NCBI RefSeq assembly: GCF_017643475.1
Contig: NZ_JAEPNI010000001.1
Location: forward strand, 1,054,001 to 1,118,000
Length of the DNA stretch: 64,000 nt
Reading direction: 5' to 3'
Origin: Maricaulis sp.
GTDB taxonomy: Bacteria > Pseudomonadota > Alphaproteobacteria > Caulobacterales > Maricaulaceae
The notes below the pieces were generated by a model. The model had not been told where the DNA came from, made no database searches, and was given only the letters and a program-made list of their open reading frames with translations. Positions 1-64,000 of this stretch are shown piece by piece. The stretch's first letter is position 1; each line of letters opens with the position of its first letter. Position numbers and translations under genes: made by a program.

Positions 1-475
1 AGCGACCGCGTGCATCATTGTAGACAGCGACCTGTCCAATCTCGACCGGCGGCACGGCGAGGATCGAACCGACATTCTCCATGCGCTTCTCGATTTCCAA
101 CTCCACGGCATCAGCAAGCTTGAACCCATCTGGTCCAAAAAGCTTGATGCCGTTGTCAGTGTAAGCGTTATGGGATGCTGTGATCATCACGCCCAGATCA
201 GCGCGCATGGCGCGTGTGAGCATACCGATCGCAGGTGTGGGCGCTGGCCCCACCGTTCGAACATCCATACCGGCGGATGTGAAACCGGCGATCAGTGAGT
301 ATTCGAGCATGTAGCCGGACAGGCGAGTGTCCTTGCCAACTACGACCACATGCCTGTGGTTTCCACGTCGAAAATATGAACCTGCTGCCTTGCCCAGTAG
401 AAGCGCAACTTCCGGTGTCATCGGGAAAGTATTTGCCCGCCCCCGGATTCCGTCAGTTCCGAAGTAAGTTTTCAT
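1..475 (-). CDS. glmM: Phosphoglucosamine mutase GlmM (N-terminal part, cut by window edge)
   Basis: Converts glucosamine-6-phosphate to glucosamine-1-phosphate in the cytoplasmic UDP-GlcNAc pathway. About 158 N-terminal residues are visible, beginning [15 protein letters not shown], the invariant family start. The active-site phosphoserine motif TASHN is at residues 99-103 (Ser101, close to Ser102 of E. coli GlmM), followed by the [10 protein letters not shown] stretch. The ATG is at 473-475 and the frame stays open to base 1, so the C-terminal two thirds lie outside the window. It diverges from glmS, which makes its substrate. The pairing with glmS and the GTDGIRG start favour GlmM over phosphomannomutase. 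Confidence 0.95.
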
Positions 476-646
476 TCTGAACCATTTGTCGTCGGGTCAG
501 CTCTCAAGTTCGTTCCCGAACAAGACCAATCCGACGTTCCCCCATTGCAAAAAATAGCACTCAGCCATCAGTTTCTTCTTTACATCCTCTACAGGAAAAC
601 GTCTACAACATCTCTGAGCCAAAGCCCAAAAACAGATAGGTTGAGC
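476..646. promoter_or_regulatory. Divergent glmM/glmS intergenic region
   Basis: This 171-base gap separates the divergent start codons of glmM and glmS and must hold both promoters. No glmS ribozyme or riboswitch fold was recognised. No Shine-Dalgarno of good quality is visible directly before the glmS ATG at 647. Confidence 0.4.
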
Positions 647-2467
647 ATGTGTGGGATTATCGGAATTGCAGGCACGACTGAGACATCGGAACGTTTGATC
701 GACGGTCTTAAGCGCTTGGAATATAGGGGGTATGACTCTGCCGGTATTGCGGTGCTACAAGAAGGCGAGCTGCAGCGCAGGCGTGCGCAGGGAAAAATTC
801 GCAACCTGGAGTCCGTTGTCCGCGATGAGCCCTGTGACGGGCCCCTGGGTATCGCGCACACCCGCTGGGCGACCCATGGAAAGCCCTCAACCTCAAATGC
901 CCACCCGCATGCCTTCGGCGGCGTCGCTATCGTCCATAATGGAATTATCGAGAATTTTCGTGAACTGCGCGAAGAACTCGCCCAGAAGGGGCACAACTTC
1001 GAGAGCGAAACAGATTCTGAAGTCATTGCTCATGTGATTGCCTACTACCTGGGCAAGGGGCTCGCAATGAAAGAGGCCTTTCGCGAGGCAGTGAATCGCC
1101 TGCGTGGCGCTTACGCTGTCGCCGCAATCAGCAAGGATAATCCGGACCAGTTGTATGGCGCCCGCCGTGGCAGCCCGCTGGTCATTGGCCGCGCGGAGAC
1201 GGAAAGCTTCCTGGGATCAGATGCAATTGCATTGGCTGAATGGACCCGCCGGGTGATCTATCTCGAGGAAGATGACTGGTGCATGGTCACGCCAACCGAG
1301 GTCGAGATATACACCATGGATGGCAAGCGTGTGGAGCGTCCGGAACAGATCTCCAACGCCACACCTGGATTTGCCGACAAGGGCGAGTACCGCCACTTCA
1401 TGGAGAAGGAAATCTACGAACAGCCCGACGCTGTTGGTCGTACGCTTTCCAATTACATCGACCCGGTGGAGCGTCGTTTCCATTCCGCAAATCTGGATGG
1501 CTGGAAGTCGACGAGTCGGCTGCTTGGGTCTGCGTGTGGAACCGCATTTTACGCCGCGGCAACATCGAAATATTGGTTCGAGCGTTATGCGCGCTTGCCG
1601 GTTGAGGTCGATATCGCATCGGAATTCCGCTACCGCTCGCCGGTCTTGCTGGACTCTGACCGTGCCTTCTTTGTCTCCCAGTCCGGTGAGACCGCGGATA
1701 CCCTGGCCGCGCTGCGCTATTGCAAGGCATCAAACGTGCCGACGGTTGCCGTCGTCAATGTGCCGGAATCCTCGATTGACCGTGATGCGGACACGACCCT
1801 GTTTACCTATGCAGGTACGGAAATCGGTGTGGCATCCACCAAGGCGTTCACGGCACAGCTGACGGCCCTGGCCTGTGTTGCTGCGGGTGCTGCGCAAGCA
1901 CGTGACGAGCTTTCTGATAACGAGATCGGCGATTTGATCGATGGCCTGCTTGAAGCGCCGCGAATGCTTAATGAGGCACTGGAGAAAGTGAGTGATGTCG
2001 AGGAGATTGCCCGCTCGCTCTCCAAGGCGTCTGATGTGTTGTATCTGGGGCGTGGCCAATTCTATCCGCTGGCGATGGAAGGGGCTCTGAAGCTCAAGGA
2101 AATCAGCTATATCCACGCTGAGGGATATGCCGCAGGCGAATTGAAGCACGGTCCGATCGCGCTCATCGAAGAGGGCACACCGGTTGTCGTGATCGCACCG
2201 TATGACGAGCTGTTCGAAAAGACGATTTCCAATGTCCAGGAAGTCGCTGCTCGTGGTGCCGAAGTGATCCTGATTACCGACCGCAAGGGGGCCAAGCTGG
2301 CCGTGGATGATGCCAGTGCAATAATCGAGATTCCGGAATGCCACCCGGTGATCCAGCCGATTGTCGCGGCTGTTCCGATCCAGCAGCTGGCCTATTACAC
2401 CGCGGTTCTCAAGGGCACTGACGTGGATCAGCCTCGCAACCTCGCCAAATCAGTCACGGTCGAATAG
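647..2467 (+). CDS. glmS: Glutamine-fructose-6-phosphate aminotransferase GlmS
   Basis: Makes glucosamine-6-phosphate from fructose-6-phosphate and glutamine, the first step to UDP-GlcNAc. The frame is open upstream to 545, but the start must be the ATG at 647 because the product then begins MCGIIGIAG and exposes the catalytic Cys after Met removal. It is 606 residues long (E. coli GlmS is 609). Order: class II glutamine amidotransferase domain (about 1-240, with HTRWATHG), then two SIS sugar-isomerase domains (about 290-430 and 460-600, with SQSGETADT near 344), ending in the conserved LAKSVTVE tail. The last 18 bases overlap the 3' end of a convergent glycosyltransferase gene. Confidence 0.98.
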   Translation: MCGIIGIAGTTETSERLIDGLKRLEYRGYDSAGIAVLQEGELQRRRAQGKIRNLESVVRDEPCDGPLGIAHTRWATHGKPSTSNAHPHAFGGVAIVHNGIIENFRELREELAQKGHNFESETDSEVIAHVIAYYLGKGLAMKEAFREAVNRLRGAYAVAAISKDNPDQLYGARRGSPLVIGRAETESFLGSDAIALAEWTRRVIYLEEDDWCMVTPTEVEIYTMDGKRVERPEQISNATPGFADKGEYRHFMEKEIYEQPDAVGRTLSNYIDPVERRFHSANLDGWKSTSRLLGSACGTAFYAAATSKYWFERYARLPVEVDIASEFRYRSPVLLDSDRAFFVSQSGETADTLAALRYCKASNVPTVAVVNVPESSIDRDADTTLFTYAGTEIGVASTKAFTAQLTALACVAAGAAQARDELSDNEIGDLIDGLLEAPRMLNEALEKVSDVEEIARSLSKASDVLYLGRGQFYPLAMEGALKLKEISYIHAEGYAAGELKHGPIALIEEGTPVVVIAPYDELFEKTISNVQEVAARGAEVILITDRKGAKLAVDDASAIIEIPECHPVIQPIVAAVPIQQLAYYTAVLKGTDVDQPRNLAKSVTVE

Positions 2468-3625
2468 GCCCGCGTCCGGGAAGAGCGTTTGCAGGGCCCG
2501 CCCTGCAATCTCTTCTGGCGTGGCTGGAGCGATCTGATCGTGGACGGCGAGTGTCTCGCCGCGGGTCAGCGCGCGTAGCCGCTCACCTGCTGTTCGGGTG
2601 TCGTCATCGATCTTGCCCAGCCACGCACCGCTGCCAAAGGGAATGACCGGCCGGCCGGAGCCGCGATACTCGGCCATTTTGCCTGGCGGCACCGCTGAGT
2701 TTGGAGCGGCAATCACGGCCAGTGCATCAGCGCCGCGCTGCATGGCCAGCGATTGTTCGAGCGGTACAGTGCCGTGGATCCTGACCTGGTCGCCTAGTCC
2801 GAACCCCTCTACCCGGGCTGTCTCATCATCCCGAAGCCGGCCGACCAGATGCAGGACCAGCTGTGGGCTCTCGCGTGCAATGTCTGCGAATATGTCCAGC
2901 AGCGGATCGATGCGCACATCGGGATCAGACAGGATGAAACTGCCGGTGTGAACGATGTCGATTGTATCGTCCGGGAAGGCGTGGACCTGTTTTACGGCAT
3001 GCAGGAAGTGCGGCACGACCGCGTGTAGTGCGTTCGGTTGGAAGCTACGATATTCTTCGGATATCGCTTCATTGACGGCGAATACCGCATCGACCTCGCG
3101 CAGGATGCGCGGTGCAATCCGGCTCTCCAGCATCCGGCGAACGGGCTTGCGCCGCTCCGGGCGGAAAGCACGGATCAGCCAGTGATCACGCGCATCGATC
3201 GCCCATTTTGCCGATGGCCAGTGAGCCTTGAGTGGAGCGCCGGAAACATGGATGGATTCCGGGGGGCTGGTGGTGAAGATCAGGTCTGGTTGAAATGGAT
3301 AGGTTTCGATGGCAAGGCGCCACGCGCGCTGGACCCAGCGTACATCCGGGTCGGGCCAAAGCAGCCATTCTCGCGCAATGTCGCGCAGGCCTTTGGAGCG
3401 GGGCAGGGCGGTGGTCGGGTCCGGATTGGGGTGTTCGACGGCGATTCCGACGACATCGTCAGGCAGTTCCGGCGCGACGACAAAGACGTCGGCGCCGACG
3501 GACTGGAACCCTTTGACCCACATGTAGGGACGCCGCGCTCCGCCGGAAATCGCTGGCGGGAAGTGGCGAGCGAGAACCAGGACTTTCAGCGAAGTCCCGG
3601 TTCCCGGCTCGGTATTTCTGGTCAT
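2450..3625 (-). CDS. GT-B glycosyltransferase (GT4-like)
   Basis: Probably transfers a sugar from a nucleotide donor during surface glycan assembly at the cytoplasmic face. The 391-residue product starts with a GT-B N-terminal strand and donor loop (KVLVLARHFPPAISGGARRP). A C-terminal Rossmann half follows, with VHTGSF and a late EYRGSGRPVIPFGSG segment resembling the E-x(7)-E region of GT4 enzymes. No membrane segment is seen. It lies 5 bases downstream of the UDP-sugar dehydrogenase gene on the same strand, so it is probably the last gene of the wbpB-wbpE-wbpA-like operon. Donor and acceptor cannot be told from sequence. Its tail overlaps glmS by 18 bases. Confidence 0.8.
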   Translation of the reverse strand: MTRNTEPGTGTSLKVLVLARHFPPAISGGARRPYMWVKGFQSVGADVFVVAPELPDDVVGIAVEHPNPDPTTALPRSKGLRDIAREWLLWPDPDVRWVQRAWRLAIETYPFQPDLIFTTSPPESIHVSGAPLKAHWPSAKWAIDARDHWLIRAFRPERRKPVRRMLESRIAPRILREVDAVFAVNEAISEEYRSFQPNALHAVVPHFLHAVKQVHAFPDDTIDIVHTGSFILSDPDVRIDPLLDIFADIARESPQLVLHLVGRLRDDETARVEGFGLGDQVRIHGTVPLEQSLAMQRGADALAVIAAPNSAVPPGKMAEYRGSGRPVIPFGSGAWLGKIDDDTRTAGERLRALTRGETLAVHDQIAPATPEEIAGRALQTLFPDAGLFDRD

Positions 3626-3630
3626 GCCAA

Positions 3631-5004
3631 TCAGGCTTTGACGATGCGGTCTTCGTGCTCGTTCTGAAGCATCGCCGTCGCATTGCGGGTATCTACAACG
3701 AATGGAACAGAGTTCAGGAGCAGGCCGTAATCGACCTTGTCATGGTCGGTGGCAATCAGGGCCACATCGAACTGGGACAGGGATTCCGGGGTCCAGTCGA
3801 CGGACTTGCGACCTTCATACTCCGGGTGGTCGTGGTCATACGGGACGACCGGAATGTACGGGTCGTAGTAATCAACCACTGCGCCGCGGGCCTCGAGCTG
3901 TTCCAGCAGGAGCAGCGAGGGGCTTTCGCGCATGTCGTCTACATTCTTCTTGTAGGCGAGGCCGCACAGCAGGACCCGGGCGCCCTTGAGCGACTTCTCG
4001 AGGCGGGTGGAAAGCTCCTCCGCGACCGTGTTCACGACCGAACCCGGCATGGCATTGTTGACTTCGCCGGCCAGCTCGATGAAGCGCGTGCTGAGGCCGA
4101 ACTCACGGGCTTTCCAGGACAGGTAGAACGGGTCGATCGGAATACAGTGACCGCCCAGGCCCGGGCCCGGATAGAAGGCGTGGAAACCGAACGGCTTGGT
4201 GGACGCTGCCTGGATGACTTCCCAGACGTCGATACCCATGGCGCCGTAAACGGTCTTGAGCTCGTTCACGAGGCCGATATTGACTGCACGATAGATGTTC
4301 TCGGTCAGCTTGACCGCTTCCGCCGTGCGCAGGTCACGAACCGGCACAACCTGCGGTACGATCTGCTGGTAGATGGTAACGGCCATTCGCGTTTCCGCTG
4401 ACGTGTTCGCACCGACAACCTTCGGGATGGTGGAGGTTTCGAACTGCGGATTGCCCGGGTCCTCGCGTTCCGGCGAGTAGGCAATTGCGAAGTCGAGGCC
4501 GGCGACCAGGCCGCTGGCACCTTCAAGGATCGGCTTCATCACCTCTTCGGACGTGCCCGGATAGGTCGTCGATTCGAGGACGACGATCTGGCCGCGGCGC
4601 AGCTTCTTGGAAATCGCCTCGGTGGACTTGATCACATAGTCAAGATCCGGGTCGCGGTGTTTGTCGAGCGGCGTCGGAACGCAGATCAGCAGCGCGTCCG
4701 GCTCGTCCAGGCGATCGAAGTCCGTTGTGGCTTCGAAGCGGTCGGTGTCAATCATGACTTTGACCGCTTCGTCCTTGATATGCTTGATGTATGAACGCCC
4801 CTCGGACAGTTCCTTGATTTTGAACTCGGACACATCGAAACCGATGACCCGAATGTCCTGGCGGCAGAAAGCCTGGGCAAGAGGCAGGCCAACATAACCC
4901 AGACCGATGACACCAACGGTCAGGGTCTTGTTTGTCGCACGGCGTTCGAAGTCGAGTGCCAGCGTATCAAGGGTATCAAATTCTGCGACTGTAGGAGCGT
5001 TCAT
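3631..5004 (-). CDS. wbpA: UDP-N-acetylglucosamine 6-dehydrogenase (WbpA-like)
   Basis: Oxidises C6 of UDP-GlcNAc to UDP-GlcNAc-uronate using NAD. The 457 residues carry the nucleotide-sugar dehydrogenase three-part fold: an N-terminal Rossmann domain (VGVIGLGYVGLPLA from about 30), a central domain with the catalytic cysteine in GLGGHCIPIDPFY (Cys near 284), and a C-terminal UDP-binding domain with CGLAYKKNVDDMRESPS. The GHCIPIDP form and the length resemble WbpA/TviB-type enzymes more than glucose-specific Ugd; this is family knowledge, not a test of specificity. The start at 5004 is preceded by AAGGACG. It sits 11 bases after the aminotransferase gene and 5 before a glycosyltransferase gene, so it is operonic. 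Confidence 0.9.
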   Translation of the reverse strand: MNAPTVAEFDTLDTLALDFERRATNKTLTVGVIGLGYVGLPLAQAFCRQDIRVIGFDVSEFKIKELSEGRSYIKHIKDEAVKVMIDTDRFEATTDFDRLDEPDALLICVPTPLDKHRDPDLDYVIKSTEAISKKLRRGQIVVLESTTYPGTSEEVMKPILEGASGLVAGLDFAIAYSPEREDPGNPQFETSTIPKVVGANTSAETRMAVTIYQQIVPQVVPVRDLRTAEAVKLTENIYRAVNIGLVNELKTVYGAMGIDVWEVIQAASTKPFGFHAFYPGPGLGGHCIPIDPFYLSWKAREFGLSTRFIELAGEVNNAMPGSVVNTVAEELSTRLEKSLKGARVLLCGLAYKKNVDDMRESPSLLLLEQLEARGAVVDYYDPYIPVVPYDHDHPEYEGRKSVDWTPESLSQFDVALIATDHDKVDYGLLLNSVPFVVDTRNATAMLQNEHEDRIVKA

Positions 5005-5015
5005 GACGTCGTCCT

Positions 5016-6170
5016 TTAAGCGTTAAACGAGCGGACCGCGTTGATGATCTGGTCCTGGGTTTCTTCATCCAGATACGGGTGCATCGGCAGCGAGACGACA
5101 CTCTCGGCCTTGGCTTCCGAGACCGGCAGACCGTTCGGGCCCAGCGGATAGCGGGAGTACACATCCTGTTTGTGGATCGGGATCGGGTAATAGACGGCAG
5201 ACGGAACACCATTGGCTTTCAGGTGCGCCTGAAGACCAGCACGGTTCTTGTGCTCGATTGTGTATTGAGCCCACACGGACACGCCCCCATCAATGACGGC
5301 AGGTACGCTTTCCACGTAGCCGTCCAAGCCTTCATTGTAGCGTGTTGCCACCCGATTGCGAGCCTCAATCTCGTCTGCAAAGATTGCCAGCTTCTCGATC
5401 AGGATGGCGGCCTGGATCGTATCGAGGCGGGAGTTCATTCCTACCCGCATATTCAAGTACTTGGTGTCGTGCTCGAACGTGCGACCCTCGATGTCCGACT
5501 TCGTCGCCTTGCCGTGAACGCGCAGGGAATCCATGCGCTCGGCGGTGGCAGCATCATTGGTCAGCACCGCACCGCCGTCACCATAACAACCCAGCGGCTT
5601 GGCCGGGAAGAAGCTGGTCGTCGCTGCGTCGGCCCAGTGCACCGGGTGGTTTCCGTTCAGCGTACAGCCGAAACCCTGGGCGCTGTCAGCAATCAGTTTC
5701 AGGCCGTGTTTCTTGGCGATCGCGGAGATGGCCGGATAGTCGGCCGGCTGTCCGAACAGGTCGACAGCAATGATGACTTTGGGCGTCAGCTTGCCTTCGG
5801 CCTTGACCATTTCGATGGCGGCGTCGAGATGGGCCGGATCCATGTTGTAGGTGGACGGGTCAATGTCGACGAAAACCGGGCTGGCGCCGACCCACGGAAC
5901 AACCTCGCCTGTCGCGGCGAAGGTGAAGGACGGGCAGAAGACTGCGTCTCCCGGACCAACTTCCCATGCCAGCAACGGCAGCGCGATAGCTTCGGTACCG
6001 TTGGCACAGCCCAGGGCGTGTTCTGCCTGGCTGAATTCGGCGAGCTGGCGCTCAAATTCCTTGACTTCCGGCCCCATGATGTACCGGCCTTCTTCGATGA
6101 CTTTTGCCACCGCTGCGTTGATTTTGTCGGAAATACGTGCGCGCTGGGCCTGAAGATCGATAAACTGCAT
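5016..6170 (-). CDS. wbpE: DegT/DnrJ/EryC1/StrS aminotransferase (WbpE-like)
   Basis: PLP-dependent sugar aminotransferase, predicted to place an amino group on C3 of UDP-2-acetamido-3-oxo-glucuronate with glutamate as donor. The chosen start ATG at 6168-6170 gives MQFIDLQAQRARI, matching the usual WbpE beginning, and a GGAAAG lies just upstream; the frame is open to 6212. It is 384 residues long. The PLP lysine is Lys191 in SFFPAKPLGCYGDGG, and the pyridine-nitrogen Asp is Asp162 in ADSAQGFG. EGRYIMGPEV near residue 27 is typical of the family. The gene lies between the WbpB- and WbpA-like genes, which supports the 3-amino uronic acid pathway. Confidence 0.9.
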   Translation of the reverse strand: MQFIDLQAQRARISDKINAAVAKVIEEGRYIMGPEVKEFERQLAEFSQAEHALGCANGTEAIALPLLAWEVGPGDAVFCPSFTFAATGEVVPWVGASPVFVDIDPSTYNMDPAHLDAAIEMVKAEGKLTPKVIIAVDLFGQPADYPAISAIAKKHGLKLIADSAQGFGCTLNGNHPVHWADAATTSFFPAKPLGCYGDGGAVLTNDAATAERMDSLRVHGKATKSDIEGRTFEHDTKYLNMRVGMNSRLDTIQAAILIEKLAIFADEIEARNRVATRYNEGLDGYVESVPAVIDGGVSVWAQYTIEHKNRAGLQAHLKANGVPSAVYYPIPIHKQDVYSRYPLGPNGLPVSEAKAESVVSLPMHPYLDEETQDQIINAVRSFNA

Positions 6171-6284
6171 ATCACTTTCCAATATTTGATCGTTCGGAGT
6201 TGAATGTGCCAAGCTCAGCGGCCTATCAACTCAATTTCTGTGACAGTTCTTGTATTCAACTGCGAAAGTTCGTGAGTCCGTCGC

Positions 6285-7235
6285 TCAGGACGATCCCTTG
6301 ATCATGACGTCAAGCACGCGCAGGGCTTCATCCGCATCGGTCAGCGGTTTCTGTCCAGAGCAGGCGTTGAGGAAGTGCTGGCACTCGGTGCGCAGCGGTT
6401 CGTCATCGCCATAAGGCATAGGCGTCCAGTCAGCTTTGCTTGGAACCGGAACGGCGCCGGAAGTGTCAATGCTGTGGGCGTAGAGACGGAGTTTTTCGGC
6501 ACCTGCCGCCGAGTCCTCGAAGACCGCCATGGCCTTCTCGCCAACAACGATCAGGCGGTGTTCCTTGAACGGGTGCAGCCAGCTGGCCAGCACGTGCGCA
6601 CGGCGACCACCGGAGAATTCCATGTCCAGGCGGCACTCGTCCTCGATGCCCGGGGTGATGTAGGAACCACCGCTGCCGGAAACTGATGTCGGCGCATCGC
6701 CGAACAGGGCGAGCAGCATGGAGATGTCGTGCGGGGCGAAGCTCCACAGAGCATTTTCCTCGACGCGGAACTTCCCAAGCGAACACCGGTGGGAGTAGGC
6801 GTAGCGCAGCTCGCCGAGATCACCGCGCTGGACAGCCTCACGCAGGGCGACAAAGGCCGGATGGAATTGCAGGAGGTGGCCAACCATGAGCGCCTTGCCG
6901 GCTTTCTCGCTGGCCGCTTTCATGGTCTCGCCTTCTTCCATCGTCATGGCGATGGGCTTTTCGACGAAGACGTGTTTGCCGGCTTCGAACGCCTTGACGG
7001 CGAGGTCGCAATGCAGCTCGGCAGGCGCTGCGATAACAACACCGTCCACCGCGTCCGATGCGATAGCCTCGTCAAAGCTTAGGGCAGGTACATTGTATTC
7101 GTCTGCGAACTTTTGGGCGGTCGGCGCGTGCGGATCAACGACGGCACCCAGCGCCCCGAGCTGCGCAAAATTCCGGACGTGGTTCTTTCCCCAGTGCCCA
7201 CAACCGATTACTGCGACCTTTACATTTGCCTGCAT
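6285..7235 (-). CDS. wbpB: Gfo/Idh/MocA sugar dehydrogenase (WbpB/WlbA-like)
   Basis: Predicted to oxidise C3 of UDP-GlcNAc-uronate with tightly bound NAD, providing the 3-keto substrate for the adjacent aminotransferase. The 316-residue product begins with a Rossmann nucleotide-binding motif (VAVIGCGHWGKNHVRNF). It has the family EKP motif in HVFVEKPIAM (near residue 92), a HRCSLGKFRVEENALW stretch, and a histidine in WSFAPHDISML, a layout typical of WlbA/WbpB enzymes. AAGGCG precedes the ATG. It is the promoter-proximal gene of the leftward operon and diverges from the ankyrin gene; 114 bases separate it from wbpE. Specificity is inferred from the neighbours. Confidence 0.85.
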   Translation of the reverse strand: MQANVKVAVIGCGHWGKNHVRNFAQLGALGAVVDPHAPTAQKFADEYNVPALSFDEAIASDAVDGVVIAAPAELHCDLAVKAFEAGKHVFVEKPIAMTMEEGETMKAASEKAGKALMVGHLLQFHPAFVALREAVQRGDLGELRYAYSHRCSLGKFRVEENALWSFAPHDISMLLALFGDAPTSVSGSGGSYITPGIEDECRLDMEFSGGRRAHVLASWLHPFKEHRLIVVGEKAMAVFEDSAAGAEKLRLYAHSIDTSGAVPVPSKADWTPMPYGDDEPLRTECQHFLNACSGQKPLTDADEALRVLDVMIKGSS

Positions 7236-7334
7236 AACGCCTTGTCCATTTTGAATTGAGTGCGATCATTCGTTTTGGTTCGTGGCGTATAGCTCCGCTT
7301 TAAATGTTCGTAAAGTGACACAAGGAAGACGGTT
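7236..7334. promoter_or_regulatory. Divergent promoter region, wbpB-like operon and ankyrin gene
   Basis: Ninety-nine bases, locally AT-rich, separate the leftward sugar-nucleotide operon from the rightward ankyrin/formyltransferase pair. Both outer starts have Shine-Dalgarno-like sequences (AAGGCG on the left, AAGGAAG on the right). Co-regulation from this gap is an inference; no operator was recognised. Confidence 0.35.
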
Positions 7335-7760
7335 ATGAATAACGGTAAGGTTGCAGATCGACTGATTGCATCCGCATCAGCCGGCGATACGGGTACCGTA
7401 CAGGAGATTCTAGCGACTGGTGCGGATCCAAATCTTCGCAATGAATACGGCTGGACGGCGCTGATCGCCGCCTGCAGAGCGGGCAATCTCGAGCTGTCCC
7501 GGTTGTTGATTGCGGCCGGCGCAGACGTCAACCTGACCAACAAGACCGGGACAACACCTTTTATGTACGCCAAGACGGCTGCCTTCGCGTCCGGGAAGTT
7601 CGAGCTACTGAACCTTCTGTTGAAGCACGGGGCAGACATCAACGCTCGTGACAAACACGATCTGACGGTGCTGGACTATGTTTGCGCCCGCTCCGCCGAG
7701 CTGATCGACTACCTGGAAGCACAGGGGGCGATCAGGCGCGATGTAAATCCGGGCGCCTAG
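7335..7760 (+). CDS. Small ankyrin-repeat protein
   Basis: A 141-residue cytoplasmic protein made almost wholly of ankyrin repeats. Helix-loop-helix units are visible around residues 8-38 (ASAGDTGTVQEILATGADPN), 41-72 (GWTALIAACRAGNLELSRLL), 73-110 and 113-135, with the usual GADVN/GADIN turns. No signal peptide or membrane segment is seen. The start is supported by AAGGAAG seven bases upstream. It lies 82 bases before a sugar N-formyltransferase gene on the same strand. Fused ankyrin repeats are known at the C-terminus of the sugar N-formyltransferase QdtF, so a role as partner or effector-binding subunit of the neighbouring enzyme is plausible but unproven. Confidence 0.85.
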   Translation: MNNGKVADRLIASASAGDTGTVQEILATGADPNLRNEYGWTALIAACRAGNLELSRLLIAAGADVNLTNKTGTTPFMYAKTAAFASGKFELLNLLLKHGADINARDKHDLTVLDYVCARSAELIDYLEAQGAIRRDVNPGA

Positions 7761-7842
7761 AAGATCGCTGTGTTGCGAGACGATGGCCAGTTTGCTATTG
7801 GCTCGCCGAAATCTACGCCAGACTTAAAGCGGAGTTGATCGC

Positions 7843-8541
7843 ATGCGCCTTGGAATTCTCACCTATGATACGCAACACCTGAAAACGGAACAGGTTGTCT
7901 CCGGGCTGCAGATCGCCGGTTCCTACGAATATGTGTTCTACGCCCTGCCGTTCATTTCTCGCCCGGGACGAGATGTGGCGCTCGCTCATCGTCCGGTGCA
8001 GTCCAACGGGGGACACGCGCGTGAGATCGCGGCAAGTGTGGACGCGCCCTATACCGTGATTGAGAGCGCTGATGATATTCACGACGAGAGCATCGATTTC
8101 TGGATCATTGCCGGCTCCAATCTTTTGCCGGCCGGATTTGTGGGACGCTATCGCAACAAGATCATCAATGGCCATGCGGGCCTGATCCCGTCTGTTCGCG
8201 GGCTGGATTCCTTCAAATGGGCCATTCTGGATGGTCAGCCGGTCGGCAACACGCTTCACTTCATCGATGAGGAAGCCGATGCGGGTGAGGTCATAGCCAG
8301 CCAGTTAACCCCGATCTACTCCACTGATACATTGGCGGAATTTGCGCGTAGGCATTATGAAATCGAGATCGCGATGCTTTCCAATTTCGAACGCCTGGTA
8401 AGTGAGAAACCGCGGGTGAAGATTGACCTTCCATTGCGTCCGGCACGTATGCGGATGAAGCGGGAAATCGAGGAGCAGATGATCGACTCGTTCGAGGCTT
8501 ATCGTGACCGTTTCGCAGGGGCAGCAGCCGCGGAGGCATAA
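7843..8541 (+). CDS. Sugar N-formyltransferase family protein
   Basis: Predicted to transfer a formyl group from N10-formyltetrahydrofolate to an amino sugar nucleotide. The 232-residue product has the formyltransferase core: the catalytic triad positions Asn109-x-His111 in IINGHAGLIPSVRG and Asp146 in EEADAGEV. It also has the substrate-loop proline-glycine region and the family's GNTLHFID strand. It is too short for methionyl-tRNA formyltransferase (about 310 residues) and lacks that enzyme's C-terminal OB domain; GART (PurN) is similar in length, but the context argues for a sugar substrate. GGAG precedes the ATG. The product of the adjacent WbpA/B/E-like enzymes would be an amino sugar, the natural substrate. 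The 3' end overlaps a convergent gene by 43 bases. Confidence 0.75.
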   Translation: MRLGILTYDTQHLKTEQVVSGLQIAGSYEYVFYALPFISRPGRDVALAHRPVQSNGGHAREIAASVDAPYTVIESADDIHDESIDFWIIAGSNLLPAGFVGRYRNKIINGHAGLIPSVRGLDSFKWAILDGQPVGNTLHFIDEEADAGEVIASQLTPIYSTDTLAEFARRHYEIEIAMLSNFERLVSEKPRVKIDLPLRPARMRMKREIEEQMIDSFEAYRDRFAGAAAAEA

Positions 8542-9887
8542 GCCGACAGCAGCATGTTCTGATAGGCGCCCGCCCGCTCCGCTGCGGCAATCCTTCGGGC
8601 GCCTTCGACTGCTGATGCGAGCCGGGTCGTATTCAAGGCGCCGATCTGTTCAATCAGGTCGGCGCTCGTGTATTCGGGGGGCAGTACGAAGCCGCATTCG
8701 TGTTTCAGGACATAGTCACGCGCTTCCGGCAGATCGCCTACCAGCGACGGTACTTCGCACACGGCGTATTCCCAGATCTTGTTCGGCAGGCTGACCCGGT
8801 GGTTTTCGCAACTCGCCTCATAACCAACAAATCCAAGATCCGCCCCCTGTGTCCAACGCCATAACTCGTCCGGCGGCTTGCGGCCCAGGAAGTACACGCG
8901 CCCGGACACGTCCGCTGCTTGCAGGTCAGCCGCTATCGCGCCGCTACCGATAACGGCGACGCGCCAGTGCCCGGCGAGCTGCTGGGCAGCTTCGACCAAC
9001 TTCTCCAACCCCCGACCTCGCGACAATCCTCCCTGGAACAGGCAGATCCGATCGCCCGGTCGGGCATTACAGGCATCATGCAGCCGATTGTCATACGAAG
9101 CGGTCGGAAACCGAGCGCCGGAATTGGTGACGAGCGCGTATTCAGGAAGAGCGGGGTGAAGCTGGCGCGTTGCCTCGCCCATACTGTTGCTGACAGTGAC
9201 GAGGAGATCGATGTCTTCGGCGCAGGAATCCAGCGTGTGCATGTATTGCCGGACTGTTTGCTCCGATGCGCCTTGCTGACCGGCATAGTATTCGTGAGCA
9301 TCGTATATCAGTCTGGCCTGCTGGCGTGTGGCGATGCGCTTTCCGGCGAAGAGTGTGTCGGGTTCATGCGCGTGTACAACATCGTAATCGGCGCTGCCGG
9401 CTTCGGATACAAAACGCTGCGTTAGGCGCCAGGCCGCGAACCGATTCAGCTGTTCGGCAATTTTCAAACGCCAGGCCCCCGGCGCGGGATCAGCTGTACG
9501 TTTGCCTTGCGCACGCCGCATTGCCAGATGCCTCACGGTAGCGAGACAAATCACGCCAACGAATACCACGCCCCCGACAAGCCATGTCCGGTCGAACAGG
9601 TCAGGAAACCGAATTGCGATCGCAATCAGGCCGAGCAAGCACAGAGCCACGGCCGTCAGGGCGATTGCGCTGATTTCCTGATAGGTCGCCTTCAGGCCGC
9701 TCACATGACGCAGTGAACGCGCACCGAGCATGGTAAACGGTGGCGTCGCGTTGTCGGATACGCCAATGACGTCGACGTCATGCCCGGCAGAATCGAGGGC
9801 GGCCACCTGGCGTGCGACGCGAGGATCATCGACTGCTTCATTCGCGATGAGCACCAAAACGCGTGGAAGGGGGGGGAGCTCCGGCAT
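8499..9887 (-). CDS. GT-B glycosyltransferase with inserted membrane segments
   Basis: A 462-residue glycosyltransferase of GT4 type. The N-terminal GT-B strand and loop (VLVLIANEAVDDPRVARQV) is followed, at about residues 70-120, by two hydrophobic segments (AIALTAVALCLLGLIAIAI and TWLVGGVVFVGVICLATV). The rest of the N-domain follows (DVVHAHEPDTLFAG, LIYDAHEYY), then a C-domain with LFQGGLSRGRGLEKLVEAA and the late VSLPNKIWEYAVCEVP segment carrying the conserved Glu. A membrane hairpin inside the N-domain would hold the enzyme at the inner membrane. No clear Shine-Dalgarno precedes the ATG, so the start is uncertain. It diverges from a larger relative at 10086 with the same hairpin layout. 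Confidence 0.8.
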   Translation of the reverse strand: MPELPPLPRVLVLIANEAVDDPRVARQVAALDSAGHDVDVIGVSDNATPPFTMLGARSLRHVSGLKATYQEISAIALTAVALCLLGLIAIAIRFPDLFDRTWLVGGVVFVGVICLATVRHLAMRRAQGKRTADPAPGAWRLKIAEQLNRFAAWRLTQRFVSEAGSADYDVVHAHEPDTLFAGKRIATRQQARLIYDAHEYYAGQQGASEQTVRQYMHTLDSCAEDIDLLVTVSNSMGEATRQLHPALPEYALVTNSGARFPTASYDNRLHDACNARPGDRICLFQGGLSRGRGLEKLVEAAQQLAGHWRVAVIGSGAIAADLQAADVSGRVYFLGRKPPDELWRWTQGADLGFVGYEASCENHRVSLPNKIWEYAVCEVPSLVGDLPEARDYVLKHECGFVLPPEYTSADLIEQIGALNTTRLASAVEGARRIAAAERAGAYQNMLLSAYASAAAAPAKRSR

Positions 9888-10085
9888 GATCGACAGCGTA
9901 CCAACTCGACTGAAGAAGGGGGAAGGTCAAAGAAATATAATAAAATTAGCTATTTACATCAAGCCGCATTCGGTCGACCGCATCGGTAGTGTCAATTTTC
10001 GTCAACTCGCCCATTTGTAAGGTTGCTTATCAACTCCGAAGGTCTAAAACCACCCGTTCATCGGCATACGGTCCGGGGGGTCATA
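9888..10085. promoter_or_regulatory. Divergent promoter region between two glycosyltransferase genes
   Basis: About 198 bases between divergent glycosyltransferase genes. The middle (around 9930-9965) is strongly AT-rich (a run like AATATAATAAAATTAG), unlike the surrounding GC-rich DNA, and is the likely promoter core. Nothing else was recognised here. Confidence 0.35.
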
Positions 10086-12182
10086 ATGAAAGTCGTTGCA
10101 TTTGTTCCGAATTCTGGAGCGCGAGACGGTCGCGTGATGAAAGAGGCGATCAGCCTGGCTGATCAGGGACACGAAGTTCATGTGGTAGGCGTACGCGAGC
10201 GTGATCACACAAGTGTTGCGGCAATCATCGAAGAGCGTGTGATGGTGCACCGCGTGTCCTGGCAGGCGCGCGCTTACCAGATGGCTCTGCTCAGAATGGC
10301 TCTCTTCGGTGCGTTCATTGTGGGCGCTGTGGTGCTCGTACTGGCGATGATTGGCCTGCTGTTTGGCGAGAGTATTGGCCAAGGCGCCGCCTGGCTCTTC
10401 GGGCTGGTGCTCGGCTCGCAAGATTTCGTGGTGAACTGGATCGTCGAGCAACGCGATGGTCTTCAATCCGGCTGGACCGCCGCCCGAGTCTTCGATCTGC
10501 TCGTGGGTGGCTTGATGGCGGTGATTGCCCTGGTGGTTGCCTGGTTTGTCTTTCGCGCCGCGTATTGGGGGCTGAAACTTCTCCGCCGCGCAGTCCGCGC
10601 ACTGGTCGATCCGCTACGTCGTTTCGCGAACTTCACGGCGAACTATGCAGAGATGGAGAAGGTGTCCAATCAGGCGCGTGACGAATTCCTGTCCGCCTTT
10701 GGCACCGGGAAATTGTTCCACTATGTCATCGGCGGCACGCTGGAGCGCTTCATCAACAAGACAATCTTCTCCACCACCCAGCGTGCTCGTGTCGAGGCGA
10801 TGGTCGAGAAGGGGCGCGAGCTCAAGCCGGAGCTGATCTATTGCCATGAGGTGATGGCGTTGCCCGCTGCGGTGCGCCTGAAGAAGGAATTTGGCGTCAA
10901 GCTGATCTATGACGCCCATGAGATGTATGACGGCCTCAACCAGGCGTCGGCGCATATCTCGGACTATTACAAGAAGCTTCACTCAACCCTGCTGCCGCAT
11001 GTCGATGACATGGTGGTCGTCAGCGAAGCCATGCGCGAGATCTATTCCGAGCACTACGAGGACTTGCCGCGGATCACGGTGCTCCCGAATTCGACTCTCA
11101 AGGCAGATCGTCCGGAATATGATGGCCGCCTGCACGATGCAGCCGGTCTGCCGCATGACCGCAAGATCCTGCTGTATCAGGGTGGTTTCTCGCCCGAGCG
11201 CGGTATCGAAAATCTTGTGCGTGCAGCTGAACACCTCAACGATGATTGGGCCATCGTTTGTATGGGATGGGGCAAGCTCGAAGGGTTCATCAATGAGGAA
11301 GCCGAGCGTATCGGCAATCTGTGGCTCGCCGAACAGCGCGAGGAAATCTTCAAGGAACAGCGCGCATTGAATCTGGGCGAGCGCCGCGACCAGATCTCGA
11401 AGATTGTCGATAGTTTCTCGCCGATCGGTGACCTTGAGCACTACCAGGCCAAGCTTGCAGCAATCATCGAAGATGGCGGCTCAGGTGCAGGTGCAGGTGA
11501 AGAGCAAGACGGTGAGGGAGATGGCGCAGGCGAAGATCGCCGCGGTTCGGATCCGACCGCTGTGAATGTCACCGTGAACATGCCCGGCACTGAAGCTGGC
11601 GGCGGCGAGGGAGAGGGAGATGAGAACTCCGGCGAGGCCCAGGAGTCCGTCTCCAAGGTAGCTGCGCTCAAGGCCTATCTTGCATCCACCGTTGATGTCA
11701 TGCAGAGCTGGCCGGACTATGCGGAACGTCTCGAGAAGTCTCTCGACGCAAACCTGCGCAAACAGCACCTTTCCGAGACCTTCAATCTCTCTCTGGAGGA
11801 CTTCGATAAAATCCGGGTCGTGCCGCCGGCCCCGCGCGAAATGCTGCATTTGTGGACCCAGGGCGCGACCATCGGTGCCATTCCCTATCCCAATGACGGC
11901 CTGAATCACTGGGCCTGTGCGCCCAACAAGCTCTGGGAGTACCCCAATGCCGGCGTTCCGATCCTGGGTAGCCCGGTGCTGGAAATCTACAAGGCGATCA
12001 CCCGTAATGACATTGGCTGGGTGTTGCCGGTTGATCCGTCGCCTCGCCAGATCGCAGACATCGTCAACAGCTTGACAGACGAGGATATTCGCGCTGCCCA
12101 GGAGGCGTGTGAGCGCTTCATGGAGGAGAGCAACTGGGATATCCACACCAAGCCCTGGTTCAATCTGATCGAGAGCAACTAG
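10086..12182 (+). CDS. Large GT-B glycosyltransferase with membrane hairpin and acidic insert
   Basis: A 698-residue relative of the divergent glycosyltransferase. The start at 10086 gives MKVVAFVPNSGARDGRVMKEA, the expected first GT-B strand, although the frame is open to 10023. Hydrophobic segments lie near residues 65-100 and 140-165. The N-domain resumes with LIYCHEVMALPAAV and KLIYDAHEMYDG, and the C-domain with LLYQGGFSPERGIENLV. An insert of roughly 170 residues then interrupts the C-domain after the DWAIVCMGWG strand. Its middle (about 463-521) is a Gly/Glu/Asp-rich low-complexity tract flanked by helical, charged sequence. The fold resumes at HLWTQGATIGAIPYPNDG and ends with PNKLWEYPNAGVPILGS. 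Probably a membrane-associated glycan-assembly enzyme. Confidence 0.8.
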   Translation: MKVVAFVPNSGARDGRVMKEAISLADQGHEVHVVGVRERDHTSVAAIIEERVMVHRVSWQARAYQMALLRMALFGAFIVGAVVLVLAMIGLLFGESIGQGAAWLFGLVLGSQDFVVNWIVEQRDGLQSGWTAARVFDLLVGGLMAVIALVVAWFVFRAAYWGLKLLRRAVRALVDPLRRFANFTANYAEMEKVSNQARDEFLSAFGTGKLFHYVIGGTLERFINKTIFSTTQRARVEAMVEKGRELKPELIYCHEVMALPAAVRLKKEFGVKLIYDAHEMYDGLNQASAHISDYYKKLHSTLLPHVDDMVVVSEAMREIYSEHYEDLPRITVLPNSTLKADRPEYDGRLHDAAGLPHDRKILLYQGGFSPERGIENLVRAAEHLNDDWAIVCMGWGKLEGFINEEAERIGNLWLAEQREEIFKEQRALNLGERRDQISKIVDSFSPIGDLEHYQAKLAAIIEDGGSGAGAGEEQDGEGDGAGEDRRGSDPTAVNVTVNMPGTEAGGGEGEGDENSGEAQESVSKVAALKAYLASTVDVMQSWPDYAERLEKSLDANLRKQHLSETFNLSLEDFDKIRVVPPAPREMLHLWTQGATIGAIPYPNDGLNHWACAPNKLWEYPNAGVPILGSPVLEIYKAITRNDIGWVLPVDPSPRQIADIVNSLTDEDIRAAQEACERFMEESNWDIHTKPWFNLIESN

Positions 12183-12228
12183 GTCTGTTCACACCAGCTC
12201 AACCGCCCGTTCCGGCCCGGAGAGATTT

Positions 12229-13284
12229 ATGAAAACCGTTTTCACCGTCGTTGGTGCCCGTCCGCAATTCGTCAAGGCGGGCCCGGTCAGTCGCGCGCTG
12301 GATGCCTCGGACAAGCTCACCGAGATTCTCGTCCATACGGGGCAGCATTTCGATGCCAATATGTCCGACGTGTTTTTCGAGGACCTTCAGATTCGCAAAC
12401 CCAACCGTTTCCTAGGCGTGTCAGGCGGTGGTCACGGTCAGATGACCGGACGCATGCTGGAACAGCTGGAAGCAGCCATGATGGAGGACAAGCCGGACAT
12501 CGTTATGGTGTACGGCGACACGAATTCCACCATCGCGGGTGCGCTCGCAGCCGCCAAGTTGCATATTCCCGTCGTCCACGTGGAGTCCGGATTGCGATCG
12601 TTCAACCGGACCATGCCGGAGGAGCTGAACCGCATTCTGACCGACCACCTTTCCGAGCTGTTGCTTTGCTCAACCACGACAAGCGTTCGTAACCTCGCCA
12701 ACGAGGGGATTACCAAGGGTGTGCATCACATCGGGGACGTGATGTATGACGCTACGCTGTTCGCGAAAGAGCGGGCGCTGAAAGTTTCGGGGATTATGGC
12801 TGAGCTCGGTCTGCAGGATACGTCGGACTTTGCCGTTTGCACGCTGCACCGTGCCGAAAACACGGACAATCATGAGCGTTTCCTCGAAATGCTTGCGCAG
12901 ATCGAGAAAGTTGCCGCCGAGCGCCTTGTTGTGTTCCCCGTGCACCCGCGCACGCGCAACAAGCTCTCAACGATGGAGTGGGCGCCGGAAAACGTAAAAA
13001 TGATCGAGCCGATCGGGTATATCGATCTGAACCGCTTGCTGCATTCTGCCAGCCTCGTCTTGACCGATTCCGGAGGTCTGCAGAAAGAAGCCTACTTCCA
13101 TGAAACACCTTGTATTACCCTGCGCGATGAAACCGAGTGGGTCGAAACTGTAGAGTGTGGCTGGAATCGTCTGTGGACCATGGCGGACTGGACTTCGCCG
13201 CGGTCGTCAATCGAGGAATATGGTGATGGCAAGAGCGCCGAGGCCATTGTTCGGTTGATTGAGGAAAACTTCGCGGGCGCGTAA
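12229..13284 (+). CDS. wbpI: UDP-N-acetylglucosamine-type 2-epimerase (WbpI-like)
   Basis: Inverts C2 of a UDP-N-acetyl sugar through an elimination-addition mechanism in the cytoplasm. The 351-residue product starts with TVVGARPQFVKA and has HTGQHFDANMSDVFFEDL, VYGDTNSTIAGALAAAKL, VESGLRSFNRTMPEELNR and a C-terminal LTDSGGLQKEAYF. The SFNRTMPEE form is more like WbpI, which acts on UDP-2,3-diacetamido-glucuronate, than like WecB. With WbpA/B/E-like genes nearby, the likely product is a 2-acetamido-3-(acyl)amino-mannuronate donor. GGAGAG lies upstream of the ATG. WecB activity (UDP-ManNAc) remains the main alternative. Confidence 0.85.
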   Translation: MKTVFTVVGARPQFVKAGPVSRALDASDKLTEILVHTGQHFDANMSDVFFEDLQIRKPNRFLGVSGGGHGQMTGRMLEQLEAAMMEDKPDIVMVYGDTNSTIAGALAAAKLHIPVVHVESGLRSFNRTMPEELNRILTDHLSELLLCSTTTSVRNLANEGITKGVHHIGDVMYDATLFAKERALKVSGIMAELGLQDTSDFAVCTLHRAENTDNHERFLEMLAQIEKVAAERLVVFPVHPRTRNKLSTMEWAPENVKMIEPIGYIDLNRLLHSASLVLTDSGGLQKEAYFHETPCITLRDETEWVETVECGWNRLWTMADWTSPRSSIEEYGDGKSAEAIVRLIEENFAGA

Positions 13285-13327
13285 CTGTTTTTGTACAGGC
13301 AGGCCGGAGCGTTAGGGTAGGGCAATC

Positions 13328-14131
13328 ATGAGTGGTACTTCCACATTCTGGCTGGCCATGCGCGATATCCAGCAATCACTCTCCCGCCCTGCGATCTGGT
13401 TGCGGCTGGGGGTCCGCGATGTGGTTCTGCAGTATTCCCGGGCGGGAATCGGGGTGGCATGGTCATTGATCAATGCGCTGGTCTGGATCGGCGTGGTCTA
13501 TGTCTTCCTGGGGCCGGCCCTGTCAGAAGGTCGGTCGGATTATCTCACCTACGTTGCGGCCGGCGTCGTAACGTTCAATTTTATGTCAGGTATTATTGCG
13601 GGTGGAACAGGCGCGATGACGCGCCTGAAGGGACCACTGCTCAATTTGCCGTTGCCGATCTTTGCTTGCGCCCTGCGCCATGTGACCGCGACTTTTACCC
13701 ACTTGCTGATCCAGTCGATGGCCGTTGTCGGCGCCATGTTGATCGACGGAATCACCGTGACCACCAGCCTGATATGGATCCTGCCGGCGCTCGCGGTGTT
13801 GTTGATTGCAGCCGTTTTTGTAACCGCAGGCCTTATGGTCGTCGGCGTCTTGGTCGGGGATTTGAGTTTCATGATCCAGAGCTTGATGCGCCTGCTGCTG
13901 TTCGCGACGCCTGTTTTCTGGTTCGCAGGAGATGTCACGGGAAGCCTGCGTTACCAAATCACACTCTTTAATCCGTTCGCCCACTTGCTCGATCTGATCA
14001 GGGCGCCAATCCTGGGCGAGATGCCCAGTATCCTGAACGTGAATGTCGCCTTTGGAACAGTGGCTGCAGCGATGTTGATCGGTTTCGCGCTTTTTGCCGG
14101 TAACTGCCGGAATGTGAGGCGATGGCTGTGA
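13328..14131 (+). CDS. ABC polysaccharide exporter permease (Wzm-like)
   Basis: Inner-membrane subunit of an ABC-2 type exporter that moves a finished lipid-linked polysaccharide to the periplasm. The 267 residues show about six hydrophobic segments (for example WSLINALVWIGVVYVFLG, YVAAGVVTFNFMSGIIAGG, AVLLIAAVFVTAGLMVVGVL) and the ABC-2 family FNPFAHLLDLIRAPILGE region near the C-terminus. The ATG at 13328 follows an AGGGTAGGG stretch. The gene overlaps the ATPase gene by 10 bases, so the two are translationally coupled. Its position after the 2-epimerase and glycosyltransferases points to O-antigen or capsule export. Confidence 0.88.
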   Translation: MSGTSTFWLAMRDIQQSLSRPAIWLRLGVRDVVLQYSRAGIGVAWSLINALVWIGVVYVFLGPALSEGRSDYLTYVAAGVVTFNFMSGIIAGGTGAMTRLKGPLLNLPLPIFACALRHVTATFTHLLIQSMAVVGAMLIDGITVTTSLIWILPALAVLLIAAVFVTAGLMVVGVLVGDLSFMIQSLMRLLLFATPVFWFAGDVTGSLRYQITLFNPFAHLLDLIRAPILGEMPSILNVNVAFGTVAAAMLIGFALFAGNCRNVRRWL

Positions 14132-14868
14132 CCTCACCGTCAGTACAACTCGAGGGAGCCTCGATCTGGTTCCGGACCAATTCCCCCCAGTTGGGAGCCC
14201 AAACGCGGGTGGGTGGGAAGCTCGTGAAGCGAAATGGCCGCACGTGTATCGAGGCACTCAACGAGGTTTCTCTCACCATCCGCGCGGGACAGCGTGTCGG
14301 CGTGGTTGGAATAAACGGGTCGGGCAAGTCGACCCTGCTTCGCCTGCTGGCCGGTATCTACCAGCCTGACGGCGGACGTGTATCCGTGCAGGGACGGGTA
14401 TCTACTCTATTCTCAACAACTGTCGGCATGTCCGTTCACGCTACGGCCATGGACAATATCCGTGATGTGGCGACCTTGATGGGAATGGGGCGGCGTGATC
14501 GGGAGCGCGTCGTCGAGGATATTATCGATTTTGCTGAAATCGGGGACTTCGCGCATTTGCCGATGCGTACCTATTCGACAGGAATGCGCGCGCGGGTCGG
14601 ATTCGGTATAGCCACCGCACTTGAACCTTCCGTGCTCCTGGTGGACGAGATCATGGGGACCGGGGATGCTCGCTTTCAGGCCAAGGCGCGTTCCCGAATG
14701 GAAAACCTGATCGGCGATGCCGGAATCTTGATTCTTGCGTCGCACTCGGCGCCGATCATCAACACCTTCTGCGACACTCTCATATGGCTGGATCGAGGCT
14801 CACTGGTCGAAGTGGGCCCCCGTGACGAGGTCGAGCCACGTTTCCGCGAGGCACTGAACAAAAAATAG
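14122..14868 (+). CDS. ABC polysaccharide exporter ATPase (Wzt/KpsT-like)
   Basis: Cytoplasmic ATPase that powers the adjacent permease. The 248-residue product has Walker A (GINGSGKST, from about residue 63), the ABC signature in the degenerate polysaccharide-exporter form YSTGMRARVGF (about 150), Walker B LLVDEIMGTGD (about 170) and the switch His in LILASHS. It ends soon after the nucleotide-binding domain and so lacks the C-terminal carbohydrate-binding domain of long Wzt proteins. The glycan recognition step is therefore probably independent of a terminal cap. The start lies inside the permease gene, preceded by GTGAGGCG. Confidence 0.92.
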   Translation: MAVTSPSVQLEGASIWFRTNSPQLGAQTRVGGKLVKRNGRTCIEALNEVSLTIRAGQRVGVVGINGSGKSTLLRLLAGIYQPDGGRVSVQGRVSTLFSTTVGMSVHATAMDNIRDVATLMGMGRRDRERVVEDIIDFAEIGDFAHLPMRTYSTGMRARVGFGIATALEPSVLLVDEIMGTGDARFQAKARSRMENLIGDAGILILASHSAPIINTFCDTLIWLDRGSLVEVGPRDEVEPRFREALNKK

Positions 14869-15031
14869 CGCTGCAGTTACCACCAGCTGCTCGCCAGTGC
14901 CTTAGCCGTTCTTGCCAAAGCCGCGCGGAGCGACTAAGTCCACACAGCCCGGTCGGTTACGGGTCAAATTTGCTATATAAGTGTAGTGAGATTAGGGCCC
15001 TTGTTACACGAGATCGAAGAGTGATCATTCC
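14869..15031. promoter_or_regulatory. Intergenic region upstream of cysD
   Basis: This 163-base gap separates the exporter ATPase gene from cysD. A promoter-like AT-rich stretch (TTTGCTATATAAGTGTAGTG, about 14969-14987) precedes the cysD start by about 45 bases. No rho-independent terminator or recognised sulfur-responsive element was seen. Confidence 0.35.
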
Positions 15032-16003
15032 GTGACCGGCGACATTCAGACTTCCATTGCCCGCTATGCAAAGCGGTTCCAGAAGCCCCAGCCTCGTGCC
15101 CGGGCTCTCAGTCCCCACCTCCAGGCGCTTGAAGCCGAGAGCATTCACATCATGCGTGAGGTCTTGGCGGAGTTTGACCGGCCCGTCATGCTCTATTCCA
15201 TAGGCAAAGACAGCGCAGTGATGTTGCACCTTGCGCTCAAGGCGTTCTATCCCTCCAGCCTGCCATTTCCGCTACAGCATGTGGATTCGACCTTCAAATT
15301 CACGGAGATGATCGAATTTCGCGACGCGCTGGCTGAGGCCTTTGACCTGGAATTGCGAGTTGAAATCAACGAGGAAGGGCGGGCGAAAGGGATTAATCCG
15401 TTTGACCATGGCTCCCAGTTGCACACACAGGTCATGAAGACCGAGGCGCTTCGCAATGCGATGGAGCGTCATGGTTATGATGCTGCCTTTGGCGGCGCAC
15501 GCCGCGATGAAGAGAAATCGCGTGCGAAGGAACGTGTCTTCTCCTTCCGTGATGCCAAGCAGGGCTGGGACCCGAAAAACCAGCGCCCCGAGCTCTGGCG
15601 CAATTACAACACGCGTATCACCAAGGGCGAGTCGATCCGGGTCTTCCCGCTCTCCAACTGGACCGAGCTGGATATCTGGCAATACATCCAGGAAGAGGAC
15701 ATCCCGATCGTGCCGCTCTATTTCGCCAAGGAGCGCCCGGTCGTGGAACGTGACGGCCAGCTGATCATGGTCGATGATGACCGCCTGCCGCTGCAGCCAG
15801 GCGAGACACCGCGCCAGCGCATGGTGCGTTTCAGAACCCTGGGCTGTTACCCGCTTACGGCCGGGGTCGAGTCCTCCGCACAGTCCCTTGATGAAATCGT
15901 GCTGGAAATGCTCACCGCCCGCACATCCGAACGCTCTGGTCGCCTGATCGATCATGACGAGGCCGGATCGATGGAGAAGAAGAAGCGTGAGGGGTATTTC
16001 TGA
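15032..16003 (+). CDS. cysD: Sulfate adenylyltransferase subunit 2 CysD
   Basis: Catalytic ATP-sulfurylase subunit that makes adenosine-5'-phosphosulfate from sulfate and ATP, with CysN as its GTPase partner. The 323 residues contain the PP-loop in [14 protein letters not shown] (near 50), [32 protein letters not shown], and the C-terminal [13 protein letters not shown] and GYF end. The start is a GTG at 15032, preceded by GAAGAG; the homologous core begins at about residue 25 ([15 protein letters not shown]). The TGA stop shares one base with the cysNC ATG, so they are translationally coupled. Its place between glycan export genes and a glycosyltransferase raises a role in glycan sulfation as well as assimilation. 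Confidence 0.95.
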
Positions 16004-17898
16004 TGACGCACCAGGAAAGAACCTCCCGGGCGGTCGACAATACTTCGGCTGCAGGCACGCGTGGCGTGTTGCGCTTTTTGACCTGCGGCTCGGTCGATGA
16101 TGGCAAGTCCACCCTGATTGGCCGACTGCTCTATGATTCCAAGCTGTTGTTCGAGGACCAGGTCAACACGCTGGAGCGCGACAGCCGCAAGCACGGCACT
16201 ACCGGCGAGGAGATAGATTTCGCACTCCTGCTTGACGGGTTGGAAGCTGAGCGGGAACAGGGCATCACGATCGATGTCGCGTATCGTTTCTTTTCCACCA
16301 GCAAGCGCAAGTTTGTTGTTGCGGATACACCGGGGCACGAGCAGTACACTCGCAACATGGCAACCGGAGCATCGACGGCTGATGTTGCGGTCATTCTTGT
16401 TGATGCGCGAAAGGGCGTCCTGACCCAGACGCTGCGTCACACTTATATTGCGCGCATGATGGGCATCCGCCACGTTGTTCTGGCGGTCAACAAGATGGAC
16501 CTGGCCGGACATTCCAGCGGTCGCTTTCACGAGATCATCGCGGCTTATCTCAAAGTAGCCGAGGGCCTCGGTTTCGACAGCATTATCCCGATCCCGATGT
16601 CGGCGCGTTATGGCGATAATCTGACACGCAAAACGGATGAGATGAGTTGGTATACCGGGCCGACCTTGCTGGAGTATCTCGAAGAACTAGACGTTTCGAG
16701 CAGCGTGGCCGCGGAACCGTTTCGCATGCCTGTGCAATGGGTCAACCGGCCGGATCTGAACTTTCGAGGTTATTCTGGTCTGATCGTGTCCGGCACGGTT
16801 CAGACGGGGGATGAGGTCGTGATAGCGGCCTCCGGAACGGTTGCCTGCGTAGAACAAATTGTGACCGCAGATGGATATCTTGATGCGGCCGAGGCGGGGC
16901 AAAGCGTAACTCTCGTTCTTGATCGGGAACTCGATATATCTCGCGGTGATGTTCTGGCTGCTTCGGGAGATCGACCGGAGGTTTCCGACCAGTTCGCAGC
17001 CGAAGTTCTATGGATGAGCGAAGACCATCTGCTGCCAGGGCGCAGCTATTTGCTCAAAATCGGGACAACCACGACACCCGCATCCGTTTCAGCTCTGAAA
17101 CACAAGGTTGATATCAACACCTTCGACAAACAGCCGTGCACCAAGCTGGAGGTGAACGAAATCGGGTTGTGTAACATCGCCTGCGCGCGCCCCGTTGTTT
17201 TTGACCCCTACCACCAGATCCGCGACATGGGGGCGTTCATCCTCATTGACCGTTTCACCAACCAGACCGTCGGTGCAGGCATGATCCGGTTTGGTTTGCG
17301 CAGGGCGTCCAATATTCACCGCCATGCGATGGATGTGGACAAGGCGACACGCGCTCGGATCAAGGGCCAATCGCCTGCCATCCTCTGGTTCACCGGCCTT
17401 TCCGGCGCCGGCAAGTCGACGGTGGCAAATATTGTCGAGCGCAAACTCACCGAGGCCGGATTGCATACCTACTCGCTGGACGGCGACAATGTCCGGCATG
17501 GGTTGAACCGAGACCTGGGTTTCACAGATGTTGATCGAGTCGAGAACATCCGACGCATTGGTGAGGTGGCGAAACTGTTCGTGGATGCGGGCCTCATTGT
17601 AACCTGCTCCTTTATCTCCCCCTTCCGCTCCGAGCGACAGATGGTGCGTGAACTCGTCGATGATGAGGAGTTCATTGAAGTTTTCGTCGATACGCCGATT
17701 GAAGTCTGTATGGAACGGGACCCCAAGGGCCTCTACGAGAAGGCGAGGGCGGGAGAGATCAAGAATTTCACCGGCCTGGACAGTCCCTATGAAGCCCCAG
17801 TCAAGGCGGAACTCCGGGTCGATACTTCAGAGTTGACGGCCGAAGAGGCCGCAGATGAGGTTATCGAATATCTGCTGGCACGGGAGCATGCGAAGTAG
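16003..17898 (+). CDS. cysNC: Fused sulfate adenylyltransferase GTPase and APS kinase (CysN-CysC)
   Basis: Bifunctional NodQ-type protein of 631 residues. The N-terminal half is the CysN GTPase, with G1 [15 protein letters not shown] (about 25), G3 [12 protein letters not shown] and G4 NKMD, followed by two beta-barrel domains. It couples GTP hydrolysis to APS formation with CysD. The C-terminal half (from about 455) is an APS kinase, with P-loop [15 protein letters not shown] (about 464), the [10 protein letters not shown] substrate loop and [11 protein letters not shown]. It phosphorylates APS to PAPS. PAPS feeds sulfotransferases or PAPS reductase; neither is in this window. It overlaps cysD by one base and is followed directly by cysQ. 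Confidence 0.96.
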
Positions 17899-17901
17899 GT
17901 G

Positions 17902-18711
17902 ATGAGCGTGGCAAGTCTGGAAAACGCCAGCGCGGACGTGTTGGCTCTGGCCTTTGGTCAGTTGTGCAGTGAAGCGGCCATTCCGGTTATGGAGATTTAC
18001 GCCTCGGATTTCGAGGTTCGCTATAAAGGTGATAATTCTCCGGTATCGGCGGCGGATGAAGCGGCCGAAGAGGTCATCCTGGCGGGATTGAAATCTCTTT
18101 TGCCTGGTGTCCCGGTCATCGCCGAGGAGAGTTATTCTCGGCAGGAGGCGGACGATGTCGGGGCGCGCTTCCTGCTGGTCGACCCGGTGGACGGGACGCG
18201 GGAATTCATCAAGCGCAACGGTGAGTTCACTATCAATATCGCGCTTGTCGAGAATGGTGTGCCGCGTGCGGGGGCCGTGTATGCGCCGGCCATCAAGCGT
18301 CTTTTTATCGGAGGTGACACCGCACAGGCTTTCTCCCTGGACGCTGGTGAAGTCATCGACCCGGCAGCCGGAGAACGGCTGGGTGGACGCGATCGCGCGG
18401 CGGACGGGTTAACGGCAGTCATGAGCCGTTCCCACCAGGACGACCAGACATTGGACTTCCTGAAGGAGCTGGCAGTGATGAAAACGGTGAACGCTGGGTC
18501 GTCGCTGAAATTCTGTCTGCTTGCGGAGGGAAAGGCGGATGTCTACCCGCGCTTCGGCCCCACCAAGGAGTGGGATGTCGCAGCTGGGCATGCAGTCCTG
18601 CGCGCGGCTGGCGGTGACATGACCCAACCGTGCGGACAGGCATTTCCATATGGCAAGCAAGAGGATGAATATCTGAACGGTGCGTTCGTTGCTTGGGCCT
18701 CAGCGCCATGA
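17902..18711 (+). CDS. cysQ: 3'(2'),5'-bisphosphate nucleotidase CysQ
   Basis: Removes the 3'-phosphate from PAP, the by-product of PAPS use, in the cytoplasm. Translation may begin at ATG 17902 or at GTG 17899, immediately after the cysNC stop. The 269-residue product is an inositol-monophosphatase-fold enzyme: SPVSAADEAAEE early, the metal-binding EES motif (VIAEESYSR), DPVDGTREF (about 94) and the C-terminal second metal site WDVAAGHAVLRAAGG. The ATGA overlap with the downstream glycosyltransferase gene implies coupled translation. Its presence suggests notable PAP turnover, as in sulfotransferase reactions. Confidence 0.93.
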   Translation: MSVASLENASADVLALAFGQLCSEAAIPVMEIYASDFEVRYKGDNSPVSAADEAAEEVILAGLKSLLPGVPVIAEESYSRQEADDVGARFLLVDPVDGTREFIKRNGEFTINIALVENGVPRAGAVYAPAIKRLFIGGDTAQAFSLDAGEVIDPAAGERLGGRDRAADGLTAVMSRSHQDDQTLDFLKELAVMKTVNAGSSLKFCLLAEGKADVYPRFGPTKEWDVAAGHAVLRAAGGDMTQPCGQAFPYGKQEDEYLNGAFVAWASAP

Positions 18712-19700
18712 CGCAGGCGGCGACGGAGTTTTCTGTCCTGATCGTTGCTTATCGTAGTCAGGGGACGATCGATCGCTGTCTTGACGCATTGGCTCGGCAG
18801 ACGGTTCGACCTGCTCAGGTCCTGCTTCTGGAAAACGGTTCGCCGCACGGGGAGAGGTTGGACGAGACCACGCTGCCGGATTGGGTCCAGTTTATCGCGT
18901 CTGATGAAAACCTCGGATTCGCGGGCGGCAACAACAAGCTCGCACGCGAAGTAATTTGCGAGTGGGTCGTGCTGCTCAATCCCGACGCCTATCCCCATCC
19001 GGATTGGCTCGAGCAGATCGAAAAGGCGACGCGCCGCATGCCGGACGTGAACTTGTTCGGATCCACACAATATGTTGCGGATCAGGACGGCGTCTTCGAC
19101 GGTTGTGGCGATGTCTATCACGCGGCGGGTCTTGCATATCGCGCCGAGTATGGAAAACGTCTGACCGCCCCACCACCTACAGGGCGTGTGTTTGCGGGCT
19201 GCGGGGCCGCTCTGGCTGTTCGCAGGCAAACCTGGGATGCGCTGGGCGGATTTGACGAGCATTTCTTCTGTTACAACGAAGATGTGGATCTGGGCTACCG
19301 GGCCCGTTTGCTGGGATGGCACACAGTCCAGCTGGCCGATGCCAAGGTCGATCATCTCGGATATGGGTCCTCCGGGAGACGTTCAGAATTTGCGACGTAT
19401 TATGGCGTCAGAAACAGGTTGTGGGTGTTCCTGCGCAACACGCCGGGATGGGGGCTGATACTGCTGGCACCCGGCCATGTCCTTGCGACCTTGGCGCTGT
19501 GGTTGTCAGCCGCCCGATTTGGCCAGTTCCGATTATTCGGTCGGGCGATCCGAGACGGGTTGCGCGACTGGCCACGTATCAGGCGCGAACGCAAGGCCCT
19601 GCAGGCGCAACGTACTGTATCCGTTCGAGACGTGCTTTCTGCTATGACCTGGAATCCGCTGGCACTGTTGACCCGGGCTTCGGATACCCGACCGCTCTAG
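18708..19700 (+). CDS. Family 2 glycosyltransferase
   Basis: GT-A fold glycosyltransferase of 330 residues, beginning TEFSVLIVAYRSQGTIDRCL. It has a donor-binding NLGFAGGNNKLARE stretch, the metal-binding DXD-type site in WVVLLNPDAYPHPDWLE, and the acceptor-side CGAALAVRRQTWDALGGFDE with FCYNEDVDLGYRARLLG (the conserved ED). The C-terminal part has a weakly hydrophobic segment (WGLILLAPGHVLATLALWL). This layout is common in rhamnosyltransferase-like enzymes of polysaccharide loci. The ATG at 18708 overlaps the cysQ stop in an ATGA arrangement; a TTG 15 bases upstream is less likely. The stop codon shares the palindrome CTAG with the convergent gene. Confidence 0.88.
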   Translation: MTQAATEFSVLIVAYRSQGTIDRCLDALARQTVRPAQVLLLENGSPHGERLDETTLPDWVQFIASDENLGFAGGNNKLAREVICEWVVLLNPDAYPHPDWLEQIEKATRRMPDVNLFGSTQYVADQDGVFDGCGDVYHAAGLAYRAEYGKRLTAPPPTGRVFAGCGAALAVRRQTWDALGGFDEHFFCYNEDVDLGYRARLLGWHTVQLADAKVDHLGYGSSGRRSEFATYYGVRNRLWVFLRNTPGWGLILLAPGHVLATLALWLSAARFGQFRLFGRAIRDGLRDWPRIRRERKALQAQRTVSVRDVLSAMTWNPLALLTRASDTRPL

Positions 19701-20287
19701 CTGCAATCGGCCGGGGCGCCCACGATCACTTCGATACGCACGACATCGATCGAATTGCCGCCATCATCCCAGTCCGGCCACATGCCGGCCCAGCCGAAAT
19801 CCCACGCACAGGCAGGCGGAGTCAGCTGGAAATCGACATCCTGAAACGCACCGTCCACCTCGGTGTACTGCCAGTCATTCTGACTCATCCCGGGCACAAA
19901 AAATGCCGTTCGCAGCCCCGCGGCACCATCGGTCGGAGAGCGGCGGACGCGGTATCGGATCGTCAGATTGTAACCTTGAAGTGCTTCCAGCTCGTTCGGC
20001 GCCAAGGTAATGAAAGCACCGGCAGATTGCGGACCGTCCAGCGGCCCGCGGTCAGCGATGATGCGCGCGATGGTCCGGTTTCCGTCATCCAGGAAAGTGG
20101 CGGCTAGTCCCGGGCCGGTAACAATGCCTTGCAACAGGTCGCCCTCGACGACAATGCCCTCGGCCAGGATCTCCTCGGTAGAGCGCTGGCTGTCGCTGCC
20201 GAATTGCAGCGCGGAGTAGACCATTGCTGCAATGACCAATGCAGACAGCGGAAAGAAGGCCCAGTCGGGCAGGCTCGGAAGCTTCAC
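19697..20287 (-). CDS. Membrane-anchored protein of unknown function
   Basis: I do not recognise this gene. With a GTG start at 20287 the product has 196 residues: a short cytoplasmic N-terminus, one membrane anchor (WAFFPLSALVIAAMVYSAL, about 9-27) and a periplasmic domain of about 165 residues rich in beta-strand-like sequence. The end (CAWDFGWAGMWPDWDDGGN) is Trp- and Asp-rich, with two cysteines near the C-terminus that could pair. The frame is open upstream to 20383, but those residues are not membrane-like, so the start is uncertain. The domain looks like a small jelly-roll or carbohydrate-binding module, but this is only an impression. Its stop overlaps the glycosyltransferase stop (CTAG). 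Confidence 0.6.
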   Translation of the reverse strand: MKLPSLPDWAFFPLSALVIAAMVYSALQFGSDSQRSTEEILAEGIVVEGDLLQGIVTGPGLAATFLDDGNRTIARIIADRGPLDGPQSAGAFITLAPNELEALQGYNLTIRYRVRRSPTDGAAGLRTAFFVPGMSQNDWQYTEVDGAFQDVDFQLTPPACAWDFGWAGMWPDWDDGGNSIDVVRIEVIVGAPADCS

Positions 20288-20492
20288 GGTGCACTCGCTT
20301 TCTGGATGCTTGGACTGTTTGGCCGAGTGCGCGCAGGGCGTCAACCATGAGCCTTGGCTGCAAGACGTGACAATCCTGCCCAATTTTTGCCGAAGATCTG
20401 GCTAAGCTGGTTTTCAAACGCGGTTGAGATTCAGCAGGAAAGCTCCTGATCCTGCCGCTCCACTTGAACTTTTGTGCGACGCAGTTGATTTT

Positions 20493-20789
20493 ATGCGCAT
20501 GGACGATGCCCGCAGCCCCGATAACGATACGCTTGTACTGGCGCTTTCACGCTTTGACGGTGCGATGACGCGTGTCGAAGGTTTGGCCGCCAAGCTTGTA
20601 GATCGTGTCGAGCGAGCCGAGAACGCGATCGGTGACAGCGCTGATGCGGATCTGGACCGGGCGCGACTGGCCGAGGCGCTCGATCATGCCAAGTCCCGCG
20701 AGGCGGACCTTCAGATGGCGGCGCAGGAAGCGGCCGCAGCGCTTGACATGGCCATCGACGACCTGCGCACCTTGGTGACGGAGGAATAG
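20493..20789 (+). CDS. Coiled-coil protein upstream of ZapA (ZauP-like)
   Basis: A roughly 99-residue protein rich in Ala, Glu, Arg and Leu with heptad-like spacing from about residue 15 to the end (GAMTRVEGLAAKLVDRVERA and RARLAEALDHAKSREADLQ), so a coiled coil is likely. It ends directly at the zapA start, with no gap. In Caulobacter a small coiled-coil protein encoded upstream of zapA (ZauP) binds ZapA and helps organise the division ring, and position and form match. The start is uncertain: ATGs at 20493 and 20499 and a TTG at 20424 are all in frame, and none has a strong Shine-Dalgarno. Confidence 0.7.
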   Translation: MRMDDARSPDNDTLVLALSRFDGAMTRVEGLAAKLVDRVERAENAIGDSADADLDRARLAEALDHAKSREADLQMAAQEAAAALDMAIDDLRTLVTEE

Positions 20790-21206
20790 ATGTCCAAGGT
20801 CACTGTGTTTCTGAATGGGCGAGAATTCACCATCGGCTGCGAGGAAGGCCAGGAAGCTTATCTCAAATCGCTTGCATCCTATCTTGATGAAAAGGTTCAG
20901 GGGATCACCGAACAGGTTGGTCAGATAGGCGATCTTCGCCTATTGCTGATGGCGTCCCTGGTGGTGGTCGACGAGCTCAAGGAAGCCGAGCGCCAGTCGG
21001 AAACGCTCGAGGCGCATGTCGATCAGCTGCGCTCTCGTTCGGTCGGCGAAAACACGCACAATGAGCAGCAACGCGAGCAGTTGGCCCGGACCATCACGGC
21101 ACTGGCCGATCGCATGGAAATGCTGGCGGACAAGCTCGACGGCAAGCCTGACACTCCGGCCAGTTCGGCTGAGGAGAAAACGTCTCTTGAGCAGGTACAG
21201 GCTTGA
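20790..21206 (+). CDS. zapA: Cell division protein ZapA
   Basis: Cytoplasmic regulator that bundles FtsZ filaments at midcell. The 138-residue product begins SKVTVFLNGREFTIGCEEGQ, the typical ZapA N-terminal beta domain, and continues with helices and a coiled coil (LLLMASLVVVDELKEAERQS and following). The ATG directly follows the stop of the coiled-coil gene, implying coupled translation. The order zapA-6S RNA-ygfA downstream is conserved in many proteobacteria and supports the call. Confidence 0.93.
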   Translation: MSKVTVFLNGREFTIGCEEGQEAYLKSLASYLDEKVQGITEQVGQIGDLRLLLMASLVVVDELKEAERQSETLEAHVDQLRSRSVGENTHNEQQREQLARTITALADRMEMLADKLDGKPDTPASSAEEKTSLEQVQA

Positions 21207-21232
21207 GCTTGAGCGCATTTGTCGCCACATAG

Positions 21233-21401
21233 GTGGCGGCGGTTATCTGCAGCGTGCGATGAGACGTTCATCCTACCGACCGTACATCACCACTCGGGAA
21301 CTGCCTCTGTTCGGGACCGTGGTCCCTTATACGCGGTGCCCACCTGACTTGTCGGGTCTGTGGGGATACACACGCCTTGCCGGCGCAGGCGGAGCCGCCA
21401 C
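21233..21401 (+). ncRNA. ssrS: 6S RNA
   Basis: Regulatory RNA that mimics an open promoter and sequesters the housekeeping sigma-70 RNA polymerase. It lies between zapA and ygfA, the classic 6S position. The ends can be set by a closing stem: GTGGCGGC at 21233-21240 pairs with GCCGCCAC at 21394-21401. The inner part carries the expected CTCGGGAACTG...CTGTTCGGGACCGTGG region around the central bubble and a CTTATACGCGGTGCCCACC stretch. The predicted length of 169 bases fits the family. Ends are inferred from pairing only. The 3' end touches the ygfA start codon. Confidence 0.82.
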
Positions 21402-21971
21402 ATGACCCCTTCTTCCGACAGGCTGTGCGAAAGCAAACAGGTCCTGCGCCAGCGCGCGGGCCAGTTGCGCGACATGGCGGCCGGGAATGCACAGCGCGAT
21501 CTGGCGGAAATGACTGAAGCGCTGGGCGCGATCCTTCGCCGTAACGACTGCCGTGTGTTGGGCGGCTATCATCCCATCCGCAGTGAGTTTGATGTCCTGC
21601 CGCTGGTGGACATGGCCTGGCAAGCAGGCCTCCAAACGGCTTTGCCGGTTGTGACCTCGCGAGATCAGCCGCTGGAGTTCCGGCGGTGGCGTGTTGGCGA
21701 GCCAGTGCGGCAGGGGCGTTTTGGCGTCGCTGAGCCACTGGGGGATGCGCCGGTCATTGTTCCGGATGTGCTCCTGGTCCCCGGCTTGGCGTTTGACAGC
21801 CACGGTGGGCGATTGGGATATGGTGGCGGTTTCTATGATCGGACGATTGCCGCATTCGACGAGCAGGGGCGAACGGCGCTGACCATCGGGGTCTGTTTCA
21901 AGGAACAGTTGTTTGAGGCAGTGCCCCGGGAGACTCACGACAGGCGTATGGATTGCATTTTGTTCGCCTAG
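21402..21971 (+). CDS. ygfA: 5-formyltetrahydrofolate cyclo-ligase
   Basis: Returns 5-formyl-THF to 5,10-methenyl-THF using ATP, in the cytoplasm. The ATG at 21402 is the natural start because upstream in-frame sequence overlaps the 6S RNA. The 189 residues begin SDRLCESKQVLRQRAGQLR. They contain VLGGYHPIRSEFDVLPLV, the folate/ATP-binding GGRLGYGGGFYDRTIAA motif near residue 135, and the usual C-terminal HDRRMDCI. It follows the 6S RNA directly, as in many bacteria, and may be expressed by readthrough of the 6S transcript. Confidence 0.93.
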   Translation: MTPSSDRLCESKQVLRQRAGQLRDMAAGNAQRDLAEMTEALGAILRRNDCRVLGGYHPIRSEFDVLPLVDMAWQAGLQTALPVVTSRDQPLEFRRWRVGEPVRQGRFGVAEPLGDAPVIVPDVLLVPGLAFDSHGGRLGYGGGFYDRTIAAFDEQGRTALTIGVCFKEQLFEAVPRETHDRRMDCILFA

Positions 21972-22060
21972 TTCACAAAATGCGCGTGCCCAGAGTTCAC
22001 ATCGATGCGAGTGTAGTGGTATAACAAAACCAACGGCGATCAGAGCCTTGTGAGGATGAT

Positions 22061-22474
22061 TTGACGTATCGGGTTGAGTTCGAGGCCGAACATGGATCGG
22101 CAGAACTGACGCATTTCGAGACCGTGGACCTTGCTGAGATCCACGCTTCGAGGCTTGATCTGGCACGCAAGGCGAATGAGAAAGCTGCCCGCGGGGCCAT
22201 TATAAATATCGTCGGTTCCGAGATCCTGGCGTCGCCTGCGCAGATTATCGATGAAGTGAAGGGGCTCATCAATGACCTCCGACCCGGCTGCAAGTTGGCT
22301 TTTGTTGCGCGTCCCGAGGCGCAGGACGTTGTATCAATGATCGTGACGACTGTTGCTCATGGCGAAGGCGCCAAGGTTTCCGGCTTTGCGGACCTCGACG
22401 TCGCGCGATGCTGGATCAGGGAGCCCAAGGCCGTGGCCCGTAGATGCGGCTGCGAACCAAGGGAAGCTGGATAA
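22061..22474 (+). CDS. Uncharacterised protein, possibly STAS/SpoIIAA-like fold
   Basis: I do not recognise the family with certainty. The 137-residue product starts at a TTG preceded by TGAGGATGA, a good Shine-Dalgarno. It has alternating strands and helices: AIINIVGSEILASPAQIIDE, then LAFVARPEAQDVVSMIVTTV, then GAKVSGFADLDVARCWIREP. The last pattern (a strand ending in F-x-D-x-x-x-A-x-x-W) is like the C-terminal part of SpoIIAA/STAS-like proteins. It has a basic, cysteine-containing tail (RRCGCEPRE) and no signal peptide or membrane segment. It stands alone between ygfA and a bidirectional terminator. Confidence 0.6.
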   Translation: MTYRVEFEAEHGSAELTHFETVDLAEIHASRLDLARKANEKAARGAIINIVGSEILASPAQIIDEVKGLINDLRPGCKLAFVARPEAQDVVSMIVTTVAHGEGAKVSGFADLDVARCWIREPKAVARRCGCEPREAG

Positions 22475-22477
22475 AAA

Positions 22478-22510
22478 AAACGCCCAGTCAATGACAGGGC
22501 GTTTTTGTTT
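22478..22510. terminator. Bidirectional rho-independent terminator
   Basis: AAACGCCC at 22478-22485 pairs with GGGCGTTT at 22497-22504. The stem is flanked by an A-run on the left and a T-run on the right. It serves the rightward gene ending at 22474 and the leftward ahcY ending at 22523. Confidence 0.85.
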
Positions 22511-22522
22511 GTTGGGCCAGCC

Positions 22523-23929
22523 CTAGTAGCGGTAATGCTCGGCCTTGTACGGACCCTGTTGCGGCACGCCGATATAGTCAGCCTGTTCCTCCGAGAGAAC
22601 GGTCAGCTTGGCGCCCAGCTTGTCCAGGTGCAGGGCAGCGACTTTCTCGTCGAGATGTTTCGGCAGGATGTATACTTCGTTTGCGTACTTATCGCCATCC
22701 GTCCACAGCTCGATCTGCGCCAGAGTCTGGTTGGTGAAGGACGAGGACATCACGAAGCTCGGGTGGCCCGTCGCATTGCCGAGGTTCACCAGACGACCTT
22801 CGGAGAGCAGGATGATGCGGTGTCCTTCCGGGAAGTTCACCAGGTCGACCTGCGGCTTCACATTCGTCCACTGGTAGTTCTTCAGGCTTTCGACCTGAAT
22901 TTCGTTGTCGAAGTGGCCGATGTTGCAGACGATCGCCATGTCCTTCATGCCGCGCATGTGGTCCACGGTGATGATATCCTTGTTACCGGTTGCGGTAACG
23001 AAGATGTCCATCTCGCCAATCACGTCCTCGATGCGGACAACCTCGAAACCGTCCATACAGGCCTGAAGGGCACAGATGGGGTCGATTTCGGTGACATACA
23101 CACGCGCACCGGCGCCTGCCAGGGACTCCGCGGAACCCTTGCCCACATCGCCATAACCCAGCACGAGGGCTTTTTTGCCGGACATCATCACATCGGTGCC
23201 GCGGCGGATGGCGTCGACCAGGCTTTCGCGACAGCCATAGCGATTGTCGAACTTGGACTTGGTGACGCTGTCATTGACGTTGATGGCCGGGAAGGGCAGT
23301 TCGCCGCGCTTCTGCATCTGATAAAGACGCATGACGCCGGTGGTGGTTTCCTCGGACACGCCCTTGATGGACGCCTTGGCCTTGGCGAACCAGCCCGGCG
23401 TTGCGGCAATACGCTTCTTGATCTGCGCGTACAGAGCGGTTTCCTCTTCCGATTTCGGGTAGTCGAGAATGGACGGGTCATTCTCGGCCTTTTCGCCGAG
23501 GATAAGGTAGAGGGTCGCGTCGCCACCATCGTCCAGGATCATGTTGGCGGTCTCGCCGTCTGCCCAATGGAAGATCGCGTCGGCGTAGTCCCAGTACTCT
23601 TCCAGCGTCTCGCCCTTGGTCGCGAAGACCGGAACGCCGGTTTCAGCGATCGCGGCAGCGGCCTGGTCCTGGGTGGAGAAGATGTTGCACGACGCCCAGC
23701 GGACTTCCGCGCCCAGCGCCGTCAGCGTTTCGATTAGCACGGCGGTCTGGATGGTCATGTGCAGGGAGCCGGCGATGCGTGCGCCCTTGAGCGGCTGGGC
23801 GTCCTTGTATTCTTCACGCAGAGCCATCAGGCCCGGCATTTCGATCTCGGCCATGTCGAGCTCTGTGCGGCCCCATTTGGCGAGCGACAGGTCTTTGACG
23901 ACGTACGGTTTGTTGGCGGATTCCGTCAT
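22523..23929 (-). CDS. ahcY: Adenosylhomocysteinase AhcY
   Basis: Hydrolyses S-adenosylhomocysteine to adenosine and homocysteine in the cytoplasm with bound NAD, clearing the inhibitor left by methyl transfer. The 468-residue product begins with [20 protein letters not shown]. It contains [16 protein letters not shown], the [16 protein letters not shown] substrate region, the [19 protein letters not shown] stretch, the NAD site [17 protein letters not shown], and ends KAEHYRY as the family does. AAGGA lies upstream of the ATG. It is downstream of metK on the same strand, separated by 74 bases with a hairpin, so the two SAM-cycle genes may be co-transcribed. Confidence 0.98.
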
Positions 23930-23966
23930 GATCTTTCGATCCTTCTTGCGGTCTGTGTATGTGCGA

Positions 23967-23986
23967 GGGGCCGGATAACCGGCCCC
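23967..23986. other. Strong hairpin between metK and ahcY
   Basis: A perfect inverted repeat, GGGGCCGG and CCGGCCCC around ATAA. On the minus strand no T-run follows, so it is not a classical terminator. It could be a processing site, a pause or a partial terminator between metK and ahcY. It does not match the S-adenosylhomocysteine riboswitch consensus that I know. Confidence 0.55.
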
Positions 23987-24003
23987 TGGATTTCTTGTTT
24001 GGT

Positions 24004-25176
24004 TTAGATGAGCGATTTCAGCTCATCGACCAGATCTGTCTTCTCCCAGGAGAAGCCGCCATCGTTATCCGGCGTCCGGCCGAAATGACCGTAGGCGGCC
24101 GTGCGAGCATAGATCGGGCGATTGAGTTGCAGGCGTGTGCGGATGCCTCGCGGGGAGAGGTCGGCGATCTGCATCAGCGCGTCTTCCAGCGTTGCTTCCG
24201 CGATATTGCCTGTGCCGTGCAGGTCGACATAGAGCGAGAGCGGCTTGGCCACGCCAATCGCATAGGAGACCTGGATGGTACATTTCTTGGAGAGCCCGGC
24301 AGCAACGACATTCTTGGCCAGCCAGCGGCACGCATAGGCCGCAGAGCGGTCAACCTTGGTCGGATCCTTGCCGGAGAAGGCACCGCCACCGTGCGGTGCA
24401 GCACCGCCATAGGTGTCGACAATGATCTTGCGACCGGTCAGGCCGGCATCACCGTCGGGTCCGCCGATCACAAAATTGCCGGTCGGGTTCACGTAGAATT
24501 CCTCTTCCGGCGGGAACCAGCCCTCGGGCAGGACGTCCGCGACGATCGGACGAACCAGTTCGCGGATATTGGCAGGAGAGTAGCCGTCCTTGTGCTGGGT
24601 GGATACGACCACCGAGGTCGCCCCGACAGGTACACCGTTTTCATAACGCAGGGTGACCTGGGACTTGGCGTCCGGCTCGAACTCCGGGCGATCGCCGGAT
24701 TTGCGGACCGCGGCCATGCGCTTGAGGATCTCGTGAGAGAACTGGATCGGCGCCGGCATCAATTCCGGCGTCTCGTCCGTGGCATAGCCAAACATGATGC
24801 CCTGGTCGCCAGCACCTTCCTCGGTGAACGTGCCGGTGCCTGCATCAACACCCGCAGCGATGTCGGTGGATTGTTCGTGCAGGAAGTTCTGCAGCGCGGA
24901 TTTTTCCCAGTGGAAGCCGGCCTGTTCGTAGCCGATATCGCGCACCGCATTGCGGGCGGCGGCCTCGATCTCGTCATCCGAGATTGCGCCGGCACAGCGC
25001 ACTTCGCCGGCCAGAACGATCTGGTTGGTTGTCGTCAGGGTCTCACAGGCGACGCGTGCTTCCGGGTCCTTGGACAGGAAGAGGTCGACGATGGCGTCCG
25101 AAACGCGATCGCAGACCTTGTCGGGATGGCCTTCGGAAACGCTTTCGGAGGTGAAGATGTAGGACGTACGGCTCAC
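24004..25176 (-). CDS. metK: S-adenosylmethionine synthetase MetK
   Basis: Makes S-adenosylmethionine from methionine and ATP in the cytoplasm. The 390 residues begin [19 protein letters not shown]. They include [35 protein letters not shown], the P-loop-like [19 protein letters not shown] and the [15 protein letters not shown] end. The start is a GTG at 25176 with GAGGA eight bases upstream. An imperfect palindrome of the SahR operator type (25188-25209) sits just before the Shine-Dalgarno, so repression when S-adenosylhomocysteine is low or high is plausible. It diverges from metF. Confidence 0.98.
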
Positions 25177-25187
25177 TACAAGATCCT

Positions 25188-25209
25188 CATATAAAGATTG
25201 CTTTATGTG
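25188..25209. promoter_or_regulatory. Palindromic operator upstream of metK (SahR-like)
   Basis: CATATAAAG and CTTTATGTG flank a 4-base centre and match as an inverted repeat at 8 of 9 positions. The same half-site spacing occurs again near metF. From memory, this resembles the ArsR-family SahR motif of methionine-cycle genes in proteobacteria. No sahR gene is in the window. Confidence 0.65.
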
Positions 25210-25292
25210 GCGCGGGATAGATCAGACATCTACCCAAGATGCAAGTTTTTAATTTCATGCAGCGACCGTATTAACGGATCGCCAAAGATGCT

Positions 25293-25312
25293 ATATAAAG
25301 ATATCTTTATGT
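25293..25312. promoter_or_regulatory. Palindromic operator upstream of metF (SahR-like)
   Basis: ATATAAAG and CTTTATGT flank ATAT, matching as an inverted repeat at 7 of 8 positions. It is nearly the same sequence as the site at 25188-25209. It lies 31 bases before the metF start, a good position for repressor control of metF-metH. Confidence 0.65.
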
Positions 25313-25342
25313 TGTAATAATCAATGAAGCCGAGGCCTCCCC

Positions 25343-26221
25343 GTGGCTAACAAGATAATTTCATTTGAGTTTTTCCCGCCAAAGAGCGAGGCCATGGAGC
25401 AGACGCTGTGGGATTCGATCTCGCGGCTTGAGGCCCTGGCTCCCGAATTTGTGTCCGTGACATATGGTGCCGGTGGTTCGACGCGTGACCGTACACACCG
25501 CACAGTCCGCCGGATCGCTCAGGAAACAAGCATCGCCCCGGCGGCGCATCTGACCTGTGTCGGTGCCTCGCGCGGTGAAGTTGACGAGGTGATCGAGGAC
25601 TATTGGAACAGCGGCGTACGCCATATCGTGGCTCTGCGTGGCGACCCGCCTGAAGGCATAGGCGAACGCTACGTGCCGCACCCGGACGGGTATGCCAATG
25701 CAGCCGAACTGGCGGCGGGCATTCGTAACATTGCGGACTTCGAGATTTCAGTCGGTTGCTATCCGGAAAAGCATCCGGAGAGCCCGAGCCTGGAGCGTGA
25801 TTTCGATCTGTTGAAAGCAAAGATTGATGCCGGCGCGACCCGGGCGATCACCCAGTTCTTCTTCTATCCGGATGTTTTCTTCCGGTATCGCGACGAGGCT
25901 GTACGGGCGGGTATCACCATTCCGATTATCCCCGGGATCATGCTGCAGCCGAATTTTGTCGGCCTGAAGCGTATCGCCGGCCTGTGCGGCACGACGCTGC
26001 CGCAATGGCTGCACGAACTCTATGAAGGGCTTGAGGATGATGCCTCGACCCGTCAGTTGGTCACTGCCCATGTTGCCGCCAATCTCGTCAACAAGCTCGA
26101 GGAGGGTGGTGTGGACGGATTCCATTTTTACACGCTCAACCGGGCGGAGCTGGCGCTGTCGACCTGTCGCCTGCTGGGCGTGCGCCCCCAACCGGCCTTG
26201 GCTCCGGGAGACCTGCCATGA
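25343..26221 (+). CDS. metF: Methylenetetrahydrofolate reductase MetF
   Basis: FAD-dependent reductase that makes 5-methyl-THF, the methyl donor for methionine synthase. The 292 residues form one TIM barrel: ISFEFFPPKSEAMEQTLW at the start, FVSVTYGAGGSTRDRT (substrate and FAD region), VRHIVALRGDPPEG, YPEKHPESPS and ITQFFFYPDVF. The GTG start at 25343 has a GAGG eight to eleven bases upstream. The stop overlaps the next ATG in an ATGA arrangement, coupling it to the homocysteine methyltransferase module. It probably shares an operator with the divergent metK. Confidence 0.96.
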   Translation: MANKIISFEFFPPKSEAMEQTLWDSISRLEALAPEFVSVTYGAGGSTRDRTHRTVRRIAQETSIAPAAHLTCVGASRGEVDEVIEDYWNSGVRHIVALRGDPPEGIGERYVPHPDGYANAAELAAGIRNIADFEISVGCYPEKHPESPSLERDFDLLKAKIDAGATRAITQFFFYPDVFFRYRDEAVRAGITIPIIPGIMLQPNFVGLKRIAGLCGTTLPQWLHELYEGLEDDASTRQLVTAHVAANLVNKLEEGGVDGFHFYTLNRAELALSTCRLLGVRPQPALAPGDLP

Positions 26222-27267
26222 ATATTGCTGAAGAACTTGCAGAGATCGGGCGGCGGCGTGTGCTGATCCTGGATGGTGCCATGGGCACCCAGATCCAGGA
26301 TCTCAAACTGGATGAGGCGGGTTATCGAGGCGAGCGTTTTGCCGATTGGTCCGTGCCGATCCAGGGCAATAATGACATTCTCAATCTGACCGCCCCGGAG
26401 TCGGTCCGGGACATTCACTCTGCCTATTTCGCGTCAGGTGCGGACATTGTCGAAACCAATACTTTCTCGGCGACGCGCATCGCGCAGGCAGACTACCAGA
26501 TGGAAGATCTGGCCGCAGAGATTGCCAGGGACGGCGCGCGATTGGCCCGCGAGGCGGCTGACGCTGCAGCCGAGGCCACGGGGATTGCCAAGGGTGTGGC
26601 CGGCGCGATTGGCCCGACGAACAAAACACTGTCGATTTCGCCGGACGTCAACGATCCAGGCTATCGGGACACCAATTTTGGCAAAGTCCGCGATGCTTAC
26701 CTGGAACAGGCTCGAGCGATGCAGCCATTTGTTGATTTCTTCCTCGTCGAGACGATCTTTGACACGCTGAACGCGAAAGCCGCGATCAAGGCCGTGCTGG
26801 ATCTGCGTGATGAGACGGGGCAGGACGTTCCAATCATGATCTCCGGCACGATCACCGACCGCTCCGGCCGCACACTATCCGGACAGACTGCCGAGGCCTT
26901 CTGGTATTCCGTGCGCCACGCCAAGCCTTGGGCGATCGGATTGAACTGTGCCCTTGGCGCGGCCGACATGCGTCAGTATATCGCTGAGATTTCTCGCGTC
27001 GCGGACACTCGCGTGCTGGCCTATCCCAATGCGGGCCTGCCCAATGATATGGGCGAGTATGACGAACAACCTCACGAGACGGCCAGCCACTTGTCCGACT
27101 GGGCGCAATCGGGGCTGGTCAATATTGTCGGTGGGTGTTGCGGCACCACGCCTGCGCACATCGCCGAGATTGCGCGCCAGGCGCGAGACGCCGCGCCACG
27201 CCAGGTCCGGGCGGCGTCTGCGAGCATGCGGTTGTCCGGTCTCGAACCGTTCGAACTATCGGCCTGA
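26218..27267 (+). CDS. metH: Methionine synthase, homocysteine-binding module (split MetH, part 1)
   Basis: The 349-residue product is a homocysteine S-methyltransferase domain alone. It has [19 protein letters not shown] at the start, [20 protein letters not shown], the zinc ligands in GLNCALGA and in [12 protein letters not shown] (Cys-Cys), and the [13 protein letters not shown] strand. In E. coli these are the first 350 or so residues of one MetH chain; here they are a separate gene, 11 bases before the rest. The two products presumably assemble. The ATG overlaps the metF stop by 4 bases. Betaine-homocysteine methyltransferase is less likely given the partner gene. Confidence 0.92.
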
Positions 27268-27278
27268 GTGAAACGACG

Positions 27279-29921
27279 ATGACCTTACTCGTCTCCACCT
27301 TCGTCAATATTGGCGAACGCACCAATGTGACCGGCTCGGCTCGTTTTCGACGGCTGATCACCGAAGGCGACTATTCCGAAGCGGTATCCGTTGCGCGCCA
27401 ACAAGTCGAGAATGGCGCCCAGATCATCGATGTGAACATGGATGAGGGCCTGCTCGACAGTGTCGAGGCCATGACCACATTCCTGCGCATGATCGCTGGT
27501 GAGCCGGATGTCGCGCGGGTCCCGGTCATGGTCGACAGTTCCAAATGGGAGGTCATCGAGGCCGGATTGCAAAACGTCCAGGGCAAGGCCGTGGTCAATT
27601 CGATCAGCCTGAAGGAAGGCGAGGCGCCCTTCCTCGAACAGGCACGCGCCTGTCTGTCCTATGGCGCCGCCGTGGTCGTCATGGCGTTTGACGAAACCGG
27701 TCAGGCCGAGACGGCGGACCGCAAGTTCGAGATCTGCCAGCGGGCCTATCGCCTGCTTGTCGATACGGTCGGTTTCCCGCCGGAAGACATCATTTTCGAC
27801 CCGAACATCTTCGCGGTTGCCACCGGTATTGAAGAACACAACGACTACGCTGTCGCCTTCATCGACGCGACGCGCCGTATCCGCGCGGAACTGCCCGGCT
27901 GTCATGTCTCCGGCGGCCTCTCCAACATCTCCTTCTCTTTCCGCGGCAATGAGCCGGTGCGCCGTGCCATGCACTCGGTCTTCCTGTTCCACGCCGTGCG
28001 TGCGGGCATGGATATGGGCATCGTCAATGCCGGCCAGCTGGACATTTATGACGACATCGATCCGGAGCTGCGCGAGCTGGTCGAGGATGTGATCCTCAAT
28101 CGCCGCGACGATGCGACGGACCGACTGTTGGAGACAGCCGAGAAGTATCGCGGGCAGGGCAAGGGCGCCGAGATGACGCGCGATCTGTCCTGGCGCGAGC
28201 AGGATGTTGGCCTGCGTCTGAAACACGCGCTGGTGCACGGCATCAATGAGTTCATCGTCGAGGATACCGAAGAGGCACGCCTCTCGTTTGAACGTCCGCT
28301 GCATGTCATCGAGGGCCCGTTGATGGACGGGATGAATGTCGTTGGCGACCTGTTCGGCGAGGGCAAGATGTTCCTGCCACAGGTGGTGAAGTCGGCGCGA
28401 GTGATGAAACAGGCAGTCGCACACCTCATCCCCTTCATGGAGAAGGAAAAGGCCGAAAGTGGCCAGGCCTCCAAATCTGCCGGCAAGGTCATCATGGCGA
28501 CGGTGAAGGGGGATGTGCACGATATCGGCAAGAATATCGTTGGCGTCGTTCTCCAGTGTAACGGTTATGAGGTCGTCGACATGGGCGTGATGGTGCCTTG
28601 CGAGAAAATCCTGGAAACCGCGCTCGACGAGGAAGCCGATATTATCGGCCTGTCAGGCCTGATCACCCCATCGCTCGACGAGATGGTGTTTGTCGCCTCC
28701 GAGATGGAGCGTCAGAAGATCGACATCCCGCTGCTCATCGGTGGCGCCACGACCAGCCCAGCGCACACAGCGGTGAAGATCGACCCGAAAATTGATGTCG
28801 CACCGGTCGTGCACGTACTCGATGCCAGCCGAGCGGTTGGCGTGGTTTCAACCCTGTTGTCGGACCGTCGCGATAGCTATGCGGCGGATGTTAAGGCGGA
28901 TCTCGCCAGGATCCGTGAGCGCCGTCTGGCGGCACGGACGGCCAAGTCCCGCCTGAGCCTGGCCCAGGCGCGCGAAAAAGCCTGGTCCTGTGACTGGGCC
29001 AGCTATCAGGCGCCAGCTCCGAAACAGCCGGGCGTGCAGGATTTCGACATCCCGGTCAGCACGCTGGTCGACTATATCGACTGGACGCCATTTTTCTTCA
29101 CCTGGGAGCTCAAGGGCACCTATCCGGCGATCCTGGAAGATCCAAGGCGCGGTGAGGCAGCCCGCAATCTTCTCGCCGACGGCCAGCGCATGCTTCAACG
29201 CATCATCGACGAGGGCCTCCTCGCCCCCAGGGGCGTCATCGGCTTCTGGCCGGCCAATCGCGAGGGCGATGATGTCGTGCTTTACGCCGACGAGAGCCGT
29301 GCGAGCGAACGGGCGCGTTTCCATGGCCTGCGCCAGCAGATGAGCAAGGAGGGCGACAAGCCCAGCCTCTGCCAGTTCGATTTTGTAGGGCCCAAGGGCG
29401 TAGAGGATTTCATCGGCGGGTTTGCCGTCACCGCAGGTGACAATCCCGAATTCGTGGCCTCGCTTGATGCCCAGCAGGACGACTACTCCTCGATCATGTT
29501 CAAGGCGATTTCCGATCGGCTGGCGGAAGCCGCGGCAGAGTGGCTGCATGAACAGGTGCGCACAAAGCACTGGGGGTATGCGCAAGGCGAGCGCTTTTCC
29601 AATGCGGAGCTGATTGCCGAAGCCTATGACGGCATCCGGCCGGCACCGGGTTATCCTTCACAGCCAGACCATTCCGAAAAACGCACCTTGTTCAGCCTGC
29701 TCGAAGCGCAGACGCGCATCGGTATCGGGCTCACCAACAGTTTTGCGATGACCCCGGCCTCGTCGGTGTCGGGGCTCTATCTGGCGCATCCGGACAGTCA
29801 CTATTTCGCAGTTGGGCGTATACAGCGCGACCAGGTCGAGGACTATGCCCGTCGCAAGGGCTGGACGCTGGCGGAGAGTGAGCGGGCGCTGGGGCCGATC
29901 CTGGACTATGAGCCGGCCTGA
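27279..29921 (+). CDS. metH: Methionine synthase, folate, cobalamin and reactivation modules (split MetH, part 2)
   Basis: The 880-residue product supplies the remaining MetH modules. It has a pterin-binding TIM barrel ([20 protein letters not shown] at the start; [11 protein letters not shown]), a cobalamin cap ([16 protein letters not shown]), the B12-binding domain with the DxHxxG motif ([17 protein letters not shown], near residue 411), and the SAM-binding activation domain ([20 protein letters not shown] near the C-terminus). The ATG at 27279 gives [15 protein letters not shown]; the frame is open upstream but those residues overlap part 1. It transfers the methyl from 5-methyl-THF through cobalamin. 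Its tail overlaps a convergent gene by 16 bases. Confidence 0.95.
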
Positions 29922-30574
29922 GGCGCGCGCAACTGAATCAGTGTCAACAGGCTGACATGATAGCCAGCCCAGACGAAGAGGCCGTAGAACTTCAGCCCGT
30001 CCTCCAGCACGACGGCCGTGGTAGAGCGGTCGTACACGACAAGGTCGAGGCCCAGGCTTCCAGCAACGGCCATCAGTGCGATGGCCAGCAGCCACCAGTC
30101 ACTGCGCAAAAGAATGCGCACGCCTGACAGCACATAGCCCACGCCCAGCACCACATAGGACCCCAGCACCACATACTGGTGAATGCCCAGGCCTGGCAGG
30201 ATGCTTTCGTGCAGCAGCAGGGCATCGTCCAGGGCCAGCCAGCCATTGAGCAGGCCTGCAAAAAGGGCCAGCGCGAAATAGCCTCCGCGTTCACCACGCA
30301 CCCAAAGAATGAGTGCGGTAAACAGTCCAATGGCCGCGACGCAGGCCCACAGCAGTATGCCCAGCTGCGACATGGCTCCAAAGGTGACGTGGCAGCACTC
30401 CTCCGCCTCGCGGGCGGCCGCGATCACATCCAGATACATCCATTTGGGATCGACCATTGGCTGGAGCATGGTGATCGCAATCAGGATTGCTGGCACCGTC
30501 AACAGAAACCCTGCCACGAGCGCGAGCGTCCTTGGTGGAAGTTTCAGGGAGATAGGCGCGCTGTCACTGAACAT
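29906..30574 (-). CDS. Multi-pass membrane protein of unknown function
   Basis: The function is not recognised. The 222 residues have about six hydrophobic segments (for example [77 protein letters not shown]). A cysteine pair and histidine ([10 protein letters not shown]) follow the first loop. A conserved-looking LDDALLLHE motif between helices has the form of a hydrolase or metal site (Asp-Asp, His-Glu) and may be catalytic. It stands alone and convergent to metH, overlapping its last 16 bases. Confidence 0.65.
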
Positions 30575-30734
30575 GCTGGATCAGACCATGTAAACGGAAG
30601 AAGCGGCCAACTTAGTGTCGCCGTGAGGCTTTTTGCAAGTTCAGGCGGCGAGGGGTGTATGAGAGTGCCCTGATTGACTTGGCCTTTACCCGATCAGGGT
30701 GCATATCCTTTGATCAGGTTTCTGGAGCATCACG

Positions 30735-31547
30735 ATGCGGATTGCGTTTTTCGGAGATATTGTCGGCAAGGCAGGGCGACGGGCTGTGGAGGAACACCTT
30801 CCGCGTCTCAAGGACGAGCTTGCGCTGGATTTTGTCGTCATCAATGCCGAGAATGCGGCAGCTGGATTCGGTGTTACCGAACGCATCTGCAACCAGCTTT
30901 TCGATTATGGCGCTGACGTTTTGACCCTGGGCAACCACGCCTGGGACCAGCGCGAAGCGCTGACCTATATTGAGCGCGAGCCGCGTTTGTTGCGACCGGC
31001 CAACTATCCGGTAGGCTCGACACCGGGACGTGGCGCCAACCTGTTCCAGACGGCCAAGGGCGAGAGCGTGCTCGTGGTCAATGTCATGGGCAATCTTTTC
31101 ATGGAGACGCTGGACGACCCGTTTGCAGCGATTGAGCGCGAACTGGCTGCAGCGCCGATGGGCGTTGTGGCCGATGCTGTCCTGGTCGACATGCACGCCG
31201 AGGCCACCAGCGAGAAAAATGCCATGGGGGTTTTCTGCGATGGCAGGGCGAGCCTGGTCGTTGGCACGCACACACATATTCCCACGGCCGACACGCGCAT
31301 CCTGCCGGGCGGCACAGGCTACCAGACTGATGCTGGCATGTGCGGTGACTATGACAGCGTCATCGGCATGGACAAGGAAGAACCGGTCCGTCGTTTTACT
31401 ACACGCATGCGCTCTTCGCGTTTCGAGCCGGCAACCGGAGAGGCGACGCTTTGCGGCGTGATGGTCGATACAGGGCCGGATGGTCTGGCGACCGCCGTTT
31501 CGCCCATTCGGGTTGGCGGACTGCTCGCAACACACGTTCCCGATTGA
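30735..31547 (+). CDS. YmdB-family metallophosphoesterase
   Basis: The 270-residue product belongs to the TIGR00282/YmdB family of cytoplasmic metal-dependent phosphodiesterases, which act on 2',3'-cyclic nucleotides in the studied members. Metal ligands are visible in order: MRIAFFGDIVGKAGRRAVEE (Asp8), VINAENAAAGFG (Glu, Asn), LGNHAWDQRE (Asn-His), LVDMHAEATSEKNAMG and VGTHTHIPTADTRILPGG. The ATG is preceded by TGGAGC. In many bacteria this gene sits by yebC or ygfA; here it is about 3.5 kb from yebC. It appears to be monocistronic. Confidence 0.9.
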   Translation: MRIAFFGDIVGKAGRRAVEEHLPRLKDELALDFVVINAENAAAGFGVTERICNQLFDYGADVLTLGNHAWDQREALTYIEREPRLLRPANYPVGSTPGRGANLFQTAKGESVLVVNVMGNLFMETLDDPFAAIERELAAAPMGVVADAVLVDMHAEATSEKNAMGVFCDGRASLVVGTHTHIPTADTRILPGGTGYQTDAGMCGDYDSVIGMDKEEPVRRFTTRMRSSRFEPATGEATLCGVMVDTGPDGLATAVSPIRVGGLLATHVPD

Positions 31548-31570
31548 AACACATGTAGAAATATGTGTTT
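31547..31570. repeat. AT-rich inverted repeat after the YmdB-family gene
   Basis: AAACACAT at 31547-31554 and ATGTGTTT at 31563-31570 form a perfect 8-base inverted repeat around GTAGAAAT, starting in the stop codon. It may be a weak terminator or an operator for the epimerase gene that starts at 31654. The stem is too AT-rich to be a strong terminator. Confidence 0.4.
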
Positions 31571-31653
31571 AGGCTCGTTTTTCGCCACAAGTTGTTGACC
31601 TGTCTGACGCGCTGTGGACTATTTCCGCCGGACTGTGCCTGGGGGAAAAACAC

Positions 31654-32634
31654 ATGACGCAAAAGACCGCTCTTGTTTGTGGAGCCGGCGGATTTATCGG
31701 CGGCCATCTCGTCAAGCGACTGAAGGACGAGGGCTTCTGGGTTCGCGGTGTGGACGTGAAATTCCACGAGCATGCGGACACTGTGGCCGATGACTTCATG
31801 ATTGGGGATTTGCGGGACCAACGTGTGGTGCGTGAGGTGATCGACCGTCGTTTTGACGAGGTCTATCAGCTGGCGGCCGACATGGGTGGCGCCGGCTATA
31901 TCTTCACCGGTGAAAACGACGCCAACGTCATGCACAATTCGGCGACGATCAATCTCAACGTTCTGGACGCCTGCCACAAGCGCAATATCAAGCGGGTCTT
32001 TTACTCGTCGTCCGCCTGCATGTATCCGGAGCATAACCAGCTCGACCCGGACAATCCGAACTGTGCCGAGGACAGCGCCTATCCCGCCAATCCGGACAGC
32101 GAGTATGGCTGGGAGAAGCTTTTCTCCGAGCGGCTTTACCTGGCGTACAACCGCAATCACGGCATGGAATGCCGGGTGGCGCGTTACCACAATATCTTCG
32201 GCCCGCTGGGGACCTGGGATGGGGGCAAGGAAAAGGCTCCGGCCGCCATGTGCCGAAAGGTGGCACTGGCCGCGGATGGTGGCGAGATCGAGGTTTGGGG
32301 CGACGGCCTGCAGACGCGTTCATTCCTCTATATCGATGAGTGTCTGGAAGGTTCGATCCGTCTGCTGCGCTCTGACTTTGAAGGCCCGGTCAATATCGGC
32401 TCCGAGGAGATGATCTCGATCAATGATCTTGCACGCATGGTCATCGACATTGCTGACAAGCCCGTGGATATCCGCAATATCCCGGGGCCGCTGGGCGTTC
32501 GGGGGCGCAATTCCGACAATCGCCTGATTGCCGAGAAACTGGGCTGGGCACCGTCGCAGAGCCTGCGCGAGGGCATGGAAATCACCTATGAATGGATCAA
32601 GGGCGAGATCCAGCGCCAGCACAATCAGCGCTAG
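31654..32634 (+). CDS. GDP-mannose 3,5-epimerase homologue (NAD-dependent)
   Basis: Predicted to convert GDP-D-mannose to GDP-L-galactose or GDP-L-gulose in the cytoplasm. The 326-residue SDR protein has the NAD site VCGAGGFIGGHLVKRL and matches the plant GME pattern closely: HNIFGPLGTWDGGKEKAPAA, WGDGLQTRSFLYIDECLEG and GVRGRNSDNRLIAEKLGW. The known plant catalytic residues Cys145, Tyr174, Lys178 and Lys217 all align at one offset of 23 with Cys122, Tyr151, Lys155 and Lys194 here, so the active site looks intact. GGGGG precedes the ATG. manC, which makes GDP-mannose, is 1.3 kb downstream. Its stop shares CTAG with the convergent gene. Confidence 0.85.
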   Translation: MTQKTALVCGAGGFIGGHLVKRLKDEGFWVRGVDVKFHEHADTVADDFMIGDLRDQRVVREVIDRRFDEVYQLAADMGGAGYIFTGENDANVMHNSATINLNVLDACHKRNIKRVFYSSSACMYPEHNQLDPDNPNCAEDSAYPANPDSEYGWEKLFSERLYLAYNRNHGMECRVARYHNIFGPLGTWDGGKEKAPAAMCRKVALAADGGEIEVWGDGLQTRSFLYIDECLEGSIRLLRSDFEGPVNIGSEEMISINDLARMVIDIADKPVDIRNIPGPLGVRGRNSDNRLIAEKLGWAPSQSLREGMEITYEWIKGEIQRQHNQR

Positions 32635-33734
32635 TCGCGCAATTCCGCTGGAAGCTCCATGCGGCCGATGACGTCGGCCGTCAGCGAGCCGAGCCAGAGA
32701 TTGCCCTCATCATCCGGGACCGCATTGGCCAGCAGGCCGAAGCGGCCGTCCGGATCGTGGAAACTGTCGAGGTAATTGCCGTCCTCGTCGAGCACCAGGA
32801 CGAAGGCGCGCGGGGCGCCGGCGCGGATCCAGACATCATCGGGAAACTTGGTGATCAGACGGGTCAGGAATGGATTGCGGTGCAAGAAGCGCAGCAACGG
32901 GACACGCTGGGTATCCATGGCGATGAAGAGTCGGCCCTGGCCATCGCCCATGACCCCGTCCGGAATGCCTGGCAGATTGTCCGCCACCAGCTCCAGCTGA
33001 CCCGCTTGCGGCCCTTCAAGCCAGTAGCGCGAAAGGCGATAGCGATAGGTTTCCAGCACAAAGACCGAGCGACCGTCCGCTGACATCGCGACACCATTGG
33101 CGAAGTACATTTCGTCGGCGAGGATCTCGGTTTCCCCGGTCTGCGGGTCCAGCGAGACCAGCGCTCCATAAGGCCGGTTTTCAGCCATGTCATAGGCATA
33201 GGTGCGCAGGTGCGGATCATTGGCCCATTTCCAGCTGGCCTCGGTGAAATAGATCATGCCGTCCGCAGCGATATCCAGATCGTCAGCGAAACCAAGCGGA
33301 CGATCCCCGGCTGTCAGGGTCAGGGTTTCCACCTGGTCGGATCCGGGGGTTACGGCGTACATGCCATCGGACGCGGCCACGATCAGGCGGCCTTGCGCAT
33401 CCCATTGCAGGCCAAGAGCGGGCAGGGTGGAGACCTGGACTCGTTCAGCGACCTGCCAGCTGCCGTCACGGTCACGGGCTAAACGCACGACACTGCCATC
33501 ATGCTGTGAGGCCCAGACTGAGCCGTCGTCGGCGAGTGCGATATCCTCGGAACTGCTGATTATGCCACGCCCGATCTCCTCGATGCCGGCGAGGCGGCCC
33601 CTCGGCTCCAGCACGCCTTCGAGCGCTGGTGGTTCGCTTTCGTCCCAATAGGCGGGGTCAAACCGGGCTGGCCAGAGCAATAGGATCGCCACGAGAATGC
33701 TGACGATTGCAAAGATGAAGACAAGAGTGCGCAT
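32631..33734 (-). CDS. Membrane-anchored SMP-30/strictosidine-synthase-like beta-propeller protein
   Basis: The 367-residue product begins with an uncleaved or cleavable N-terminal hydrophobic segment (TLVFIFAIVSILVAILLLW) and then a six-bladed propeller. Repeated motifs include SSEDIALADDGSVWAS, FADDLDIAADGMIYFTEAS, YFANGVAMSADGRSVFVLE and GIPDGVMGDGQGRLFIA. The family includes gluconolactonases, strictosidine synthase and mammalian APMAP; calcium-dependent lactonase or esterase activity is typical, and the substrate is unknown. The start at 33734 is supported by GGGGGAAA and the signal-anchor; the frame is open to 33908. It lies between the epimerase gene and manC, but on the opposite strand. 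Confidence 0.75.
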   Translation of the reverse strand: MRTLVFIFAIVSILVAILLLWPARFDPAYWDESEPPALEGVLEPRGRLAGIEEIGRGIISSSEDIALADDGSVWASQHDGSVVRLARDRDGSWQVAERVQVSTLPALGLQWDAQGRLIVAASDGMYAVTPGSDQVETLTLTAGDRPLGFADDLDIAADGMIYFTEASWKWANDPHLRTYAYDMAENRPYGALVSLDPQTGETEILADEMYFANGVAMSADGRSVFVLETYRYRLSRYWLEGPQAGQLELVADNLPGIPDGVMGDGQGRLFIAMDTQRVPLLRFLHRNPFLTRLITKFPDDVWIRAGAPRAFVLVLDEDGNYLDSFHDPDGRFGLLANAVPDDEGNLWLGSLTADVIGRMELPAELRD

Positions 33735-33907
33735 GATTTCCCCCAACCCGCTCGTCCAGCAGTGAACCGGAACGGGCCCGGTCTGTCCACTCGCAAGCGG
33801 TTCCCCTCGTCGGAGAGTCGTGATTAGTTTGCGCCAAGCCATTGCCGTGCCGCGGTAATTGTCGTTCCCGGAAGGCCAGAAAACAAACGATCGAAAAGGC
33901 AGATTCA

Positions 33908-34984
33908 ATGAGCGAGATCGTCCCCGTCATCATGTCCGGAGGCGCCGGTACGCGATTGTGGCCGCTCTCCCGCGCTGCGCGCCCGAAACAGGTGCATGCA
34001 CTGGTCTCTGATATCTCCATGATCGAGGCGACGGTGCGGCGAGCACAGCAAGGCGATGAAGTGGCATTTCACCCACCGGTGATCGTCCTCGGTGGTGACC
34101 AGCTCGACGGTGCTCGCGACCTGCTTGGCAAGGATCGGGACGATATCTCCTACGTGGTAGAGCCGATGGCGCGCAATACAGCGGCTGTCGCAGCCGTCTC
34201 GGCGGAGATGGTGGCGCAGAACCATGGCGATGACGCTCTGGTCTTGCTCATGCCAGCCGATCACCACATCAAGGATGAGGAAGCTTTCCGCGTGACGGTT
34301 TCGCGCGCAGCCAACCTGGCCGCAGCAGGCAATATCGTCACTTTCGGTATTCGCCCGACGGGTCCTGCGACGGGATTTGGCTATATCTGCCGCGGCAGGG
34401 CGCAGGGCGAGGGTTACAAGGTCGAGGCGTTTACTGAAAAGCCGGACCTGGCCACGGCCAGGAAATTCCTCTCGGACGGTCGCTATTACTGGAATGCAGG
34501 GATTTTTCTGTTCAAGGCGAGCACGATGCGCGCCGAGCTGGAGAAGCTGCAGCCGGAGATCCTGTCCGCCTGCCGACGGGCGCTTGGCGATGCGAGCCGG
34601 GAGGAAATTGTATCGCGTCTCGACGCTGATGCCTTTGCCGCCTGTCCGTCAGATTCCATCGACTATGCCGTGATGGAGAAAACTGATCGCGCCGCGGTCG
34701 TGCCGGCCGATTTCGACTGGTCCGATGTCGGTTCCTGGTCTTCACTTTGGGATGTCAGCGAGAAGGATGAGAGCGCCAATGTGATGATTGGCGATACGCA
34801 TCTGATCGATACCCGGCGCAGCCTTGTTTATTCGACGGGTGCGCGTGTGGGTGTCATCGGCTGTGATCGCATCATGGTGGTCGCAACCGAGGACGCGGTC
34901 CTCGTGGCTGACATGGCCAATGACCAGGACGACAAGAAACTCGTGGAGACCCTGCGGACCGAGGGGCGACTCGACCTGCTCTGA
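33908..34984 (+). CDS. manC: Mannose-1-phosphate guanylyltransferase (short ManC)
   Basis: Makes GDP-mannose from mannose-1-phosphate and GTP. The start ATG at 33908 gives SEIVPVIMSGGAGTRLWPLS. The 358 residues include the GGAGTRLWP signature, MPADHHIKDE, FTEKPDLATARKFL, WNAGIFLF and FDWSDVGSW. The chain ends after the nucleotidyltransferase and a short beta region, so it lacks the C-terminal cupin phosphomannose isomerase domain of the bifunctional 480-residue enzymes. That activity would have to come from elsewhere; the AGE-family gene 0.9 kb downstream is a good candidate. It would feed GDP-mannose to the GME-like epimerase. Confidence 0.92.
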   Translation: MSEIVPVIMSGGAGTRLWPLSRAARPKQVHALVSDISMIEATVRRAQQGDEVAFHPPVIVLGGDQLDGARDLLGKDRDDISYVVEPMARNTAAVAAVSAEMVAQNHGDDALVLLMPADHHIKDEEAFRVTVSRAANLAAAGNIVTFGIRPTGPATGFGYICRGRAQGEGYKVEAFTEKPDLATARKFLSDGRYYWNAGIFLFKASTMRAELEKLQPEILSACRRALGDASREEIVSRLDADAFAACPSDSIDYAVMEKTDRAAVVPADFDWSDVGSWSSLWDVSEKDESANVMIGDTHLIDTRRSLVYSTGARVGVIGCDRIMVVATEDAVLVADMANDQDDKKLVETLRTEGRLDLL

Positions 34985-35072
34985 CGCGGCAATCAATGTG
35001 ATCACCCGGTAGCCATAAATTGGCGGAGCCGGTATTAAGCGGACAAAGACTGTTACACAAAGGGATTGTACA

Positions 35073-35831
35073 ATGGCCGGACATTCCAAATGGGCGAATA
35101 TCCAGCACCGCAAAGGTCGTCAGGACGCGGTGCGTTCCAAGCTGTTCTCGCGCCTCTCCAAGGAGATCGCGATCGCTGCGAAACTGGGTGGCCCTGATCC
35201 TGATGCCAATCCGCGTCTGCGCCTGGCTGTTGCCAACGCCAAGGGCCAGTCCATGCCCAAGGACAATATCCAGCGAGCCATCGACAAGGCGTCCGGCGGT
35301 GATGCGGATACGTATGAAGACATCCGTTACGAGGGTTTCGGGCCGGCCGGTATCGGGGTGATCGTGGAAGTCTCCACGGACAACAAGAATCGTGCAGCCG
35401 CCGAAGTCCGCACCGCCTTCGCCAAGAATGGCGGAAACATGGGCGAAACAGGCTCCGTGGCTTTCATGTTCGATAATGTCGGCGAGATCCGCTACCCGCT
35501 GTCCAAGGCTGACGAGGACACGATGATGGAAGCGGCCATCGAGGCCGGCGCCGAAGATGTTGCATCCGAACAGGGTGATGAGGAAAACGAGGGCCAGCAC
35601 GTCATCTTCACGGCGCGTGAAGATCTGATGGAAGTTGTCTCCGCGCTTTCCGAACAGTTCGAGGACCCGTCTTCTGCCAAAATCATCTGGAAGCCGCAGA
35701 ACCTGATCGAGGTTCCAGGTGACAAGGTTGATACCTTGATGAAGATGATGGAAGCGCTCGAAGACTGCGATGACGTCCAGAATGTTTACGCAAATTTCGA
35801 CATTTCCGACGAGGACATGGCTAACGCTTGA
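35073..35831 (+). CDS. yebC: YebC/PmpR-family protein
   Basis: The 252-residue product begins [17 protein letters not shown], the invariant YebC start. It has [34 protein letters not shown] and the acidic C-terminal domain. The family was annotated as transcriptional regulators; some members act in translation of difficult peptides. In many alphaproteobacteria yebC is directly upstream of ruvC; here about 8 kb of other genes separates them. The AGE-family gene starts 26 bases after its stop, so they may be co-transcribed. Confidence 0.95.
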
Positions 35832-35857
35832 TTGTCCAGCTGAGATCGGGGAGTGGG

Positions 35858-36988
35858 ATGGACACTGTAAAGGCACTGGCTGACTGGGGTGTTCATTCAT
35901 TCTTCCCGCTTTGGCGCGAGAAATCGCTCGATCCCGAGACCGGCGGCTTTTTCGAAGTCTTTGACGCTAGGGGCGAACCTCGACGCGATGCTGACCGACG
36001 AGTTAGGGTTCAGGCACGTCAGATTTACACGTTCGCCCGGGCTCACCTTCGCGGCTGGTGTGATGGACTGGAGGCCGCTCAGTCTGGCTGGGACTATCTG
36101 CAAAAACATGCGCGCCATCCCGATGGGGGCTATGCCCATCGTCTGAATGCCCGTGGCGAGATTATCTCGGACCTGCGTGACCTCTATGATCACGCCTTCA
36201 TTCTTCTGGCTGCAAGCTTCCTGGCCGAAGTCACCGGTGATCCCAGATATCTGCAGGACTGCGACGATTTGTTGGAGTTTCTGGACACGCGCATGTGCCA
36301 TCCCACAGGCGGATATATCGAAGCGGTCGGGGCGGGGAATGTACCCAGGCGGCAGAATCCACACATGCACTTGTTCGAAGCGCTGATGATTTTCCGGCAG
36401 GCGGGAGGCAAGGGTGGACTGGCGCGAGCCACTGAAATCCACGCTCTCTTTCATCAGAGATTTTATTCGAAAGATCACGGCGTTCTCTTCGAGTTTTTCG
36501 AGAGTGATCTGAAACGCCTGTCCGCCGAAACCGGGCCGGTTGCCGAGCCCGGGCATATGTTTGAATGGGTGTGGCTGCTGAACAAGTACGCCCTGCTGAG
36601 TGGCGAGGATATCAGCCCTGCTGCCGAGCATTTGTTCCGAAATGCCATGAGGATGGGGATAAATCCGTCGAGCGGGCTTTTGATCAGCTCAATGGACGAG
36701 ACGGGTGTTGTGTCCGAGCACGGAACCCGCACCTGGATGCAGAATGAGTGGTTCCGCGCGGCCTGTGTGGCGAAGACACGGGGATTTGAGGGAGCTGACG
36801 TGGCCCTGGAAATGGCGGGGCGGGCCATGCTGGACAAGCACTTCGCTGTATCCTTGCCCGGCGGGTGGATCGAGCATTTTGACGGCGCCGGAAATCCGGT
36901 TGGCGACGACATGCCTGCGAGCACGCCCTATCACATTATCGGTGCCCTGATCGAAGCCGACAAATTACTCGACTCAGATCTGTGTTAG
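35858..36988 (+). CDS. AGE-family epimerase/isomerase, probable mannose-6-phosphate isomerase
   Basis: The 376-residue product is a cytoplasmic (alpha/alpha)6-barrel of the N-acylglucosamine 2-epimerase superfamily. It shows RVRVQARQIYTFARAHLRG, HPDGGYAHRLNARGE, RDLYDHAFILLAASFLAEV, NPHMHLFEALM, GHMFEWVWLLNKYA and the late TRTWMQNEWFRAACV. The RVQARQ, YDHAF and HMHLFEA histidines are the usual active-site positions. Members near manC in alphaproteobacteria act as phosphomannose isomerases, which would supply the missing activity for short ManC here. N-acylglucosamine 2-epimerase is the alternative. The ATG at 35858 has GGGGAGTGGG upstream. Confidence 0.82.
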   Translation: MDTVKALADWGVHSFFPLWREKSLDPETGGFFEVFDARGEPRRDADRRVRVQARQIYTFARAHLRGWCDGLEAAQSGWDYLQKHARHPDGGYAHRLNARGEIISDLRDLYDHAFILLAASFLAEVTGDPRYLQDCDDLLEFLDTRMCHPTGGYIEAVGAGNVPRRQNPHMHLFEALMIFRQAGGKGGLARATEIHALFHQRFYSKDHGVLFEFFESDLKRLSAETGPVAEPGHMFEWVWLLNKYALLSGEDISPAAEHLFRNAMRMGINPSSGLLISSMDETGVVSEHGTRTWMQNEWFRAACVAKTRGFEGADVALEMAGRAMLDKHFAVSLPGGWIEHFDGAGNPVGDDMPASTPYHIIGALIEADKLLDSDLC

Positions 36989-37054
36989 CGTAAACATGTC
37001 GTTGTCGCCTGAGCGATACGCCTGAGTTTTACCGAATTGACGAGGTAGTCCCCC

Positions 37055-38608
37055 ATGTCTCTCGACGCCCTGAAAACCCATGCAGACCGTCTGGCTGGCG
37101 GCTCCCTTCGTTCCATCGTGGACGGGCGGGGCGACGCGCTCTCCGACTGGGTGTTCAACGCAGCAGGTGTCGAACTGGATCTGACGAAGCAGTGTCTCGA
37201 TCCGGCCGCGCTGACGGCATTGCTGGACTTCGCCGAAGGCGTGAACCTTTCCAGCCATCGCGATGCTCTGCTGTCCGGCGGCATCGTCAATGCGACCGAA
37301 GGCCGGCCGGCGCTGCACATGGCCTATCGTGAAGGCGCGAAAATCGACGGTTCTGATGCCGCCGAACTGGTTGAGCGTACCCAGGCCCAGACACGTGAAT
37401 TTGCTCGTGCGGTAAGGGCAGGAGAGTATCAGCCGTCCGGCAAGGCGATTTCCCGCGTCGTCAATATCGGTATCGGCGGCTCTGATCTGGGTCCCCGGCT
37501 GATTGCGGATGCCCTGGCCGAGTTCGCTGATGGCGGACCGGAAATGCGATTTGTCGCGAGCCTTGATCCCAGTGATCTTCGCCTCGCGGTCGAGGGTGCG
37601 GATCCGGAGAGCATTCTTTTCATCGTCGCGTCCAAGTCTTTCTCGACCCAGGAAACCCTGATGGGGGCAGAGGCGGCTCGCGCCTGGTTGTCCGCGTATG
37701 TCGCTGAAGACCGGCTCGGGGGACATTTCGCTGCAGCATCCGCGGCGCCGGACAAGGCGGCGGCCTTTGGCATTCCGGCGGAGCGCGTGTTTGACTTCCC
37801 GGATTGGGTGGGCGGTCGCTATTCTGTCTGGAGCGCGGTCGGGCTGAGTCTGGAAATTGGTCTGGGGCCGGAAGTCTTCGCAGCTTTCCGCGAGGGTGCC
37901 CGACAGATGGATACGCATTTCGCCACAGCTCCCCTTGCCCAGAACCTGCCGGTGTTGAAAGGCCTGGTCGATGCGTGGAACCGGGTCGCGCTGGGTTATC
38001 CCAGCCGCTGTGTTGCGGCCTATTCCGCTCGTCTTGGGAAGCTGGCGGATTATCTCCAGCAGCTGGAAATGGAATCGCTGGGCAAGTCCGTGACCGTGGA
38101 CGGAGAGCCCGCACCAACTGCGGGTGGCGCCCTGGTCTGGGGGGGAGCCGGTACCGAGATCCAGCACTCCTTCTTCCAGTGGCTGCACCAGGGCAAGGAT
38201 ATCGTTCCCGTCGACTTCATCGGCGTGAAACGTCACTTCGCCAGCGAGGATGCCCGCGAACGCGCACTGGCAGCGAACATGGCGGCCCAGGGCGCAGCGC
38301 TCCTGGATGGTCGCCAGCTGGACACGGCAGACGAAGGCGAGCTGGCGAGCCACAAATCCATGCCGGGCGGGCGCCCCTCCGCTATGCTGCTGCTGGACGA
38401 TCTCAATCCGGCGACGTTGGGCGCGCTGATTGCCCTGCACGAGCATAAGGTATTCGTTGAAGGTGTTGTCTACGGAATTAATCCGTACGACCAGTGGGGC
38501 GTCGAGCTCGGGAAAGTCCTGACAACGGGTATTCTCAAAGGCGATACGAAAGAGTACGACGCGTCCACAAAAGCGTTGCTGGACCGGACCGGTTTTGGGG
38601 GCCGGTAA
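37055..38608 (+). CDS. pgi: Glucose-6-phosphate isomerase Pgi
   Basis: Interconverts glucose-6-phosphate and fructose-6-phosphate, linking glycolysis to GlmS and mannose synthesis. The 517-residue product (a little shorter than E. coli Pgi at 549) has [47 protein letters not shown], a [17 protein letters not shown] signature with the catalytic histidine, and [10 protein letters not shown]. The start ATG is preceded by a GAGG eleven to fourteen bases upstream. It is followed after 56 bases by transketolase on the same strand, consistent with a central carbon pair. Confidence 0.96.
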
Positions 38609-38664
38609 GGCTTCATCCCACTCCGAATCCCGCTACACGGACAGCGGATCTTAAAGAGGCGATC

Positions 38665-40641
38665 ATGAGCACGAATATCGGTTCGCAATACACTGACATG
38701 GCCAATGCAATCCGCGCCCTGTCGATGGATGCAGTGCAGGCGGCTAATTCCGGACATCCGGGCATGCCGATGGGTATGGCAGATGTGGCCACCGTGCTTT
38801 GGGCGCGCCACATGAAGTTTGACCCGGCCGCGCCGGGCTGGGCTGACCGGGATCGGTTCATCCTGTCTGCCGGCCACGGCTCCATGCTGATCTACTCCCT
38901 GCTGCACCTGACCGGCTTTGAAGACATCACGATGGATGAGCTTCGTAAATTCCGTCAGATGGGATCGCTGACCGCCGGACACCCGGAATATGGTCACACA
39001 CCGGGTGTGGAAGCGACCACAGGCCCGCTGGGGCAGGGCATTTCCATGGCGGTCGGCATGGCGCTGGCCGAGCGCATGCTGAACGCGGAATATGGCGATG
39101 ACCTCGTTGATCACCGTACCTGGGTTATCGCTTCCGATGGTGACCTCCAGGAAGGCATCAGCCATGAAGCCATCTCGATTGCCGGTCATCTCAAGCTGAA
39201 CCGTCTCTGTGTGCTCTGGGACGATAACGAAATCTCCATCGATGGCGCGACCAGCGTTTCGGAGTCCACCGATGTTCTCAAGCGTTTCGAGGCCGCGGGC
39301 TGGGCGACGGCGCGCGTTGATGGCCATGACATGGACGCGATCGACCAGGCGCTCTCCGAAGCGCGCCAGAGCGACAAGCCGGTACTGATCTCCTGTCAGA
39401 CCACGATCGGTTTCGGTGCGCCGACCAAGGCCGGCACAGCTGGCAGCCACGGTGCGCCGCTGGGCGAGGAAGAAATCGCAGGCGCACGCAAGGCGCTGGG
39501 CTGGGATCACGCGCCGTTTGTTGTCCCGGACGAGGTCTATGAGAACTGGCGTGCTGTCGGATCCCCGGAAGCTCATGAAGCCTGGCGTGATCGCCTGGCG
39601 TCCACCGACAAGGCCGACGAGCTGGTTGCCCAGCTTTCCGGTGAGCCGGGCGAAGCGGGTCTTGAAGCGCTTTCCGCCTGGCGCAAGCAGGTGGCAGAAG
39701 AACGTCCCGATCTGGCGTCCCGGGCGGCTTCGGGCAAGACGCTGGAAGCGATCATCCGCAGCTGGCCAGGCCTGATTGGTGGGTCTGCGGATCTGACCGG
39801 GTCCAACCTGACCAAGACCACCCATGGCGGTGCTGTTTCTGCTGATGATTATGCCGGCCCGTACATCCATTTCGGTGTGCGCGAGCATGGCATGGCAGCG
39901 TGTGCGAACGGTATGGCACTGCATGGCGGTGTCACGCCTTACGTCGCGACCTTCCTGGTCTTTGCCGATTATTGCCGTGGCTCCATGCGCCTGTCCTCGT
40001 TGATGGAACAGCCGGTAGTCTATGTTCTGACCCATGACTCCATCGGTCTGGGCGAAGATGGGCCGACCCACCAGCCGGTCGAGACGCTGGCGTCCCTGCG
40101 CGCTATTCCAAACATGCACGTCTTCCGTCCGGCCGATGCGCTGGAGACCGCGGAAGCCTGGGAGCTCTCACTCAAGCGCGACAATGGTCCGAGCGTTCTG
40201 GCACTGTCGCGTCAGAAACTGCCCTTCCTGCGTGAGGATGACGGTTTTGAGAACCTGTCCAGCCGCGGGGCCTATGTCCTGCGCGATGCGGACAACGCCA
40301 AGGCGGTTATCGTGGCGACCGGTTCGGAGGTTTCACTGGCTGTTGAAGCCCAGGCCAAGCTGGCCGAGGAGGGAATTGCCGTTCGGGTCGTATCCGCGCC
40401 GTGCCTGGATATCTTCCACGATCAGGATGCGGCCTACCAGGACGAGGTGCTGGGAACAGATCTGCCGGTGATCGGTGTAGAGGCGGCTCTGCGCTATGGC
40501 TGGGACAGCATCATCGGACGCAAGGGACAGTTTGTGGGCATGTCCGGATTCGGTGCCAGCGCGCCGGCCGGCGAGCTCTACGAGCATTTCAATATCACAG
40601 CGCCGGCTGTTGCCGATGCCGTCCGCAAGGCGCTCGCCTGA
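38665..40641 (+). CDS. tkt: Transketolase
   Basis: Thiamine-diphosphate enzyme of the pentose phosphate pathway. The ATG at 38665 has AAGAGGCG upstream and gives a 658-residue product, the usual length. Visible: [55 protein letters not shown], the ThDP motif region ([16 protein letters not shown] through [10 protein letters not shown]), [12 protein letters not shown] and [13 protein letters not shown]. The fourfold domain order (PP, Pyr, C-terminal) is complete. A hairpin covers the stop codon. Confidence 0.97.
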
Positions 40642-40649
40642 CGAGCGCC
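40629..40649. other. Hairpin at the transketolase stop codon
   Basis: GGCGCTCG at 40629-40636 pairs perfectly with CGAGCGCC at 40642-40649 around CCTGA. No T-run follows on either strand, so termination here would be weak. It sits between convergent tkt and the cupin gene. Confidence 0.4.
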
Positions 40650-40665
40650 CCACGGCCGGTTCGTA

Positions 40666-41844
40666 TCAGACCGGTTCAGCCAGACCGAATGCGAACAGGC
40701 GGCCAATGGTCGCCTGTTGGTCTTTGGAGTCCAGGTCGGCGAACGTCTCCAGGCTGATTTCACCACCATCCAGCAGGGTGTGCAGGCCCGGCTCGGCCTT
40801 GGCCGGGAAACGGATCTCTCCACCCGAGGTGATAATCACGATCTCCTCGCCATCCTCGGCCATGCGCCAGGGCGTATTGGCCTTCAGGCGGTAGCGTTTG
40901 GACGGGTCTGTTGGTGTCTGGAAATTGGCAATCGTGCCTTCCGTGGCCGGTAGGCGTGACTGGATGAAATTGTCCACATAGATATGGAAGGCTTCGTCCA
41001 GATCCGCTTCCTTGGCAAAGGTCGAGACCAGGCTTTTAAAGTGCGGACGCACGCTTTCCATGTCGAAATCCGGACGCGCGAAACCAACAGGCAGGGACTG
41101 GCGGAATTCCGGGTGGCGCAGGGCGACTTCGGAAATCACTTCCAGCATCAGATCGGCCCAGGTCTTTACAATTAGGCCCACCGTGATGTGCAGGGAGGCC
41201 TCGTCACCATGTGTCAGCGCATCATGCATCAGCCCGCGCGGTACGTAGGCGCAATCGCCGGCTTCCAGAACAAATTCCTCGACCGGATCGCCAATCTCGT
41301 GTTCGCCGCTGCGGAAACCCTCACCCCGGAAGGGTTTGTCGACCGGCGTGTTATAGAGGCGCCAGGATTTGGAGCCGGAGACCTGCAGGACAAACACATC
41401 ATGGTCGTCATAATGTGTCTTGAAGCCCTGCGCGTCCGGCGGGGTGAGATAGATGTTCGTTTGCACATGGCAGGACAGGTGCGATTCCATGGCCCGACAG
41501 AAATCTGCCAGGGTGGCGTCAACCTCATGCAGTTGTGGCAGGATCAGCGTTGCGCCCTGCTGAAACTGGCGGGCGACGCCGCCGCGGTCAATGGCGCCGG
41601 AGTTGAACGTATAGTCTTCGCGGTTCACCGGCGGATCTGCGCGGGTCATGTCCAGTGAGCCAGGTTGGAAATTGATGCTGGAGACCAGTTCATCAATCCG
41701 CTCGATTGACAACAGATCGCGGTACCGGTTTCCGTCCTTGTGTTTGCTCACCAGCGCCTTGCGCTCATGGTATTGCGCAAAGAACTCCTCCGCAGAGACC
41801 GGATCGAACAGATAGCCGAAAACGTCCTTGGCCCAGGGTTTCAT
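40666..41844 (-). CDS. Cupin_4/JmjC-domain 2-oxoglutarate oxygenase
   Basis: The 392-residue product is a bacterial relative of the ribosomal oxygenases YcfD and NO66/MINA53, Fe(II)/2-oxoglutarate enzymes that hydroxylate protein side chains. The iron triad is visible as His144-x-Asp146 in FKTHYDDHDVF and His207 in YVPRGLMHDAL. A lysine in SGSKSWRLYNTP is the likely 2-oxoglutarate ligand. The HYDDHDVF form is closer to NO66/MINA53 than to YcfD. The C-terminal third would be the dimerisation and winged-helix parts. GGGGGAGTG precedes the ATG. It lies just downstream of a three-gene repeat array on the same strand, with a terminator between. Its target may be a ribosomal protein or those repeats. 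Confidence 0.88.
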   Translation of the reverse strand: MKPWAKDVFGYLFDPVSAEEFFAQYHERKALVSKHKDGNRYRDLLSIERIDELVSSINFQPGSLDMTRADPPVNREDYTFNSGAIDRGGVARQFQQGATLILPQLHEVDATLADFCRAMESHLSCHVQTNIYLTPPDAQGFKTHYDDHDVFVLQVSGSKSWRLYNTPVDKPFRGEGFRSGEHEIGDPVEEFVLEAGDCAYVPRGLMHDALTHGDEASLHITVGLIVKTWADLMLEVISEVALRHPEFRQSLPVGFARPDFDMESVRPHFKSLVSTFAKEADLDEAFHIYVDNFIQSRLPATEGTIANFQTPTDPSKRYRLKANTPWRMAEDGEEIVIITSGGEIRFPAKAEPGLHTLLDGGEISLETFADLDSKDQQATIGRLFAFGLAEPV

Positions 41845-41903
41845 GGATTCACTCCCCCATTTTCAATACCGGCATCTAAGCGTGGAAATCGATTTTGCGC
41901 ACG

Positions 41904-41940
41904 AAAAAAAGCTTCGCGACAGATCGTCGCGAAGCCTTGT
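41904..41940. terminator. Terminator after the repeat-protein array
   Basis: GCTTCGCGAC at 41911-41920 pairs perfectly with GTCGCGAAGC at 41926-41935, loop AGATC. On the minus strand a run of seven T follows (the A-run at 41904-41910), so this ends the leftward array before the cupin gene. Ts on the other side make it partly bidirectional. Confidence 0.88.
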
Positions 41941-41959
41941 TTTTACAGTTGATACGGGG

Positions 41960-42577
41960 TCAGCAGCGACCGCGTCCCACCGGGTCTGCATAGCTGCCAG
42001 TATCGCTGTCGGTACAGCCGCGCCCGCGGCCATTTCCGGCACGGTCGGCATAGGTTCCGCTGTCACTGTCAGTGATGCCGGTGCGATGGCCGCCGCGGCC
42101 ATTACCCGCGGGATCTGCATAGGAACCGCTATCGCTGTCCGTGATGCCCGAGCCGCCCCGTCCATTGCCTGCCGGGTCCGCATAGGAGCCACTGTCGCTG
42201 TCGGTAACGCCGGAACGACGGCCACCACGACCATTGCCTGCCGGGTCTGCGTAGGACCCGCTGTCGCTGTCGGTAACACCGGAACCACCGCGGCCATTGC
42301 CAGCCGGGTCGGCATAGGCGCCTGAATCGGCATCAGTGATGCCGGAACGATAACCGCCTCGGCCGCGACCGACCGGGTCTGCATAGGCGCCGGCATCGCC
42401 GTCTGTCACGCCACGTGATCCAGGTCCCCGGCCTCCGCCAATCGGATCGAACGGGTCTGCGTCCGTGTAGCCTGTTGTCGCGCAGGCGCTGACGACGCTG
42501 CCAGCACCCAGAGTTAGGGACCCGCCCGCTACGCGCACCAGAAAGGAGCGGCGAGAGATCTTTCCACGTTTAGCCAT
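41960..42577 (-). CDS. Twin-arginine exported Asp/Gly/Arg repeat protein, paralogue 1 (lipobox type)
   Basis: I recognise no named family. The ATG at 42577 (GGAGACAGG upstream) gives 205 residues. Residues 1-33 form a Tat leader (MAKRGKISRRSFLVRVAGGS) with a lipobox-like VVSAC ending at Cys32, so a Tat-exported lipoprotein is likely. From residue 56 the chain is about seven repeats alternating between 21 and 23 residues, consensus GITDSDSGSYADPAGNGRGG with an added (R/H)RS/T linker in every second unit. The final unit is CTDSDTGSYADPVGRGRC, framed by two cysteines. The D-x-D-x-G spacing is like calcium-binding repeats. It is the last of three tandem paralogues; a strong terminator follows. 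Confidence 0.8.
   Translation of the reverse strand: MAKRGKISRRSFLVRVAGGSLTLGAGSVVSACATTGYTDADPFDPIGGGRGPGSRGVTDGDAGAYADPVGRGRGGYRSGITDADSGAYADPAGNGRGGSGVTDSDSGSYADPAGNGRGGRRSGVTDSDSGSYADPAGNGRGGSGITDSDSGSYADPAGNGRGGHRTGITDSDSGTYADRAGNGRGRGCTDSDTGSYADPVGRGRC
41963..42412 (-). repeat. Coding tandem repeat, 63/69-base units
   Basis: About seven degenerate units encode the T-D-S-D-x-G...A-D-P-x-G-x-G-R-G repeat of paralogue 1. Units alternate in length between 63 and 69 bases, suggesting that a two-unit block was duplicated. Confidence 0.8.
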
Positions 42578-42598
42578 TACCTGTCTCCACAAATGAGA

Positions 42599-42626
42599 AC
42601 GGACTCCCGGCGGGCCGGAAGTCCGT
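42599..42626. other. Hairpin between paralogues 2 and 1
   Basis: ACGGACT-CCGGC and GCCGG-AGTCCGT arms pair with one mismatch around a short loop. On the minus strand only TTCTCATTTG follows, so this is a weak terminator or attenuator that could let part of the transcription reach paralogue 1. Confidence 0.5.
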
Positions 42627-42641
42627 CATCAACCCAAAGGT

Positions 42642-43226
42642 CTAGTAGCGGCGCGAACGTCCGCGACCAGCCGGGTCGGCACAGCCGCCCGTATCACTGT
42701 CTGTCGTGCCTGGCTGTACGTGACCGCGCCCACGGCCGCCCGGATCGGAACAGGAACCGCTGTCGCTGTCCGTTGACGAACCGCGGCCATTGCCGGCGGG
42801 GTCACTCGGATCGCTGTCCGTGACCCCGGAGCGTCCACGGCCATTGCCGACCGGGTCACTGGGGTCACTGTCGGTGAGGCCGGTGCGACCGCGGCCATTG
42901 CCTGCCGGATCGCTTGGGTCACTGTCAGTTAGGCCGGAACGTCCACGACCATTGCCCGCCGGATCGCTGGGATCGCTGTCGGTCAGGCCTGAACGGCCGC
43001 GACCATAACCGGCGCGATCGCTGCCGCCACCTGTATCACTGTCCGTCATTCCCGTGCGGCCATATCCGGAACGGTCGGCATAAGTACCACCGTCACTGTC
43101 CGTGCGGCCGGTATAGTTCTGCGCCAGGCTACCACCGGTAACCAGGCCAACCGCACCGGTCGCCGCGACACCACCAGCCACGCTGGTCATGAAGGAACGG
43201 CGGCTGAGCTTGCCTTTTTTAGCCAT
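42642..43226 (-). CDS. Twin-arginine exported Asp/Gly/Arg repeat protein, paralogue 2
   Basis: A 194-residue paralogue of its neighbours, with GGAG seven bases before the ATG. The Tat leader (MAKKGKLSRRSFMTSVAGG) ends in GGSLA-Q, a likely signal-peptidase I site near residue 35, so it should be soluble in the periplasm or secreted. The body has eight repeat units. The four central ones (residues 80-151) are 18-residue near-perfect copies of GLTDSDPSDPAGNGRGRS, shorter than the units of paralogue 1. The last two units carry Cys (SCSDPGGRGRG and GGCADPAGRGRS). No catalytic domain is present. It lies between two paralogues, each separated by hairpins. Confidence 0.8.
   Translation of the reverse strand: MAKKGKLSRRSFMTSVAGGVAATGAVGLVTGGSLAQNYTGRTDSDGGTYADRSGYGRTGMTDSDTGGGSDRAGYGRGRSGLTDSDPSDPAGNGRGRSGLTDSDPSDPAGNGRGRTGLTDSDPSDPVGNGRGRSGVTDSDPSDPAGNGRGSSTDSDSGSCSDPGGRGRGHVQPGTTDSDTGGCADPAGRGRSRRY
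42774..42989 (-). repeat. Coding tandem repeat, four 54-base units
   Basis: Four near-identical 54-base units encode residues 80-151 of paralogue 2. Identity between neighbouring units is higher than with the units at either end, which points to recent expansion by slippage or unequal exchange. Confidence 0.85.
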
Positions 43227-43248
43227 GTCTTGCTCCCAATTTAGCTAG

Positions 43249-43266
43249 CGGGCCACAGCGGGCCCG
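43249..43266. other. Hairpin in the leader of paralogue 2
   Basis: CGGGCC at 43249-43254 pairs with GGCCCG at 43261-43266 around ACAGCG. It lies 20-40 bases before the paralogue 2 start on the minus strand and could affect mRNA stability or translation. Confidence 0.45.
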
Positions 43267-43285
43267 TTGTCCCCCGCAAGATACG

Positions 43286-43313
43286 AAAAAGGGGCGGTTG
43301 TGCAGGCCGCCCC
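43286..43313 (-). terminator. Rho-independent terminator after paralogue 3
   Basis: GGGGCGG at 43291-43297 and CCGCCCC at 43307-43313 form a stem. On the minus strand it is followed directly by TTTTTCG. It lies 16 bases after the stop of paralogue 3, so paralogue 2 needs readthrough or its own promoter. Confidence 0.8.
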
Positions 43314-43329
43314 TTGGAATTGAACCCGA

Positions 43330-43662
43330 CTATGCCGGGCCGCGACCGCGACCACCCGGATCGCTGCAGGCGCCGCCATCACTGTCGGTGTAGCCGGTAT
43401 TGCCGCGGCCATAGCCGGACGTGTCGGCGCAAGCACCACCATCGCTGTCGGTGACACCGGTGTAGCTGGAGCCGTGGTTTGCGTAGTCATTCGGATCGCT
43501 GTCCGTGATGCCGGTGCGAGCTGCAGCATCAACCGGATCTGCATCGACGGAACGCTGAAGCATCGTCGCGCCCGCAACTGCAGCAACAGTGCCGGTAACA
43601 ACCGTGCCGCCTGCAACGCGGGTCAGGAATGAGCGACGGCTCATTTTGCCCTTTTTAGCCAT
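43330..43662 (-). CDS. Twin-arginine exported Asp/Gly/Arg repeat protein, paralogue 3
   Basis: The promoter-proximal and shortest paralogue, 110 residues from the ATG at 43662 (GGAG upstream; the frame is open to 43710). The Tat leader (MAKKGKMSRRSFLTRVAGG, then a hydrophobic VVTGTVAAVAGATML) is nearly identical to those of the two downstream genes. Only three repeat units follow: GITDSDPNDYANHGSS, GVTDSDGGACADTSGYGRG and GYTDSDGGACSDPGGRGRG, the last two with one Cys each. The cleavage site is unclear. Conserved leader and variable body make the family look like a set of exported scaffolds or modified peptides; the function is unknown. Confidence 0.78.
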   Translation of the reverse strand: MAKKGKMSRRSFLTRVAGGTVVTGTVAAVAGATMLQRSVDADPVDAAARTGITDSDPNDYANHGSSYTGVTDSDGGACADTSGYGRGNTGYTDSDGGACSDPGGRGRGPA

Positions 43663-43961
43663 TTTATAGTCTCCCCAGTAGCCATAAGACCGCCCGACGC
43701 GGTCACGCATATGCTCTGGTCAGAAGACTACGCGCGGCGCGCGAGCAGGGCAAACAAAAGTTCAAGAAAAAATATCAATACAGATCAATCGCTTAACCGG
43801 TGTTTTTGCGAATAATTGTCATGATATTTGCGACTGATTTTCATTGCGCTGTTACCCTTGCGAGAAAATGCCGTTTTAAATCGCCACTTTGCAGAGATTC
43901 TCTGATGTTCACGGCTTGTTCTCTTGTGCGGAGCAGTGTTTAGTCACAACCGGAGGCGCTG
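43663..43961. promoter_or_regulatory. AT-rich divergent regulatory region, repeat array and ruvC
   Basis: The longest non-coding stretch in the window. The half near the array is GC-rich; 43755-43880 is AT-rich and likely holds the promoters. Two 18-base direct repeats (15 of 18 identical, TTTGCGA...TCAT) start at 43805 and 43827, 22 bases apart or two helical turns, as for a dimer pair bound on one face of DNA. CGGAGG at 43951-43956 is the ruvC Shine-Dalgarno. No CtrA site of full consensus was found. Confidence 0.5.
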
Positions 43962-44462
43962 ATGACATCAAGAACACGCTTGCTTGGGATCGATCCGGGT
44001 CTGAGATGTATGGGCTGGGGCGTAATCGACGTCTCCGGAAACCGCATGAGCCATGTCGCGCATGGCACGATCAAGCCGCCGACTGACCAGCCGCTGTCCG
44101 ATCGCCTGACCGTCATTTTCCGCGGTGTGCTGCAGCTGGTCGAGGAATACCAGCCACATGAATGCGCCATCGAGGAAGCTTTCATGGCCAAGAATGCCTC
44201 CTCTGCACTGAAGCTCGGTCATGCGCGCGCCGCTGCGCTTCTCGCGCCGGCCTCCACGGACCGACCCGTGTTCGAATACGCCGCACGCCTGGTCAAAAAG
44301 GCTGTGGTTGGAACAGGTGGCGCCGACAAGACCCAGGTCTCGGCCATGGTCGGTGTCCTGCTGCCAGGCGTAAAGGCCACGGCCGATGCTGCAGATGCGC
44401 TGGCGATTGCCATCTGCCATGCCCACAACAGGAATACCCATGTGAGAGGGGAAGTCGCATGA
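43962..44462 (+). CDS. ruvC: Holliday junction endonuclease RuvC
   Basis: Resolves Holliday junctions made by homologous recombination, working with RuvAB. The 166 residues have the catalytic acid pattern LLGIDPGLRCMGWGVID (first Asp), the AIEEAFMAKNASSALKLGH region (Glu) and the late ADAADALAIAICHAH (Asp pair). CGGAGG precedes the ATG. The stop overlaps the ruvA start as ATGA. Unlike the usual yebC-ruvC order, the gene upstream is the divergent repeat array. Confidence 0.96.
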   Translation: MTSRTRLLGIDPGLRCMGWGVIDVSGNRMSHVAHGTIKPPTDQPLSDRLTVIFRGVLQLVEEYQPHECAIEEAFMAKNASSALKLGHARAAALLAPASTDRPVFEYAARLVKKAVVGTGGADKTQVSAMVGVLLPGVKATADAADALAIAICHAHNRNTHVRGEVA

Positions 44463-45100
44463 TCGGAATGCTCAAGGGTGTCGTTGACGCGGTCGGGGCG
44501 GACGAGACCGTGATTGACGTCAACGGTGTGGGTTATCTTGTGGCGGCAGGTGTACAGACCCTGGCGAGACTGGAAGTTGGCGCCCAGGTGAAGATGCACA
44601 TCGAGACGCATGTCCGCGAAGATGCCTTCAAGCTGTTTGGTTTCCTGGATGAGACGGAGCGGGCCTGGTTCGTGCACCTTCAGTCTGTGCAGGGAGTGGG
44701 CGCCAAGGCTGCCTTTGCCATTCTGGATGCTGTGCCGGTATCGGAGATCGCGAGTGCGGTGGCGCTGGGTGACAAGGCCACGTTCGGACGGGCCAAGGGT
44801 GTCGGGCCGAAACTGGCCACGCGAATTGCCACGGAACTCAAGGACAAGGCGCCGCCGGTCGGGCGCAATCTGGGGATCGGCCTGTCTGCTCACGCTGCTA
44901 CGCCGAGCGCGACAAGCACTTCCGGCAAGGCTTCCTCCGATGACGGAGCTGTGAGGGAGGAGGCCGTATCGGCCCTGCTTAATCTGGGTTATGCAGAGAC
45001 CGTTGCCCGGCAAGCCGTGGCGACAGTACAGCGTAATGGAGGTGAAGGCTTGGAGCTCGGGGAAGTCATTCGCCAGTCTTTGAAGGAGTTGGCTCCATGA
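44459..45100 (+). CDS. ruvA: Holliday junction helicase subunit RuvA
   Basis: Tetramer that binds four-way junctions and loads RuvB. The 213-residue product starts MIGMLKGVVDAVGADETVID, with the OB-fold domain, then helix-hairpin-helix motifs (LQSVQGVGAKAAFAIL and FGRAKGVGPKLATRIATEL), a flexible Ala/Ser/Thr linker and a C-terminal three-helix domain (VREEAVSALLNLGYAETVAR) that contacts RuvB. It overlaps ruvC by 4 bases; its stop overlaps the next gene as ATGA. Confidence 0.96.
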   Translation: MIGMLKGVVDAVGADETVIDVNGVGYLVAAGVQTLARLEVGAQVKMHIETHVREDAFKLFGFLDETERAWFVHLQSVQGVGAKAAFAILDAVPVSEIASAVALGDKATFGRAKGVGPKLATRIATELKDKAPPVGRNLGIGLSAHAATPSATSTSGKASSDDGAVREEAVSALLNLGYAETVARQAVATVQRNGGEGLELGEVIRQSLKELAP

Positions 45101-45837
45101 TTTCCGCTTTTGCCGGCGCGCTTGCGTTGGCATCTACCGTGTCCGCGACGACGGACACGACCCCCGATACTGTCCAAATTCGCCTTGTTGCCAATATGGG
45201 AGTCCTGGTGAGCCAGGGCGAGAACAAGGTACTTGTCGATGCCCTGTTCACGGACGTCTACGAAGGGCGTTTTCATGTTCCCACCAGCGATGACCGCGAG
45301 GCCATGATCACTGCTTCCGGCGAGTTTGACGGCGTTGATGCCCTGTTGTTCACGCATGAACACGGCGATCATTTCAACGCCGGGGAAGCCGGTCTGGCTC
45401 TCGCCGCGAATGACGCGCTGGTGCTGATGGCTCCGGACCAGGTCAGCAGCCAGCTGAGCGCCAGCGCGACGGAGCTGCCGGACGGCCTTTCCGTGCGTGC
45501 CGTCCCGATGTTCCACATGGAGGGCATGGACAATCATGCCTTCATCATCGAGCTGGGCGGGACATCGGTCCTGCATCTGGGGGATACCAATCCCGACGAA
45601 GCCGATTTCACGGTCCTTGATGACGAGGACATTGATGTTGTGCTGTACCCGATCTGGTTCGTGCAATCGGAAACCGGACAGGCCGAGCTGAGCGGCCGGT
45701 TCGCCGGCGCGCGGCATGTTGCCGTACATGTGCCAGCCCATATTTCCGGTGAACAGATGGCCGAATATCTCGGCAAGGGGAATTCGCTGGTTGATCCGGG
45801 AGACCGGATTGTGATCAATCCCGGGGACCATGACTGA
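45097..45837 (+). CDS. Secreted metallo-beta-lactamase-fold hydrolase
   Basis: A 246-residue UlaG/YtnP-like MBL-fold protein placed inside the ruv operon. A short signal peptide ([15 protein letters not shown]) suggests export, with cleavage near residue 17. The metal site THEHGDHFN is at about residue 87, and later ligands are likely in [12 protein letters not shown] (His), [10 protein letters not shown] (Asp) and the C-terminal NPGDHD. Neither substrate nor link to recombination is evident. It overlaps ruvA as ATGA (AAGGAG upstream) and ruvB by 8 bases, so its expression is tied to the operon. Why a predicted periplasmic enzyme is coupled to DNA repair genes is unclear. Confidence 0.82.
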
Positions 45838-46867
45838 ACAAGACGACCGGATAATCGAGGCTGAGATGCAGGCGGGCGATCATCGCGACAAGGCGATGCG
45901 TCCGCTTTCCTTTGGCGATTTTGTTGGCCAGAAAGCATCGATCGAGAACCTGAAGGTCTTCGTCGAGGCGGCGCGCCGCCGTGAAGAGGCGCTGGACCAT
46001 GTCCTGCTTTCCGGGCCGCCCGGGCTGGGCAAGACGACGCTGGCGCAGATCGTCGCTCGTGAATTGGGTGTCGGTTTTCGGGCGACTTCAGGTCCGGTTA
46101 TCGCCAAGGCCGGCGACCTCGCTGCCATCCTGACCAATCTCGAGCCGCGCGATGTGCTTTTCATCGACGAGATCCACCGCCTTTCTCCGGCTGTGGAGGA
46201 AGTCCTTTATCCGGCGATGGAGGACTTCTGCCTGGATCTGGTGATCGGGGAGGGGCCTTCAGCGCGCACCGTCCGTATCGACCTCCCGCCCTTTACACTC
46301 GTGGGCGCGACCACACGGGCCGGTTTGCTGGCGACACCTCTGCGTGACCGTTTCGGCGTGCCGGTCCGGCTGGAATTCTACGACGCCGCGGAGCTGGCCT
46401 CGATCGTGGCGCGCAATGCCGCGAAATTCGGCATCAATGCCTCGCCGGAAGGCGCGCTGGAGGTTGCCCGACGGGCGCGCGGGACCCCGCGTGTCGCCGG
46501 GCGCTTGTTGCGCCGGGTGCGCGATTTCGCCGAGGCCGAGGGCGCCGAACAGATCTCGGCCGAGGTGGCCGACCGGGCATTACGCCGGCTGGAGGTCGAC
46601 AAGATCGGCCTGGACAGTCTTGATCGGCGCTATCTGCATGCGCTTCTGCATACGTTCCGGGGTGGCCCTGTCGGGGTCGAAACACTGGCTGCGGCCCTGG
46701 CCGAGGCGCGTGATGCGCTCGAGGATGTGGTCGAGCCCTTCCTGATCCAGCAGGGGTTTATCCAGCGTACGCCGCGTGGCCGCATGGCGGCTCCGCGGGC
46801 CTGGGAGCATATGGGCATCGAGATTCCGCGATCAGCGGACACGGATCTTTTCGGAGGTGGCAAATGA
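45830..46867 (+). CDS. ruvB: Holliday junction branch-migration motor RuvB
   Basis: Hexameric AAA+ ATPase that drives branch migration with RuvA. The 345 residues have [18 protein letters not shown], Walker [19 protein letters not shown] (about 61), Walker [20 protein letters not shown] (about 109), the sensor [18 protein letters not shown], and a C-terminal winged helix with [19 protein letters not shown]. The start overlaps the upstream hydrolase gene by 8 bases; the stop overlaps ybgC by ATGA. Confidence 0.97.
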
Positions 46868-47319
46868 GCCTGGAGCCGACAGCTGGCGTTCTGTGCGACG
46901 ACAAGGTCCATCGTCTGCCGGTTCGCGTTTATTACGAAGACACCGATTTCTCTGGCGTCGTTTATCACGCCCGTTATCTGCACTTTTTCGAGCGAGGCCG
47001 CACGGACAGTCTGCGTTGTCTGGGCATCCATCATTCTGAACTGGCACAGGCGGACGACCCGCTGGCCTTTGCCGTGCGCCGGATGTCGATCGAGTTCGCA
47101 GTCGCTGCTAGGGTGGACGATGCCCTGGTGGTGGAAACCCTGTTCCGGCCCCAGAAAGGCGCGCGACTGATGATCGAACAGCGTTTGATGCGCGGCGAGA
47201 CGCTGATTGCGTCAGCAGATGTCCAGGCGGTGTGCATCTCTCTGGATGGCGCGGTCAAGCGTCCTCCCAGATCCATGGCCGCGAAATGGCAGAATATGGT
47301 TATTCCGGTAGACAGCTAA
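46864..47319 (+). CDS. ybgC: Tol-Pal associated acyl-CoA thioesterase YbgC
   Basis: A 151-residue hotdog-fold thioesterase. The active-site motif is [27 protein letters not shown] with its Asp near residue 28, the YbgC/FadM signature. The enzyme hydrolyses short-chain or phospholipid-related acyl thioesters and is commonly the first gene of tol-pal operons. It overlaps ruvB by 4 bases. The NTF2-like gene and then tolQ follow. Confidence 0.93.
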
Positions 47320-47363
47320 CCAAAACCCGCTACGCTTTTCATATTGGCTTTGGGGGAGGCCGT

Positions 47364-48059
47364 ATGAACAAGCAAGCTGGCTTGACTGGCGAATTGAACG
47401 AAATGCGTCATGCTAGGTATGGCGAAGAACGGCCGTCTGCGCCGCCCAATTTCCAATTCGAAGTTGTTCGATCGTTTCCGGACGACCCCTATCTGTTCAT
47501 GCATATGGTCCAGTTCCCGGCGCCGGGCGTGCAATGGGTCACAATGAGCCTTTTGAGCATGGAGCCCGGGGCGACTGGTCGGATTGTCCACCAGGTGACC
47601 AACAGGCAGGTAGAGCGGGACAATCCGGACTTTACCAGAGTCGCCGGAACACGGGCTCTGGATGCTGCCGCGGATACAAAAGAGACACGTGCCGCCGTGA
47701 TCGGCTTCGTGTCCCAGGTGTTGTCGGGCGGCAATGTCGCTGCTTGCGCTGACTGGCTCGACCGCGATTGTTTCATCACGCACAACCCGTACATGCTGGC
47801 CGACTATCAGGGTTTCGTTCAATTCCTGGATGAAGAAATGAGCCGCGTCGATGCCTTGAGGTACGTCTGCATCTCCGATGTCGTCGCCTATCATGACTTT
47901 GCGGCCGTTTTCTCGGTCATTGACTTTCGAGGCCATGAATATCGCGCTTGTGACCTGTTCCGTGTCGAGGACGGAAAAATCGTCGAGCACTGGGACATTG
48001 CCGAACGAGCGGTCAATCAGGCACCGCCCGGGAATGACCGAAGTTTTATGCCCCTGTAA
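47364..48059 (+). CDS. NTF2/SnoaL-like protein inserted before tolQ
   Basis: A 231-residue protein of unknown role. The ATG at 47364 has GGGGGAGG upstream. The C-terminal half (about 105-215) looks like an NTF2-fold cone (VSQVLSGGNVAACADWLDRD, ISDVVAYHDFAAVFSVID, YRACDLFRVEDGKIVEHWD), the pattern of SnoaL-like polyketide cyclases and related proteins. The N-terminal half contains a second, weaker strand-rich region (FPDDPYLFMHMVQFPAPGVQ), so two NTF2-like units are possible. No signal peptide is present. It interrupts the ybgC-tolQ order seen in most tol operons. Confidence 0.65.
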   Translation: MNKQAGLTGELNEMRHARYGEERPSAPPNFQFEVVRSFPDDPYLFMHMVQFPAPGVQWVTMSLLSMEPGATGRIVHQVTNRQVERDNPDFTRVAGTRALDAAADTKETRAAVIGFVSQVLSGGNVAACADWLDRDCFITHNPYMLADYQGFVQFLDEEMSRVDALRYVCISDVVAYHDFAAVFSVIDFRGHEYRACDLFRVEDGKIVEHWDIAERAVNQAPPGNDRSFMPL

Positions 48060-48277
48060 CGGGTTGCAGAGATTTCTTCTCGCCTCATGCGATAAGGGTC
48101 TGCAATTCAGCGCGGGTCTTGTGCTATCACATCAGAAATTTGCCGCATTCCTGCGTCATTGGCTGTCCAGCCAGGTCGCAATGCATTGGGGAAGGCGCGC
48201 GGCACGCCGGGGAGAGTTTGAAGAGTTGCGTCGCGTATCCGACGCGTTGTGACGGAACGCAGCCAAGGAATACACTC

Positions 48278-48946
48278 ATGGAAACTAGTGTGGTTGATGT
48301 CGCCCAGGCGGTAGAGGGCTTTTCCTTCTATGACCTGTTCATGCGCGCAGACTGGGTGGTCAAGGGCGTGATGGGCATTCTCGCCTTCATGTCGATCTGG
48401 TCGTGGGCCATCGCGGTCGACAAGTCGCTGCAGATGCGCGGGCTGCATGGCAAATCCAAAGTCTTTGAGCGTGAATTCTGGTCCGGCCGTCCGCTGGACG
48501 CACTGGCAGACCAGTTTGCCAAGAACCCGCGCGATCCATTCAGCCATACGTTTGCAGCCGGACTGCGCGAATGGAAGGGCACAGCACCAGGCGGTCGTGT
48601 TGCCAAGGCTGCGGGTGCCGAGGCGAGCCGTCAGCTGAACAATGCGGAAACCGGCTTGGGTATTCTGGCGACGATCGCGTCAGCAGCGCCGTTTGTCGGC
48701 CTGTTCGGTACGGTCTGGGGCATCATGAATGCCTTCCGCGCCATCGCCGCGGAACAGAACACAAATCTCGCCGTCGTTGCGCCAGGCATCGCCGAGGCGC
48801 TGTTCGCCACGGCGCTGGGCCTGCTGGCGGCAATCCCGGCGGTTATTTTCTTCAACGCGCTGTCAGCCAATATCGGCAAGTATGGCGCGCGCCTTGACGG
48901 GTTTGTCGACGAGCTTTCCGCTCTCGCTGACCGGGAAGGCAAATAG
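48278..48946 (+). CDS. tolQ: Tol-Pal motor protein TolQ
   Basis: Inner-membrane proton-channel subunit of the Tol-Pal system that constricts the outer membrane at division. The start ATG at 48278 (AAGGAA upstream) gives 222 residues, with the first hydrophobic segment near residues 23-45 (WVVKGVMGILAFMSIWSWA), then two more near 120-150 (LATIASAAPFVGLFGTVWG) and 170-195 (EALFATALGLLAAIPAVIFF). The TVWGIMNAFRAIA and ATALGLLAAIPA signatures are typical of MotA/TolQ/ExbB. The frame is open upstream to 48119. tolR follows after 2 bases. Confidence 0.95.
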   Translation: METSVVDVAQAVEGFSFYDLFMRADWVVKGVMGILAFMSIWSWAIAVDKSLQMRGLHGKSKVFEREFWSGRPLDALADQFAKNPRDPFSHTFAAGLREWKGTAPGGRVAKAAGAEASRQLNNAETGLGILATIASAAPFVGLFGTVWGIMNAFRAIAAEQNTNLAVVAPGIAEALFATALGLLAAIPAVIFFNALSANIGKYGARLDGFVDELSALADREGK

Positions 48947-48948
48947 TC

Positions 48949-49383
48949 ATGGCCGTTTCGCTCGACAGCGGCGGTGGTGGACGCGGCAGAGCCCGCTGGA
49001 AGCCCAAGGCCGAGATCAATGTGACGCCCTTTGTCGACGTCATGCTGGTGCTTCTCATCGTTTTCATGGTCACCGCACCCCTGCTGACGGTCGGTATCGA
49101 GATCGACATGCCCGAGACGGAAGCCCAGCAACTTCCCGCCATCGAGGAGCCGATCACGGTGACACTGACGGCAGAGGGTACGATCTTCCTGCAGGAAACC
49201 GAGGTCGAGCTGGGTGAGCTTAGCGCGCGTCTTCGCGCCATCGCCGCATCCGGCACGGATCACCCGGTCGCTTATCGCTGGGACGCGTCCGCCAATGGCC
49301 AGCATATCGCCCAGGTTCTGGGAGATATTCAGGCTGCGGGCTTTACGCGTGTTCAGGTGATCACGGATCCCGTGGAGGGCTAA
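48949..49383 (+). CDS. tolR: Tol-Pal protein TolR
   Basis: ExbD/TolR-family inner-membrane protein of 144 residues with one N-terminal membrane helix ([21 protein letters not shown]) carrying the conserved proton-path Asp of NVTPFVDV, and a periplasmic domain with [13 protein letters not shown]. It forms the TolQ-TolR ion channel. The ATG follows the tolQ stop by two bases. A Gly-rich N-terminus ([11 protein letters not shown]) is a small local feature. Confidence 0.95.
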
Positions 49384-49387
49384 TCCG

Positions 49388-50224
49388 TTGCGCGGTCTTG
49401 TCGTTTCGCTTGTAGTTCATGCCGGCTTTATTGCTGCGGGCGTGATCTATCTGCCTCGGGCAGCCCATCTGCTCGAGACGACACCCTATGTGCCGATCGA
49501 GCTGGTCAGCCTGTCCGACACGACAAATGTGACCGCCGCGGCACCCGAGCCTGAACCAGAGCCGGAAGAAGAGATCATCGAGGATCCTGTCGAGGAAGAG
49601 CCGACGGTGGAAGACGCGATCGTTGATCCGGCACCCGAACCGGAACAGGCCCCGGAACCGGAGCCTGAACCTGCCGTGATCTCGCCGGATCCGGTTGAGG
49701 AAGCCGCTGAACCCGAACCGGAGCCCGAGCCAGAACCTGAGCCGGTGCGCGAAGAACCGCGCCGTCCGGACCCGGAGCCGGAACCCGAACCGGCGGAGCC
49801 CAGCTTCTTTGATTCGCTGGACGACCTGGCCGCGACGGTGGATGAAGCGCGCGACGAGCGTGCCAGCGATGCGGGCGAGCGCCGCCGCGCCGTTGGCAAT
49901 GGCGAGAGTAATACCGCGACCCTGCAAGTAATCCTGCAAAACCATCTGGCACGTTGCTGGCGCAATTCGCTGGATGCACCGCATCCGGATGAGCTGGCCG
50001 TCGAGGTTGAGTTGTCTCTCAATCGCAATGGTGAACTGATGGGGCCGCCGCGCCTGGTCGACCAGGGCCGCGTGCTCAATTCCCCCAACCCCTACCTGCG
50101 TGTTGCCGGTGAGCGTGCGTTGCGCGCAGCCTCGGTGTGTGCACCTTATCCACTGCCCCCGGAACAATATTCCGAGTGGCGTCAAATTACGGCCAATTTC
50201 GCGCCGTCTTTATACGGCAACTGA
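49388..50224 (+). CDS. tolA: TolA-like periplasm-spanning protein with Glu-Pro linker
   Basis: The 278-residue product probably links TolQR to Pal and TolB. The start is a TTG with GGAGGG nine bases upstream. It has an N-terminal anchor ([19 protein letters not shown], about 4-22), then about 110 residues rich in Glu-Pro dipeptides (residues 55-140), which should form a stiff extended rod. The C-terminal domain (about 175-278) is TolA/TonB-like: [37 protein letters not shown], and a paired Cys layout. E. coli TolA uses a long helix instead of the Glu-Pro linker. Position between tolR and tolB supports the call. Confidence 0.88.
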
Positions 50225-50245
50225 TTTCTGAACCGGAGCGAGATT

Positions 50246-51607
50246 ATGATCCGCCTGCTTGCCTCAATCCTGACCCTCGTCGCGGCGCTCGCTGCTCCAA
50301 TCGCAGCGCATGCGCAGGAGCCGCTGCGTGTGGACATCACCGAAGGCAATCTCGACCCGCTGCCGTTGGCGCTTCCTGATTTCATCGCTGTTGACGAGGA
50401 ATTTGCCGAACGCGGCGCGGACATCACGCGTGTGATCACCAATGACCTGGCCAGTTCCGGCCTGTTCGCGCCGATCGATCAGAGCGCCTATATCGAGGAC
50501 ATCGAGAATATCGACTTGCGCCCGCGCTTTTCCGACTGGCGCGTGATCAATGCCTCGGCCCTGCTGGTCGGGCGTATCACTGAACAGGATGACGGGCGTT
50601 TGCTGGTTGCCTTCCGGCTGTGGGACACGCGTCTGGAAACCCAGATGCTGGGCGTTCAATACGTCACCGCGCCGGAAAACTGGCGCCGGGTGGCGCACAA
50701 GGTGGCCGACGCTGTCTATCAGCGCCTGACCGGTGAAGAGGGATATTTCGACACCCGCATCGTCTATGTCGCCGAAGGACGTGGAGTGGATGGTGAGCCG
50801 CTGCACCAGCTGGCCTGGATGGATCAGGACGGTGCCAATCCGTCATTCCTGACGGATCGTTCCTACATGGCGCTGTTGCCGAACTTTTCTCCGAGTGCGC
50901 AGGAAATCACCTATGTGTCCTTCCTCGAGGGGCAGGCGACGACCTATCTCTACGATCTTGAGACCGGTCGCCAGGAAGCCCTGTTCGCGTCCGGCGGGCG
51001 CGGTGCTGCGACCCAGATCGATCCGGACGGTCAGAGCTTGTCCGCGCGTTTCTCCCCGGACGGCAGCCAACTGGCGGTTTCCGTGGAGACCCGCAATGGT
51101 CACGACATCCACATGTTCGATCTTCGCACGCGTGAACTGACCCGCCTGACCCAGCATCCGGCTGACGACGTGGAGCCGTCTTTTTCACCGGATGGTGAAC
51201 GGATCGTGTTCTCTTCCTCGCGTGGTGGTGGTTCCCAGCTCTATACCATGAATGCGGATGGTACGGATGTGCAGCGTATTACTTTTGGCGAAGGCCGCTA
51301 CACGACACCGGTCTGGTCTCCGCGAGGCGATCTGATCGCCTTTACCAAACAGTCCAATGGCCGTTTCCTGCTTGGCGTCGTGCGCGCTGACGGTTCCGGC
51401 ATCGAACGCATCCTGTTCGAAGGGTATTATGTCGACACACCGGCCTGGTCGCCCAATGGCCGCGTACTGCTCTTCACTCGCGGTGAACCGCGCACAAACG
51501 GCACGCGATATGAAATCTGGAGTATTGATCTGGCCGGGTTCAATCTGAGGCGGCTGGCCACAGGCGGAATGGCCTCGGATCCGGCATGGTCGCCCTTGAT
51601 CGACTAG
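50246..51607 (+). CDS. tolB: Tol-Pal beta-propeller protein TolB
   Basis: Periplasmic protein that binds Pal and links it to TolA. The 453 residues carry a signal peptide (IRLLASILTLVAALAAPIA, cleavage after AHA near residue 23), an N-terminal alpha/beta domain (FAERGADITRVITNDLASSG), and a six-bladed propeller with TolB repeats (ISYVSFLEGQ-type and SARFSPDGSQLAVSV; EPSFSPDGERIVFSSSRGG; PVWSPRGDLIAFTK; PAWSPNGRVLLFTR). GGAGCGAG precedes the ATG. The length matches E. coli TolB (430) with a slightly longer signal. Confidence 0.96.
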   Translation: MIRLLASILTLVAALAAPIAAHAQEPLRVDITEGNLDPLPLALPDFIAVDEEFAERGADITRVITNDLASSGLFAPIDQSAYIEDIENIDLRPRFSDWRVINASALLVGRITEQDDGRLLVAFRLWDTRLETQMLGVQYVTAPENWRRVAHKVADAVYQRLTGEEGYFDTRIVYVAEGRGVDGEPLHQLAWMDQDGANPSFLTDRSYMALLPNFSPSAQEITYVSFLEGQATTYLYDLETGRQEALFASGGRGAATQIDPDGQSLSARFSPDGSQLAVSVETRNGHDIHMFDLRTRELTRLTQHPADDVEPSFSPDGERIVFSSSRGGGSQLYTMNADGTDVQRITFGEGRYTTPVWSPRGDLIAFTKQSNGRFLLGVVRADGSGIERILFEGYYVDTPAWSPNGRVLLFTRGEPRTNGTRYEIWSIDLAGFNLRRLATGGMASDPAWSPLID

Positions 51608-51736
51608 CCCTTTTCTGAGTAGGGTTCTTTCTAATGCGCGGCGCCAGTGGGGGGGCCGACAATTTTCTGCGTCTTGTTTTTGGGGCGTGATCGGGAGTAC
51701 GCCAGAAAAATCTGGCTGGATGAGGGTGTTTACATC

Positions 51737-52249
51737 ATGAAGATCAAACTGTTTGCGATTGCAGCCCTGGCCGCGTTTGCGACCGCGTGTGCGTCTACGC
51801 CGGAGCCGGTAGCGGATCCGATTCCGGAACCGCAGCCGACACGTCCGGCTGAACCGGCCCAGCCGACTGGACCGACTGCCGGTTCCGTTGATCATTTCGT
51901 ACAGACTGCGGGCGACCGCGTCTTCTTCGGCTATGACCGTCATGACCTGTCGTCTGAGGCACGCGCCGTGCTTCGCGATCAGGCAGCCTGGCTGATGACC
52001 TACAGCGATGCACGCATCACGATCGCCGGCAATTGTGACGAGCGCGGCACGCGTGAATATAACCTGGCCCTGGGCGCCCGTCGCGCCAATGCGGCCCGCG
52101 ACTACCTGATCAGCCAGGGTGTTGATCCGTCGCGCATCACGACGACCTCCTTCGGCAAGGAGCGTCCGATCTGCCGTCAGTCCAACGAGCAGTGCTGGGC
52201 GACCAACCGTAATGCGATCACCGAAATCACCAGCGGCTACACCAACTAA
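51737..52249 (+). CDS. pal: Peptidoglycan-associated lipoprotein Pal
   Basis: Outer-membrane lipoprotein that binds peptidoglycan and TolB. The start ATG at 51737 gives 170 residues: a lipoprotein signal (KIKLFAIAALAAFATAC, with Cys18), a Pro/Glu-rich linker (TPEPVADPIPEPQPT), and an OmpA-like domain. The domain has VFFGYDRHDLSSEARAVL, ITIAGNCDERGTREYN (the meso-DAP-binding Asp and Arg in the family pattern) and LGARRANAARDYLI. Two cysteines (ICRQSNEQC) near the end may form the usual disulfide. A terminator follows. Confidence 0.96.
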   Translation: MKIKLFAIAALAAFATACASTPEPVADPIPEPQPTRPAEPAQPTGPTAGSVDHFVQTAGDRVFFGYDRHDLSSEARAVLRDQAAWLMTYSDARITIAGNCDERGTREYNLALGARRANAARDYLISQGVDPSRITTTSFGKERPICRQSNEQCWATNRNAITEITSGYTN

Positions 52250-52272
52250 GCTGCGTTGATTTGAGTATCAGC

Positions 52273-52312
52273 AACGTCCGCGATCCCGCATGGTTCGCGG
52301 ACGTTTCTTTTT
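52273..52312 (+). terminator. Rho-independent terminator after pal
   Basis: AACGTCCGCGA at 52273-52283 pairs with TCGCGGACGTT at 52295-52305, loop of eleven bases, followed by TTCTTTTT. It lies 24 bases after the pal stop and separates pal from cpoB. Confidence 0.85.
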
Positions 52313-52363
52313 CACAAGACCCTTGAGCGCCGCATTTTTGCCGTGCTCGTGCACTAGGTGCGC

Positions 52364-53245
52364 ATGATGATCCGAATTCTTTGCATGTCTGTCGTCGTTA
52401 CCGCGCTGGCCGCGGCCACGCCGGCCCAAGCCCAGTCCCGCCGCGAACTTGCGGAGCGTATCGACGCGACCGAAGTGCGTATCGGCGAGCTGGAAAACCA
52501 GTTCCTTGCCGGTGACCCCGTGGTGGAAACCCTGCTTCAGCGCCTCGATGCGCTGGACTATCAGATCCAGCAACTGACCGGCGCCAACGAGCAGATGCGG
52601 TTCGAGAATCGCCAGCTTCGCGAAACAGTGGAAACGCTGCAGGCGGAAATCGAAGCGTCGCGCGCCCCTGCGATTGATGATGCCACGGCCAATTGGATGA
52701 CTGATGGTCTGGAAGTTGGCGGCGAAGAAAGCGGTGAAACGATCACCCAGCTGGAAAATCCGAATCTCTCGCACAGTGACCCGGATGATCCGTTCGCTGA
52801 AGCGCGTTCGGAGGCAACGGGCGTTCTGGGCGGCAATGTTGCCGACGCTACGCCTACCATCAGTCCGGAAGAATTGTTCGCAACCGGTCGCTCGCGTCTT
52901 GTCGACAATGATTTTGGTGGCGCCCAGGTGGCGTTCGAGACTTTCGTCACCGAGAACGCCGATCATCCGAATGTCGGCGAGGCCTGGTACTGGCTCGGCC
53001 AGACCTTCTACGTCCAGGACAATTTCGGTGAAGCCGCAGATGCCTATATCGCTTCCTTGCGCAACCAGCCGAGCGGTCAGCGGGCCCCGGATGCGCTGGT
53101 CCAGCTTGCGGCATCCCTGCGCGGACTTGGCCGCGTCGACGAGGCGTGTGGAACCCTGTCCCAGTTCGGACGCCAATTCCCCAATGCTCCGGCCGAGGCC
53201 CGTGACCGTGCCGCACGCGAGTCGGTTCGCGCCAACTGCCGGTGA
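52364..53245 (+). CDS. cpoB: Cell division coordinator CpoB (YbgF)
   Basis: Periplasmic TPR protein that ties peptidoglycan synthesis to Tol-Pal. With the ATG at 52364 (52367 or GTG 52358 are also possible), the 293-residue product has a signal peptide (IRILCMSVVVTALAAATPA, then QAQ), an N-terminal coiled coil (RELAERIDATEVRIGELENQ and onward to about residue 100), a spacer, and C-terminal TPR repeats (PEELFATGRSRLVDNDFGGA; AWYWLGQTFYVQDNFGEAAD; LVQLAASLRGLGRVDEACGT). It is the last of the tol genes and overlaps tilS as GTGA. Confidence 0.92.
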   Translation: MMIRILCMSVVVTALAAATPAQAQSRRELAERIDATEVRIGELENQFLAGDPVVETLLQRLDALDYQIQQLTGANEQMRFENRQLRETVETLQAEIEASRAPAIDDATANWMTDGLEVGGEESGETITQLENPNLSHSDPDDPFAEARSEATGVLGGNVADATPTISPEELFATGRSRLVDNDFGGAQVAFETFVTENADHPNVGEAWYWLGQTFYVQDNFGEAADAYIASLRNQPSGQRAPDALVQLAASLRGLGRVDEACGTLSQFGRQFPNAPAEARDRAARESVRANCR

Positions 53246-54570
53246 CGGCAGCGCTCGAACAACATGTTCATGATCAGCTTGACGCGCTCTGCGGTAACGC
53301 AGGGCGCGTTGCTTTGGGGTATTCCGGGGGTGGTGACAGTCACGCATTGATGTTGCTGGCTGCCGACTGGGCGCGCTCGCGCGGGGTTGAGTTGCTTGCG
53401 CTGACCGTTGATCACGGCTTGCGACCGGAAAGCGCCAGCGAGGCGCAGCATGCGCGCTCCCTTGCGAGAAAGCAGGGTCTTGAGGCCCGTATGCTGACCT
53501 GTCGCAAGGATACGCTTCACAGCGCCATCCAGGAAACAGCACGTACCTGGCGCCATGACGCCCTGTCCGAGGCCTGCAATCTGGCCGGCATCACCCGGCT
53601 GTTGTTGGCGCACACGCGGGACGACCAGGCCGAGACCGTATTGATGCGTCTGCAAGCGGGTGCACGCTGGCAGGGACTGGCGGGCATGGGCGTGGATGAT
53701 GTGTCACCGAGCTGGCCCCTTGGGCGGGAAATCAGGCTGGGTCGACCGCTTCTTTCGTTGCGTCGCCGCGACTTGCGCGAATGGCTCACCCGGCGGGGGG
53801 AAGCCTGGATCGAGGATCCGTCGAACGACAATACCCGTTTCACTCGCATTCGCCTGCGCCAGGCGCTTCACAGGGCCGGCGATGGGCCGGGGCAGCGTCT
53901 GGCTGATCTGGCGTTCGAGCTCGGGCAGGCGCGTCACACCGTACGCAAGGCCTGCGCGGAGTTGATGCCGCAAATTGCCGAAGTGATGTCATGGGGCGGG
54001 GTGAGGCTGGATGCAGGGCGTCTGGCAAAGCTTGCTCCGCTCTATCGCCGTGGACTGCTGGGCTTGCTCGTTCAGGCCGTATCGGGTTCGACCCGCGAGG
54101 TGGGGAGCAATGCGGTCTTCCGGCTGGAAGAAGCCCTGGCCCGCTCCACGAACACCACCGCTGGCGGGATCATGTTGCAGGTCACTGGACAATCCGCCTG
54201 GATGGTTCGCGACCCCGGCGCGGTGTTGGGCCGTGTCGACCACCCCGCCAGATCAACAGCGGTCGTCACAAGTCAGAACGAGACTGTCTGGGATGGTCGC
54301 CTGCTTCATCCTTCGGACGAATGTCCAGAGCCACTTGGCCTTGATTATTCCGGGCTCGTGGAGAGGGACGCGCTGGCTGAAATTCCCGGATTTGCGCGTG
54401 CGTCTCTGCCTTGTTTCCGTCGCAACGGCCGTGTCATCTCTATTCCGGGTTTATTAGGAGCTGATAGTGTAGACTGTCGTTTCCTGGTGTCGGACCGTCT
54501 AGAGAGTCGCCTTTCGGCCTGTGATCCGTCATTCTTGTCACCTCGCACAAGTTTGATCTCGCAAGCCTGA
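53242..54570 (+). CDS. tilS: tRNA(Ile)-lysidine synthetase TilS
   Basis: Modifies C34 of the CAU anticodon of a tRNA-Ile with lysine, so that it reads AUA and is charged with isoleucine. The 442 residues begin with the PP-loop ATP site VALGYSGGGDSHALM (Ser28-Gly-Gly-Gly-Asp-Ser). They include the HTRDDQAETVLMRLQAGA and WIEDPSNDNTRFTRIRLR motifs, and a C-terminal domain of lower conservation. The start is a GTG overlapping the cpoB stop by 4 bases, so translation is coupled. The order cpoB-tilS-ftsH is widely conserved in proteobacteria. Confidence 0.94.
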   Translation: MTAALEQHVHDQLDALCGNAGRVALGYSGGGDSHALMLLAADWARSRGVELLALTVDHGLRPESASEAQHARSLARKQGLEARMLTCRKDTLHSAIQETARTWRHDALSEACNLAGITRLLLAHTRDDQAETVLMRLQAGARWQGLAGMGVDDVSPSWPLGREIRLGRPLLSLRRRDLREWLTRRGEAWIEDPSNDNTRFTRIRLRQALHRAGDGPGQRLADLAFELGQARHTVRKACAELMPQIAEVMSWGGVRLDAGRLAKLAPLYRRGLLGLLVQAVSGSTREVGSNAVFRLEEALARSTNTTAGGIMLQVTGQSAWMVRDPGAVLGRVDHPARSTAVVTSQNETVWDGRLLHPSDECPEPLGLDYSGLVERDALAEIPGFARASLPCFRRNGRVISIPGLLGADSVDCRFLVSDRLESRLSACDPSFLSPRTSLISQA

Positions 54571-54656
54571 CGCTAGCTGCGTGGCTGACTCGCAATGGGC
54601 GGTGTGAATGCCCATATCTGGTCTGACCGACCGATTTGTCTGAACGGATGTGCCGT

Positions 54657-56573
<1,917 letters not shown>

Positions 56574-56581
56574 CGTCGAAG

Positions 56582-56617
56582 AAAACCCCCGGTCATCGAC
56601 CGGGGGTTTTTTGTTTC
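56582..56617 (+). terminator. Rho-independent terminator after ftsH
   Basis: AAAACCCCCGGT at 56582-56593 pairs with ACCGGGGGTTTT at 56599-56610 around CATCG, with T-rich sequence after it. It ends nine bases after the ftsH stop. The A-run on the left suggests it may also serve the convergent gene ending at 56616. Confidence 0.9.
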
Positions 56618-57746
56618 AGTCTGTGTCGATACTGAGCCCGTCAAAACTGTCGAGCGAGGCGCTGACGCCCCAGCCACCAAAGGATTCCGAGACCGCCGCG
56701 GTTAGGACATTCGCGCCCCCCTGGAGACGCAATGGCACCCGGTCAACCCGCACGATCGTGCCCAGATGGCGATGATCACGCACCCGCCAGCCGGCATTGC
56801 CGGCAAAGATCTGCTCGCCATTGAGATAGAGCCGCACGCGGTCGCTATAACCAAAACTCAGCTCCCGCGTCATCGCCTCCTCGGCACTGAGCGTGACTTC
56901 CGCCAGTACGGTATTGGCGCCCTGGCTCGGCCCGGCAAGGCGAGAGAGATTGGCAATGCCATTGGGTTCGACCGCGAGGCGGGTGCGTTCGTCATCGAGT
57001 TCGGGCAGTGAATAGCCGGCATCGAGCAAGGCCTCGTCAAACGCCTCGGAAACCGCCCAGTTCCCGATCAGCGTGTCCGGCAGCGGATCGGTCTCGCGGC
57101 TCTCGCCGATCAAACGGTCCTGCGGCGTGACCGGGCGGATGGAGATATTGCTGAACCAGCTGCCGGTACCTTCAACCCAGAAGCGGTCGCTCATGTAGAA
57201 ACCGATGGCGCCGCCACTGGTCTCACTGCCCAGATCCGCGATGTGCAGGAGCGGGGTCTCCATGTCGCCCACAAAGATATCCGCGGCATCGCCGATGGCC
57301 ACGATGCGCACGCGGATCCATTCCCGCGCCGGCAGGTCCGTGGCCTGCGCTTCGTTCGGACCGGCATAGATCTGCCAACCGGCGATGCCGTTGAGCACCG
57401 GCAGATACTGCGCGGCGTCGGGCTGTCCGCTCTGGTGGGGGCGTACATAGAATTGTTCCAGCGCGTTCTCGTCAGCGGCGCGCCAGTTCACGCCAATGAA
57501 ACCGCTCTCATCCGTCGAGGCATACTCATACTCCAGGACAAAATCCTGCAGATCCACATCGCGGCGCCAGGCCTGTGCGCGGGAAATATAAAGCGCCTCG
57601 CGACCCAGTGCCTGTTCGACACGAACCGCGCCGTTATCCGCGGCGGCGACCTGCCAGGTCTCGCCGTCATATTGCAGGGTGTCCTGCGCGATTGCCGTTG
57701 CGCCAAGGAGCAGGGCGCTGATCAGGCCGGTAGCCAGTTTTGACAT
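56616..57746 (-). CDS. Secreted protein with DUF1080/LamG-like and galactose-binding-like domains
   Basis: A 376-residue protein with a signal peptide (KLATGLISALLLGATAIAQ, cleavage near 21). Residues about 25-200 resemble the DUF1080/3-keto-disaccharide hydrolase jelly roll (LQDFVLEYEYASTDESGFIG; WYVEGTG-type turns; NISIRPVTPQD). The C-terminal half (about 215-376) has a beta-sandwich pattern like a galactose-binding module (FGYSDRVRLYLNGEQIFAGN; VPLRLQGGANVLTAAVSES). The function is unknown; secretion and carbohydrate binding are inferred. AGGACGAG precedes the ATG. It follows an AraC regulator on the same strand, which may control it. Confidence 0.65.
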   Translation of the reverse strand: MSKLATGLISALLLGATAIAQDTLQYDGETWQVAAADNGAVRVEQALGREALYISRAQAWRRDVDLQDFVLEYEYASTDESGFIGVNWRAADENALEQFYVRPHQSGQPDAAQYLPVLNGIAGWQIYAGPNEAQATDLPAREWIRVRIVAIGDAADIFVGDMETPLLHIADLGSETSGGAIGFYMSDRFWVEGTGSWFSNISIRPVTPQDRLIGESRETDPLPDTLIGNWAVSEAFDEALLDAGYSLPELDDERTRLAVEPNGIANLSRLAGPSQGANTVLAEVTLSAEEAMTRELSFGYSDRVRLYLNGEQIFAGNAGWRVRDHRHLGTIVRVDRVPLRLQGGANVLTAAVSESFGGWGVSASLDSFDGLSIDTD

Positions 57747-57790
57747 GTGCTCGTCCTTTTAAAACTCACTGAAGGGACGATCACTCTTGC

Positions 57791-58588
57791 CTAGGCGGTT
57801 GCAGACGTATTGGACTTTTCCGACGCCGTGCGAAGTGTGTGAAGCCGCGCGGGAGAGACCCCCGTGAGCTTCTTGCAATCACGGATCAGGTGGGACTGGT
57901 CGCAATAACCGTTCGCGGCTGCCAGGTCCGCCCAGGCCGGGCTGGTGTTGGCATCGGCCAAGGCAATGGTCTCGGCCAGCCGGATCTGCTGCGCATAGCG
58001 CTTGGGCGTCAGGCCCAGCATGTCGTGAAAGCGGCGCTGTAGCTGGCGCTCGCTGACCTGCATGCGTCTCGCCAGTCCTGCCAGGGAAACCTGACCCTGG
58101 GAAGCGCGGATGTGGGACTGGCTGAAGGCGGCAAAAGTGTTCTCCCGCTCGCGGGAAAGCCGGTTGATGGCGTCAAGCCAGTGATGGCGGGCGAAAGCCT
58201 CGCTCTGGCCGATCAGGCGGTCAGCCAACGGGGCGAGGCGGTCTTGCAGTGCGTCAGGTGCATCATCAAGCCGGTCCGTCCAGTCGCGTGGGTGCAGGCC
58301 CAGCGCCATGGCGCGCTCCGGCGACAGGGTGACGGCCAACAGGGTTTCTCCGGCGACTGGCTGGAACCAGCGTGCCTCGGTTGCCATGCCGAAGATTTCG
58401 ACCCGGGAATAGCGCCCGGAATAACGCGCGACGATATTGATCTCGGCATTGGGCAGGACATAGTGCGGGGCATCATTGGCGACGGCGTGGGACCAGCAGC
58501 GCAGGATCTCGCCCGGCCCGAATTCATGCGCCACATAGCCGCGCAGGCGGTGTTCGTTCTGGAATGTCCAGCTTTCGCCGTCCGGCAT
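57791..58588 (-). CDS. AraC-family transcriptional regulator
   Basis: A 265-residue DNA-binding protein. The N-terminal part (about 1-140) looks like a beta-rich effector or cupin-like domain (PHYVLPNAEINIVARYSGRY). The C-terminal part has two helix-turn-helix units, SLAGLARRMQVSERQLQRRF and WADLAAANGYCDQSHLIRDC, then KKLTGVSPARLHTLR, the AraC signature. The ligand and targets are unknown. It is 44 bases upstream of the secreted DUF1080-like gene on the same strand, so joint regulation is likely. Confidence 0.85.
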   Translation of the reverse strand: MPDGESWTFQNEHRLRGYVAHEFGPGEILRCWSHAVANDAPHYVLPNAEINIVARYSGRYSRVEIFGMATEARWFQPVAGETLLAVTLSPERAMALGLHPRDWTDRLDDAPDALQDRLAPLADRLIGQSEAFARHHWLDAINRLSRERENTFAAFSQSHIRASQGQVSLAGLARRMQVSERQLQRRFHDMLGLTPKRYAQQIRLAETIALADANTSPAWADLAAANGYCDQSHLIRDCKKLTGVSPARLHTLRTASEKSNTSATA

Positions 58589-58663
58589 AAGCTCAGCCCT
58601 CTTTCACAAGCACGCGGGCAATCGTATATCTGCGGACCCCTCACGTCGTATCAAAGCTTCGTC

Positions 58664-59494
58664 ATGCCCCATTTTAAAGCCCGCCGAAAAACCGACCTTC
58701 CCTTTGTCATGGGCGTTTTGAACGTCACGCCGGACAGTTTTTCCGATGGCGGTGATTTTGTGGACCGGGCGGCGGCGGTCGAGCGCGGCCTGGAGATGCT
58801 GCGCAATGGCGCGGATGTGATCGATGTCGGTGGCGAGTCGACCCGGCCGGGGGCTGACCCGGTGCCGGAAGACGAGGAATTGCGCCGCGTTGTTCCGGTC
58901 ATCAAGGCGCTACGCGAGCGCTCGGCTGCCCGCATTTCCATTGATTCTTTCAAGCCCGCAGTGGCCCGGGCCGCCGTCGAGGCGGGCGCCGATATCTGGA
59001 ACGACGTCCGCGCCCTGCAGGAGCCTGGCGCGCTGGAGACGGCTGCAGAGCTCGGGGTGCCGGTCATCCTGATGCACATGTCCGGCAGCCCGAAAACCAT
59101 GCAGGACAAGCCGCAATATGAAGACGTCGTCGGTGAGGTCTGTGATTTCCTGACCGAGCGTGCGGACCTGGCCATGGCGGCCGGTGTCACCGCCGACAGC
59201 ATCTGGCTCGACCCGGGAATCGGCTTCGGCAAGACCCTGGACCACAACCTCGCGCTCATGCGAGATCTCGATCAGGTGATCCGGCTGGGCTACCCCGTCT
59301 TGTTCGGGGCTTCGCGCAAGCGTTTCATAGCGGCAATCGATGACGGGGCTCACGAGATGGAACGCCTGGGCGGCTCCTTGGCCGCTGCCATGCGTGCGGC
59401 CCAGGCCGGAGCCGCTATGGTGCGTGTGCATGATGTGCGCATGACCATGCAGGCGCTGAAGGTCCAGGCGGCGATCAAGCGCGGCAAGTCCTGA
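58664..59494 (+). CDS. folP: Dihydropteroate synthase FolP
   Basis: Joins dihydropterin pyrophosphate and p-aminobenzoate in folate synthesis; the target of sulfonamides. The ATG at 58664 gives 276 residues with the family signatures FVMGVLNVTPDSFSDGG near residue 13 and DVIDVGGESTRPGADPVPED (about 50). It also has ISIDSFKPAVARAAVEAG, VILMHMSGSPKTMQ, WLDPGIGFGKTLDHN and LFGASRKRFI. No plainly resistant change is apparent, but that would need comparison with homologues. The frame is open far upstream, but only over antisense AraC sequence. A GST gene follows 56 bases later. Confidence 0.95.
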   Translation: MPHFKARRKTDLPFVMGVLNVTPDSFSDGGDFVDRAAAVERGLEMLRNGADVIDVGGESTRPGADPVPEDEELRRVVPVIKALRERSAARISIDSFKPAVARAAVEAGADIWNDVRALQEPGALETAAELGVPVILMHMSGSPKTMQDKPQYEDVVGEVCDFLTERADLAMAAGVTADSIWLDPGIGFGKTLDHNLALMRDLDQVIRLGYPVLFGASRKRFIAAIDDGAHEMERLGGSLAAAMRAAQAGAAMVRVHDVRMTMQALKVQAAIKRGKS

Positions 59495-59550
59495 CACAAG
59501 GCTGTCAGCAGGGGCGGGCTAGAAGGTCTGCCCGCTGAAAGGGAAACAAG

Positions 59551-60207
59551 ATGAGCTACACACTCCTGCGCGCCGAAGGGTTCGGTTCTGTCTGTATCGA
59601 GCTTGCCCTGGAACTGCTCGGACAGGCCTATGAGCGTGTCGAGGCGGATCCGCTTGGCAGCGAGGCGGACAAGGCGTGCATCCGTGAGATCAATCCGCTC
59701 GTCCAGATTCCTACGCTCAAACTGCCCGATGGCCGGATCATGACCGAGAGCGCGTCGATCCTGATCTATCTGGGCGATCTTGATGGCCAGTACACGCTGG
59801 CGCCGCGGCCCAATGACGTGGCCCGGGTGGAGTATCTGCGCTGGCTCGGCTTTCTCAGCGCGGGCCTCTATTCAACCTTCACCATCTCGGACGGGCCGGA
59901 ACGTTTCCATCCCGATCCGGCAACCCATGACGTTTTGCTGGAACAGGCCAATGAGCGTCGCAAACAGTTGTGGATCGTTATGGAGGCAGCCTTTGCTGAT
60001 AGCAAAGGGACGTTCCTGCTCGGAGACACGATGAGCCTGCTGGACATCTATGTCGCCATGATGAGCTATTGGTCGCCGCGCCGGGACTGGTTCGAGACCC
60101 ATTGTCCGCGCCTGCTGGCTGCGGTGCGGGCGTGTGAGCAAAATCCGATTGTTCGTTCGGTTTTCGAGCGCAATTACACCGAAGACTTCAAACCTGTTCC
60201 GGCCTAG
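59551..60207 (+). CDS. Glutathione S-transferase family protein
   Basis: A 218-residue cytoplasmic GST-fold protein. The N-terminal thioredoxin-like half has YTLLRAEGFGSVCIELALEL (the position of the catalytic residue is not clear, with Ser and Cys in the GFGSVC turn), then NPLVQIPTLKLPDGRIMTES with the cis-Pro and the ES glutathione-binding pair. The C-terminal helical half has TFLLGDTMSLLDIYVAMMSY, the N-capping-box helix. AAGGGAAAC precedes the ATG. The substrate is unknown. The stop shares CTAG with the convergent peptidase gene. Confidence 0.85.
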   Translation: MSYTLLRAEGFGSVCIELALELLGQAYERVEADPLGSEADKACIREINPLVQIPTLKLPDGRIMTESASILIYLGDLDGQYTLAPRPNDVARVEYLRWLGFLSAGLYSTFTISDGPERFHPDPATHDVLLEQANERRKQLWIVMEAAFADSKGTFLLGDTMSLLDIYVAMMSYWSPRRDWFETHCPRLLAAVRACEQNPIVRSVFERNYTEDFKPVPA

Positions 60208-61409
60208 CCGAACGGGTCATCGATCGACTTGCTGGGTTGGGTAAACCAGCGCGGACCGTCTGCGGCCATGTAGAAATGGTCTTCCAGACGAATGCCGAAC
60301 TCACCCGGCACGCAGATCATCGGCTCGTTGGAAAAACACATGCCGATATCCAGCGGTGTCCTGTCATTGCCCACCAGATAGGGCCCTTCATGAATGTCCA
60401 GGCCAATGCCATGGCCGGTGCGATGCGGCGTTCCCGGCAGCTGATAGCCCGGACCGAAGCCGCGGCGCTCGCCCTCTGCTCGGGCTGCATCATCGGCTGC
60501 TGAACAGGGCTGGCCCAGCTGGGCGGCATCAAAAGCCGCGAGCTGGCAGGCCTTTTCCGCCTCCCAGACCCGGCGCTGCTGCGCCGTTGGTTCTCCAAAC
60601 ACATAGGAGCGGGTGATGTCGGACTGATAGCCATGGATGGCACAGCCGGTATCGATCAGCACCATGTCACCGCGCTCCAGCGGCTTGGGTGTGGAGACAC
60701 CATGCGGGAAGGCGCTGTCCGGTCCGAACAGGACGATGCAGAAGGTCGAACCGTCCGGGGCGCCGATCTTCTTGTGGGCGGCATGGATGAATTCGGTGAC
60801 TTCCCGGGTCGTGATGCCCTCGCGCAGGATGCGCGCAGCGGCCTTGTGCACTTCCAGCGTGGCGGTCTTGGTCGCCTGCATCAGTGCCAGCTCGTTCTCC
60901 GACTTGCGGGAGCGCCCGAAAAGAATGACGTCGCCAGCATCAACCAGCTCTGCATCACAGGTCGCCTTGAGACCGGTGACCCGGAACAGTGGCATCGAGG
61001 GATCCAGCCCGACCTTGACACATCCCGCCAGCAGGCTGGCGGTGAGGGCATAGGGATCCTCATGCTCCTGCCAGCCCTCCAGCCGGGCTTCGACCGTCAT
61101 GAAATCGCGGATCGTCCCGTCCTCAAAGGCCGGTCCGACATAGATGATATCGCCACTCGCAGGGATGACCGCGCCCATCAGGCGCTCGGTCTGATACCAT
61201 TTGGTGCCGGTGTAATAGGTCAGATTGCTGCCAGCATCGATATAGACGGCATCCAGGCCCGCGACTGACATGCGTGCCTGGAGAGCAGAGATGCGGTCCT
61301 TGTGTTCCTCGACCGGGATGGGCTGACAATGGCCGAGCATATTGTCCAGCCGGGCCAGCTCCGCCTCGGCCGTGGATCCGCCGACACCGCGTGTCATGGT
61401 CACTGTCAT
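60204..61409 (-). CDS. M24-family Xaa-Pro peptidase
   Basis: A 401-residue metallopeptidase of the creatinase/prolidase fold. The C-terminal catalytic domain has the metal ligands in order: VLIDTGCAIHGYQSDITRSY (two Asp), GTPHRTGHGIGLDIHE (His), CFSNEPMICVPGEFGIRLED (Glu) and the final EDHFY (Glu). The N-terminal domain (about 1-170) has LDAVYIDAGSNLTYYTGTKW, as in aminopeptidase P. It probably removes N-terminal residues next to proline or cleaves Xaa-Pro dipeptides in the cytoplasm. No signal peptide is seen. It stands apart from its neighbours. Confidence 0.9.
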   Translation of the reverse strand: MTVTMTRGVGGSTAEAELARLDNMLGHCQPIPVEEHKDRISALQARMSVAGLDAVYIDAGSNLTYYTGTKWYQTERLMGAVIPASGDIIYVGPAFEDGTIRDFMTVEARLEGWQEHEDPYALTASLLAGCVKVGLDPSMPLFRVTGLKATCDAELVDAGDVILFGRSRKSENELALMQATKTATLEVHKAAARILREGITTREVTEFIHAAHKKIGAPDGSTFCIVLFGPDSAFPHGVSTPKPLERGDMVLIDTGCAIHGYQSDITRSYVFGEPTAQQRRVWEAEKACQLAAFDAAQLGQPCSAADDAARAEGERRGFGPGYQLPGTPHRTGHGIGLDIHEGPYLVGNDRTPLDIGMCFSNEPMICVPGEFGIRLEDHFYMAADGPRWFTQPSKSIDDPFG

Positions 61410-61496
61410 TGCGCACTCTCCCCATACGGTGTGTCACCGATTATTGGATCCAATCTCCACATCGGGCGATCAGATGCAAGGGGAGAGGCTAGCCGA

Positions 61497-62507
61497 TCAC
61501 AGTCGTTCCAGGAATTTTTCCAGCCGCTGCATGTCCTTGGGCATTTCGGCCTCGAAGCGCATCTGCTCGCCCGTCACCGGATGTTCAAAACCCAGTATGG
61601 CCGCGTGCAGGGCCTGGCGGCGGAATTCCTTGAGCTCGCGGCCATTGTCGCTGGAACCGATAATACCGCCGCGGCGGCTTCCATAAACCGGATCACCCAG
61701 CAGCGGACAGCCGATATGGGCCATGTGCACGCGGATCTGGTGCGTGCGTCCCGTCTCCAGGCGGCATTCCACCTTGGCCGCCAGGCCCGTGCCGATGGCG
61801 GCATTGGGGGCCTGACCGAAACGCGCCAGCGTCTGGTAATTGGTGATCGCGTGTTTGCCCGCCTCGCTGTGGGGATCGTGCGGCACCTCGAATTTCTTGC
61901 GATCCTTGGACGAGCGCACCAGCTGGGTCTCGATGCGTCCGGCCTTGGCCTTTGGCATGCCCTTGGTAAAGGCGATATAGGCGCGCTCGACCGAGTGTTT
62001 TGCAAACTGGTCGGTGAGGCCCTTGTGCGCCGCATCCGACTTGGCGACCACCATCACGCCGGACGTGTCCATGTCCAGCCGGTGGACGATACCCGGACGT
62101 TCCACGCCCCCGATGCCCGACAGTGAGCCTGCACAATGATAGAGCAGGCCATGCACCAGCGTGCCGGTCCAGTGGCCCGCTGCCGGGTGCACCGTCAGGC
62201 CGGAGGGTTTCATGATCACGATCAGATCCGCATCCTCGTGCAGGATGTTCAGATCCATCTTTTCCGGGATCGGCTTGTCCGGGCGCGGGGCCGGAATGGT
62301 CAGCGCATAGGTCGAGCCGGCCTGGACCTTGGCCGAAGGGTCTTTCAGCATTTGTCCGTCAACGCTCAGCCGTTCCTCCTCGATCAGCGCCTTGATGCGC
62401 GACCGGGAGAGCTCTTCCCAGCTGTTGGCCAGCCATCGATCCAGCCGCTGACCCTGGTGTTCGGCCTCGGCTTCGATCTCGCGGATTGTGTTTTCTGCAT
62501 CGCTCAT
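61497..62507 (-). CDS. rluD: RluD-type pseudouridine synthase
   Basis: A 336-residue rRNA modification enzyme. The start at 62507 gives MSDAENTIREIEAEAE; the frame is open to 62750, but those residues are not family-like. It has an S4 RNA-binding domain (about 18-80, QRLDRWLANSWEELSRSRIK), then the catalytic core with the family motif HRLDMDTSG and its Asp145, followed by LETGRTHQIRVHMAHIG and GDPVYGSRR. RluD modifies 23S helix 69; RluC-like positions are possible, so the exact site is inferred. It is divergent from the PhoD-like gene. Confidence 0.9.
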   Translation of the reverse strand: MSDAENTIREIEAEAEHQGQRLDRWLANSWEELSRSRIKALIEEERLSVDGQMLKDPSAKVQAGSTYALTIPAPRPDKPIPEKMDLNILHEDADLIVIMKPSGLTVHPAAGHWTGTLVHGLLYHCAGSLSGIGGVERPGIVHRLDMDTSGVMVVAKSDAAHKGLTDQFAKHSVERAYIAFTKGMPKAKAGRIETQLVRSSKDRKKFEVPHDPHSEAGKHAITNYQTLARFGQAPNAAIGTGLAAKVECRLETGRTHQIRVHMAHIGCPLLGDPVYGSRRGGIIGSSDNGRELKEFRRQALHAAILGFEHPVTGEQMRFEAEMPKDMQRLEKFLERL

Positions 62508-62583
62508 TGGAAAGCGACTAGCCTTGCTGTCGCTTGGGCGCAATATTTGCGGTCTAATAGATGCGTGATTTGTGCAGGGGGAA

Positions 62584-64000
62584 ATGATGGAAAAGATCAA
62601 GCTGACGCGCCGTGGCGCACTTCTGGGCGCAGCCGGTGCCGGCCTCGCGGTTGGGGCCTGTTCCGAGCGCATTGATCGTTTCGAGCCGCCGACCGAGGGA
62701 CATTTCCGCCACGGTGTGGCCTCCGGCGACCCTGACCAGACCAGCGTCATGCTGTGGACAGCGCTGAGCGATGATGGCGGTGGCTATCGCGGCGTGGAAC
62801 TGGCCCGTGATGCGGAGTTTCAGGACATCATCTTCGAGCAGGGTGAGACGATCATGTATGTCGTGCCCCAGCCGCTGGGCACGCTGAAAATCTTGGCGGA
62901 GGGCCTGCTGCCGGGGATGACCTATTTCTACCGCTTCCGATTGAACGACGATTATTCGCCTGTCGGCGTGACGCGCACGCTTCCGGCGGGCGGTGTCGAG
63001 CAGTACCGGATTGGCGTCTTTTCGTGTTCCAACTTCCCGGCCGGACATTTCAACGTCTATCGCGAGGCCGCTGAAAACGGCGAACTCGACCTCGTTCTTC
63101 ACCTGGGCGATTACATCTATGAATACCCGGCCGATGGCTATGCGTCCGCCAAGTCTGTCGAGCTCAATCGCGTGTCCGATCCGGTGCACGAAATCGTGGA
63201 GTATGCCGACTATGTGGCGCGCCACGCCCAGTACAAGTCGGACCCGGACCTGCAGGCTCTGCATGGCGCCGCGCCCTGGATCATGGTCTGGGATGATCAC
63301 GAGACTGCCAATGACAGCTATGCCACCGGGGCGGAAAACCATGATTCCAGCGAGGGCGACTGGTATGAGCGGCGCGATGCCGCCGTGCGGGCCTGGTATG
63401 ACTGGACCCCGTCACGCGAGCCGGCAAACCTGATTGATCGCCGCGGCGTGTTCGAGATCGGCGATCTGGCGACGTTGTGCATGCTGGAAACCCGCCTGAC
63501 CGCGCGTTCCGAAGTGATGGATTACGAGGATTTCCCGATCGATCCCAATTCGGAGATGACCGAGGAAAACTTGGCCATCGTCGCAAACTGGAAACGTGAC
63601 GAGATCGGCGCCGATGATCGCGAGCTGATGGGCGCGCAGCAGATCGCCGACGTCCAGGCCGCCTGTGCGGCCTCGGTCCAGGCGGGCAAGCCGTGGCGTA
63701 TCCTGGGCAATCAGGTGATCATGAGCCGGGTCAATTTCCCCGATTTCACCACTGAAATGCCGGGCTGGCTGCGCTGGGTGGCGACACGTGACAATGAATT
63801 CGCGCGGCGTTTCATCAATTCCACCCGTTTCGAGATCCCGTTCAATCTGGACATGTGGGACGGTTTCCCCGCCGAACGCGAGCGCCTGTTCGCCGCCCTG
63901 CGCGCGGTGGATGCCGACGTCATCACGGTCACCGGCGATGTGCATTCTTTCTGGACCAATGACCTGGCCGACAATGACGGCAATCGCGTGGGCACCGAGT
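62584..64000 (+). CDS. PhoD-like alkaline phosphatase (cut by window edge)
   Basis: The frame stays open to the end of the window (472 residues visible). Either ATG 62584 or 62587 is possible; GGGGG at 62577-62581 lies just upstream. The N-terminus is a Tat signal (EKIKLTRRGALLGAAGAG) with a lipobox-like AVGAC (Cys near residue 26), so export in folded form and lipid anchoring are likely. The body has the PhoD pattern: FRHGVASGDPDQTSVMLW, IGVFSCSNFPAGHFNVY, LHLGDYIYEYP, the metal site WIMVWDDHETANDSY, RRDAAVRAWYDW, and a late VITVTGDVHSFW. It hydrolyses phosphate mono- or diesters in the periplasm and uses Ca and Fe in studied members. Confidence 0.9.
   Translation, partial: MMEKIKLTRRGALLGAAGAGLAVGACSERIDRFEPPTEGHFRHGVASGDPDQTSVMLWTALSDDGGGYRGVELARDAEFQDIIFEQGETIMYVVPQPLGTLKILAEGLLPGMTYFYRFRLNDDYSPVGVTRTLPAGGVEQYRIGVFSCSNFPAGHFNVYREAAENGELDLVLHLGDYIYEYPADGYASAKSVELNRVSDPVHEIVEYADYVARHAQYKSDPDLQALHGAAPWIMVWDDHETANDSYATGAENHDSSEGDWYERRDAAVRAWYDWTPSREPANLIDRRGVFEIGDLATLCMLETRLTARSEVMDYEDFPIDPNSEMTEENLAIVANWKRDEIGADDRELMGAQQIADVQAACAASVQAGKPWRILGNQVIMSRVNFPDFTTEMPGWLRWVATRDNEFARRFINSTRFEIPFNLDMWDGFPAERERLFAALRAVDADVITVTGDVHSFWTNDLADNDGNRVGTE

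Follow-up and report, generated by a model that had tools for sequence, protein, structure and literature searches.

A gene for a JmjC_2 (cupin_4) oxygenase and genes for Asp-rich repeat proteins with Tat leaders lie side by side in Maricaulis, and this pairing is conserved in Alphaproteobacteria and Gammaproteobacteria. We propose that the two make up a two-component system in which the oxygenase would beta-hydroxylate Asp residues of an exported, disordered iron-handling protein. We hold this reading tentatively and give it somewhat less than an even chance. In the window (the whole 64 kb stretch of Maricaulis DNA that was analysed), the three repeat genes and the oxygenase gene are all on the minus strand, with the oxygenase last:

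43807..43821, no strand assigned: Fur-box-like 7-1-7 inverted repeat, ~145-160 bp upstream of gene A
43330..43662, minus strand: repeat protein A, 110 aa, Tat leader and 3 TDSD units
42642..43226, minus strand: repeat protein B, 194 aa, Tat leader and 8 TDSD units
42598..42627, minus strand: terminator-like hairpin 3' of gene B (consensus match only)
41960..42577, minus strand: repeat protein C, 205 aa, Tat leader, lipobox-like VSAC and 8 units (TDAD and TDGD counted)
41908..41938, minus strand: terminator-like hairpin in the gap between gene C and the oxygenase gene (consensus match only; present on both strands)
40666..41844, minus strand: JmjC_2 (cupin_4) Fe(II)/2-oxoglutarate (2OG) oxygenase with NO66/MINA-like fold, 392 aa, H144, D146, H207 and K159 intact

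A first-pass annotation of this DNA had described three same-strand Tat-leader paralogues, and re-reading of the open reading frames (ORFs) bore this out: each begins MAK(K/R)GK-x-SRRSF. SRRSF is a Tat motif of the type S-R-R-x-F-L and is followed by a hydrophobic stretch in A, B and C. Curated TAT models matched the window proteins below cut-off only. A Tat regular expression matched 148 of 154 repeat ORFs, which had themselves been chosen with a similar motif. The earlier unit counts of three and eight for A and B hold, and the count of about seven for C becomes eight once TDAD and TDGD are included. The product of gene C is probably a Tat lipoprotein, because a lipobox-like VSAC sequence (read by eye) follows the Tat motif. 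A lipobox is not a general feature of these proteins, as only 42 of the 154 repeat ORFs were positive under a loose rule. Cys is absent from 63 of the 154, and the window proteins hold 2 to 3 Cys each. Protein A has no Pfam family above cut-off. The AlphaFold2 model of protein B (13-row alignment) has a mean pLDDT of 39.1, which fits predicted disorder rather than a folded repeat, low pLDDT being weak evidence for a low-complexity sequence. Disordered cargo is unusual for the Tat pathway. A fourth, distant paralogue is encoded elsewhere in the same genome (G000:C3:27977-28318).

Pairing of the oxygenase and the repeat genes

The first-pass annotation proposed looking in related genomes for co-occurrence of the two kinds of gene beyond chance, and such co-occurrence is what we found. 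Among 119 sampled genomes of the family, repeat genes are present in 37 and a close oxygenase (E < 1e-90) in 38. The repeat genes adjoin the oxygenase in all 37; in the 38th oxygenase genome (G002), the enzyme lies at a contig edge. The Fisher p value for co-occurrence in these 119 genomes is 4e-30 counted by genome and 1.6e-4 counted by genus.

A repeat gene is also adjacent at 102 of 107 de-duplicated oxygenase loci that score >280 bits in Alpha- and Gammaproteobacteria (99 by rule, and L156, L188 and L197 by eye). These 107 are what is left of 142 loci after removal of 23 duplicates and 12 low scorers, with the 280-bit line drawn after the score gap was seen. Among them, L149 and L150 are two contigs from the same MAG, and L213 and L227 are two enzymes from a single genome. 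The rule required three units (two for L213 and L145) in the upstream 3.5 kb or the downstream 1.5 kb. Relatives taken from the contig search were the best 80 of 365, and the tree has 83 rows, with about half of the Alphaproteobacterial rows left out. At L201 the repeat gene is on the opposite strand, and L156 is a looser case, rich in Asp and Glu. Five loci have no adjacent repeat gene (L087, L162, L212, L157 and L173). The visible flank is short at L087 and L162 (41 bp upstream) and at L212 (28 bp downstream), and the genome of L173 has 10 repeat matches elsewhere.

When a composition rule describing these proteins was applied across the 142 loci, it picked out 1 of 9403 other ORFs, so the presence of repeat genes beside the oxygenase is not due to chance. 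The sole extra ORF is a further paralogue near the L199 operon. Among more distant JmjC_2 loci (<180 bits), none of 12 has a repeat gene within flanks of ~1.1-1.5 kb a side. Of four intermediate Gammaproteobacterial enzymes examined, L259 and L260 (246-258 bits) have a one-unit Tat peptide downstream, TDQDAGESADPKG or SDSDTGASADAAG, and L258 and L261 have none alongside. The oxygenase is sparse: of 385 genomes sampled from the class, 12 have one that scores >280 bits, the Maricaulis genome included. The same score was reached in 1 of 369 sampled Gammaproteobacterial genomes, the one chosen as centre, and an oxygenase at E <= 1e-60 is present in 15 of 99 genomes of that centre's family.

The oxygenase had earlier been thought to have its own transcript. 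The terminator-like hairpin in front of the oxygenase gene speaks for this in the window, but the doubt is weakened because, at the 95 loci where a repeat ORF lies upstream, the gap to the oxygenase has a median of 22 bp and is <=30 bp in 51. We found no account of this pair in the family libraries or in a literature search of titles and abstract starts that covered few subscription journals.

The oxygenase and the residue it may modify

The window oxygenase matches Pfam JmjC_2 (PF08007) with E 8.3e-30 and a score of 103.4 bits (cut-off 22), and its overall fold, C-terminal domains included, is of the NO66/MINA type. The His144/Asp146/His207 iron site, reported earlier as intact, is indeed present, and these residues and K159, which we take to be the 2OG-binding Lys, are identical in 106 of 106 aligned oxygenases. 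This constancy suggests that catalysis has been kept.

The closest characterised enzymes are His hydroxylases. We rejected His hydroxylation of the repeats because His is absent from 89 of the 154 repeat ORFs. Asp is the best candidate for the modified residue, judging from composition: His is nearly absent, two partner proteins have no Arg, and all partners identified are Asp-rich. The Asp content of the 154 rule-picked ORFs is partly built into the picking rule, a circularity that is answered by a second rule based on the Tat motif and nearness only, with no Asp criterion. By this rule, 92 of 107 loci have a Tat-motif ORF whose end lies between -400 and +80 bp relative to the start of the enzyme. 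Asp makes up >=11.5% of residues in all 92, and 0 of 5 Tat-motif ORFs elsewhere in the loci reach 8%.

Another possibility is that Arg (or Arg together with Asp) in GxGRG is hydroxylated, as by YcfD or JMJD5, and that the protein has a role unrelated to iron, for example in a surface coat or a phase-separating layer. We think this unlikely. Arg is present in 153 of the 154 rule-picked ORFs, and Arg hydroxylation could thus still occur where there is Arg. However, the partner proteins of L213 and of L252 (an additional locus, not among the 107, with an acidic partner) have no Arg after the leader, and for this reason we rejected Arg as a universal site. Seven further partners have just 2 or 3 Arg, and Gammaproteobacterial repeats such as GTDSSDQSGGE carry Arg only close to the C-terminal end. 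In addition, the similarity of the window enzyme to YcfD (RoxA), a ribosomal arginyl hydroxylase with another genomic partner, is marginal (E 0.025). The earlier suggestion had named Asp, Arg and Gly in the repeats with stress on Arg and His chemistry; its Asp is strengthened by these results, and its Arg and His lose weight.

Possible iron control and neighboring genes

In the reading that we prefer, Asp hydroxylation for iron handling, the JmjC_2 oxygenase would act on the repeat proteins in the cytoplasm with Fe(II), O2 and 2-oxoglutarate, most likely at the Asp beta-carbon in [ST]-D-x-D...D-x-x-G units. Once modified, the protein, largely disordered, would leave through the Tat pathway; some of its copies look lipid-anchored and others soluble. 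Beta-hydroxy-Asp has an alpha-hydroxycarboxylate side chain, and groups of this kind serve as Fe(III) ligands in siderophores. A run of these units would therefore form a multivalent iron-binding polymer, located outside the cytoplasm and made under iron scarcity. In Gammaproteobacteria, reduction or uptake of the iron would fall to a PepSY_TM protein and a TonB receptor encoded nearby. The fullest form of this proposal is a siderophore that is itself a protein made on the ribosome: a disordered chain of [ST]-D-x-D...D-x-x-G units, exported by Tat, in which a dedicated JmjC oxygenase would turn many Asp into beta-hydroxy-Asp. It would form a multivalent Fe(III)-binding polymer at the cell surface or in the periplasm, under Fur control, and with a PepSY_TM reductase and a TonB receptor in Gammaproteobacteria. 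We regard this fullest form as possible but rather doubtful.

The link to iron, which consists of a Fur-box-like site and the PepSY_TM and TonB genes, is new here and was missed in the first-pass annotation. The 64 kb window contains one exact match to a Fur-box-like pattern, at the operon, where 0.03 are expected. In a scan at >=11 of 12 positions, with a pattern that had been widened (M/K) after GC-rich sites were seen, 35 of 92 upstream regions (L149 and L150, from one MAG, both included) had a site, compared to 0.7 expected from shuffling and 8 of 412 upstream regions of other ORFs. A narrower pattern at the same threshold gave 17 of 92, versus 0.19% of 2069 background windows. Enrichment is seen at Maricaulis, Hyphobacterium and Gammaproteobacterial loci, and the Maricaulis genome encodes FUR family proteins. 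Iron control is not general, because the upstream regions of 15 further family loci (L088-L102) all match the pattern at fewer than 10 of 12 positions. A search of these loci for other regulatory motifs returned mainly the shared start of a divergent ruvC.

The 21 Gammaproteobacterial loci (assigned by record title and tree) have a PepSY_TM gene in at least 15 cases and a TonB receptor in at least 5, counts that are lower bounds because the searches for these and other neighbors used one or two query proteins for each. PepSY_TM was not seen at 6 of the 21, one of which, L183, shows just 367 bp downstream. A heme-uptake gene set lies beside L188. One locus, L146, carries Dehalococcoidia in its title, probably through misbinning. 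No iron genes were seen next to the Alphaproteobacterial operons, every PepSY and TonB match being from Gammaproteobacteria. Alphaproteobacterial neighbors seem to be housekeeping genes and resemble ruvC, ruvB, transketolase and glucose-6-phosphate isomerase (neighbor clustering, by eye), and RuvC and transketolase in the window were confirmed by Pfam.

Hydroxylated Asp could also serve a different purpose: the product might bind Ca(II) or some other metal or might undergo further decoration, and Fur-like control in some clades would then have to do with something unrelated to iron capture. The pattern D-x-D-x-G-x-x-x-D resembles, by eye, acidic metal-binding loops, and the 15 family loci without Fur-like sites are consistent with such a role. 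On the other hand, unit length is variable, with 2 to 5 residues between TDSD and the next Asp (for example, TDSDPSDP and TDSDSGSYADP), and Pfam calcium-binding repeats (TSP3, RTX and EF-hand type) gave no match up to E 1, a search that short repeats can escape. The PepSY_TM, TonB and heme-uptake genes of Gammaproteobacteria favor iron over other metals. We consider binding of another metal improbable, to about the same degree as Arg hydroxylation.

Relation to known systems

NO66 (RIOX1) and MINA53 (RIOX2) are human ribosomal histidyl hydroxylases with a fold like that of the window oxygenase. Unlike them, the window oxygenase is paired with a neighboring repeat-protein gene, and the repeats are almost His-free. 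In addition, NO66 Ser421 and MINA Ser257, which contact the substrate His (PMC9994133), are replaced by Gly223, as placed by alignment, in 106 of 106 oxygenases of the window type. We dropped this replacement as a subfamily marker because 11 of 12 distant JmjC_2 homologues also have Gly there. The first-pass annotation had cautioned that the oxygenase might act only on the ribosome, in which case the repeat-gene neighborhood would be merely historical. This is very unlikely and was rejected as the main reading, because the oxygenase is patchy (38 of 119 family genomes) and missing together with the repeats, and because adjacency is maintained over two classes despite different surroundings. 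We give still less credence to a purely chaperone-like or structural role for the oxygenase, with no oxidation of its repeat-protein partners: adjacency by itself indicates association and not catalysis, but the invariant iron ligands and 2OG Lys argue against it.

The proposed Asp-hydroxylating system has parallels among modified ribosomal peptides. Bufferins and other MNIO-modified RiPPs likewise have a ribosomal precursor with an export signal beside an iron-dependent oxygenase and a link to metal handling, and some MNIO-RiPP precursors are protein-sized (PMC12452194). Bufferins differ in using Sec in place of Tat, an MNIO (DUF692) in place of JmjC_2, and Cys motifs and copper where the window system has Asp repeats and a proposed link to iron. 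In addition, no partner protein was seen in the window system. Orn hydroxylation by a JmjC protein is known from RiPP biosynthesis (PMC12707348, PMC12257519). BipG/BpmG of the biphenomycin pathway resemble the window enzyme as JmjC 2OG oxygenases of a ribosomal product, the role here being proposed, but they modify one Orn of a short antibiotic precursor within a multi-enzyme cluster (PMC12707348, PMC12257519). Other parallels concern iron. Marine siderophores contain beta-hydroxy-Asp (PMC6836290). CciT-CciO and PiuA-PiuC combine a 2OG oxygenase with a TonB receptor, sometimes near PepSY, as in the Gammaproteobacterial loci; CciT-CciO is Fur-regulated in Caulobacter (PMC12004947, PMC12004943). 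The CciO/PiuC-type oxygenase is PKHD-type and not JmjC_2 (PMC3751524), and, unlike in the window system, no repeat-protein gene is mentioned in the portions of the two reports cited (PMC12004947, PMC12004943).

Caulobacter has been reported to import iron without a known siderophore pathway (PMC12004943). In the Maricaulis family, a search confined to the IucA/IucC route found no siderophore synthetase of that type in any of 119 genomes, an absence that does not discriminate because genomes without the system lack IucA/IucC too. Through strict gene pairing in two classes, bacterial relatives of NO66 and MINA gain a candidate non-ribosomal substrate. If the iron reading is true, a gene-encoded, protein-sized hydroxy-aspartate iron chelator would join the known means of capturing iron, and bacteria with this pair may chemically modify a protein for iron handling.

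The repeat operon in the window

Three short proteins encoded on the minus strand share the leader MAK(K/R)GK-x-SRRSF, and a JmjC_2 oxygenase is encoded after them, as the first-pass annotation had described.

43807-43821: match to the Fur-like pattern TGMNAATNATTNKCA, ~145-160 bp upstream of gene A
43330-43662, minus strand: gene A, repeat protein
42642-43226, minus strand: gene B, repeat protein
41960-42577, minus strand: gene C, repeat protein
40666-41844, minus strand: JmjC_2 oxygenase, 392 residues

The bodies contain 3, 8 and 8 TDSD units; the earlier counts of three and eight stand, but the third body, put at about seven, has 8. None of the window repeat proteins matches a PHROGs family, or a Pfam or NCBIfam model above its cut-off. 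The AlphaFold2 model of protein B has a mean pLDDT of 39.1, and in the gene C product a lipobox-like VSAC follows the Tat motif. Some units are bracketed by cysteines (C-TDSD...GR-C), namely the last unit of gene C and units in the repeat proteins of loci L089-L102 (L-numbers denote compared oxygenase loci). A disulfide could close each such unit after export.

The closest of the best 80 of 365 relatives is a Maricaulis MAG with 94% identity. A fourth, distant paralogue lies on a different contig of the Maricaulis genome, and 18 of 21 stray loci taken from this and related genomes have a repeat gene by rule. The oxygenase may therefore have targets away from the operon as well.

Pairing of the oxygenase with repeat genes

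Whether the two kinds of gene co-occur in related genomes had been proposed as a check, and they do. Among 119 sampled genomes of the family, 37 have repeat genes and 38 a close oxygenase. Every repeat-carrying genome has the oxygenase adjacent, and in the 38th oxygenase genome the enzyme is at a contig edge. Both in genus g5 and in genus g15, a sampled genome has neither repeat genes nor oxygenase.

We pooled the family loci, the best 80 of 365 contig relatives and class-level matches (142 loci; 119 after removal of 23 duplicates). The oxygenase scores fall into two sets, 107 loci above 280 bits, a line drawn after the gap became visible, and 12 below 180 bits. An adjacent repeat ORF was found by rule in 99 of the 107 and by eye in three more (L156, with a looser Asp/Glu-rich partner, L188 and L197). 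Of the other five, two lie at contig edges and one has its downstream flank cut short; the remaining two are L173, whose genome has repeat genes at other places, and L157, whose genome gave no match to a gammaproteobacterial repeat protein. None of the 12 low-scoring loci has a repeat gene within ~1.1-1.5 kb per side, and their enzymes form a separate branch (support 100/100). Four Gammaproteobacterial enzymes are intermediate (230-258 bits); L259 and L260 have a downstream single-unit Tat peptide, and L258 and L261 have none adjacent. Across the 142 loci, a composition rule for repeat proteins picked one ORF out of 9403 others, a further paralogue near the L199 operon.

The repeat gene is usually upstream of the enzyme (median gap 22 bp). 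It is downstream in L153, L211, L214, L259 and L260, and on the opposite strand in L201. Overall, few genomes carry the system. An oxygenase above 280 bits occurs in 12 of 385 sampled alphaproteobacterial genomes and in one of 369 sampled gammaproteobacterial genomes, the chosen centre genome itself, whose family has the enzyme in 15 of 99 genomes at E <= 1e-60.

Three loci have other features. Directly upstream of the L258 enzyme (244 bits) are a C39-peptidase ABC exporter and a kinase-domain protein (2506-6125, plus strand), a set likened to a peptide-modification locus. Near the more distant L261 enzyme (230 bits) is an NHLP-leader RiPP precursor (2902-3240, minus strand; TIGR03793, E 1.1e-24), which suggests that this enzyme branch may also serve other ribosomal peptides. 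The L146 record is titled Dehalococcoidia, yet its enzyme groups with gammaproteobacterial L161 in the tree; it is probably a misbinned contig.

The unit and its candidate residue

Clades differ in their unit: TDSDSGSYADPAGNGRG in Alphaproteobacteria, SDSDSSDQSGR and GTDSSDQSGGE in Gammaproteobacteria, SDYDPNDPIGG at L213, and single units TDQDAGESADPKG at L259 and SDSDTGASADAAG at L260. The L252 partner, a Tat ORF that stops 99 bp short of the enzyme, has one TDSSDQS and then an acidic Asp/Glu/Met-rich stretch without Arg, resembling the acidic L156 partner. Asp is common to all variants. Because Asp was partly inherent in the rule that picked the 154 repeat ORFs, we recounted with a rule demanding nothing but a Tat motif no more than 400 bp ahead of the enzyme. 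This rule found an ORF at 92 of 107 loci, and all 92 are at least 11.5% Asp; none of five Tat-motif ORFs elsewhere in the loci reaches 8%.

Asn, Asp, His, Arg and Lys are all targets of JmjC hydroxylases. The L213 and L252 proteins have no Arg, seven others have 2-3, and His is missing from 89 of the 154 ORFs. Since Asp is common to all units and Arg or His is missing from some partners, conservation points to Asp as the best single candidate for the hydroxylation site. In the distant alphaproteobacterial loci L208, L211, L213, L214 and L227, the leaders have L-[STR]-D-[DE]-[DEQ]-I before the Tat arginines, a possible enzyme recognition element.

Possible iron control and proposed role

The TGMNAATNATTNKCA match is the only one in 64 kb (0.03 expected), and the Maricaulis genome encodes two FUR-family proteins. 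We scanned upstream of the first repeat gene for a Fur-like 7-1-7 inverted repeat, in a form widened after GC-rich sites had been seen. Fur-like sites are present in many loci: 35 of 92 reach 11 of 12 positions, where shuffled sequences give an expectation of 0.7 and 8 of 412 regions ahead of other ORFs score as high. Sites matching at least 10 of 12 positions occur in 15/19 Maricaulis, 8/8 Hyphobacterium (g8), 14/16 gammaproteobacterial and 15/33 other alphaproteobacterial loci, and in 0/15 remaining family loci, which counts against a universal iron role. By eye, several of the Fur-negative loci L088-L102 seem to share TTCA-N7-TTCA direct repeats ahead of the repeat gene, arranged as for a response regulator.

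A PepSY_TM protein is in the examined flank of 15 of 21 gammaproteobacterial loci, and in six of these its gene and the enzyme gene share 4 bp at the enzyme stop. TonB receptors occur in five of the 21, and a heme-uptake set (FecCD, periplasmic binding protein, HemS, ABC) lies alongside on the opposite strand in L188. No PepSY_TM, TonB or heme-uptake neighbours were found in the alphaproteobacterial loci. In Caulobacter, a PepSY system has been implicated in reducing ferric iron in the periplasm (PMC12004947). A ~136-aa family without a Pfam match (e.g., L149:4195-4611, plus strand) accompanies PepSY_TM in nine of the 21.

Several known systems are related. RiPP pathways with JmjC hydroxylases include BipG/BpmG, acting on Orn (PMC12707348, PMC12257519). 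An MNIO makes beta-hydroxy-Asp on a RiPP (PMC13060819), and MNIO modification is also known from the bufferins, exported peptides that bind copper (PMC12452194). CciO/PiuC oxygenases pair with TonB receptors and are Fur-controlled in Caulobacter, with substrate unknown (PMC12004947, PMC12004943). In contrast to the system here, none of these is described, in the passages cited, with a JmjC_2 enzyme and a Tat-exported Asp repeat protein.

We infer the following chemistry and role. The oxygenase would hydroxylate Asp of the unfolded repeat chain in the cytoplasm. Tat, acting post-translationally, would export the finished product, and the hydroxy-Asp units would bind Fe(III).
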